Source: Tubiluchus corallicola (Eukaryota; Priapulida; Priapulimorpha; Priapulimorphida; Tubiluchidae). From it: a stretch of DNA of 64,000 nt. This document shows positions 1 to 64,000 of this stretch, in pieces. The translations under genes were made by a program, and so were the position numbers. Within the stretch, counting starts at the first letter, position 1. Each line of letters opens with the position of its first letter. The stretch is from positions 191,501 to 255,500 of the forward strand of contig JAQGDQ010000286.1 in assembly GCA_030141605.1 (NCBI GenBank), read 5' to 3'. Below the pieces are notes generated by a model. That model did no database searches. It was not told the DNA's origin and saw only the letters and a program-made list of their open reading frames with translations.

Positions 1-777
1 CGGAACGCAATTTATTATCAATGTTATGCCTAAAGGACCAGCCAGTGCAGTGACAGCAGTGTCAAACCAACGTTCGGATGCATACCCAGAGAAAGAATTA
101 AAGTGATTTAACCATTGATTAATTGACCAGCCTCTGCAACTTCAGTTGTCAGTCACAGCTGCCAAGCTATATATTAAGTTGAGTGTTGGAAAGAGCACTA
201 ATCATTAAAGACATGTTGTGTTTTGTTTCTCTCGGAAGGCTGGTAGAGAAAACCAGAAAACATGCCGTCAAATAAAACTACTTTATTTAGCGAGAATTCT
301 ACAACACAAAAGTACGAAGGAACGAGAAACGATTACTGTAAACGTGAAAATCTGGAAAACGTTTAAGTATATATCTGAAAAGGTAAGTATACAAGTATAT
401 GTCCGTGTTAGATCTGCGTGCTCCCCTACTTTTCCTTATATAGCGCGCTGTAGAAAATTCCAGAACAAATGTTCGAGAAAAATCCAGACGGCAAGGTGGT
501 CATTCCAACGGAACATTCTACGATGTTCTATGCAATTCTAATTGACGCCAGCGATCTCCACAACAAGACAGCAACCTCGAAAACAACTTTAAAGAAAATC
601 ACGTGTTTAAAATGTCAAATATGGCTTTTAAAAGTTTTCTTAAAAAGCAGTTATATCAAACATGACCACAAATTCATCTTCGTCTTGTTAATTTGATTAT
701 GACGATTTAATTTATGAATTTGTTGCTTTATGAAAGAATTCACTTGATATAACTATTGACACTTATTTATTATATAC
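1..777. other. Intronic sequence at left edge
   Basis: Downstream of SLC4 exon 13 on its strand. AT-rich; no further exon matching the next SLC4 segment and no repeat was recognised. Confidence 0.6.
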
Positions 778-891
778 CTCAAATTTGTCAGGCACTGTCA
801 ATTTAGGAGTCTCCAAACCAAGGCTTGCATCAATTGCACACATTACGAGTATGGATACCGGAAGCGCAAAGTCATAGATAAGTTGACGAAT
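778..891 (-). CDS. SLC4: SLC4 exon 13 (last one inside the window)
   Basis: 114 nt, 38 codons, TTTTAG acceptor and GTATAT donor. It encodes [20 protein letters not shown] then [13 protein letters not shown], equivalent to the PKLxVPxxF segment of SLC4 members. The gene continues past the left edge. Confidence 0.92.
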
Positions 892-3800
892 CTAAAACAA
901 AAATCATTATTAAAATTCAGAACAATCTCTTGCTACACATTCATTTTAAGTGAAATTAAAACTTTGAAAAGGAATCAAAATAAAAGTAACTGAATCATAC
1001 ATAAGTCGTTAGCTCTAAGAAGAACAGAGTATGAAGTATTTGCCAAATAACCGAACTTTTGTACAAAAATTTAACTGCCACAAATGAACAACAATAAGAG
1101 TAAGTCAGGAATTAGTGGTGGAAATGAACAACTGAACATTAGCTAATTATTAAAAACAATATGTTAAATGGCCATCGTATGTATTCTATAAACTCTATAA
1201 ATTTAAATATAAATATAAGATTTGTTTACAGGAAATCACTTTTAAAACATGTCTTTGAACCGCAGCTGCCCAGAAGACAGAAAATCTTGGGTCCAAGTCC
1301 AGCTGAGAAGCAATTGTTTTTGTCTTTCTAATTTAGTATTGCTTTTGTACATTGACAGAATTTAATAACTACAAACTATGACTAAAACAAAGGCAGATAC
1401 ATACTATGCTCGGAAAGAAGTTTGTGTTACGGACATGCTTCAATAACATAGTCAGCACAAACGTTCCAAGGAACAACATGACACAGAGTAAGAACACATC
1501 GGGTACGTAGGGCACCACACCACATCCTGGACCCTGAAGAGTTCCATTTGCGTCCAAACATGTCTCGTTTGGTGGGAAAATCTAAAAAATTCAAGATAGC
1601 AAATACAGAAAACTACATACAATGCAAACTGGTGTAACTCGAATGCTTGCATAACTTTAACAGCACTCTTGGAACGGATTTTCCCTTTTGTTGTTCCTTT
1701 ACCAGTCACTGCGCAACTCAAACTGTGAGAGTGATTCAAATTATCGAGTAAGTCGAACTAAATTCCAGATGCATTTCTCCTTAAGAATGAGGCTGAAATT
1801 ACCTTGCCTATCTCAGACAGCCTTCCAAGCAAGAACTTCTACGTAAAAGTGTAAGCCACATTACGATTTTTATGGTTGCCCTTGTGTTAGACATGGCGTG
1901 ATATAAAGCATATACATCGGAAGTAATAGATCTCATAACGAAATGTAATATGTAATAATCATTTATTCATGTCACAGGCAATCTCTCTGCTGCAACAATC
2001 AATGTTGTAAAGATCTTATGTCGTTTACAAATAAATTGACTCCGATTATATCGCTAACAACCTGATACTTCTTGTGACATTTCGATTCTAATGGTGGAAA
2101 AGTGTTACATATCGAAATCTAACACAAAAAAGGACGAATAAACTGCGGCTTGCTCGATCACGTGGTTTTCCGACAGATCAAATCCACGCACTGTCAAATT
2201 TTGATTAAATTTAATGATTTCGTCCACCGCTGTGGTCAATGTATCGCCACTGTCTCAGCCATAGATAGATATAAACTGAGATCAAAATCGATGAAACTGG
2301 CTTCAGTCACAGTTACAATTTTAATTGTTAGTTTCAGCAAAAATGATAAGATTTTTTGCATTACCTCAGCAGAATGCTGCACACAACGAACGTAGTTAAT
2401 GTAGATCACAATATCATTATTGCCGAATTATGTTAGTCATGCTACTCAGACTACAAACGAGGTCCACCAGTTATTTTAATTTTGATTATTTATAAAATGT
2501 ATTGGTTGATATTTGCTTAAAGACTCATTTTGTCATTTTCACAGACTGTAGTGTATAGTCTGAAGATGAGCTCAATCTTGTTTTCTTAAGAACATTGTCT
2601 AACTCGTAATTCCGCATAACTCGCACAAATTTTCCAGTCTCGAGGTGTTTGAGTTATACGTAGTTTACGGTAGTAATTATTAATCAATTGCATAACTTGT
2701 CGAAACAGCATTGCACTTAAAGTTGTAAACTGTTCTTTTACATAGTTCCGAACACTACAAGGTGAAGTCTAATGGCAAGGCTTATTTAACTGATGATTGT
2801 GGCAAGACTGGAAACTGGCTCATTAGCAAGACCAATTCTCCAAGGTGAGCTGCTGAACCAGAGGTGTCTCAGCCCTATTTGGATATAAATACATTAACAT
2901 ACAACACCCTAAGCAGTCAGAATCAGTACGGCGAATTAAATAGTGCAGAGGGAGTATTGAACCGGCGGCCACCTGGCACTCACTGACTAATCTTGGCATT
3001 CCCTAACTCCGATTGCAAAGCATACAATGTGACCACTCGGTTAATCACCGCGCCTCACCAAAATTAACACCCAAATAATTTAGTTTTGCAAAATGCAAAT
3101 GAAGCAGGCGTAGTATCACTGTAGACGAAATTAGGCGCAACTAACAATTTTTATTTCGTGGCACAAAACAAAATGAGTCTAATACGTATGTGGTGGCAGG
3201 TTGAAAAACTTACAGAATAGTCGTCAGTAGAATTTATTGGACCTTCACACCAACAAGTCAAGTTCTGCGGTTCCTAAAAACAAAAATCATCATCATAATT
3301 TATGTGTATAGTTTGCAGCTGTAGTTATGCGATACCACATCTTTGTTTCATTGTACTTCCTAAATTGCGGGAATAATACCACAAAAAACTTCTGTTTTAG
3401 CAACTTTCTATTTAAGTAAACCATACAAGTTATAAGGCCACCACAGGTCATCAAAAGCAATTATTCGAAAGCACAAGAATGCTGAGGAAAAGAAACCAGA
3501 GTTGAATATCACAAGACAGAACAATAGAAAACAATAGAAGCTCTGGTAATTTGATATCATGACTAATCTTTTGTGGCAATTTTTTTAGTGTTTTAGCCAT
3601 ATTTTCCAAACATTGTAGCACTGAAATACAGCCTATAAACTTTTTCATTAAATTTCATCACTGTCTGCCATTTTCGTATTCGCAAACTATTTTTATAGAC
3701 ACGCACATTCATCAACTATTCTGCTACTACATCACTACACACGTCATGTAAAAATGAATTTGAAGCTCCCAGTTTGCAACACTGCACTATGCAGTTGTGA

Positions 3801-6800
3801 GCATTGTGCAGGGTAAGAAAAACGAAGAAAAAATACACTAAAACACTGCCTCTTTATGTGTAACATGTATATTTTGTTCTCGATTAACTGAATTATAGTT
3901 CAATTGCTGATTATTTGATTTATACATGCTTGTAATCTCAGTTAATTTGATTAATCTAACAGATACAAACATGAAGTACTTACATCTGGATTTGTGTCTA
4001 AAGGCACATCTTCGTATATCTCGATAATACTCTTAAACGCATCATATATGAATATGAGTGAAATCAAACACGCAAAACATTCTTCTGTGAATCTTGTAAT
4101 GTGGCGCACTAATGACGACGCATCAAAGGCAACTAGAACTAGTAAGATAATGGTCACCCATATACCGATCCATAGTCTGAATGGAAGATAGTCCAATCCC
4201 TCAGCTCTAAAAATAATAAGTTTAATTATCAAAGGTACTTCAAGACTTTTAATTATGCCAAAGAATTTTGTAGCTTTTCCATTTGCTGCCATCTTTATTG
4301 CTATTGTTACTTTGTATTTACTTTATACGTTTATGCATTATACTTTATATGTAAACAACTAATGAAGTCAGGCACATTGTACCAAAATATCTTTATTAGA
4401 TGCTAAATGCTATGGTTTATGAATTACACTTTATATGTAAACAACTAATGAAGTCAGGCACATTGTACCAAAAAATCTTTATTAGATGCTAAATGCTATG
4501 GTTACGATGTAATCAGTAGCTGTACATCTGTAATAACAGTTTATACACACGTACAACTATTGTAAATAGTTACAGGGTGACCAAAGCTTTTAGTTTTTAA
4601 TAAAGACGTTACTAAACAGTTGAACTTATACTATCACGGGTATACATTATAGACTAGTGGAAAACAGTATAACAGACATTAAACCGATGCAGGCGGTTTA
4701 AACGAGGTTAACATTAAGTAATATTTAGATATCGTTACACTAGCTAGTTATTATACAAATTTATATCTTGCTGTTAATTACAATTAACTTTCAAAGATAC
4801 TGTTACTAATTACTGACACACTGTAAAAAATCTGTCTGTAACAAAGTGTCAGCTGCAAACCATCTCAGGCAAAATCTCATCGCACACAGCAGCTTTTGTA
4901 TCGAAAGCAATTGAATCAATCAATGTCATGGGTAAAACGTCAGAAATCAATTATTACATGACATGTGACAAAACGGTCCGGTACTGGTCTGACATGGTTT
5001 TTTATGATGCAAACTGTTTTACCGAGCCCGCATACGGGAACAAGATGATTTTCTTAGGCCCGCATACGGCCTAAGACAAAAAATTAAGCAAATCTGTCTA
5101 ATAAAAAAGAATGTTGCTTAATAAAAATCTGTGTGAAACAAAGTTGGTAAAACAGCATTTGCCGAGCCTGCACATGACCAAGAATCTGTGTCAGAGAAGT
5201 TGTTGCAGACAGATATTGCCTCATGTGTGCCGGGTTTCAAACTTAAATATATACAAGTAAGCAGTAAAAATATCAAATTCAATTAACATAACATACGTTC
5301 CTATAAGTTTTGCACATGAACGGGGTGCATTAATGCAAGATCATAATTATTATAATTGCATGCTCATCAAATAATAATGTCACAGGCAAATATAGCAGCA
5401 TATTAGTCATTCTGCAAACTTAAAGGCATCATAACAATGTTTCATAAAACTTATTAGATTTTTATTAATAAAATGATTAGCAGTATTTTTTGCTGTTGGA
5501 TATATATGTTTTATAACTGCCATTAAAGCACTGCAAAGCATTGCAAAAGCATGTACAAAAATTTATCACAGTTAATGCACTCACACTTGCTATTTTACAC
5601 TATTTTGCACAGCATTATTTATACTTACTTGCTAAATTCATAGACTAAAGACTCCACAACCAACATAGGTCCTGTAGCACTCATTATTACAAGAGGTTGG
5701 CCAGCAAACAATGCAAACAGGAAACCACATATTGCTCCAGACAAAATACATTCCATTGTGGCCTAGAAAGGTGTTTAAAATAATTATTTATTATGCTGAA
5801 ATTAAGAGGTGTTTTAGACATATAGATTTTCCAAAGTGAGAATCTCACAAAATATTAACAAACAACTTCATACCATAAATATATGTTGGTACTACTAAAC
5901 TTCAAAGAAATTTGTCACATAACCTGGCGGGAATTCCAATTTATTATATTTCCAATACTGACTAATAAGAATTCGTTGTTTTATGGGTAAAAAGATTCAT
6001 TCTAACATGAACTAGATGTAAGAAAGTGTAGGGCTTCTACTAGAAATTACGAAGATATTCCGATTCATTATGAGTGAACATTTATTGAATATTATTCAAG
6101 AAGAACGTTTGGATGATAAAACTTTATAATCAGCTAAATAGATAACGGTTTTCTTAGCAAAAGATGTAATGGTTTTCTCAGTAAAAGATGTAATGGCCGA
6201 AAACTTGCAAAATCATCCAAAGAAACTTTATGAAGGAAGTTTATGAATAAGAAAACATGGTATCATAAAGATACTCAAAAAATCATTACCTGTTGCTGGT
6301 GCGTAGCATGCTCTAACAACCCTCCAAACGTAATTAGTGGAGCTAAGGTAACTACGTACATGAATATGCATGCTGCAATAATCTGTACAGCAAATGCATC
6401 TGTATAATCAGACAAGTAGACTTTGATCTTGCGTTTAACATCTTTGACCAAACCGCCAAATATGCTGCAAGGAAATCATAATTTCAGCATCATCTTTTTA
6501 AACTACTGAAGTAGATGATTGGATAATGTAGTAAATAATAAAGAATAAACTCAGGAAACTATCAAGCTTTCAGCAATGATATACAGGTAGTCGGCACCTT
6601 ATGACCCCAATACATTTCAGCGGATTAGCCGTAAGACAAATTGGTTGCAAGTCGGACCCACATATTAAAGCGATGCACCTCTACATGCAAGACATTGTTG
6701 TGTATGCGTACTAAGTATAGCAGCAGCTACGATGAATTTATCGAAAAAGATAGCGATTAGTTAATATGTTTAAAAAATATAAGGAAATATGAGTTATAAT

Positions 6801-9800
6801 TGGTTTTGTATAGTTAATTAATTAAACTGCAGTCGGGTCGCAAAGTCGAACAGCAGTAAGTCACATAGGTCGTAAGGTAAGTCGATGACTACCTGTAATC
6901 TCTTATTCTCAACAACAACTGTGGCAAATGAAAAGTAATTCTTACTGCTCGCTTAGTTATTATAAAGACATTGATCTCATCTGAACTGCAAAGTGAAAGG
7001 AAACTACTAATCAAATATCAAAAAAGGTTGTCAATGTGGAAGAAGTTTCTAGAAACCACAAACGGAACATACAAACCACTTCTAGCCAGACTCTCATCTT
7101 CCTCCTTTTCTGCTTTATCAGTGATGGCAGCTCTTTCAACAGGACCAGTTTTCTGTTTAAGGCTTTTAGCACGTTTGTGATCGGGAAGATGCTCGGGTGG
7201 CTCAATACGAATGTCGGGATCCCAGATGCTAGGTGGCAGCACAATAGCATTGCTAAGAAACTCATCAATTCCACATAAGAGCTCTTGACGAGTGAGGGCT
7301 TTATATACGACTTCGTGAAAGACCTGTAATAATGTGACACAATAAGCCTTTTCACAGTTCCTTTGATTGATAATGATCGTGAAAAGGTCAAAGGTTAAGT
7401 GTACCATAATATTTGTGTACATATGTCAGAACCTTGCAGCCCATGCTATTGTAATAGGAGCTGTTTTAGCAGCTAACTAGAATCATTTATTCTTGTTCCC
7501 AGGCGAGATCCTGCTAGTAAATCACTCTGTATTGAACATACTAATGCATAATTATGTAAAGTCCTTGTAAAACAAGTGAAGTTACTGAAATGATGTGGCA
7601 GATGGCTTTGTTTTACCCACATGTCACGTGGCAGTTGTAGTTAAGACGCATTGCTGGGGTTCACTTAACCTTTGACCTACAGCAACTGTCCATACGCACA
7701 GCGAAACTGCCTTTTTGACGTTGTCATTACCGTAACATAATTTTCTAAAAAATTAGTTCAAACTTTTTGGTAATAGCATAGTTTATTAAACTTTATTTAA
7801 AGCAGTCAGATGAATTATACGCACATTATGCCATAACATGTAATCGAGATGTTAGCGATTTCATTCCTGATGTAATAAATGAATTTAGGGTAATGAGTGC
7901 TATGAATTAAGGTGACAATGATTCAACTTAATAAAATGCAGTAACTAAATTCCTATAATTTAGTAATCTAACTGTGCAATCCCATATTTTAGCCACCAAC
8001 AAATGCAATGTATCTATCATTTATCATTGTTTCTCAAATACACGCAGAAAACGGTTTGGAAAATGCACCTTTTTCAACTTCCTTATTCTCATGATGTATT
8101 CTCAAATCTCATAATGATATTACCTTCAATGTCTTCAGCATGTAGCTTCTTCAATTACATTTACATTATACGTCAAAAACAAATAAACAAGCTCAATTAT
8201 TCACACAAATTCAGTAACAATACGACAAGCCATTACTTCGTCTGTCAGAAGGACTCCTAGGGCTCTGCCAATATGAGCATACTTCTGAGCACTGTCTCGC
8301 GGACCAAGCAGCATAAAACAGAATCTTGTGGGAATCATGACTTCAGTCATATTTGGAATGAAAACAGCTGGGTGAAGACGAACAAAGCAGCTGACAGTGT
8401 TCTGCAAGAAGTCGACCTCCCCCAGCAAGATGCTAGCCGACTCTGAACCATGTGGGATCTTATGCATCATGTATTCATGATGGGCCTACAATGAAAAATT
8501 TTAAAGTCATCCAAAACATGTGCTTGACATTTTGTTGTACTGTGTTTTAGTTTAACTGTGAAACATCAGATATGCAAAGACATGCAAAAAGTCTTGCTCC
8601 TTACAGCATTCGACTGCCAGGTTTTCTGTCGCAAGTTTTCTCTCTCACGGCAAACTCGTAATTTTGAACTGCTTTACGAGTTACTGTCGGCAAGTTATTG
8701 CAAACTCTCTGATAGTTGCTGCAAGCTGATGTACTGTTCTAATATGAATGTTTGGGCGAGTTTTTCTTCATACTTCTCCCAGCAAAGACTAGAGAAGTGA
8801 GAGTCAGTTCGCGCTTACATTTGGAGTTGCAATAAGTTTTGCTCTCTAGTCTGAACGCACTTGCTGGTTACTTGACGACTTACTGGCGAGAAAACTTGCT
8901 AGTCTGAACGTACCATTAATTACAATTATTGATTTCCATACTACCATGTGATGGCTATGTTAGCCCTAAAAATTTTGCAATTTATTCTTGGTTTAGCTTG
9001 CTGATCTTCTGAAAATGTTTCCTATGTCATGTGAAGATGGCCACAGATTGTGGTTGAAATGACTGTGTGAATCAAAGCCAAATTTGTGTGCAAATCTGAT
9101 GTTCCAGCTGGTCAAATTATCTGTGGTGATTTTTTTATTACAAAAAGTTGTAAATAGAAAAAATACAATAAACATGACTCAGTGAATAGTAACGATTTTT
9201 TAGTGAAATAGTATATTATGGAAGTATGTCAACATTGTAATTTCACCACTCTCTCATTATTGGAAAAGCATATTGTCTATCAGCTTTACAGTAAAGAAAG
9301 CTATTCCACTATAAAAAAAGCCATTTGTCATAATGGATACAACATAATGGATACCATAGTAAAGGAATGGCTGACAAATTATTGATAAATAATTACAAAA
9401 TTTGACCAAAGCGATTGTAAGACAATTTGTGATTGTCAGTGAGACTACTAGTATATGCAAAAGTGGAAATGATTTAATAAGTATTATAATAAGCAATAAA
9501 TATTTACTAATAGAATTATTTTTTAAGAATAATAGGCCTGTAGCAATATGACAGACAGCACTAGCATGGTTCAACTAAAGACCACAATAAAATAGCAAAC
9601 CAAAAATGCTTTTTCCATTTTCCACTTTTGCTAGTTATTGGATATACAGCTATTATAATATTAATAATCTGTGTTGAAAAAGAAATTTATTTGAAATATG
9701 GTTGTTTAGTAGATTTATTAGGCTTACCATCACCATAAAAACTAAATAAAAGTGGGAGGAAGCAACAAGTCAGCAACTAAAAATAGAAAAATAGTAAGTT

Positions 9801-10388
9801 GCTCTTTTTAATATAAAATAACACTTTTATTATGACAGTTGTTATTTCATATTAAAAAGAAATTCACAGTACAGATTATTTTAGTAGGTTTTTTATCTTA
9901 TTTTAGTATAGCCTGTCTCTGTTTGATCTTGATATCATCAATTAATATTACAATTACATACTTAACATGTATTCAATTTCTTAAGCAAGTTAATAGATCA
10001 AAATTCACAGATTTGATGAAATCTTGTTCTAAGACTACTATCAAACTTCTAAGATGTGCTTAGTTCACACACATCACACAATCAATAATACAGATCATGC
10101 CATTCGATACAATATAACAATTACGCAAAACGTGATCAGATGTGGTTTCTTTAAGACTACCACAGATACATGCAGACACATATATAGAGTACAGACCTAT
10201 TGTTTTTTCTTGGCAATTATCCAGAAATCCAGGAATATGCACGACATTATAATCATTATCCCTGAACACACATTATTATATGTAACAAAGATCATATAAA
10301 TTAGAACTATTACAGAAGAATCTCTCTCTCTGAATTTTTTTTAATCTAACATTTTATTTCACAATACAATCTCACACAAATGATAAAT

Positions 10389-10479
<91 letters not shown>

Positions 10480-13400
10480 CTCTCTCTTTTGCTCTACTCA
10501 TTACCAATACCAAGATGTTGGCTTGAAAAAACAAAATGTGCAGTCAAAAGTGCAAGTCTCAAAAAACTATTCTGAATCATTCTCATCTACAGTTGTGCTT
10601 TTCCACGTCAGAAAGAGAAGTTAAAAAATAGAGAAAGCATCTAACCCAAACCAATTAGTGAAATTATTGTTTTAGCTGCCCGCTTTATAGGAGTGTCAAA
10701 AAAATTTTGCAAAAAAGGTAAATTCGGGTACGTGCGGGATTTTCAAGCATGCCGTCTTTTTGCAAAACTTTTTGACTACTCCTATATAAAAGAAATACAA
10801 ATAATTCTAATTCGTACCATACCCATAAATATGCGTTTATCCATGAATTTACTCTACCTAAAGGCTAATAAATAATGTTACTCATTAAATAATATCAAAA
10901 TAACAAAAAATCGTCTAGTAATTAAACAAAACATGAACAATTGGTCTACTAGGCAGAACGGCCGTTTACACGCCTCAGATATAATACAAGTTTGACGAGT
11001 GTAAAAAGTTTATAAATTTTAAAACCATTAACCTTATTACATAATCTGCTACGTAGGTCTTTCTCACTTGCTTTTCTTTGTCGCAAGAATTCATCTATTA
11101 ACGGAATGGTTTAAATCTCTAGGGTACGTAGCAGATAGGTTGTTGAAAGTTAAGCATTATTAGATCTGCCCTTGCCCTTACGTCATTGGCATAATCCTCA
11201 GTTAAGAAAAGCTATGTACTAAAAACAAAGAAATTGGGCTACGTATCATAATTTAGCATCATTTTTATAGCATCATACGCTCGAGCGACAACTGTTAAGT
11301 GAAAACAATTAACAACATCCACGATATTTTGAACTCGGAATGAAAGTAAATTTTTTGCTTGAATACGCAATTCCAAGTCAGTGCTTCCCTGTAATAAGAC
11401 TGATAATTTAGTATCTATAGCTGACCTTCAAAAGCCACTACGTCAAAAAGCAAGAGCGAGTGAATGGTTGCCCCATTGAAATTGGATCTCATTTAAAAAT
11501 GCTGGATCATTTAATAGACAATTAGATAAAGTTTGTGTTAAATAAAGCCATTAAAACAACGTTCATAATATAGAAATATGTTATGAATTGAAGGCCACAT
11601 TAACCATAGATCAGCAGCCTAACTTGCATAATCCAAGGGCAGATCATAATCAGGGCCCACTCGTCTTACATAACCTTTAGTCAAAAAGTAAAATTCAGCC
11701 AGACTAGCGAAATTTTTGGCGAATGAATATCTCCATACTCTGACCTGCTTTCAACCTACTGTGACTAGTATAACAGAATTTTGGCTAAAAAATCGACTAT
11801 AACTAAAATTTTGACTAAAAAATTCGTAAGAGAGCTGGTCCTGCAAAATCTGTGCTTATCACAGATCTGTTAGATATAAAACCGTATAATAGCATAAAAA
11901 TGATACGTATATGCTTATAGTCCTGAAACAAAACGTTTTTAAAATTATTTAAACGACTTTTCACGACAATAATTTACCCGTGTTAATAGCACAACAAAAG
12001 AGCATGCGCCACAGCATAAGGGATGCAAAACATATTGCAAAAGAACCCGCTCAGAATTAAGCACAGTTACTTCACAGCTCAAACAAATCACATAATTCAC
12101 AGCTCAAAACTACACAATAGATTTTACATATTCTAAATTAACAAAGCATTTTGTTCTAATCAGTTTTAAATTCTGCAAATATGAAATTGATAGGTACCAA
12201 AAGGCTCAAAAATTTCACAATTAGCCAACAGCTACTGATAAATTGTTTAGCAAATTGGGCCCTAGCAAATTATGTTCTAACAGGTGTGAAAGGAGTGCGC
12301 TAGCATTACAGTTTGGAAATGCATGCATAGCACAATGGAAATACACACAAAAGACAAATATTATAATGCTTCTATAGAATAGTTTTTTATGTTGATAAGT
12401 CTATGCATTGTCAAGTTCTAGTTGGTCTGCCCTTAGGAGATACAACTTATTCTTGAACCAGTTCATTAATAGCTTCAAAAAACGTGCAAATAAAATACCT
12501 TTTGCTGTGTGTCAACTTCATCCACAGCTTCAACATAATTGTGGGATAGCTGTGCATCTGGCACGTCGTTTGTGAAGTCGGGCACACTGCTATCCTTACC
12601 GCCGCCCTTCATATGTGATATGGCTGAAAAAAAGATGTTTGTGTAGTGCCTACCCTGCAGGCTGGTATACAGTATCTAACAGCAGGAAGTCTTTATCAAG
12701 TTCATGGTTGTCAGTCAGTCACAATTAAGCCAAATAACTTATTTCTAATCTTTCAAGAAGAGATGGTAAACCAGCAGAAGTCTTGTTCAAATTTATACCT
12801 CAGTCAGATCAACAGCCGCGGCCTTCCGGCGATGAAGCTGCTCAAAAGCAATTTTCCTGACAGACACACGTCCATTTAATAACTAGGCCCAGAACTGTTT
12901 AACTTCAGTCACAAAGCAGAAACCGTTTCAATACCCTCATACTTTCAATACTCAGCTGTTTCAATACCCTGAGATGTTTACACACGATCAACTATTCATG
13001 ACAGCCTTGTTACAAGACGTTAGACAAGGTGGTGATGTATCATCGCTCTTGTTTCAGGTTCACATCACGTAATCACAGAAACAGTTACTTTGCTAAAAAT
13101 TCGTCTAATTATAAAAATGAATTTTAAACTGCATCTATGAAATACGTTTACTGGATTCTCCGCTGTGGGCAACAATGGTATATTAGATTTGCTAACAATG
13201 AGTAATTTATCGAAAGAGCTTCATCTACATACAAGTAATAGGCCTAACGCAGAGCTCTGCTGCCGCTGAAAAGTTGAGCGAGCCCTTAAACTCTGACTTA
13301 GTAAATTCCGGGACGTCACTCATACGCCAGAATAATCCACGGTGCTTTGGACCTGAGGTTATCTGTTGATTGCACATGTTTTCTTCCTGAAACCTATCTT

Positions 13401-16400
13401 TACTAATACAGAAGCGTACCAGTATATTTACAAATCAACTATTCGACTTTTCATGGAGTAATGCAGTAACATCTGGGCTGATGCCTCATCTTGTTCACCT
13501 TAACCTACTTGACAGATTGCAAAAAGCGTATTGCATCGTATCAATCTAGTTAGGGGTCAAACCCAAGTCCCTTGCTCATCGAAAGTTAGTTGCTATGTTA
13601 AGCCTTTTCTGTCCCTACTTCTTTAGATGATGTTCTCAAGACCTCTTGCCACTGGCTCTTAGATGCTGACTGTTAGTTCGAAGTACTCGCTTTTCTGTTG
13701 CTTCTCATAGGCGTACCTTGGACATTACTACATGTGGAATAACTGCTTAAAATCGAGTTTCGTCCCCTGGGGCTTCTTATCTGTGGAGTCCTCTACCAGA
13801 AAATTATTTCCCCGAAAACTACAACCTCGCTTGATTCAAGAAGAACATCAGCTCTTCTCTTCTATCGCCTGTACAGTAGCTACACAAATTCTATTTTTTG
13901 AACATATTTTTTGGACATCTTCTCCTCTTTATTGTAACGATGTAGCCTCTTACCGTAATGGCTTTCAGCCTCATTTAGGGCGATTTATATAAAAATAATG
14001 CTAATGAGGTAGTGTAAAGTCGCAAAACACATAAAAAAAACCGTGAAAGTACTAAAATGTGGTAAAGTTGGATATACCTGCACAGTTAACCAAACTGGCT
14101 TAGGTAATAAAGGGCACAATAAGCTCAACACAATATCAGTCAATACTTTTCAACTTAGATTCATAGGGAAAAATATAAATGACTAAAACGATGAGTATAT
14201 CAACAAAGCACAGGGCCAGCCCTAGGTAGTTTGACTCCTTAGGCAAAAGTACTTTGGCGTTGGCGCCCGCTAGGCAAAAGTGACGCCGCCTTCTTAAAGG
14301 CAACCCCTTCCCCATGGTCCCATTTGAAACTGAATTATGTTATATATAATGAAGTATAATAGTACCTGTGTGTTAAGTTATACATGTGCTATACTGTGCT
14401 AATTAACTCAAGTTAATTGTCTACCTACAGCTGCTTTGTGATGATTTCATTTGAAATAGAATTTATGAAACCACTGTACGCAGACAGCCTCCTAAAGCAA
14501 GCAAAATTTCTTCAATTTCTGTTGCACGTACTTATTATACACACTCTTGGCTTAAATTTCCACACAGTCCTTTCATTAAAAAATTTTGATATAGTAATTC
14601 TTCTTTTTCACGTACGTCTATTTCACTAGTTTCATCACCTTCGCTAGCTGCAACTCTGGTTTGGTAGCAAATATTTCATTAGCGAATCTGTTCGAAACGT
14701 TTTCTGCTTTTCATTTCCTATATTATCCTGCTGAAGGCCTCGATTCTTATAGGTCTATCAGCTAAAATTAGATAAATGCTATTGCAAGAAAGTTTTTTTA
14801 TTACGGAAGGAGTCGTTTGACTAGAAAATAATGCAAGTAGTTCGTGTTATTTAATTAAAGTGTTGTGCACTTAAGCAGTACACATACACTGTAGTTAATG
14901 CTTCAGCCAAAGTTAAAAATTAATGACTTAAAGGACAAGAAAAGGGGTACCTGAAGTAGGTTTCAGAAAAATCGCCTTAAAAATTATATTACTTTATAGC
15001 AATTTTATGTGTATATCTTACTCGCACTGAAAGGAATTTTAGTGTAATTTCATTTTAAATCTCCCGCAATACTGTTCCGATGTCGCCATTACATAACGTC
15101 ATGTACCAAACGTAAATCAAGGGAAGAAAAGGCAATGTTAAACTATGTCTCAAAAGACTTTCCGTGCAAATCTATGTTACTTAGCTTTTTGCTTACCTGC
15201 TAAAAAGACTCATGTAACTAGAAAAGAAAATTATTAATTATTTAAAATGTTTTCACCAATTGGTAAAATGTCGCTGACTCACCCTCCAGGGTGCACCACT
15301 CACTAACCAAAAAACGTATTTTAATCTTATTGACAAGATACAGTCATTTTAAATTTTATTTAGTTAGTGACTTTTGCCCTACAAATGCTCTAATTATTTT
15401 TTCAAACTTTACAAAATGTCATCTGAACTTGTTTCAAATGACCTGTCGTGAAAATGGCTGCGTCTAACGGTCATCGCGGGAGTTTAAATTTACAAGTTAT
15501 ATACAGCGTGACTGCCGATTGAAGTCCTGCACGCAAAAAGGCAGTACGTCAGTGATATAAAATTTCAAAACGAATTTTTTAAGCTTTATGTTTATGAAGG
15601 GTTTTCTTGTGCTTTAAGAACTCGGCGTCCGCCAAAATTTGGCGCCCTAGGCAACTGCCTAGTTCGCCTAGCGGTAGTGCCGGCCCTGACAAAGCTATAT
15701 TCACACTGCGATTGACTATGACTCAGCGCACTGATTTTCTAAATATTAATAAACATGTTTTCAAAACATCAGCAATCAGCTGTTGATCTGAACCATGACC
15801 AGATTTTGCAAAAACATATTTGACTATCTGAAAAAAGGCACAAAGCCGCGCGTGCGTTGACCTTAAACTATTAATGGCAGCAGTAATGTCTACATAAGAT
15901 AAGACCGAACTAATATGCTTAATCTTATCAGGGTAAAATAAATAAATACACTACAGGAATAACGACAACAGTAACACAATGACGTGGTTAGTATGGTAAG
16001 CATAATGGAGCTGAAGCACCACTTCAGCTCGTCTGTTCAGACGTGGCTTCCTTCCACTGTTATGCTGTTACTGCCTGTTAGTGCTCAGTAAATTCCAGCA
16101 ATGCACTAATTTCAAAAGATTAGAACACGTTAAACACCAACCAACCAGGTCAGTAGAGCAGCCTGTACTAGGGAGCAACAAAAAGTGGTGAGAGACTGAG
16201 AGCGATGGTTAAGCGATACAGATTCTGATGGTTTCACATTAGTAAGCTTGACAGGTAGTAACAATGGAGTTCATCGACCTTATCTTTGGAAAGTTTACTG
16301 TATAAGGAAATTCACAGATATCATAGCGCCGTATTTATATAGGGCTTTACAGATATTTTTGGTACCATACACTTCTAGTCTTGTAACTCTTCCTGATCTC

Positions 16401-19400
16401 TCGTTTAGTCAGTTTAAAAAAATAACGAAATGATTGCTACAATTTTTTGCTTTGAACCAAGGACATCTTAACTAATCACTCAACTAAATTTTAGCTCAAC
16501 TGGGTAAATACTTTTAGAGTTGAAAAAAGCGTGAAGGACAAGGTGCGTGAGTGAATGAATGAAGGAATCGCCAGATTTTTTCTATAACCTAAGCTAACCC
16601 TCGGGGAATGTATACAATACTAATTGTATGACAGCACAAGATTTCTTGGTTCAACTACTACACAGTAGCTAGTAGCATATTATAGTCACATCAAGGCAAA
16701 ACAAATTTGCGGTTTCAGTAAGTTGTGGGTGGTAGCTGGTAAGCTTTTCAGCTACTTAACTTATTAGGAAGAGCAACCTACAATGCAGACGATGTTGTTT
16801 TTTCCGTTGTCAAGGACAAACCAATATATATCACGCTTTCTATAGCTATACAAACTAATACCTTACATCCAGCAAACAGAAACTAGTCCGGAATGCGAAG
16901 CATTGGATTAATCGCTTATTGAGTTTTTCTGCCTAACTGCCTCGGTAAGTCACTTGGAACAGCATTTTCAGTTGTCACAGAATTTGCTTTTCGTAAAAAT
17001 TTAGAATACGGAGTAACTATATTGTGACGTCACAATATAAAAACCAGTTAAAAAACTTAAGATAAGATAAGATGCTTATTCAGGATAATCTTGAATGAGC
17101 AGAAGCTCTCTGACAACAAGATCCTGATTGGTGCTCTGCAAGTATTTTAAAAATTTAAAAACATGAATACATTTAATAAACAATAATAAAATTTCGCAAA
17201 GATATACAATATACAAAAAACTACGCAAGTACTGGATCTAATACAAGATATTGTGATGCCACGATATTACATAAACATTTTAAAATGAATGAGATGCGCA
17301 ACATGACACAATAGACCTCTTTATAGAGTTACTGTAAAAGCGAGTAAAAAAGTATTTAGCTGATTCTCTAGTTGGCCAGAAATGAAAAAGAGAAAAGTGC
17401 AAAAATCTGGACCCATCTGCTTCTGGTAAAACGTAAATTAGGATCTATTTGCTGGAAAAAGGAAAGTATGCAAAGGAAAAGCGTAAATTAATCCTAGTTT
17501 GACTGAGACAGTCAATGTACGTACATCAGCCCCTAGATTCATAAAAAACTTCAAACGCGAGCAGACTTATGCTTGTTTGTTGTAAGAACGATAAAAACAC
17601 ATCTACAGCTGGTATCACTGAACAAATAGTTCCGATGGTATCAAGTTCTAAACTATCTGTAAACAACTGGCAAATTTAACAGATCTTAAGATGCATATAG
17701 AGTTAAAAGTGTAAAATCTTCGTAAGCAATCCTCTCCTTAAAGTCTGGATACATGTAATTTGAAGCAGCAAAACTACTTGCCAGGCAAATAAACGGCAAA
17801 AACAAAATTTAAAGGAAAACAGGGTGATTTTTCATATCATTCCGCATTTTGAAGCAAGGTGAAGAGTATACATTTTAACATCTATAATAATACCAAAAGC
17901 GCTTCTGATAATTAAATTATAGGTTGAAAAGTTAATTAATGGGAGGGGGCGAGTGATGACATCACAACTGAAAATAATTTTCAACAGCGCAAACGTTCCA
18001 TGAGCACGCACGTGTTTGCATAAGCGAAAACTGCTAAGCACAGTGTTGCTGTACTACAGTCAGTGTGATATTCAAAAACGTGGCAAATTTAAAATTTTTA
18101 AAAGTTTCAAGTTTATCACTGTAATCACGCATGAGCTCTGGAACGTGTGTATTACGTCACAACCGAACACCGTCAGATCTGAACTGAGAGGTGCAAGACC
18201 TGCTTCTTTTGCAATGCATTTCGGAGATAGAGTAGCTAGTGCCCATCTAACTACCAAATGGCCAAATGCATGTAACAGCAAAGAACTATAAGCGCAAACA
18301 CGAAATTGCATTCTTGTGATAACAATTCTTTCACGTTAATCATTCTAAAAAAATAGCATGTTCTCTTTCAATATTTTATGGAGTGATAGATTGCTTCAGC
18401 TATAGTTTAAGATAGGGTACACTTTCCCTGTTACAAAACTCTCCAGACCTACTAATATAATAATATTAAAATGAGATAATAATTTCTTTTGTAAAACTAT
18501 TGCTAAACTCAAATGTGGAGTAATCTTGTATTGTTCGTAAGACAAGTACAGATTTATCAAATGTCAACGTTATGCTGTCTGATTGCCGCTATTCCTCTAA
18601 CTGTTCATTCTCCTTAGAAAGTTTTTGTAAACTTATATGTCACAACTACATGAAGTTTAAAGATTTCAATCAGAAAACTGCAAAATTGGCTATCGTGTCA
18701 TCTTTTATTGTTTTTAAACCCAAAAACGAACCAGAGTGGGCAGATCCAATCTTTTTAGTTCTGCAAATGTTTTAGTCCTGTTTTACAATTTAATTTTGAC
18801 TATATTATCACTGCAATAATTTTAGGCAATATACAACTTTTTATAATATCGAAATCAACTTATAACAATGTATTGCGTTATTTTATCATGAAATTTGATC
18901 TCAATTCTGCACTTTTTAATCTACATTGCACCAGTCTTTAAGACTAGTATACATCTTCTGTTCATATATTTATATACTGCTTGTCAGATTACGTGTAGTG
19001 TGTGTGTTACAGTGTACATTTGTTTTTGTGTGTGTAATTCCTGCTTTTGGACTAAAAGTCCAACTAATGGAATGTATTTCTTTTATTTATAACAACTAAA
19101 ATGATATTATACTACTAGATGACAGATTACAAAATTTAATGACCAACTGTGAAACAATACAGCTAAAGCTTATTAGATTAGCCAAACCATGAAAAAGCTC
19201 AGATGGCATGGTATATTATAAGCTACTTACTTTTGATAAGAGGCATCGCTTTTCTGATAAGCTGATGAGTAAATTTGGTGAGGAGGACACTACGAACGGC
19301 TTCAGCTTGTTCATTGTCCACCTGACCCTCAGCTTCCAGTTTTTCCACAATAACATCTGCAGAAAGAAATGATAAAAATGAAACAACTTTTTAACCAAAT

Positions 19401-22400
19401 GTTAAAGAATGATATTTTAATCTCTCAAAAACCCCGGTAGTAGGGACAGTACGTAAGATTCTTTATAGGAAGGCAGCTGTTAGGGTCTACTCTAACTTTC
19501 AAACTAATATTCTCTACACGGGATATCTTGTTACTTTTTCAAATCGTTATTGTTATATCTGTAGTTTTTAGCGCGAGTTTTTCACGTATTGTTCATTTTC
19601 ATGTTTTACGTGTGATACTAATACGTAACTGAACTACATGTGTATGTAGATTTGAATAAATAAATAAATAAATAATGATGATGATGATGTTAATGATAAT
19701 GATAGCTATAATTTGTATTTCTCCTCATTAAATACTGAGTAAACGACAATTTATGTATAAATTGGCAGTTTAGTTAACATCTCAAAAATCTTGTAGAAGA
19801 GAGATAACTTGAGTAACCCATCATCACAAATATTTCTTTCAAAAAGAGTGTACGACATATAAGCAATTATACTTTTAGTCTGGGATTATAAATAATAACT
19901 TGCATTTTACCTATGTTCAACAGAGGGACATAGACTTTCACCCTAAAAGAATTAAAACTTACACTGACATGTTTACCAAAAATATGAGGAAAATAACATG
20001 TCTGTCTTTCTCTACCATCGTCTAAAAATTTGCTAACAGTACTTTATGAAAAACTTTGATTAACTTTGCTCAAAACAACCAAAAAATAAGGAACATGTTA
20101 TTAATGATATACTGCAACATTGCCGTAGCATTGCAATACTAAATAACATGAAACATTTGACGTTTTTAGTAATCGAGTGACAACAAAATGGTTCGTGAAG
20201 CGGATTAAGTTAGGGTAAGGGTTAGGGAATTTAAATTGTGAAGAATTGTTAACTCCAATTCCCATTTTGATATACAGTACTTGAATTATTTTTGAAGATG
20301 CTCTTATTAAGCGATATGAAATTAGAACAGGATTGTTACTAAAAGTGTAATAATATTTAGTGCATTTGAAATTGTGTTTCAACGTTGTCAGCCAACGATA
20401 GTTTAAAAAGTTGTCTGGGCAAATTTTTCAGTGTAAAATGTTTGACAAACGACTTTACACTACAATGAATTTGGTATCAGAAATGGAGAGAGTCCCCCGA
20501 GAAGCAATAAAAGGAAGCTCTCAAGACGCACAGTGACATTAAATGTATGATATAGGTACGTTTAATGGGTGGTCATTATTTACACATACGAATGGTAGAT
20601 AGGAAAGCTTTTCAGTCGTAAATGACGTTAACTGGTTATTGAGAAAGCACGCGTATAAATGTGAAAATTCAAGACGTGTGAAGCAAGTGCCAACGTAAAT
20701 GACGTCACGGGGGGGGGGAGCGTAGCGTAGATACGTATGAACCGCTGCATCAGGTGATTCGAACCAGCAAACTTAACAGCGTTTAAGTAGAAATTTATTA
20801 TTTTTTATAACATATATAGGTTGCCACAACTCCTGATTTGGCCCGGAGTGTCCTGAAATTCGTATTTGGTCGGATTTTTGAAAAATTCTGAAATCTCCTG
20901 ATTTCGGCCACCACGTTGACATCTTGCATGCTATTAAACCGTTCCATAAGGCTAAGCTAAAGACAGCGAAATCTTTGCTAAATTAAATAGTAAACTTATT
21001 AAATTAAATAGTAAACGGTTACATGTCTTCCATTTAATGCACAATGCAAGTATTCTTCCGGTTTAGCTTTAATTCACTTAACGTAAATCATCTATCTCCA
21101 GAAATCTCAAAAACCTAAGAAATGCAGTGGGAAAGGGGAAGAACTCCAAAAAATGCTGCACACTGCTTACATTTTTGTAAATTTTAGGGTTTTAGGAATT
21201 TTTAGAGTCTCAAGAAATTTGTACTACTTTGTGGTTTAAATTTCTTTATTTTTGTTTCTCAAAAATGCCTCATAAAACGTCTAAAATACAGAGGGCGCCG
21301 TCACCCCTGGATCTTAACTCCTGATTTCGGTTCGTGACGAGGTGGCAACCCTAAAAAGTGTGCCTGTACCTAACAAATAAAGACTAAAGCAACCACTCAT
21401 TTAATAAATAGTTCATCCTATAAAGTGTCGTTTTGAGAAACCATGAACTATAAAAATCTTGAAAAAAGAAAGTTTCGTTAATATCCATCATCAGCTAAAA
21501 TCGTAGATAAATAATTAGCATAGTAATCAAACTGTCATACAATTTAGTTAAATTAACTCCCATAACTAACTAGACGTAAAACAAACAGCACCACCTCAGC
21601 ATTACAGCAATAACCACTCTACTGAAAAATTAATTTCAATGTAATAACGTATCAATAATAGCAAGTAATATCAATTTTTCTTAACTACGTGCTTTTGCAT
21701 TTGGTTATAAAACAAAAAAGATGTTCAGATATGTGCACATTTTGCCGCCCTAACACCGATTATAAACGATGTAAACCAATTGATGTCTGTAGCATCAAGA
21801 AGCCACACACATTGGTTTCACTGATTCACACTAAACTAAGCACTAGGAAATGGTATTGTCTCTGTCTTCAACGCATGAAAGTTCGTTGGACTAACCGGAT
21901 AAACCGCACTGCCAACTATTCCTATGAGCATTCTTGTCATTATAAATGTGAACCTCATAAATGTAAATGTAACGCAGCTCTGAAATTAGGTTTTGGGTAA
22001 AAGCTCTTATAAATATCCTCGCAAATTTTCGCAAACCATGGGAAACCCGCTTCAGTAGAGAAAGTAATTATTTGTTTGTTATTATAAAATTTTCGTTTTG
22101 GCTTGTAAAGCAGCCCGAAAGCTTTGCAGCACGCCCAAGCTCAAGACCCAGTGTGCATGTATAAACCTTCATTTAAAAACGCGCCTAGCTTTAAAATGTT
22201 AGTTTTAACTTCTAATATCACCTCAGCAAATTTTGTGAGTAATCGGCTAGTTATATTTATAAAAAGTTTAAAAAGCATTTTTCCATAAAATGTAAGTATA
22301 AAATGTAAATATATCAGTCATTTGATTAAAATAAACAATATATGGGAAAAAAACTTGCATTACAATTACTCTAACTAAATCTTAATAGCTTCAAGATGCA

Positions 22401-25400
22401 ATCGTTCGTCTTGGCGCTAAAAATTTTTGATGAAATAAATTTCAGACACTTAATGCCGCATGGCTAACATTTAACTTAATAAATGCATGTTTATTCTTTA
22501 CATTTGTGCAAGGAATTCCCGTTTACTTAATTACAGCGCTGTCGTTAAAAATGTTTTGAGTTTAGTATAACCATGGTTCATTTACAGTCAACATGAAAAA
22601 TAGCACCATACAGCACGACTGATTATTTTAAAACTCCCACTTCCCTACGCACGCCTTCTCGAGCCTGGGAGACTTTGCTGACACCGGATATAAACCAAGC
22701 TATATCCTCTTTAATAGCGTCTTGAATGTCAGACTGCCCTTACTTAAGAGTTTAACTAGAGGAGACTAGCAGGTCGCGCAAAAACTTTTACTAGAGGTAT
22801 TTTTTCCAGGCGACCTACATAAACTAGAAGGTCATTCAAAAAGCGTGCCAAATCATCAACTTATGCATCTAAATATAGGAATTTTTCTTTTACATAATTT
22901 AAACAAGTCCAGCGAAAAGTACTCCTAAGGGCGTGACGTAAACATGAAAATTTCAATTATACAAGGAAGGAAAGTCAATTAACGTTTGCTTATACTTAAG
23001 AAATTCAAAATTTCTGATACACTTTTCAGTCAAAGTTATAACATAAATTATAACGTAACGGACTTTTTTATACAATTCGTAAATAACAATCCAGCATTCA
23101 ATTGTTGGCTGTGGCAGGACTGTAACCTAGCTCATTATTAAGGCTAAGCCTCTGATACACTGAACCATAAGAGTTACAATGTGAATATATACATCCTTCC
23201 TAAGTAAACGGACAGGATCAATATGGTGAATGAAACTTCTCAGACCGAGTATTTAACTCGTGCGGAGACCAAGCATGTACTAAAAGCCTCAATGTTACTT
23301 AACATCGGGCGCTAAGCGCATATCGTGACTACTTGATCACCACCTCTCCCAAAGTGGTTAGAATTACTGTAAAAGCTGCAAGTTAGTTCAAGCCTGACTC
23401 TTAGAACAGAGTGACTCTTAGAATGATAATGATGGGACGGCCATCTTAATGAAATCTGTCATTTCAGCTATGAAACCTAATTCCATCTCGATAATAATTG
23501 CACACTTCTGTTATAGAGCAAATATACTAATATTCTATTCCAAAAATTCCATTTACTTAATATCAATGACATTAATAAACTTAAAAATGTCTGTTTTGTA
23601 TACAAATTCTTGAATAATCTTAATATTCATAATATTTTTAACAATTTTTTATTTATAATAAAAAACAAGCCAAAGCGCAAAACTACACAGGCAAACAACT
23701 TCCATGCTACCAAGTGGAAAACCAATATTTTAAAATATTTTAATAAATATAACGGCACCATTGAATGGAACAATATTACATGACATAAAAAAATGTTAGG
23801 AATGTGAAACACCTGAAGACCAAAATGAAAATGTTTTTACTTAGTTTTTATTAAGTTGTGATTTTAGTTTGAGCATAATATTGTATTGCAATTGTCATGT
23901 TTTTATATTCGTCATTTTAGTTTTATATTAATACTTTATATGATGCTTTTTAATTAGGTCGCATTTTACTCTTTTTATTGGTCAACTAACAAAAAATAAA
24001 TATGTTTCTGCAGCATAAACAAATGAATAAGACTTTAACATCTCCCATAACAATATATAGGAACGTTTTTTGTTGTTATTGATGTTGATCTAAAACAATG
24101 AGCTACAATTATTTTGAGTAGTACAAGATTTCATTGATCAATTGCAATCTGATATTTAGTTGTTGCTCTATTATAGTGACCACTCCTTAATTCCTCCTTA
24201 CTAACCCCTTTTTAAATCCTGCTCTAGCATTCACTTCAATTCAAATTAATATTACGGTAACTAAGACCATATAAAATACAAATACAGTACTAAAATGAAA
24301 TAAAATACAATGAAATAAAAATACAAGATTACGTAAATACAGGGTTAGTAAATTAAGAGCTAAGTAAATTTCAGAAACTAATTACGTGTGTAATTATTCA
24401 TTCTATTTGACAAAAAAGCAAGAGTTGACAAAAACAGTTATAATACCATTGACTGTGAGCAGCAATGACCTGTTGCGAATGCTATAACACGATCTTCTAC
24501 GAATCTAACTAAAATGGGGGTAGAGATAGGCTTACACACATGCCAGAAGCACTGCAGTAGTACTTTAAAAAGAGTTTTCTGATACCATTGTTGTATGCAA
24601 TATGCAGTCTATCCTGAATTGATTCATTGTAATTATTTTAGAGTGTTTTTACTCACAAATCACCCAAGCTTTGCTTTCAGACTGATTTGCGACCCAGTGG
24701 CATGTTGTGAATAAGATTTAAAATTATTATTATTATTAATAAGCGAACTCGTTAAAATTCTTAGATTCTAATGGCATCTTGTCTTTAGACAATTATATAG
24801 TGTATATATGTGTAATATTATGTAATACTTAAGTAATACCGGTGTTGTGTCAAAGTAAAAGTAATCTTAGACTTTAAATAGCAGAATTTCTTATGACCGG
24901 CACTTGCCAAAAGGATTTTGTGAAATTGTGTTACTGTGAAGTACTAGATTCAAGGTGAAGCGCAGACAGGAAAGGTCAGTTGCCAATCTAGACATCGAAT
25001 TTGGTAAACAAGAACTACACCAAGTATAAACCTAACTATGCATTCTATGAATTCTTGCATTAAAATTAAGTAAAAAGAAAGACTGGCACAACTTCGGGCA
25101 ATTCATATTCCACATATTTAACACAAGTCGTTTAATTTGCTGCTTTCATCAATTATTTCCATAACTATAAATTCAATGCACGTAAACTAAGTAGCACCAG
25201 TGTGCCGTTTTGATGGCACCTGAGGCCCTCCAAAAGTTTAAGTGTAGAACTCACACCTATACATTACAGTCTTAGCCTAGGCCCAAAAATATGTGAGAAA
25301 ATATCTTAATAAAAAATTACACGTTCTCGAAGGAAGGTTGGGCCCCCAGGGACCATGGGCTCTCCCAATTGAGGATACGAGGGGCTCTGAGTAGTACAAA

Positions 25401-28400
25401 CACGAACAAACTATTTCCTGCTCGTAAACTTTTCCGTTGAAAAATTAATTAATTTTTAATTTTTCCGTGCAGTGTACTAGTTTGTAATCCATATAGCAGT
25501 TCTAAACACAATAATTTATGATGCCATTATCTTCCTAACAGCATCTCTCAGCCGAGAAATTGCTACTTTATTTTGTCGGTTATGATATTTTTATGCTCAG
25601 TTTTTACTGTGCAGCATTTCTGAGACGAGCTGCTATAATACTCTCGAAGACTAGAACAAAATTTTACCAGCCGACTGAGCCGAGGTAGCAGATGACTGAT
25701 GCATCAGATTTTAATCAAGGAGCGAAAAGGGTTTTGCTACATTAACAGCACTTAAAATTAAATGTGCTTAATTATCAGTGTATGAGTTAAAAATCTTGTG
25801 TATTAGTTCCTAATATTTGGCTTTCCTAAAATAAGCCAGATTCTGGCAAAGCTATTGAAATGTCAGGGTCAGGGTAAGAAGTCATAATGAATATGAAATG
25901 CTGAATCCCATCTTCGAAAATTGGGTAAATTTACAATTCGAAATTATTACAGGAAACTGGTGTTTTACAATGTTATCTTTTGAGGTCTTGAACTCTGAAA
26001 AAGACGCAGCTTGTAATTTTTGCTAATGTAGAGAAAGGCCGACTGAACAAATACTTAAACTCAAATAAATCAATTGCCAGCTTAAGCATTTGAGAATGCT
26101 GTTGCTGGGCTGAAATATTCTGCCCTCTGGGTGATATTAGTTTATTGTATTAAAAAGCTGCACACATACGCTGCCATAATGCTACCCAAGTCGTAGGAGT
26201 TTCGCAATAAACTACACTGTACGAAATGTAAACGCTACACACTTAACATGGTTTTTAGAGTGTAACACTTTTAAGATACTTTAACATGTTTACAGCTATA
26301 CAGGTATTTTACAAATAATATCATTTGCGCATTTTAATGACAAGTGCTTCTTATCAGTCAAAATTTTGGTGATAAATTTCGTTTTCAGCCAAGACATGAA
26401 ATTAGGGCGTCCCACTTACAAAGCAAATGCTGCTAATTTTTCATTAGAACTGCAAAACAGAAGTACCTTCACATTCGTTAAATGAAAAATGGCCTTTAAC
26501 TGTTTCCAAAATAGTAGTTTTTCGCAACACCATGAACCCGGGACACTCGTTTAAGGTAACAAACAAATCAAGAGAAAGAGAGAGAGGGAGGGGAAAATGG
26601 AGATGGAGAAGGAGAAGGGAGATGGAGAAATAAATAAATAAATCTTTTATATTACATTATGTTTACATAACGTAAATCCCTCTAAGTGCAGGGTAATCTG
26701 ACAAAAAATAAATCACAACAGAATAAAAACTTTACAAACAATGTCAAAAACGTATCACATCTGAATTGTGAGGTAATGTTAGTAAATCGTGGGTGCAGTT
26801 TTGCGTAAAAAACTGTATTAGGAAAATCACTGATAGGACGGTAGTATATGTAAAATTAGCTATGAACGTGAGGGAGTATGTACAAGGAGGGATGATAAAT
26901 TTGTGAATGGCAGCTTTAAAACGGGTGTGCAAACAAGTTAAATAATAAATTTATGTTGATTTACATTCTAAATAATGTGCACAATTATTTGGACTATATT
27001 GACTAAACGCTCAACATAGTGATAAGATTACGATCTACTACATAGATCTAGGCATCATTAATAAACGAGCATGTTTTTGGTAATCCACTCATTTTCAATT
27101 TCAACAAATATATTGCAGGCATTCTTGTCTCTGAAACGACAAATGATCTTTAAATCCAGACTTGGAATTGCAGTCTGCATGCATGCTCGTAGATCATTTC
27201 GCACAAGAGGGCAACTAAATGGTTAGGTGTTTGGTCGTCTGTACTACACTTGCATTGTTGGTATCAAGGGAGAGAAAGAGAGAGAGAGAGAGAGGAAGAG
27301 AGATGAGAGAGAGGGAGAGAGAACAAGATTCAGATGTGCTATATTTGCACTACGAACAAAACAGGCAGACGCAACCCAGTTATTGATTCATTACACCCAG
27401 TTTGACCATTTCTATATGTGCATAAATAGCAAGACAAAGTATCACATAAGGCAAATACAACATTACAGATTAAATAGACCATCGCTACATTAAGAAATAC
27501 ATGCACTTATGAGACACATGTAAAATCCAATCTATATATGCAATCTTCACTTATTAAGCGGCCATACTTCTCTTTTGCTTACAAATATGATGTATATGCT
27601 GCATATTTATTTGCAGATTATTCCAACTATTTACCGTTTGCCTAGAGGTTAAAACACCTGTACATAAATTGTACTGCACCTAATGAACATATCGATAACT
27701 CGATGTTTTCTTTGTTCTACTGCACAGTGTCACATTTACTGTAAGAGAATGATTTACGGGATCTAGAAAGTCTAAGCTTTGCTATAAAACGAGGATAAAT
27801 GTCCAGCACTGGAACGCCACAAAGGAAATAGACGGCAGTATTTCATGATATTTCAAGCTAGCCAGCCGCTTTCAACGTTTTCCTAGCTTAGACTTGTCTG
27901 AACCGTTGTAAATGTTTGCCCTTGAGAATCGAAGCTTATAAATAACAGGAAAATGATGAAGGTTGAGTACGTTTTGATGTCTTCATTCCCTCCCTTGATG
28001 ACCAAGCATGGAATATTCCTCATGCTGAATATGAAGCCAGGTATTTCACAAATGCCATGGTGCAAAACATCCACTGTACATCATCCAGGAATGAAAATGT
28101 CACTGACTTGCGATACAGTTATTCTGCCTGCTACTGTCTTTTTGCAATTCGTAATCTTATTTATCAATGTCACAGCCGATCTTTTTCTTTAAACGAAAAG
28201 TGATATGTCTTGTGCTGGCGGGCAATTGGGTTTTTCAGAATTTGGTCAAAACAGGCCAGCAGCAATTTCAAGAAAACTTTTTCTAGTTGAGGGTGCAGCT
28301 AAAGTTAGCTTATGAAAATAAACGCCATTGATTCATTGTTTAATAACAGTTACCTATTACTGTTAGGGGTGAGCATTCTCTACCAGAATACGAATTCGAA

Positions 28401-31108
28401 TCGAATTAAGTTTTAAAGATTTTGGAAAACAAGTTTTCGAACCTCTAGTAAAAAGTGGTCTTACAAAGATCATACATAGTACTTGAGTTTGTTCTGCAGT
28501 AAAACCACTATTAGTTTAAAAATTTTGCACAGAAACTGCAGCGAAATTGTGCTATTTGCATGCTGTTTCAAACATTTTAATGATATGAGGCTGAAGTGCT
28601 GAATTATTCGAATTTGATTCGTACGATCAAACGTGAAAGTTCGATGCTCACCCCTAATTACTGTTGTTATTAATGTTAAACAGTTTTAACAGTAATAACA
28701 ACAGTAATAGTGATAGTAATAGTAACCGTAACAATAACAGTGCGATGACGATGATGATAATAATAAAGGTAATAACAATAACAACAACAATAATAATAGT
28801 AATAATGATAATACTAATAATTTTATTGCCTAAAATCCATACAAAAATGCTGTTTGGCATTTGAGCAAGAAAAGTTTGTGAGCCAAACATCAAAAAGTAT
28901 GCACTGTTAAGCTGACACAGTGTAACATAACAAAAACTTAAAAGTTCCTAAAAATAAAATGTTTTCATTTGATGTTTCAAAGCCCTAGCGATCATGTTTC
29001 CATAGAGATCACTATGGTTTCCATGGTGACTGCATATTAATTTTGCAATGGTACCACTACACGTATTTAGCTAGAACTTGAGTAAATCTTAAAACTAAAA
29101 AAAGTAACAAATTTCAAAACTTCCTGCTTCCTATGGCAAAAAACTAACGACACAAAAAATACAGCAAAAGTTATATTTGCTGTTCATTTAAATAATACTG
29201 TCACTGTTTTGAAATTATTTTGAGTGCTCAGTATGCCGTACTTTTTGAATTTAAAAAAATCTCATTTTATAATAATTTTCGAAAATGGATCAAATCCAAA
29301 AGACAGTTCAAAATAATTTTCAAAACTACCTAAATATTTTGCTCTAAACCGAAATGGAGAAGAATTTGAATCTCAATTTTTAACTATTTTTCAAACCAAA
29401 CTTATTCAAATCTATGCAGTTTTTAATGGAATTATCTCAGACTGATAAGGCAGCAGTGATTTTCACGAAAGATTATAGATGACCTGTCTGAACAGTAAGA
29501 AAACTATGATTTGGTTTTTCTAAAGTAATGTATACATGAAATCTTAGCATTTTTGTTGAAACTAGAGTTAAAATCACAATGTGGTGCGTTCGTTTGTGTA
29601 GGATTTCATGAGCTAGACACAAGCTGAAACTGAATAATTATGGCGACATTTGCTTACCTCAAGAAGGACAAACTTATCAAAAAAGGCAGCAATTTAAGTA
29701 ATTTTACTGAAAAACTTAAAGGCGAAAGAGTGTATAATTGCTTTTGTACTAAAGTAATATCGAGTCACCTCTGAAATTTTTTTTGAAAAAACTCTGCCAA
29801 ATTGGGTTGAAGACCACTCCTTCTTGTAAAAAAACATTAATTTCGAGAGTTCACTATACTTCGCTGAAGCCGAATGATTTTTCTAATTCCTACCTATTAG
29901 TTCCTCCTTGGAAATGATGGTGGCGTCAAGGATCATGGGTCCATTAAGAATGACATATCGCAGCTCGAATAAGGCATTGAGAGACACCGTAGAGACATGA
30001 GGTTTGGACCATCTTTGAGCATCAACCTCCACATTCTCCTCAAACTTGATCCATCTGTAACAACAAACTCATGAAAACAAAAACATGTGGTGGGGCGAAA
30101 GTCAGTGGGTATGTGTACATTCGTACATGTCTTGATAATGAGTCGAGCTCTTCTACATAATTGGCAGGAAATTTTGCTCATCTCATCTGGGTTATTAACA
30201 GTGCTCCTCGTTGTCGTTCCTCAAAAATTGTCATTACCTCATTATAACTTAAAATTCTTAACTTTGACTGGTCTTTAGGACTGAAGTATGCTTGTTTTAA
30301 CAACAGATACGCATCGCCTTTATTAATGTAAAGAAAAAAACACAAGTGATGTATTATAATTTCTTTCAATGTAAAATTATATATCAATAACATCAAAAAG
30401 ATGCAATTAGGCATTTACAAAAAAGACTGGCAAAAAATTTACAAATTAAAATTAATACAAATTTGCTGTAAAAATGCAATTATGCTTATTAAGAAGCTTT
30501 GTAAAATTTCTCAATGTACCAGTTTAACAATTTACATAATCATCAAACGCAAATTACTGATTATTGAAATTATTAAAAAAATTTAAATAATGTAAAAATA
30601 AAAATATCTGGCTTTGTTCTGGAATCAAATTAAAATTATTATGGGTCTTAAAGATACTTAATACATATATGTCAGCTAAAATGTCATGACTTATACCCAA
30701 ATGTAGTTGCAGAAAGCATTTAAAATCATTTTTGTTTTTATCACCTTGCCATCTCCCGCCATATTTGCTCGCCTCTCTTATTTATGACCAATTCATTAAG
30801 TTCAATGAAGAGAGGGTGCTCCTGCTCTCTATCATCAGCCTGCAAGACATTACGCAGCTCATCAGTGAATGATGCACCTGAAATGACAGATAAACAGTTA
30901 TAAAACACTTGCACCTTAACCTCTGGTTAGCAGGTGAAGTAAAAAGGCCTAATCAATATATAGAATTTTTAAAATTTGATGATGTTTATATAAGCTGCCC
31001 CACTTTACGTTTGGATGCTAGTGGCGTGCCATGCTTAGGTACATTTTATTGATCAAATGATTGGAAGTTAATGATTATGATGTTATATATCCGAGAGGGT
31101 GGAGATGG

Positions 31109-31184
<76 letters not shown>

Positions 31185-32714
31185 AGCAGCAAGCCGTGAA
31201 ATGTTAATTGAAATGACAAGGATCAAGCAAATTAATTTATTATAAAGCAATATGAAGGCCATCAAATGTCATTTTCTCCACATGCATTTGTTTAAATTTA
31301 ATGCGATTACCGAAACCTTCCAATATTGTGCATAGGCATTTATTAGGTATGACACAAATCTATACAAACTGCGTACTTGTAGGTATTTACATAATAAAGA
31401 TATACGCGATATTTTGCGTTTAGTTCACAAACGTAGCCTACAGGCTCAGGAATAACCAGTTTAAAACGATTCCATATCTCTATTAACTATGAAATACTCA
31501 TCATTAAACAGCACCTATTGAAGAAATAGTCACAAAATTAAAATAACTTTTGTGCCTAGTAACTCGAGTGGCTCATGAAAAAAAATCAACATTTTTCAAA
31601 TTGCTTGTCAAGAACTATTACACGCTTCCAAACAAAAGACGTCATGGAGGTAAAGAACTCAAGTTTCATTTTCTTAAATAAAATCTGAAAATTTACTGAA
31701 TATTACTAGAGGCATTTCAATTTTCAACGTCTATTACAAAACAAGTAAATAAGTTAAAAAAGCAGACTGGTTTTTCAAGGTAAAAATGCTTAACGATCCA
31801 GTACAGTGGTTTCATTAATCAGCTGAAATTTTTTTGAAACAGAAAATGCAGAACTCTGTACCATCATGATCTAATTACACCCGTATTCTTGAGTTAGTGA
31901 TCTGCCTATCACAGTCTCAAGCCTCAAGTCTTTTTACTGTGCAGGACTATAAAGTGGATTAAAATCCATATATAATCAACAAAACGGCTATATTTAATCT
32001 ATAAATCCTAAACACTTAAATGACTGACTTCAAGATAAAGTACACAGCAGTGATAATAACACTTACTTCGGTTGGGACTCGAACCCGGAGGCCCTTGTTT
32101 TACTCGTGCAATTATTGTAGCAGGTTAAAGTCCTGCAATATCCTCGAGGTTAATCACTTGGCGAAATTTTTAATAATTCTTAAATGATAATTTCCTTCCT
32201 CTATTTTTGAAACATTGTGTGTGCCTCAGTCTTATTATGAATGTAATGATATAATTATTTATAGCCCGTGCTATAATTGCTTAGCAACACAGTTGGTGTC
32301 CATTCTGCAGATTACAGTTTTGAATAAAGATAACCATTGACGCAACCTACCCTGAGCTCATTACTAATTTCCTCATCTTTAATGGCGGAAACTGGAAGCT
32401 ATCGTGGCTTTCCCCTCGAGTGCTCAGCATCAAATATTAATTTAATGAAGCACGGAAAGCAAGTGATAAGTAAAACAGGCTGTATTAACGCAAAATAGAA
32501 AATACTCTGCGGGCTTCATAATGCACATTTAATTATAAAATTTAATAGCTCCCATTAGTGCTCATTTTTCTCACAAATTTAGCAAAATAATTTGATCTCA
32601 TTCGTTAAGTCACGTTCCTTTATAGAGCTTCTTATCGCGTTTTACTGTTTTTCAAAACTAGCCCATAATCTCTCTTTCCCTCTCTCTTTGTCTCGCCTCC
32701 CTCCCAGTTTTTCT

Positions 32715-32754
<40 letters not shown>

Positions 32755-33762
32755 GTTCCGGTTCTCCTCGTCAGCCAACATCACTATTTCATCTGGCGTT
32801 CTAAAGCAAAATTAACAAAAATCGATTACCCAAATCGTCGATAGGGGTCCTAACCCGCCTCATTATATTAAATCAAATGATTAATTACAAATATCGATTT
32901 CAGTGAACACTGCACAGGCGATGAGCACAACTACTTGATTGATTTATAAATACCCAGATTACATAATCTATAGACTCGGCATGACCGGAAATGAGTCTAA
33001 AAAAGGTAAAAAAATGATCAACTCGGATATCCGGAAAAAGATTCTGAGATACATTTGATAAACTAACCAGGGCTTATATAGCATCGAATCTATTTCCATG
33101 AATAGACTATATGATAAATGTTTTGGTCACTTTATTTTTGAAAATACTGGCAAAATAATGCATAATCATAAAATAAACGATACACGCTATTTGATATCGC
33201 AGTTATTCATAAAACTCAATTGTCATATCGTCAATGTGGGTAGTAAAAGCTCACAGTCCCTCATATGCAGCTTTGAAATTTCGATTTAATGAGGCAGTAA
33301 CGTCGCAATCTCGTGGAGAGTTTTCGGTCTATATCATCAATTTTTTGCTTATGCATTTGTAACTTTTACAAAATTGTACAGTTAATCTACAAATGAAAGT
33401 GTAGGAAAATGCTTTCTAAGAATTGAACCCACGACCTTTGGATTATTAAACGTGCCACATGTTACACCAGGACAACTCATTTGACACTGAAACTGATTCT
33501 CGTTTATAACGTGGTCTTGCTGGCCCACATTGCATTACATTTTCTCAAACAAGCGAAGCAAATTTTCTCACTAAATATCGTTACTGGCACGCAGGCAGCA
33601 GCTAAAAGTTCAAGCAGCTGCATATTTTAGCAACAGCGTGCCTGTAAATTGACTCCAGTAAACTTCGCGTTCTGACGAACCATAGCAAATTTTTAAAAAC
33701 TTACTGCTTTCGACTTTCGCTAGTGCCTCCTCGGGGGGAAGATCTAGAGATATTCTTCCCAT
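778..33762 (-). CDS. SLC4: SLC4-family Na+-coupled bicarbonate transporter, 5' part (13 exons, 3' end off window)
   Basis: A plasma-membrane bicarbonate transporter of the SLC4 family. Thirteen exons (listed separately) join in perfect phase into 662 codons starting at ATG 33760-33762. Residues about 46-285 form the cytoplasmic band-3 domain, with [31 protein letters not shown] and the run [14 protein letters not shown] linker follows, then [12 protein letters not shown] leads into the membrane domain with [14 protein letters not shown] and [15 protein letters not shown]. Extracellular loop 3 carries four cysteines (552, 554, 573, 585) and four N-glycosylation sequons (549, 559, 570, 577). 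The four-Cys loop is known for Na+-coupled members (NBC/NDCBE) and absent from AE anion exchangers, so I infer Na+-coupled HCO3- transport. The paralogue and electrogenicity cannot be told. The remaining spans and C-terminal tail lie beyond the left edge. No frameshift or stop was found. Confidence 0.91.
1405..1581 (-). CDS. SLC4: SLC4 exon 12
   Basis: 177 nt, 59 codons, TTTTAG acceptor and GTATGT donor. It encodes the rest of the loop (NETC, NGT, GPGCG), then [20 protein letters not shown] and a basic stretch, matching the PYIPDV segment before the next membrane span in NBC proteins. Confidence 0.92.
1582..3213. other. SLC4 intron 11
   Basis: 1.6 kb of unique-looking AT-rich intron with no recognisable element. 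Introns 12 (892-1404), 10 (3274-3983), 8 (5763-6289), 7 (6465-7072) and 6 (7324-8236) are similarly plain. Confidence 0.6.
3214..3273 (-). CDS. SLC4: SLC4 exon 11 (extracellular loop 3)
   Basis: A small 60-nt, 20-codon exon in phase 0 on both sides: [20 protein letters not shown]. It supplies two of the four loop cysteines and two glycosylation sequons. As a symmetrical exon it could be skipped without a frameshift, but this would remove two of the four cysteines. Confidence 0.85.
3984..4206 (-). CDS. SLC4: SLC4 exon 10
   Basis: 223 nt, TTTTAG acceptor and GTAAGT donor. It encodes residues 471-545, two membrane spans with DASSL (499-503) and [24 protein letters not shown] and the FTEE run are shared by Na+-coupled SLC4 members. 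Confidence 0.95.
4342..4503. repeat. 86-bp tandem duplication in SLC4 intron 9
   Basis: Positions 4342-4417 and 4428-4503 are near-identical copies offset by 86 bp, starting ACTTTATATGTAAACAAC and ending AAATGCTATGGTT. They differ at only one or two bases, so the duplication is recent. The rest of intron 9 (4207-5628) shows nothing else. Confidence 0.9.
5629..5762 (-). CDS. SLC4: SLC4 exon 9
   Basis: 134 nt, CTAG acceptor and GTAAGT donor. It encodes [40 protein letters not shown] and FSK. The GQPL and TGP motifs belong to the SLC4 transport core. Confidence 0.94.
6290..6464 (-). CDS. SLC4: SLC4 exon 8 (first membrane span)
   Basis: 175 nt, TTGCAG acceptor and GTAATG donor. It encodes [20 protein letters not shown], then the first hydrophobic span and [13 protein letters not shown], matching the family's TM1-TM2 entry with its conserved ITFGGLL. 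Confidence 0.93.
7073..7323 (-). CDS. SLC4: SLC4 exon 7
   Basis: 251 nt. It encodes [37 protein letters not shown] and a charged linker ending in LARSG. Of several GT dinucleotides, the donor GTATGT at 7067-7072 is the only strong site that keeps frame into exon 8, and it restores the conserved spacing before IFGGL. Confidence 0.9.
8237..8485 (-). CDS. SLC4: SLC4 exon 6
   Basis: 249 nt, exactly 83 codons, TGTAG acceptor and GTAATG donor. It encodes [30 protein letters not shown] and [10 protein letters not shown], then [15 protein letters not shown]. These are the most conserved parts of the cytoplasmic domain. Confidence 0.95.
10391..10477. repeat. (CT)n microsatellite
   Basis: About 43 uninterrupted CT units, followed by broken CT runs to about 10490. 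The open frames on both strands here are artefacts of the repeat. Confidence 0.98.
10686..10786. repeat. Foldback (hairpin) element, about 100 bp
   Basis: The left arm 10686-10718 (starts TATAGGAGTGTCAAAAA) is complementary to the right arm 10754-10786 (ends TTTTTGACTACTCCTATA), with a loop of about 35 nt. The arms match except for an indel and a few substitutions. It could be a small foldback transposon or the template of a hairpin RNA; nothing identifies the family. Confidence 0.7.
12499..12623 (-). CDS. SLC4: SLC4 exon 5 (variable linker)
   Basis: 125 nt, TTTCAG acceptor and GTATTT donor. It encodes a polar segment ([14 protein letters not shown] onward, with acidic residues) in the region that is variable and often phosphorylated in SLC4 proteins. 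Phase 1 in, phase 0 out, consistent with its neighbours. Confidence 0.8.
13495..13860 (+). pseudogene. Relic of a CR1/Jockey-type LINE reverse transcriptase, 3' end
   Basis: Read across several stops and frame shifts, the plus strand gives pieces in the order typical of the C-terminus of CR1/Jockey-group ORF2: LLDRLQKAY, then [32 protein letters not shown] and [18 protein letters not shown], ending with FKKNI. These match the family pattern of DRLQ, LAHRR...LSLFYRYYFG, RSTR and LWNSLP...FP..Y...FK. It is heavily decayed and lacks the catalytic region, so it is a dead, 5'-truncated copy. Confidence 0.72.
14211..15688. mobile_element. Non-autonomous hAT-type DNA transposon with 8-bp target duplication
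   Basis: The left end starts CAGGGCCAGCCCTA and the right end, reverse-complemented, starts CAGGGCCGGCACTA; further in, both ends contain TTGGCGCC and CTAGGCA motifs. The flanks are ACAAAGCA (14203-14210) and ACAAAGCT (15689-15696), a 7/8 match. CAGGG-type ends plus 8-bp duplications are the hAT signature, and the CAGGGCCGGC start resembles hAT-Tip100/Zaphod elements. Only short open frames lie inside, so no transposase is intact. Confidence 0.82.
17018..17039. promoter_or_regulatory. 22-bp perfect palindrome with CRE core TGACGTCA
   Basis: A perfect inverted repeat with no spacer, centred on TGACGTCA, the CREB/ATF full site, and followed by an AT-rich ATATAAAAA. It lies deep in SLC4 intron 4. 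It may be an enhancer site or chance; binding is inferred only from the core. A second TGACGTCA lies at 20700-20707 beside a G-run. Confidence 0.45.
19231..19356 (-). CDS. SLC4: SLC4 exon 4
   Basis: 126 nt, GCAG acceptor and GTAAGT donor, phase 1 on both sides, so skipping it would keep frame. It encodes [20 protein letters not shown] and the basic stretch [12 protein letters not shown], corresponding to the helix after the ELR segment in NBC proteins. Confidence 0.85.
20819..21352. repeat. Probable miniature inverted-repeat element (GGTTGCCAC ends)
   Basis: The left end reads GGTTGCCACAACTCCTGATT; the right end, reverse-complemented, reads GGGTTGCCACCTCGTCACG with TCCTGATTTCGG just inside. 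CTCCTGATTTNGG occurs near both ends and again at 20891. No clear target duplication was found, so family and exact limits are uncertain. Confidence 0.5.
28364..28656. mobile_element. 293-bp hAT miniature element (MITE) with perfect 8-bp target duplication
   Basis: The ends are perfect 13-bp inverted repeats, TAGGGGTGAGCAT. The identical octamer ATTACTGT flanks it on both sides (28356-28363 and 28657-28664). Length, short terminal repeats and an 8-bp duplication fit a hAT-derived MITE. There is no coding capacity. Its interior near both ends is rich in TTCGAA-like motifs. Confidence 0.9.
28660..28830. repeat. AAC/AAT/GAT trinucleotide-rich tract
   Basis: Low-complexity purine-rich sequence immediately beside the hAT MITE. 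Open frames on both strands here are composition artefacts. Confidence 0.85.
29894..30054 (-). CDS. SLC4: SLC4 exon 3
   Basis: 161 nt, CAG acceptor and GTAGGA donor. It encodes [28 protein letters not shown] and [10 protein letters not shown], which are hallmark SLC4 cytoplasmic-domain sequences. It is followed by the longest intron of the window (10.5 kb). Confidence 0.93.
30745..30877 (-). CDS. SLC4: SLC4 exon 2
   Basis: 133 nt between a CAG acceptor and a GTGATA donor. It encodes residues 20-63, including [12 protein letters not shown] and IWREMAR, the first conserved strand and helix of the SLC4 cytoplasmic domain. Confidence 0.88.
31112..31183. repeat. (GA)n microsatellite
   Basis: About 36 uninterrupted GA units ending in GCAGCAGC. 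On the transcribed minus strand it reads as a long CU tract. Confidence 0.98.
32060..32150 (-). repeat. tRNA-derived fragment (probable SINE head)
   Basis: On the minus strand a perfect RNA polymerase III B-box, GGTTCGAGTCC (32075-32085 complement), sits in a T-arm-like context, preceded by CACGAGTAAAACAAGGG. No complete cloverleaf can be formed and no A-box is clear, so this is a tRNA relic or SINE rather than a tRNA gene. Confidence 0.45.
32715..32754. repeat. (CT)n microsatellite, interrupted
   Basis: A CT run broken by one TT step, inside a wider pyrimidine-rich stretch from about 32668. Confidence 0.9.
33415..33480 (-). repeat. tRNA-derived fragment, Ile-like
   Basis: The minus strand reads TTTAATAATCCAAAGG then TCGTGGGTTCAATTC, resembling the anticodon-to-T-arm part of tRNA-Ile (loop TAATAA, then GGTCGNGGGTTC). 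The anticodon stem is imperfect and the acceptor stem is lost. A similar relic lies at 39560-39620. Confidence 0.5.
33705..33762 (-). CDS. SLC4: SLC4 exon 1 (first coding exon)
   Basis: Codons 1-19 plus one base. The ATG on the minus strand is followed by [19 protein letters not shown] and the donor GTAAGT. The next exon completes a serine codon. It is the only ATG that keeps frame into the conserved cytoplasmic domain, so I take it as the start; an additional 5' untranslated exon further right cannot be excluded. Confidence 0.75.
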
Positions 33763-36533
33763 TGTAGCGATTGAAACCTTCGCAAATTCCGGCTCACGCT
33801 TTCTACATGGAGACTTCAGCTATTCCTACAATAACCACAACAGAAAATTAAAATAAATACTTTATCCCTGCAATAAAATAAACGTTTACGCGGAGCAGCT
33901 ATAGAATAAAGCTTTCAACCCAAGAGAACTGCGTATTATGAATTTGCAATGGTCGCATAGTTGTATACCAAAGTTCGTCGCGACAAAGGCATTAACTTCC
34001 ACACATCCCTGATTAAATAAGATGACATGTGGTATCAGAAGAATTAAACACATGTGTCTGTGTAAACCGTAAACAAGCCAAAGTCCAAGACTAATAGTAC
34101 TCCGTAACTAGTGGTCAATCCATGGCGATTATGGGATTTAACAAAATGATAAAAAACAAGAATAGCAGAAACGCTAGCAGTGGTAACGATGACAGCAGAG
34201 ACAGAAGAAAACAATACAACAGCAGCAACAACAATGGAAGAAAGAGCTACAGTAACAGAAAAGGCAGCACTAGCTGCCACAAGCAACAAATTCCGAACAC
34301 CGCGTGTATGTTTATTGTTTAAATGTTTAAATTTACTTAATTGTGTAAACCATACATCTACATGCAAAACACGAACGTGACACACATTGTGACACACATC
34401 ATGCTTGTCAAGTTGCCAGTCAACTCGAATACCAAAATGAAAAACAAGCCTACGAAATTCATTACCTACGTTAACAGTTGTAGGCAATTAAGCTAAGTGC
34501 AATTTTAAACAACTTGTTGTATGACAGTAAAGTTGTAACACACTACATGAATACAGAAACATAAAATGCAAATTGTATTTGTAATACTATTGCAATTCCA
34601 ATACATACGAAAATGAAATGTTTACTTTCACCTCAATATAAAATATTTTTCAATAACACATACTACAAGCAGGCCTATAAAGTACTGTAACATAAGATCT
34701 ACGTAAATAATCGCCGAATTATTCCACCGTATATACAAGTACATTTAATTATGATTGATATCATACATGTACTTACACAAACGTGGACACCTACTTGCCT
34801 GTTTTGCCTATTTTGCATTACCTGGTCTAAGCCCAACAAACGCGCATTACAAACAAGTATCATATCTTATCACGTCTAAGTACATCTTCACACATAGGCC
34901 TACTGCATGCATGGCATGACCACTGACTTTCATGGTAGTGGTTTGTGCAGAATTTGCACCTGCAAGGTAGATAGCCGTTTAAAACACGTGTTTTGAACCT
35001 CTAGTAAGCCCCAGGCCATGAAAAGTCTGGTTCGACTTCATTTTGACTTTTGATTCCGCAGCTATAGGCATATATGTTTGTTTATTGGACCAACTTTACA
35101 AATACATGTAATGCGTCAGCAAAAAAAAGATACGACAAATTAAATCAATACCGAAGGAAACGTTTACTAAAGACAAAATCCTTTACAAAAGAAATATATG
35201 TGTAATGGTCCGGGGTATAGGACAAAATAGCAATTAATTCATACAGGTGACAAAAATAATTATCACAACATTGTTACAAAAAAGGAGTATTAATATCTTT
35301 CTACACTATTGTATCTGCATTTTATATAGGCAATAAATGATTCCTATTACTGACTCCTGACTCCAGAAAGAACACAATAATTTTACATAATTCGATATCT
35401 TGGCTACTCAATAAAAAGTCAAATTTATCATTGCCATTTGGTATGGCAGGAAATGTAGGGTACAACTTTTTCAATATTATTAAATCGTGTTATTACTGAA
35501 ACGTGGCATACTAACTAATGCTATGTGACGAAGAACGCAAAAGAGTTCTACGACCTGTGGAGAAAGTAGTGCGACGACCACTGTCTGCGCATGCACGGCA
35601 TTTAAAACGCGGCATGGCGACTACTAATAAAATGGTTTACGAATTTAAGCTTAACCGAGGAGTGAATTCATGTAATAAAATTCGGTGGTATTGGGTCATG
35701 GCGAAATTAGATACTGTAAACGTTTTGAAAATGCAACATAGGAGTCACATGGTTTTTATATTTTTTACCAAAACTGTTTTCCAGAGCACGCCCCGGCGTA
35801 TTTTTGGTTTGATGCGCTGAACCCTGCAGCAGAGCAGACTTACGGTTGCGTGGCAAGTGACAGGCGATATAGCCAGCAGGACTAATAAAAATACGGGTTA
35901 AATTGCAATCCTTCTCTTTGGCTGTAGATTAAACAGTTAAGATAAATGTGAGGAAGTCGACCGATGCTTGTAAGCATATTAAAATTCTGAAATCTAAATA
36001 AAGCATCATGAAATTGGCTTAAAATAGTAAAATTCTGAATACACACATGTACAAGCTTCTTGTGAATGTCACCAAACAAATTACACTTTTGTTAAACAGT
36101 TACACGTTTGCGAGTTAAGCGTATTAAACTCGCGATTAATCAATTAACTTGAAATAACGTACACGTAATTTCATTGTATATGGAACACTAGCTTGCAATG
36201 AAAGTATTCTCAAGAAACTGACGCACGTTTAAATTGTTTATTTTTTTGCATATATAAGATACGTGTATATAATGTGTATATAATAATGACAGACGATGGA
36301 AAATGAAGATGAAAAACTGCAGGGAACCGGTCATCTCAGCCTCTTTTAACTTGTGATCACGTGTTCGTGATTTCAGAATTGTGACGTAAATAAGTTTACA
36401 TATACGACAAAAGAGCGAACTCAAACAAGGTCAGACTAAAACGTGATACTTTTACTGATTTTAACCTTACCGTGTAACATTAACCGATAATCACCTTACA
36501 TACTAGCAACTCTCTTTCCTTTGATCTTTTCTT
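33763..36533. other. Region upstream of SLC4
   Basis: Candidate promoter and 5' untranslated region of SLC4, reading leftward from about 33830. A low-complexity CAG/AAC-like stretch lies at 34140-34280. A plus-strand open frame of 100 codons (35518-35820, rich in Arg/Lys) resembles nothing I know and may be chance. Confidence 0.4.
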
Positions 36534-36551
36534 TTCTCTCTCTCTCTCTTT

Positions 36552-36645
<94 letters not shown>
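36534..36645. repeat. Compound (CT)n-(TA)n microsatellite
   Basis: CT units to about 36596 pass directly into about 24 TA units ending at 36645, abutting the first in-frame codons of a LINE fragment. Confidence 0.97.
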
Positions 36646-36648
<3 letters not shown>

Positions 36649-38396
36649 TTAAATCAATATGTGGACTGTGAAGTCGAGTTGTTTAGTGGCGCCCCCTTAA
36701 TGGGACATTACCCTGTGATATCCAGCTTTAATACGTCGCAAGCAAATTTGGCAGAAAAGAAACATGTGTTCGACATTAAGGGTAGCAATTGGACAGAATG
36801 GTCACGTAACATAGACGAGCGCTTGATGGCAAACGACGTAGTCTTTAATAACTTGTTATTATCCAATGACGTCATTAGTATGTGGAACTGGTTTAGAGAA
36901 ACTATTGCCGAAAGTAATATGTTGGCTCTAAAACGTAAAGTTATCTGCGCTCACAGTAAACCGTTCTGGACTGCAGAGCTATCACGGTTATCAAGACTTG
37001 TTCGACTCAGCAGGAAGAAGTTCAAAAGACACTCAAGCTACGAAAATAAACTCATCTATATTACTGACAAAGAAAACTTTGATAGTGAACTTAGTAGTGC
37101 TATGAATAGATGGCTACAGAGCAAGACAGAAAAACTAAATGTAGAAAAAGGTGCCATCTTCTGGAAAACATATAAACAAATTTTTAAAGGTGTAAATAGC
37201 AATAATAATAGTAGTGTTGATATATTAATTAGTACTCGGATAGTGCTGATTTATTATATAAGACTTTTTTTAGTGGGGAACACATGAACGCGGAAGAATT
37301 TGATGAAAACTGGAAAAATCACATTGAACGCTCATTATCAGTTATGGACTGGGAACAAAACGAAAATTTTTGTCTAAACAACTGGTTTAATTTACAAGAA
37401 TTAGAAAATGCAGTAAGTGAAGTGCGAACTGAAGGCAAGTCGCTTGACTCCGATGGGTTTCACCCAAAAATGATAAAACATTTTGGGCCAGTCGCAAAAA
37501 ATATTGTATTACGTATTGCAAATATGTGCTTAGAAAATCAATTATGGCCTTGGACGTGCACGAAAGTAATTCCACTAAAAAAACCTAACAAAATCGATTA
37601 TTCAAATGCCAGTAATTATCGTCCAATAACCATTTCTTCGTATGTAGGTAAACTTGTTGAGCGTTTAATATCAAATAGACTTAAAAATCATTTCTTTCAG
37701 TTAAACTGCATTGATACAGAGCAAGAAGGCTTCATAAAAGGCAAAAATACAGTACGTTATTTAACCAGATTAGTTACTGATATGGAAGACGACATTTTGA
37801 ATAATGCATACGGTATAACAATTTGCTGTGATTACGAAAAAGCGTTCGACAGTGTTTGGGTTGAAGGTTTATTATTTAAACTTATTTGTGCAAATGTACG
37901 AGGGTCTATGTTACGTCTTATAGCAAATATATTACAAAATCGCAATATCTGCATAAAGATAAATGATTATATGTCCGATCAATATCGATGCAATTTAGGG
38001 CTCCCACAGGGGTCAGTTATAGCCCCAATACTGTTTATATTTTTCATTGCAGATATGTTTTATAATATGCATGACTCTGTTAAAAAGTACAAGTATGTTG
38101 ATGATGGATCTTTGCATGTGTCAAATACAGACCCGCAAACCTGTGTTACAATTGCACAAAGCTGTTGTGATGTGCTTCACAAATGGTGCCAGAAATGGCG
38201 TTTAAAGATAAATACGTTACCTGGTAAGACAGAAGCATTGCTAGTAGGGGTATGGGATGAAAATAACAAGCCAGACAATTTAAAAATTAGTAACAATGAA
38301 ATATTGTTTGTTGAAGACAGCAAAATATTAGGCCTAACTGTTGATCGGAATTTAACATTTGTTAAACACGCGGGTAATGTTCATAAAAAGGTATAA
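36646..38396 (+). mobile_element. Non-LTR retrotransposon fragment (endonuclease end plus reverse transcriptase), frameshifted
   Basis: Two overlapping open frames (36646-37287 and 37284-38396) belong to one ORF2-type polyprotein, broken by one frameshift near 37200-37240. The first holds the tail of the AP-endonuclease (GHYPVISSF, with Gly where the family has catalytic Asp in SDH) and the linker ending FWKTYKQIFKG. The second holds the reverse transcriptase: KSLDSDGFHPKMI, NYRPITISSYVGKLVERLI, CDYEKAFDSVW (first catalytic Asp), GLPQGSVIAP and YVDD. The type is Jockey/CR1-like. It is truncated at both ends: most of the endonuclease is missing, and the frame stops soon after ILGLTVDRNLTF, where relatives run on for a few hundred residues. 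It is not mobile by itself. Confidence 0.9.
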
Positions 38397-39236
38397 TTTC
38401 TTTAATAAAGATTTATTATTATAAAAAAATCAGTCTCTCTCTCTCTCACTCCTTGGCAATAAAATTTTGATTCGATCGAAATTTCTAAAAACCGAGTTAT
38501 CTAGGCTAAAGCCTGAGACGAGCAGAGATCACGAAAATTCAGCTTTGTAATCTACCACTTTGTGGACTAGTGGAGTCCGTACTCCTTAATGTGTAGTCCG
38601 TTCTCTTAATGATATATATATATTGTCGTCGTCGTTTACATTCATTTTAGCAACATCAGCAAAAGCAACAGTAACACCAGCAACTACAACAACAACAAGA
38701 CATCACCACCATTATAGTCATCGTCATCACAATCAACATCATCATCAGATACAGCAACACAAGTGTTGCAAACTTACTGAACCATTTTTGTAATTGTACA
38801 TGGCTTTGCAACAGCAGTGGCACTACATATTGCTAAGAAAAAAGAAATGCATTAAGGAAACCGCGCGGGCATATTTTAGTAAAATGGATCTATATAAGTT
38901 TAATTACGTACAGTGTCTACTTGCAAAAATAACTTAAACATGTGGCTAGTGCAGCTTGAAATCAAGAAGCCTCACAATTACTTATAATTTATGTTTACTT
39001 GACAGCACCTTGCAATTTTAAGTGATTGCATTCTGTAATTATAAGGTTTGTTTCTCACTTTAATTTCAATTTTCTCTGAAAAATCTAAAAATTCTAATAA
39101 CGTATGTTGGAATACAGTACATCACACAGCAGAACATGTATTGTTAAAGGGAACGGAGTAGCCACGTATGTCGTTGTATGCATGGGTAATGCAATTTTGT
39201 CTTGCAGCCTGGCGAAGTTTCTGTAGGTAAAACTAT

Positions 39237-39435
39237 GTGACGTTTACCTACCATCCGGAATGCGAATGCGTTAATGTAGGTGCGGAATAGATAAAATCGG
39301 TTTATATTGCTTTCACTGCACCCGTTTATCTGACTGCGGAGTGCGTTATTTTTTCTGCAGCTATTTCATATTTATACGCAGCTATTCCGTAAGTGGATAA
39401 CGCATAACGCATTCCGGATGCCAGGTAAACGACAC
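39237..39435. repeat. 199-bp miniature inverted-repeat element
   Basis: The left end GTGACGTTTACCTACCATCC continues GGAATGCG; the right end, reverse-complemented, is GTGTCGTTTACCTGGCATCC then GGAATGCG. The arms match at about 24 of 28 positions. GAC flanks GTTTACC on both sides and may be a 3-bp duplication. It has no coding capacity; the superfamily is uncertain. Confidence 0.72.
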
Positions 39436-39559
39436 TTAGCCCGTTTAGGCAAGCAAATACTATAGTCTACCTTTAAATAAAATTGTTTTCGTATCGCACA
39501 TTACACATTAAGAAAGGCATCGCACTCATAACAATTACCCAAAGCTAATATTAATTGAA

Positions 39560-39620
39560 AGAGGCGCAAAAAATTTGAACCTACAACCTTGAACTTTAAG
39601 CACACAACATAAGAACACAC
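39560..39620 (-). repeat. tRNA-derived fragment (same family as 33415-33480)
   Basis: The minus strand reads AAGGTTGTAGGTTCAAAT, a T-arm and B-box-like sequence, preceded by a segment aligning loosely with the 33415-33480 relic. It is too decayed to be a tRNA gene. Confidence 0.4.
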
Positions 39621-40517
39621 ATATATATTATTGATTTTGCAATGTCATTAACAAGTTATGCAATTCCACATTCACAACATCGGATTTAGGCACAAGTTAT
39701 AAATATAGGCTACAAGTTGAAGCCTCGTGGTTGTACTTTTTTAGTACAGTTTATAAATTACAAAAATCCGCAATTTTATCAAGTAATTTCTAATGTATCA
39801 TATATCATGTATTTCTAACAAGTTATATAGAACCTACATTATGTTTAGGCTTTAGGAATTACTCAAAATGCTGCGCGAGAATTCATTTTCTGTGACAAAA
39901 TTAGACAAAATTAGTCATTTTCCTGACAATTATTTGTTTACAGATCTTGGAATGTAACGCTCATGCAAAAATCTCTGGCAGCACGTGTATTCGCACACAC
40001 CTACAACCTTATAATTTTTGCGAAGGTGAACCCTCTGTGGGGTTAAACCCACAGTTCCATTAATTATGAAAGAGATAATAAGCAAAAAATCAGGGTGCTG
40101 GGATTTGCAGCTCTCTGAAAGTTGCCATTTCATGAGATCTGCAGTATGATGCAGTAACGATTTTTTGCATTTTACTTAACTAGTTACTTTATGACATCAG
40201 TAGCAGTTGTTCGAGAATGCTATATATTATAAGATTTTCCAGATGTGTTTACAGCAAGGTACACCGACCCCCAAGCATTTATGAAAACGTGTTTTGAAAC
40301 AACATGAACCATTTTATTTGTCAATGTTACTTTTTAACCGAGACTGAAAGGTCAACACGTATTTAATATAAGGTATCTCATCTTAGTAGGTGTGTGGGTG
40401 GCAGGATGGACTGTAGACTGCGAACTCCACGTCTTTCCCAGAACTTAGGGCATCATGATACGTAAATCCAACGTTGGTTCGGAATTACAGAATTATTGCG
40501 CGCAGGCTTATTTATTT

Positions 40518-40522
40518 ATTAC
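40518..40522. repeat. Left target-site duplication ATTAC
   Basis: Identical to 42977-42981 and directly abutting the left inverted repeat, so it marks the insertion site. Confidence 0.8.
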
Positions 40523-40555
40523 TGTAGGGAGCCGAGTAACCCACTAGCGCAAGTA
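40523..40555. repeat. Left terminal inverted repeat
   Basis: 33 bp, one mismatch with the right end (G versus C at 40549). Followed by subterminal inverted motifs to about 40620. Confidence 0.93.
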
Positions 40556-40766
40556 GACCACTTCCGGTAAAACCCATGCGCTAATAGTGTCCTACATGGG
40601 CAGCCCCAAGTAGGACACTAGCGATTTTTGTCGAGAATCGGTAATTTTGTTAAATTTTTAAAAATTCTGTGAAAGTTTCTTCATTTTATTAAAAATTGTG
40701 CTTGTTGGTTGAGTTGTCGTCAGTTTGGCGTCATGAAAGCTTGCTTGACCAGGTGTTTAACTCAGC

Positions 40767-42034
40767 ATGCTTACCTTATATTCAGAGACGCAGATGATTT
40801 TAGGAACGGCTACAATTATAGCAACTATTGGTCTTCGTCAGGGAAGCCCGACATCGTGTTTTCTTTTTACCTTGTACCTAAACTTGTTCGTGAGGCGAAT
40901 TAAACACGAGTGTGGAATAGATGACTTTCTTGGTTGGGTTCATTGTTTACTGCTTATGGATGATACTGTCCTGCTTGCCACGTCCAGAAATGAGGCCATA
41001 AAGAAACTTTCTTTGCTTTTAGGATTTTGTGAAGAATCAGGAAAGGTCATCAATGTAGAGAAGACAAAATTTATGGTGGTGAACGGTTCCCTAGCGGACA
41101 GAGTGGAATTTGTAGTTGACAATTTGTGTGTGTGCTGAATTGCAATGATTACACTTATTTGGGGGTTGTCTTTACTCAAGATGGATCGCCCGATGCTGCT
41201 GTTAGGGAACATTTTAAATCCAGGCAGCCACACGTGATGAAATTTGTCTCTTTTGTATCCAAGAACATCGACTTTCCATTTTGGATAAAACGGAAGGTGC
41301 TAGAATCTGCATTGCTCTCGTCCATACTTTATGGGTGCGAAGCCTGGATATGTGGCAGTGCCCGTATTGGCGAGGTTCCGTACCGCACTACTATTAAAGC
41401 TCTACTGGGGGTTCGTACATCTACCACAAACGACGTTTGCTTGCTAGAGCTTGGCATGCCCTCACTTGAAGCGAGGGTAAAAAACGTACAAAAAAAGTTC
41501 GTTTCGAAGTTGGTAAGCCAGCGTCACGCTATGACGGATGACCCGTTTATGCTGGTATGGAATTTATGTAAAGATACACGAACAAAGATACACGATGTAA
41601 AATATTTAGACAATGTTATGTCTACAGCGGATCACGTACAAGTAGATGTAGAGAGACGAAAGACTCATGTCCGAGCTTTTAATCGTACAAAATGCAAGAC
41701 TTATTTGGAAATAAATCCCAATTTGTCTGTGCATCCAATGTATGGGAAGACAGAGTTACCTGAGCACAAACGTATAATCATCACAAGAATAAGGGTCTCA
41801 TCACACAATCTAGCTATAGAAACAGGTCGTTGGGCAAATGTACCTCGTGAGCGCAGGCTGTGTCTTTGTGGAGAAATTCAGACAGAAGAGCATTTTTTGT
41901 GCGAGTGCCATGAAAATGCACTTTATAGATCACTGTACGCGTTAAATTATAGTAATATTGCAAATTTATTTGATGGAGAATTAATGTCAATTGGAAATTT
42001 CATTTACGACTGTATGCATAGATTTGTTAATTAA
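40767..42034 (+). pseudogene. LINE reverse transcriptase C-terminal half, frameshifted, nested in the TIR element
   Basis: The first frame (to 41138) carries IGLRQGSPTSCFLF and LLLMDDTVLLATSR, the fingers-palm motifs of a non-LTR reverse transcriptase; the catalytic box is MDD instead of the usual YxDD. The second frame (41126-42034) carries DYTYLGVVFTQDGS, VLESALLSSILYGCEAW and a terminal CCHC knuckle (CLCG...EHFLCECH). The frame slips in the GT run at about 41125-41134, and upstream of 40767 stops appear, so the copy is 5'-truncated and dead. About 300 bp after the stop comes AATAAAAAAAATATCTATCTATC (A-rich, then a short tandem tail, 42316-42338), a typical LINE 3' end. Confidence 0.85.
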
Positions 42035-42943
42035 ATAGTATAGCTTTGTTAGCGGACACATAACCGCATCACGGAGATTATCACATAGGTAAAATATTTG
42101 TATAATACATGTGTACAAATGTTTAGTAAATAGGTTTTTTTTCGGTTCATGGAGTGTACAACTAAATTTGCATATCTGTGTGTATACCTGTGCAGCTATG
42201 TTGAGTCAAATTGTTAGTATGATCTGGAAATCATTACCCGAGCTCTGCCCGCTAATAAAACCATCGGGTATGCGTTGATTTTGTAATTTCGTGTTTGGAA
42301 ATTTGATTTTCAGAAATAAAAAAAATATCTATCTATCTACGCAGGTATTGTTTTGCGATGAGTTTTGTAACTCGTTTACTGAAGTCTGGTAACAAAGCAG
42401 CTCATTTAGCACTCTAGCATTGTTCAGCAGTATGGTTATAATAGAGGTGAAATGAAACAATACTACAGGAACAATACATTTAAGAAAAGCAAGGATAGTT
42501 TTAATATTATCAGTAGTATTGTAACATGTAGGGCACTGTCCTACATGGCTCGCTAGCCCACGCAGGACACATAGATCGCTAGAACGTTTACTTATAAGAA
42601 AACAATTATTTGCCCAAGAGGTAGTGAAACGGATCACCTGTTTGTGAAGTTAGACAAAATCAAAAAATGATATACCTTAAAGAAATGTTGAATTCGCAAA
42701 AAAGTGGTTTTTTCACTTCAACAACATTAATGTCGAAACCAAATTTAATATTGTCCGTTCTACCAGCTCAGAATAAAATTCTTTTATTTTATTAGATGTA
42801 TAATAAATTATTCAACGTGTAGTAACGTTTTTAATTATTATTATTACATAAACAAGCACAACGGACGGTGTCAGTACACTTAACGACTCAATTCGCGACC
42901 CGTCTCTAGTGTCCTACTTGGGCAGCCCATGTCTGCCGCGTCT

Positions 42944-42976
42944 TACTTGGGCTAGTGGGTTACTCGGCTCCCTACA
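42944..42976. repeat. Right terminal inverted repeat
   Basis: Reverse complement of the left end, preceded by the subterminal motif GTCCTACTTGGGCAGCCC at 42911. Confidence 0.93.
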
Positions 42977-42981
42977 ATTAC

Positions 42982-45614
42982 AACTGACACAAAACTTCAG
43001 AACATAGTATGTTTGTACATGTATAAGCTATTAATGGCACTGTTATGGTAGCAGCAAAGTATACTGTAGTAGAGTACCAAAACTGTAGTACACCATGGTG
43101 CCACCTACAGGAATGCAGCAAAAAATTCATTTTACCTGTATGAAAAGTAAGCCTTGCAGTTGAGTCCACAGACGTTGTCCAATCGTTATTATCCGTACCA
43201 TCATAAACGGAGGTCTTACACAGACTGCGACAAATCAACGAACGCATGCCGTTTCAACCTTTTTACTTCTAGTACTGTACACGTATTTACCACAGAAACC
43301 TTGATAACACAACATCTCCAAGCATGTGATTTTAAAAACACCTCCTGTACGTCAATAAACTAATTCTCTTAAAAAAATGAGTAAATGTTGAAGCAATTGC
43401 AGTGAGTTTCTTATTGCCGAGTTGTGATATTTCCACGAGCATAATGTAACACTCGTATTTCCGAACCACATCACCGTGCTTTCAAAATATGTATATGTAC
43501 TATTATTATTGACGTGCTGACAATAAGGCGCATATTTCTAAACTAGGTAGCAACCACACACTGCAGCTTCGTCATCAATACAACCACGCTGTTAACTATA
43601 CACACTGCGACTCGTGGTAGAACAATTTTGTGATCACCCCCGTGAAAATACGGGCGAGTATCTTATAAATAGCGCACTCCCCAATCCTGTGCGACGTGTA
43701 TTACCAGAAACTTACTGTACTACAGCCAGACATACAGCCTACGCAAAACTCAACAGTGAATTGACGAACACGAGTACGCTTCTAATCGTTATTATACACG
43801 TCATAGCTTTTGTCTTAGCAGCTTCTTCTTGCATTTCCAATCAGCTAAGTGCTGAAGTAGCTCAGCTGAAGATGTACAAGCAGTGGAGTCTGAGGCCCCT
43901 TGGGAGCATCGTATGCAGTTTGCTTAAAAAAAGCGCACACCATTAATTTTTCTGCAAAACGGGTGGCGACTGAGTAAACTTACATCTGCTTCGGTCGCTC
44001 GCAGCAATACAAAGAAATAACTATGACCTCTTCATCTCGTTTCCCGAGCAGGTCCTGTAATGCTCAAATTCTATAAACAGAGCGCTGCATGAGCGGCTGT
44101 GTATACTCATCGATAAAAATTTCACTGACCCACGAAAAAAAATCACACATCCAAATGGCTTTATGCTGGTGGCTCATTGATATAATAGTACCACTTGAGT
44201 ACATGAATAATCAAAAATTAAGTGCTAAGCGTTAAACTTTTTATGAACGCTAATGCTGTGTCTCTATATGCAGTTTCGTTTAGCAATCTCCGTCTAACAC
44301 AGCACAAGCAGTTCATGGAAACAAGGATATATTAAGAAACCATATTGTAGACAACCATGAAAACTAATGTGATAACTAACCCTATTACTGTAAATGTGGC
44401 TGATTTTCATAACATGGCTATTGTGGTTTTCTTGTAAAAAAACTCAACAAAATCAGTAAAAATCTAAACTTCTTTAAATTTAATGCAATATTTTTTATCA
44501 TCGCTAAGCAGTTGCGCTCTCCTGTCTCAATTTATTATGTTTTGCACTGCACAAGAAATTTGCATAAACGAATTTTACAGCTGATCATCTACTGATAGCA
44601 AACGTTGCATTTTAAATGATCAGAGGTTGTTTTTCTATTACTTACAAATAAAAACACCACACTTCAAGACGGAAACAATCACGTATTAAAACATAAAATA
44701 AAAACACCACACTTCAAGAAGGATACAATCACGTATTAAAACATAAAATAAAAACACAGAAGCAGAAAAGAAAATCACAGACCACAATCACAGAAACTGG
44801 AAGATTGCGACACAAACTTTTTAAAAATTAGTACTAGCATCCTTTTGTTATTTTACCTTTCTTCCTCTTGTTTACCGCCTGATGACAAACGCCATTGCCA
44901 TTTAAAACGCAGAGCTTTTTCAATGTTTTGTCAGTGGAATTTTTTTTAATAATTATGACTGTTCTTGTCATTAAGAATTAAATTTGTATCTAATTAACTC
45001 ATTTCATTTAATAACAGTTTTTTCACAAAACTGAATCACAAATTTTCAATACAGAAAAGCATCATTTAGCAGTTGATTAATGGGGCAAGGTAATCAATAC
45101 TTACACTTTTTCAACAAGTAAAATTAACCGCTGGAGCTTGAGATCTATGGGAAAGACTAGAAGTTTTATGACAGGAAGTTGGGCTACAAACCTGAAGATG
45201 ATTCAATTTTGTCAAAATTTATAAAATACTGTATATTTATATGTTTTATATATACAGTACATATAAAGATACGTAAACTTGCTAAATTTGCATAAGTCTA
45301 GAACTAGCTGTAAAAACCTGGGAGATTTTTTCTGTGGAATGGGAAAACTATTAAAAATTGCCTCTGAATTTCAAGTAAAAAAGCATCTCGAAGTTTGATT
45401 ATGATCTCTCAACTATCGTACCAAGTTGATGACTGTTTTTCGTATATTTTAGTAAATTTGTTCAAAGGCGAACCAGGAAGATGCAGAAAAGGAATGTCAG
45501 CCAAACTGTGACAGTCCAGGCAAACCAAATGGCTGACCAAGAAAGCCAGAGGTGGCTAATTACTGCATTTTACTGACCATATACTGAACTAATCAATTAT
45601 GGTACAAATTGGTG
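42982..45614. other. Intergenic region downstream of CFAP221
   Basis: It contains a 50-bp tandem duplication (44651-44750). A plus-strand open frame of 110 codons (43614-43946) has one hydrophobic segment but no recognisable family and is probably chance. No canonical AATAAA for CFAP221 was obvious just past its stop. Confidence 0.5.
44651..44750. repeat. 50-bp tandem duplication
   Basis: Two copies (44651-44700, 44701-44750) beginning AAAACACCACACTTCAAG, differing at two positions (GACGGAA versus GAAGGAT). A third copy starts and breaks off after 44757. Confidence 0.93.
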
Positions 45615-48317
45615 TTATTTTGCAAAACGATGTACATCCAGCATCGTAGCAGACCTTTCTTTTGCAATTACTTTACTTAAGTGATGATGCTTTGATGACT
45701 TTTCATCAGATTCTGGAAGACGAAATAAAGTTTTAATTGCATCAAAACGTAGATTACTGCCTGCTCTTTCAGCTTCTGCAATATCAGAAACAAGGTCAAC
45801 ATTTTCAAAAGAGTTAATTTTCAAATATTCCGGAGTTGACGTCGGAAGCATATTTTCATTGTAACGCACGACATCCATATTAAAAGTAGTACCTGTGTGA
45901 ATATTTGACACCTGCGGCAAATGTTCCATCGCTTCCTGCCATTTCTCGAAGGTTTTCAAACCTTCACGATATTCTTCTAACTGTAAATCAATTGGTTTAT
46001 TTGGAAAGTAGTAATCAGTCACTGAATAAGGGAGCTTTCTTGCAGTGGGTTGTGTCCCAGGAGCAGGATCAAATATATGCAGAGGAGAATACTTTGGCGC
46101 ATTTATCAACTCCTGTGGAACTGTAAACTCACTGTGCACTGTACGAGGTTCTGTTTCTTCCACACTATGTTTGCTGCTAGGTTTTGATATGGTTACACTT
46201 GACTCAACTGATTCGGCTAAATCAGTTGCTAATTCACCTTCAAGATGTTTTTTGCTCAAGCACTTATTAGCAAAGTAAAGGTACATTACTTCCACCCGTT
46301 CAATCCCAGGAAAATCAGCAAATTCTGGGAACAAACATTCGTGATTTTGGGGAAAGTTGAAATTAATATCGTGAAGAGAGATATCTGGTATGTTACTTGT
46401 GGCGACATCTGGCATAGGTAGCTTATTGTAAATCCCAAGGTCACATTTGCCCACTCTTGGAGGTGCTGGGAACTGCGATAAGTCATACTGGCCAGGCATG
46501 TGGCCTGTCAAAAAATCTACTTGGGGAAGACTCTTTGTTTTGCTAATTTTCTCAAAACTAAGGGCTTTTTTACTTTCGACACCCGTAATGTCAGAGACAT
46601 CTTCAGACGACATATCGCCCTCTATATTGACAACAGAACACTGTTCAAATTGGATTTTTGCTAAATAATCTTTGATCTTTCTTAATCTTTTCTCCATCCT
46701 ACATCGATATATCACTTTCCATGTAGCAGCGATAAATCTTTCTAATGTTCTTTGTCGCTGGGCCCACAGATTAATCTTTCCTCTGTCAAAAGATGGCTGA
46801 CGTATAACTGTATCATCAGCACTTCTACAGGTTCTTCCTGCTAATGAAACTGTAGCAACATCAGAGCCTAACACTGATTGCTCTGACATGAAGACCATTG
46901 CCTCTTCTGTCTGTGATAACTCAGCCTTAGTTTCAGAAGTAAGAGGCAAAAATCCATGTTTTACATCAATTTTTTCACTGTCCTCCTTATCGATTTTCTT
47001 GCACCTGTCCAAGAAAATTTTTTCTTTGTCCATTCTACTCAGTTTGCTGCTTGCATATTTTTTATTTACCTTTACTAAGACATCTTCACATCTTGAACTA
47101 CTCTTGCTTTTGTGCTTCTTTAAAAATAAAATATTCTTCTGTTGACCTGCTTGATGTTTCCGCTCAAAAACTTTGTCTTGAAAAACTTGTTTTTCTGGTA
47201 ATCTTAGGTCACTAGTTTCATGTTCAATTATACTTGCAATATCTCTTTTTAGTGAGTCCATGCTTTCCTCTAAAACAGACTGCTGAAGTTCCATGAGTGC
47301 TAAGCCAGCGCTTTCAACAACATCTGACTCACTTCTGTCACAAGGCTGCAAAAGACTTTCATTTGATGTTGTCAGTAAAAGTCTACTACTTTTGCTAGCA
47401 GCAGTTCCATCCACGGCTTCTGTTGATGTTTCTGTGGCATCGTTCACACTTTTTAGCGCAGCAGAACTATCACCTAAAACTTTCTCTGTTTCGGATATGA
47501 ATGGCAGTTTTTCCGTTGAACCAGTTATAACACAGGTCAATGGAGTACTGTCAAAATGCAGTAAATGCAAATGAATTTCTGCACAAGCTGCTTCCAGATT
47601 TACTGGTTTAAATGTGATGAAAAACCTTTTCTCAGACATTCCAGGAATTACACCATCACGAGGATGATAGGTAAATGCCGGATGATCTTGTACAATGGTC
47701 ACCCAGAAACTACATTCTGCAGCCATATCATTCTTTAGAGGAAGAGCAAGAGTTTTGCTTTCTCCACATTGTAAAGCAGGAAACGTTAAAGCTTCGGGAA
47801 AACTTGGCAGCAACTGTGCTTCCGTTGCATGGATTGGAATTAGTAAATTCTTATTATTCTGGCAATGTATCCTAATACAGTCATAGTAATAGCGTGTTTC
47901 TTGAGGAGTAAACACAATGTTAACAGTCATTTTCAAACCTGGCAAAATGGTTCCTTTTTTGGTATAAGAAATCGAGAAAAACTCTGTCTGCGGAGGAATT
48001 ATGTGTATCTTTTGGCTTCTCACAGAGGTATTTATGATTTGCAAAGTTAACTTTTGAGAACTTCCTGACACAAACTTGGAAAAATGTAACACGGCCGGTT
48101 TAACAAATATGTCTTCATTCTTTTCTTGTGTGAATACTTTGGTTTCCAGTAAGTGGTTAGGGACACCTGCACATGATGCTGGTTCAACTTCTCCACACAA
48201 GAAAGTGGACAAGCTTCCTTGTAGGAGTTTGGGTGACAATGACAGATTTTCTACCGCAATTTGACCTTCATTTGGTATATTGCATACGTCAAGCGAGAAG
48301 CACTCAGAACTAGCCAT
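45615..48317 (-). CDS. CFAP221: CFAP221 (PCDP1), cilia central-apparatus protein, intronless
   Basis: A single uninterrupted 900-codon frame. Residues about 70-265 form two MSP/ASH-like beta-sandwich domains, with the family phrases KIHIIPPQTEFFSISYTKKG, ILPGLKMTVNIVFTPQE, RYYYDCIRIHC and NLLIPIHA. A low-complexity Ser/Lys-rich middle follows. Near residues 510-550, LERFIAATWKVIYRCRMEKR is an amphipathic basic helix suited to calmodulin. The C-terminal third holds KYSPLHIFDPAPGTQ and YYFPNKPIDLQLEEYREGLK. CFAP221 is known as a calmodulin-binding part of the C1d projection of the motile-cilium central pair. Length fits the family (human about 840). Animal orthologues are usually split into many exons, so this copy looks retrotransposed yet intact. 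An acceptor-like TTTTTACAG lies 40 nt before the ATG, suggesting a 5' untranslated intron. Confidence 0.83.
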   Translation of the reverse strand: MASSECFSLDVCNIPNEGQIAVENLSLSPKLLQGSLSTFLCGEVEPASCAGVPNHLLETKVFTQEKNEDIFVKPAVLHFSKFVSGSSQKLTLQIINTSVRSQKIHIIPPQTEFFSISYTKKGTILPGLKMTVNIVFTPQETRYYYDCIRIHCQNNKNLLIPIHATEAQLLPSFPEALTFPALQCGESKTLALPLKNDMAAECSFWVTIVQDHPAFTYHPRDGVIPGMSEKRFFITFKPVNLEAACAEIHLHLLHFDSTPLTCVITGSTEKLPFISETEKVLGDSSAALKSVNDATETSTEAVDGTAASKSSRLLLTTSNESLLQPCDRSESDVVESAGLALMELQQSVLEESMDSLKRDIASIIEHETSDLRLPEKQVFQDKVFERKHQAGQQKNILFLKKHKSKSSSRCEDVLVKVNKKYASSKLSRMDKEKIFLDRCKKIDKEDSEKIDVKHGFLPLTSETKAELSQTEEAMVFMSEQSVLGSDVATVSLAGRTCRSADDTVIRQPSFDRGKINLWAQRQRTLERFIAATWKVIYRCRMEKRLRKIKDYLAKIQFEQCSVVNIEGDMSSEDVSDITGVESKKALSFEKISKTKSLPQVDFLTGHMPGQYDLSQFPAPPRVGKCDLGIYNKLPMPDVATSNIPDISLHDINFNFPQNHECLFPEFADFPGIERVEVMYLYFANKCLSKKHLEGELATDLAESVESSVTISKPSSKHSVEETEPRTVHSEFTVPQELINAPKYSPLHIFDPAPGTQPTARKLPYSVTDYYFPNKPIDLQLEEYREGLKTFEKWQEAMEHLPQVSNIHTGTTFNMDVVRYNENMLPTSTPEYLKINSFENVDLVSDIAEAERAGSNLRFDAIKTLFRLPESDEKSSKHHHLSKVIAKERSATMLDVHRFAK

Positions 48318-48355
48318 TGGGTAGAAGTTTCACTTACAAAGCTCAAGTACAGTAA

Positions 48356-48364
48356 TCTGTAAAA
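48356..48364 (-). promoter_or_regulatory. Candidate 3' splice site in CFAP221 5' UTR
   Basis: The minus strand reads TATTTTTACAG, a pyrimidine-rich acceptor placing an exon start at 48356, 39 nt before the ATG. It implies an upstream non-coding exon, perhaps near the X-box at 49899-49912. Trans-splicing is another possibility. Confidence 0.45.
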
Positions 48365-51300
48365 ATAAATAATAAATACCTTTACACAAAACTCGTTTGA
48401 TATGTCGATGTCCAACAATTAGCAAAGCAACCTTTAGTAATCTTAGGTAAAAATAAACTAGTACACATGAACAAAATTACATATTACAGAATAGAGGTAG
48501 TCTCATGGCAAAAAATCAAACAGAGAAAGAGCAGTTCAGAGTCTTGACAACAATGTCAAATACCTAAAACTGCTGAAAGATTGTCTCAGAAGCACAGGAA
48601 AATTTTCATATAAACCATTAATTGTTAAAAGTTATCAATCATGCTATATAAAAATGAGCTAACAAAGGTTATCCTACAGGTTAGGGCCAGATTATAATTA
48701 TTTAAAAATTCCTAACCATTCACAGGCATTCACATTCACATTCCTAAACATAAGCATGCACAGATTGAAATGGCAGCCGTTTTTCGCCACTTGTCTGTTT
48801 TATAAATACAATGATACCTACACATAAACAATCCACAGTTACAAACAATCGTCAATTTTTTAAATATTTTTGTAGACCCCTGAATTAAAATTTCACACAT
48901 GATACACGCCTGCATGGTTAGGTTGCATTTTAAGTTATGTTCTGCACTTCTAACACAACACAAATTCCTTAAGTTTCCTACATTTTTTGAAATTGCGTAA
49001 AACCCTAAAAATGACTAAATATAATCATTAACATATTGTCTGCCTCTATGAGCATTTTATTTATTTATTCATTTTATTTTATTTTATTTTTATTTTTCAC
49101 TTCAGCACAACAGTACAAAACAATGTACAAAAAAAAATAAAATGACCAAAATAACAAAACAATTAACATCAAATCAGAAAAAATTACGTAAGTCGTACAT
49201 ATTGTGTAACAATACCATAGATATGGTTTATGTAGATCAAAGATCTTGGTGATTGCTTAGAAGTGTTCTGCATTCTAGACTGTCTTGCTGTTCTGATCTT
49301 CTTTGTTTAAGTTCCTTATTAGTTTAATAAATACTATTTTATTATGCACGCATTTGTCTGGTTGCTGATATAATTGTAGCGTGTAACATATTGTACTGCA
49401 GAACACTGAAGAAGCTGAGAGCTTGTAAATGCTTTCTGGAAATGTGAAAAAGAGAAGGAAAAAGGTGGTAGTAGTAATAAACGTTTGGGAAAAATAGTGT
49501 GAAGAATGGCGATCGATGGGGTGGGGTGCATTGCAAAAAAACCATATTCTTGAATGATAAGTACAACATATAAAGACATAGACAAAGACAGACATAAACT
49601 ACAATTGATGTTTGCAAATTTGACAATTAACAAAGATATACGTTATGTACATATAATATATATTAACAAGATAAACAAACTATAAGAATAGACAAAGATA
49701 GACATAGCATTTAGTTTACACTGGTTTCAGTTTTAAATAGCAACTGCTCTTAGACTTTGAATACCAAATCTAACGGAATCATACCAAAATAATATCGTGT
49801 TATCCGTTTTTATTATAAGTTAGTACGCGCGTTGCACAAAGAAATTGTACGTGTCATCGAATTTGAACCTCTTTCGATAAAATCAATGTTGTTCAGCCGT
49901 TGCTATGGTTATAAACAAGTTATTTTTGCAAAGTGCGCGGTGAATATTCCGCCAACGTATCCCTCGTACGCGCGCGACCACACGATGCTGCGTGGAGCCT
50001 GCATGTAGTCCATGTACCTCAAAACCACATGTTTACGTCAATCGCTTCAAACTAGGCTAGCGCCCACGCAGGACAAGAGGTACCAGTAGAAAAGTGAAAA
50101 CATGTCAAAGAAAATATAATAATTAATTGTGATAGTTTGGTATCACGTTAATTCGTTACCATTAAAGGCAAAAGCCAAGTCTTTCGGGAAGTTGAGCTTA
50201 TTTTGATATTTGAGAAAAATCTTAGAAGGTCTCACCTATAAGATTGTGATAAGTGACTAGTGTAATTGGTAACATCAATTTATAAAGTCGTGATCGTTCA
50301 AAATTGGACGTCCTCATTTTGAAGGAATAATGCCGTCATCAGATTAATGTACAATTACATCCGTTTCAATCTAAGACTATCCAGGCTATTAGGCTAGGCC
50401 ACTTAATTGTAAAATTACTCAAGTGCTTAGTGCAGTGGGAAAAACGAGTCCACCAAGTCTTCTATAAGTAAGTGGCTTAATTTTGAAAATATGCAAATCC
50501 ATTTGCTCTAAATAGAAACTTGGCAATATCTACAATGGGAAATTATAATGTATTATGAACTTCTTCAGTTCTTTGAACTACTTGACAATAAATATACTGC
50601 GCTACTGTTGCACAATACAACTTCGAACACCATTGCGCAAACAACACCATTTGCTCCAATCAAGCGGCTTAAGCCTACTGGCAATCTGCACTAAAATTAA
50701 TCTGACTATCCCGCGTTCAATGTTACATTTCAACATACAAGAAATTGAAAAAAATGCATACAGAGCGCATATTATACAAGCCTGCATTACTTACATCAGT
50801 CATACAATGCAAGTTCGAGCACCATTAATTTGTGTAAATAACACTATTTTCACCAGTCGAGTCTACTTTCAATCGGCATTAGAGATGGCTATCTTGTGTT
50901 TAATGGAAAATTTGTTTCAGATCTGCTCAAATTTGTTTCAACTAACCAGCCGAAAGAAATAGACTTATTTGCCTGATGTAGAATGAATAATTAACCAATT
51001 CAACCCGAATGTAGCTAAAACAACCAATTAATTCTGGCTGCTTCATTTTCTTATTTTACGGGATTACGCTGTCGTAAATAATAAGCTAGATCCGGTCTTA
51101 CTATTAACGGACATATGTAATTGTTTAGGAGTTGTAGAGAAAATAATATACAGAGAAATAAAGTCATTTTACGTTATTGACGCTATATACCTAAATTTCA
51201 TTTTTTCACAGATTTTCTCTTCTCACAATTTGAGACGTGCTGCTTCCAAAAACTATAAATTATGGTGATTAAGATTCTGCATAAAACATTATAGCAGTAT

Positions 51301-51439
51301 CTTCTTGTTTTACCACCGGATTTTATTTATATATTTATTTATTTATTAAGATTCTGCTTACAGCTGAATCTCTTTGTTTTACCACTGATTTTTATTTATT
51401 AATTATTTATAGTACGCCTTTTTGTTTCATCAAAAACTC
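48365..51439. other. Intergenic region between CFAP221 and the satellite array
   Basis: AT-rich to about 49800. Between about 49840 and 50080 it is richer in GC and CpG (including GTACGCGCGCG near 49965), as expected of a promoter region. An isolated copy of the TIR-element subterminal motif lies at 50055-50077. A 135-codon frame at 50555-50962 looks like chance. Confidence 0.5.
49899..49912 (-). promoter_or_regulatory. RFX X-box-like site upstream of CFAP221
   Basis: The minus strand reads ATAACCATAGCAAC. Against the ciliary X-box consensus GTNRCC, AT spacer, RGYAAC, only the first base deviates. RFX factors drive ciliary genes through this motif. It lies 1.58 kb upstream of the CFAP221 ATG in the local CpG-rich patch, so it is plausible if a 5' UTR intron exists. 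Confidence 0.55.
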
Positions 51440-53830
51440 GCACATGCACAGGGCAAGGTTCACAAAACTTACAGGGCACACTCTCCTGGTAAGAGGATTT
51501 ATGTTCGCACATGACCCGTCACCCTTGGATCAAAGGTCACAGAGCGGGCAGAACATTTTGTTTTTTTTCGTTAGGCTGGATTTCCTCCTACAGTTTTTGA
51601 GTTAGGGCCACAATGTGGCTAGGTGATGTCGAGTTGTTATGCACGGCTGAATATGAGCGAATTGGGTGTGTGAAAATTTTTCGGTAAGAGGCAAGGGTGT
51701 CGGGGACACCAGTACTTCCAATTTGGGGTAACACTGTCGTGTAATATATCAAATGAAAGGTCTTGTTGAGACGAATCGAATGGTATAACTTTCGCTGATT
51801 TTGGCTAGCCCATGACCCCACTAGGGGACAGAAACCGAAATCACGGGTTGGGACACTAATGCTTCCGTGTCAAGTAGCAGTAGCTTGTACTACGTCAAAT
51901 GAAAGGTATTGATGAGCAGAATGGAATGGTATGAAGTTACGCCCAGATTTGTTGACTCTTGACCTGCTAGGAGGCAAAAAACAAAATTGAGGGTCATGTA
52001 GACAAATGCTTTTCAGTGTCCAGCAGCATCAGGTTGTCAGTATATCAAATGAAAAGTATCAATGAGACTAATCGAGTGGTATAAGTCATGCCTGCATTTG
52101 TTGACCCTTGACCTCGAGGTCAGAGGTAAAGTGGAAGTCCCAGTTTTAGTGTCTTACAATACATCAAATGAAAGGTCTCGATGAGACGAATTGAATGAGA
52201 CAACCTAAGCTTAGACTGGTCAACCACAGGCCCCACTAGAGGATGATAAGTGAAATTGTCTGGCAGTAATACAAAATCTTCCTACGTTGAGCAACAGTAT
52301 GTTGTAGCATATCAAATGAAAACTCTTGATGAGAAGAATTGAATGGTGTATCTTGACCCGTATTTGGTCAGCCTTGAGCCACTGGTCACTGATCAAAAAG
52401 TTACAAATTCTGATTTCATTGAAACTGTTAATCGAGTCAGACACAACCGTACTTACGTAAATTGACCAACACACAGTGTTGTTAATTATTTTGAAAACAA
52501 TTTTATTTGTAGATACAAAACAAAATATGTCATTTAAAGCACCTCCTGTCACAGAAGCAGAACCTTACCACAGTTTTCGACACAGTCAAAGACGTCCAGT
52601 AGTTTATTTTTATTCTCCGCTACGACGCTTAATAGCTCTAAAACCATACTAGATAGAGACCCCAGACTTGCAGGGCAGACACCTGGGGTAGGGGTACAGA
52701 CATTGGTATCATGACCGTTGACCTCCTGTCAAAAGGTCAAGGACACTGGGCATCGGCTATTTTTTCGATTATCATTCAACCGATTTCGATTTCGAACAAC
52801 TTCTCCTAGGAGTTTGAGTCAAATTCAAATTTTTTTCACAGGTATTTAGATCTTTTGGTGTAGATGTGCATTAGGTATTTTTCAAAAATTGGTGTGTGGA
52901 AAATTCCGAGTTAGGAGCCGAAATGTGAAAATTTGGGCAAACGGCTTTGTCGTTCAACTCCTCTTAGTCGATTATGGGTCTAGGGGGTCAATGTTTATGT
53001 ATGTTTGGGTAACCGGGTAGGTCTAGATGTGCATTCAGTATTTTCAAAAAGTGCGTGTGGTCAAGTCACGTTACATAAGCGAAAGTGTTAAAATGGGTTC
53101 ACGTCAATAACTCTAAAAGTACAAGAGCTAGAATCACAAAACTTGTAAAGCGGACACCTGAGGCAGGCAGTCAGACGTGACATCAGACGTGATGTGGGTC
53201 AAAAGTCACACAGTATTTGAATAACAGTCCATGTTTTTGCATGTATTGGTAGCGGGGTAATGATAGATTTGCATTAAGTATTGTTTGAAAAATAGGCATG
53301 TCCAAGTCACGTGACATTGGTGAAACTGTTAAAATTTTGTCAATACCTGGAAAAGTAAACAAGCTGGAGTCACAATATTTACAGGGTGGGTACCTCGCGT
53401 CAGGGCACAGACAACGGAAAACCAGACGGTGACCTATGGTCAAAGGGTCAAGGACAGTAGACAGTAGACATAGTTTTCGTTAGGCTTTATTTACTATTAC
53501 AGTTTTTGAGCTAAGGCACAATTTTTGGTATGCGGCTAGATGAGCCCAATCTCTTATGACTGACTGAATTCAGGTCATTTGGGATAGCAAAAAAATTTCG
53601 ATGAGGAACCAAAAACTGAAAATGGGTGGGTTGTCACAGATGTTTTGCCGGTCTTGAAGAATAGTGGCTTGTAGTGCATCAAATAAAAGGTTTCGATGAG
53701 ATGAACTGCACGGTATAGGTTGGCCCGAAATTGGCTGACCCCTGACCTACGATCACGGGTCTAAATGTCGCAAGTTGCGATTTCGTTGAAACGAAATGCA
53801 AGCATTGTGAATACACTGAAGACAATACTG
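51440..53830. repeat. Degenerate tandem/complex array, roughly 120-150-bp units
   Basis: The phrase ATCAAATGAAAGGTCTYGAT, followed by GAGACGAATYGAATGGTATA, recurs with AAAT at 51751, 51897, 52047, 52166, 52315 and 53681 (spacings 146, 150, 119, 149, then a gap). A second unit, with TCACAAAACTTACAGGGY, ACACCT and GGTCAAAGGTCA-like runs, recurs near 51450, 52660, 53125 and 53360. The block TTCGTTAGGCTKKATTT plus ACAGTTTTTGAGYTA occurs at both ends (51570, 53478). Direct TGACC/GGTCA motifs are frequent. Open frames here are not genes. Confidence 0.8.
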
Positions 53831-54212
53831 AGACCTTCAGATCCAAGACCCATGGGGTTGCGATCCGAAAGTGGCATGTTCCAATTTCATCGAAACAAAA
53901 TGCAGCTACGTTACTTTAAAGTAATGTATTATCACATTGCACTACATTACATAATTTTGATATTGCTTTTCTCTCAGTATATAGTTAAAGGACTTTACGA
54001 AAACAGCAGAGCTACTACAGCCACCTGTGAGTGCACTTTCAATGTGTTTACTGTGCTTACTTTCCCAGGTAAGTAAGACCTTGACTTACGAGGCATGTAG
54101 GCTATTAGTAAGTAAATATCAGCCTCAAAAAGAAGGCGTGCCATAAGATTTATTACCCTGATTCCCAGACTCCGAATTTTCGTCAGTTGTAGTAACTTTT
54201 GTATATTTGAAA

Positions 54213-63911
<9,699 letters not shown>

Positions 63912-64000
63912 GTAGGAATCTTAAAGTTGGACTACATGCTGACGCTAAGCCACATTCATGCGGTAACAAAATGCCAGTTTAAGTCTACAGATCTGACATT

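Follow-up and report, generated by a model that had tools for sequence, protein, structure and literature searches.

The locus

The window, a stretch of 64,000 nucleotides from Tubiluchus corallicola (G000:C379:191501-255500), contains an element with terminal inverted repeats (TIRs) at 40523-42976, inside which a LINE fragment is located. A second and different LINE-type reverse transcriptase (RT) frame of 387 aa (RVT_1, E 4e-28) precedes the element by about 2 kb, at 37233-38393 (+). Downstream, at 45618-48329 (-), an open frame of 904 aa contains Ig-like domains of the CFAP65/HYDIN/Cep192 type and probably represents a single long exon of a cilia gene. Toward the two ends of the window, an exon-sized match to Band_3_cyto (7021-7425, -; E 4.9e-9) and an amidase-like exon piece (63591-63998, +; Pfam Amidase E 1.8e-5, below the cut-off) were observed. 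The features of the element and its target-site duplication (TSD) are as follows.

40518-40522, no strand: left TSD, ATTAC, read from the sequence; exact 5-bp TSDs are found in 18/33 two-ended copies
40523-40555, + strand: left TIR, starting with TGTAG (fits TGTNR), 32/33 complementary to 42944-42976
40523-40770, + strand: left arm with subterminal GTCCTACWTGGGC motifs in both orientations; abuts the right arm in empty copies
40761-41135, + strand: open frame with part of a LINE reverse transcriptase, from Pfam RVT_1 and PDB matches
40771-42337, + strand: nested 5'-truncated LINE fragment with a (TATC)n-like tail, from junction comparison; site unfilled in 17/39 stretches
41120-42031, + strand: downstream LINE coding remnant in another frame, 304 aa, from the open-frame listing
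42338-42976, + strand: right arm, from comparison with empty and longer copies
42944-42976, - strand: right TIR, ending with CCCTACA, paired with the left TIR at 32/33
42977-42981, no strand: right TSD, ATTAC, read from the sequence

The 33-bp inverted repeats given in the preliminary description were measured again, and the pairing of 40523-40555 with 42944-42976 at 32/33 was reproduced (96.97%, E 3.3e-9 within the window). The same pair appears in the repeat listing of the window as the 40-nt inverted repeat I1 (90%). The 5' end of the element is TGTAGGGAGCCGAGTAACCCACTAGC and the 3' end is the inverse of TGTAGGGAGCCGAGTAACCCACTAGC, so that the termini read TGTAGGG...CCCTACA. The uninterrupted TIR of the window copy is 33 bp, and additional inverted similarity is located internally to it, at 40594-40624 and 42903-42932. 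The ATTAC duplication described earlier is seen on either side of the element, and likewise in L009, a stretch from a second contig discussed below. The GTCCTACWTGGGC motifs of the left arm are located at element positions 67 and 82.

The frame at 40761-41135, whose first bases belong to the left arm of the DNA element, matches Pfam RVT_1 with an E value of 8.7e-14 over profile positions 116-193 of 205, which is a partial domain. Among PDB chains, this frame is best matched by LINE-1 ORF2, R2 and a further RNA-directed DNA polymerase, with E values of 0.002-0.01 and weaker. The frame at 41120-42031 has no Pfam match at E 0.1. The reading frame of the LINE is broken, with a frame switch near 41120-41138. 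The LINE-type reverse transcriptase reported inside the element is therefore real, though partial and frame-broken. The inner part as a whole has an RVT_1-type RT and a simple-repeat tail and is without LTRs, as is typical of a LINE.

Copies in the genome

The genome searched comprises 343.5 Mb in 2344 contigs. A search with the left 198 bp of the element as the family query, in which 40 of 589 candidates were scored, gave 44 match rows, and 39 stretches were then fetched for comparison. Duplications were counted in the 33 stretches with two usable ends. L027, L042, L043 and L045 are excluded from the 33, as one or both ends were not found by the pattern; L034 and L035 are also excluded, since their flanks are as in L033 and they are taken as the same locus. 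L009 is counted within the 33 and within the 18 with exact 5-bp TSDs. Open frames of at least 90 aa were listed for 32 elements (the 33 minus L009).

The terminal pattern TGTWGGGAGCCGAGTNRNCCACT, allowing up to two mismatches, was found 400 times in the forward and 412 times in the reverse orientation genome-wide (812 in total), and the reversed TGTWGGGAGCCGAGTNRNCCACT pattern used as a control gave no match in either orientation. Exact TSDs of 5 bp are present in 18/33 two-ended copies, of 4 bp in 5/33 and of 3 bp in 1/33; swapped flanks give an expectation of 0.125 each for 4 bp and 5 bp. Exact duplications of 6-8 bp were not found among the 33 copies. No exact TSD is present in 9/33, among which are decayed ends and single mismatches (L015, L038 and others), and 10/33 have neither an exact 4-bp nor an exact 5-bp duplication. 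The ends of the other copies are mostly TGTAG or TGTTG, and a few are decayed, e.g. in L015 and L044.

TG...CA ends and 5-bp TSDs occur in LTR elements too, and instead of a DNA transposon the element might be a degenerate LTR retrotransposon or a foldback structure. However, long direct repeats are expected of an LTR retrotransposon, and the terminal repeats are inverted in the window copy and in the other two-ended copies as well. For this reason the LTR retrotransposon was rejected. The RT is, moreover, of the LINE type, and we regard such a structure as extremely improbable.

GTCCTACWTGGGC-type motifs, counted with up to two mismatches, occur three or more times in each of the 33 elements, compared with 0.02 times per mononucleotide-shuffled element in the control. 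They mostly occupy recurrent subterminal places in both orientations, and perhaps they are putative binding sites. Long copies have the ends and internal stretches in common with short ones. Thus, the short copies, including the window copy, look like internal-deletion derivatives. The right arm of the window copy has an internal deletion near element position 1949/1954 (approximately window 42471-42476) relative to longer copies.

Several arrangements were observed besides simple insertions. L014 shows apparent nesting of family members or ends at 2001-4080, with two forward and two reverse ends, and the inner end pair has a 4-bp CTAT duplication. In L045, a block corresponding to element 24-97 is tandemly repeated at 1801-2225 with a spacing of about 59 bp (starts 1801, 1883, 1942 and 2001). 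L033, L034 and L035 represent one insertion with identical immediate flanks on three contigs (C2264, C2138 and C1787). Duplicated regions thus seem to be present in the assembly, and they inflate the copy counts.

Empty and filled sites

Where the site is empty, element 1-248 (the left arm) continues via CATGC|AG|TACGC into the right arm (from element 1816). In the window copy, the LINE with its TATC tail separates CATGC from TACGC. According to these junctions, the LINE occupies 40771-42337, and its left border, earlier placed near 40720, is corrected to 40770/40771 by the alignment with the empty copies. The border between the LINE and the right arm is ambiguous by TA at 42338-42339. The two target bases AG have been lost, and the LINE is not flanked by a target duplication.

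The intact CATGC|AG|TACGC site was found in 17/39 fetched stretches by a strict pattern, a number that counts L033, L034 and L035, which are probably one locus across three contigs. L018 and L022 were missed by the strict pattern and are also empty on alignment. The other stretches besides L009 gave no strict-pattern match, and in the alignments the surroundings of the LINE site are absent from many of them. Copies without the RT, named in the preliminary description as the sign of nesting, are thus present in the host genome among the stretches found with the left 198 bp. The LINE junctions were found in only one of the 39 stretches, L009. This stretch is identical to window 37523-46523 at 9001/9001 bases, and it is therefore taken as the window locus on a second contig (C1545).

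The preliminary description had offered a second reading, a composite in which the DNA element acquired a LINE fragment and then moved with the LINE as cargo. The ATTAC duplication, the (near-)perfect TIRs and the position of the LINE entirely inside the element are in agreement with it. A recent daughter of such a composite should top the identity ranking, yet the next-best copy after L009, L010, shows 95% identity over the left 198 bp and its site is empty. Further copies are at most 94% identical over the same 198 bp, and no copy other than the C1545 locus exceeds 95% (40 of 589 candidates scored). The LINE is 5'-truncated and frame-broken, and the sole other filled stretch among the 39 is the same locus as the window. 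The composite therefore finds no support here and is very unlikely, although old or decayed daughters might rank below the scored candidates. The LINE is very probably a nested insertion, and no sign of cargo was seen among the 39 stretches.

Integrase fragments in relatives with the same ends

L017 (2375 bp) is flanked by the TSD ACCAT, and it shows 92% identity to the window copy over element 1-220 and 95% over 1954-2433. It contains a 218-aa open frame, of which the final 153 residues match Integrase_H2C2 and then rve. Both matches are below the curated cut-offs: Integrase_H2C2 has an E value of 2.4e-4 and a score of 21.6 (cut-off 25.5), and rve, matched at profile positions 7-68 of 102, has an E value of 2.8e-4 and a score of 21.5 (cut-off 32.6). 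The order from H2C2 to rve is the domain order expected of a retroviral-type integrase. The piece presumably resembles vertebrate KRBA2-like proteins. It gave no match against PHROGs and NCBIfam at E 0.1, and the best match in the PDB, an HIV-2 integrase chain, is not significant (E 0.51). The fold computed from the single sequence is uninformative (mean pLDDT 42.1, pTM 0.30). A search for integrase relatives in viral contigs with six peptide patterns gave no match.

L047 (4384 bp, TSD ACACC) is the longest copy. It contains a 117-aa frame with HSQSQGVVERGN, which by our own reading of the sequence would surround the last catalytic Glu, in the C-terminal part or at the core end of the integrase. 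This fragment has no Pfam match at E 0.1. The stretch preceding the integrase piece is common to both copies (L017 217-439 versus L047 1527-1719, 83%), and thus the two pieces are in corresponding places. L047 also carries a nested piece at approximately 2836-4111 (oriented), with weak BED-finger and DUF4371 matches below the cut-off and CTTAAAC at both borders. It resembles a hAT-type element inserted into this transposon family, a label that also draws on the form of hAT ends.

Using the 153-aa piece of L017, which covers the N-terminal half of the integrase, as the query against the genome, a strong match was found with L017 only. Five weak matches of 25-35% identity were detected in open frames of 204-1641 aa, and the long frames among them are probably Gypsy-type. 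A complete autonomous copy was seen neither among the loci read nor with this N-terminal-half query. Concerning the integrase-bearing relative with the same ends that the preliminary description proposed to look for, a fragment scoring below the cut-offs is thus present in L017, and no complete gene was seen.

These fragments could instead be nested pieces of LTR retrotransposons within another DNA-transposon superfamily with 4- or 5-bp TSDs. Integrase-like frames were recognised by eye in just 2/32 elements with listed frames, the Pfam scores are under the curated cut-offs, and the longest copy, L047, already holds a nested hAT-like piece. However, the stretch common to L017 and L047 places the two pieces correspondingly, the TGTAG ends and 4-5-bp TSDs are traits of integrase-type elements, and the remaining matches of the L017 piece in the genome, as found with the N-terminal-half query, are only 25-35% identical. 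We consider another superfamily improbable, though less so than the composite. The reading put forward in the preliminary description, a non-autonomous Ginger-like element in which a LINE is nested, is supported by the empty sites (17/39), the 5-bp TSDs (18/33) and the integrase fragment in the same-ended L017.

Proposed history

The locus is very probably a non-autonomous, internally deleted Ginger2/TDD-like cut-and-paste transposon, later nested by an unrelated 5'-truncated LINE. A retroviral-type integrase supplied by longer relatives would recognise the TGTAGGG ends and perhaps also the repeated subterminal motifs. The integrase would then excise the element and join it to the target with a 5-bp staggered cut, and repair of the gaps would leave ATTAC...ATTAC. 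Later, an unrelated LINE would have put a 5'-truncated cDNA with a (TATC)n-like tail into a single copy, with the loss of AG and without a TSD. We infer this order, the transposon and then the LINE, from the single filled locus. The RT would play no part in the mobility of the element, which is presumed to be mobilised in trans by the integrase.

The apparent paradox of a DNA transposon with a reverse transcriptase is thus removed, as the evidence points to two insertions that took place separately at this locus. The finding is real yet ordinary. It is of modest use in describing a family with 812 terminal-repeat matches in an assembly with duplicated regions, with mixed 4- and 5-bp TSDs and with integrase remnants. 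The mixed TSDs add evidence on the variation of target-cut length among integrase-type transposons. It is conceivable, though we regard it as rather doubtful, that the family represents an undescribed, probably animal, Ginger-type lineage with mostly 5-bp and also 4-bp cuts and with subterminal motif arrays in both orientations. If so, this lineage would form a bridge between the TDD elements of Dictyostelium, with 5 bp, and the Ginger2 transposons of metazoans, with 4 bp.

Comparison with known systems

The inner fragment is similar to LINEs in its RVT_1 domain, which has LINE-1 ORF2 and R2 chains among its top matches in the PDB, in its 5' truncation and in its simple-repeat tail. It differs from them in that there is no target duplication and two target bases are gone. 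A retroelement piece within a TIR element is also known from MER6, described in PMC6887750 as a MITE of Mariner origin with a SINE V domain that spread together with MER6. In the present family, on the other hand, no sign of the inner LINE spreading with the element was seen among the 39 stretches.

Ginger1 was rejected for the outer element: CCGG or CCGT targets are expected, and none of the 23 exact 4- or 5-bp TSDs is or contains CCGG, CCGT or ACGG. IS481EU elements have TSDs of about 4, 15 or 25 bp, according to PMC10045372. They were also rejected, as within the compared lengths of 4-8 bp the 5-bp duplications predominate (18, versus 5 with 4 bp) and none of 6-8 bp was found.

The remaining system is Ginger2/TDD. 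Its TIRs are about 50-180 bp, with 45-297 bp in the table of PMC2836005, and the uninterrupted TIR of 33 bp here is below the range in the table. The non-TDD Ginger2 transposons of metazoan species have 4-bp TSDs according to the same paper (PMC2836005), whereas one family here mixes mostly 5-bp with some 4-bp TSDs. Among the 18 targets, the first TSD base is A in 9 and the last is T in 10, and the RTATAY preference of Ginger2/TDD is not clear. Ginger2/TDD elements encode an H2C2 and DDE transposase; here the L017 fragment scores below the cut-offs, and no complete gene was seen with the N-terminal-half query. Ginger2/TDD integrases are also characterised by having no GPY/F or YPYY motif, and no complete integrase was present among the fetched copies. 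As the TIR length, the target preference and this motif trait leave the assignment short of proof, the outer element is called Ginger2/TDD-like.

The ends, the duplications and the integrase pieces agree with Ginger2/TDD. TGTNR ends and TSDs of 4 or 5 bp, with 5 bp in TDD-4 and TDD-5, are given for Ginger2/TDD in PMC2836005, and 4 or 5 bp is also given for Ginger2 in PMC10045372. Here, TGTAG is present at both ends of the window copy, and exact TSDs are 5 bp in 18/33 and 4 bp in 5/33 copies. In one relative, an H2C2 zinc finger precedes the first part of an rve core, both scoring below the cut-offs. Short non-autonomous derivatives of Ginger2 are also known, such as Ginger2-1N1_NV of 252 bp (PMC2836005).
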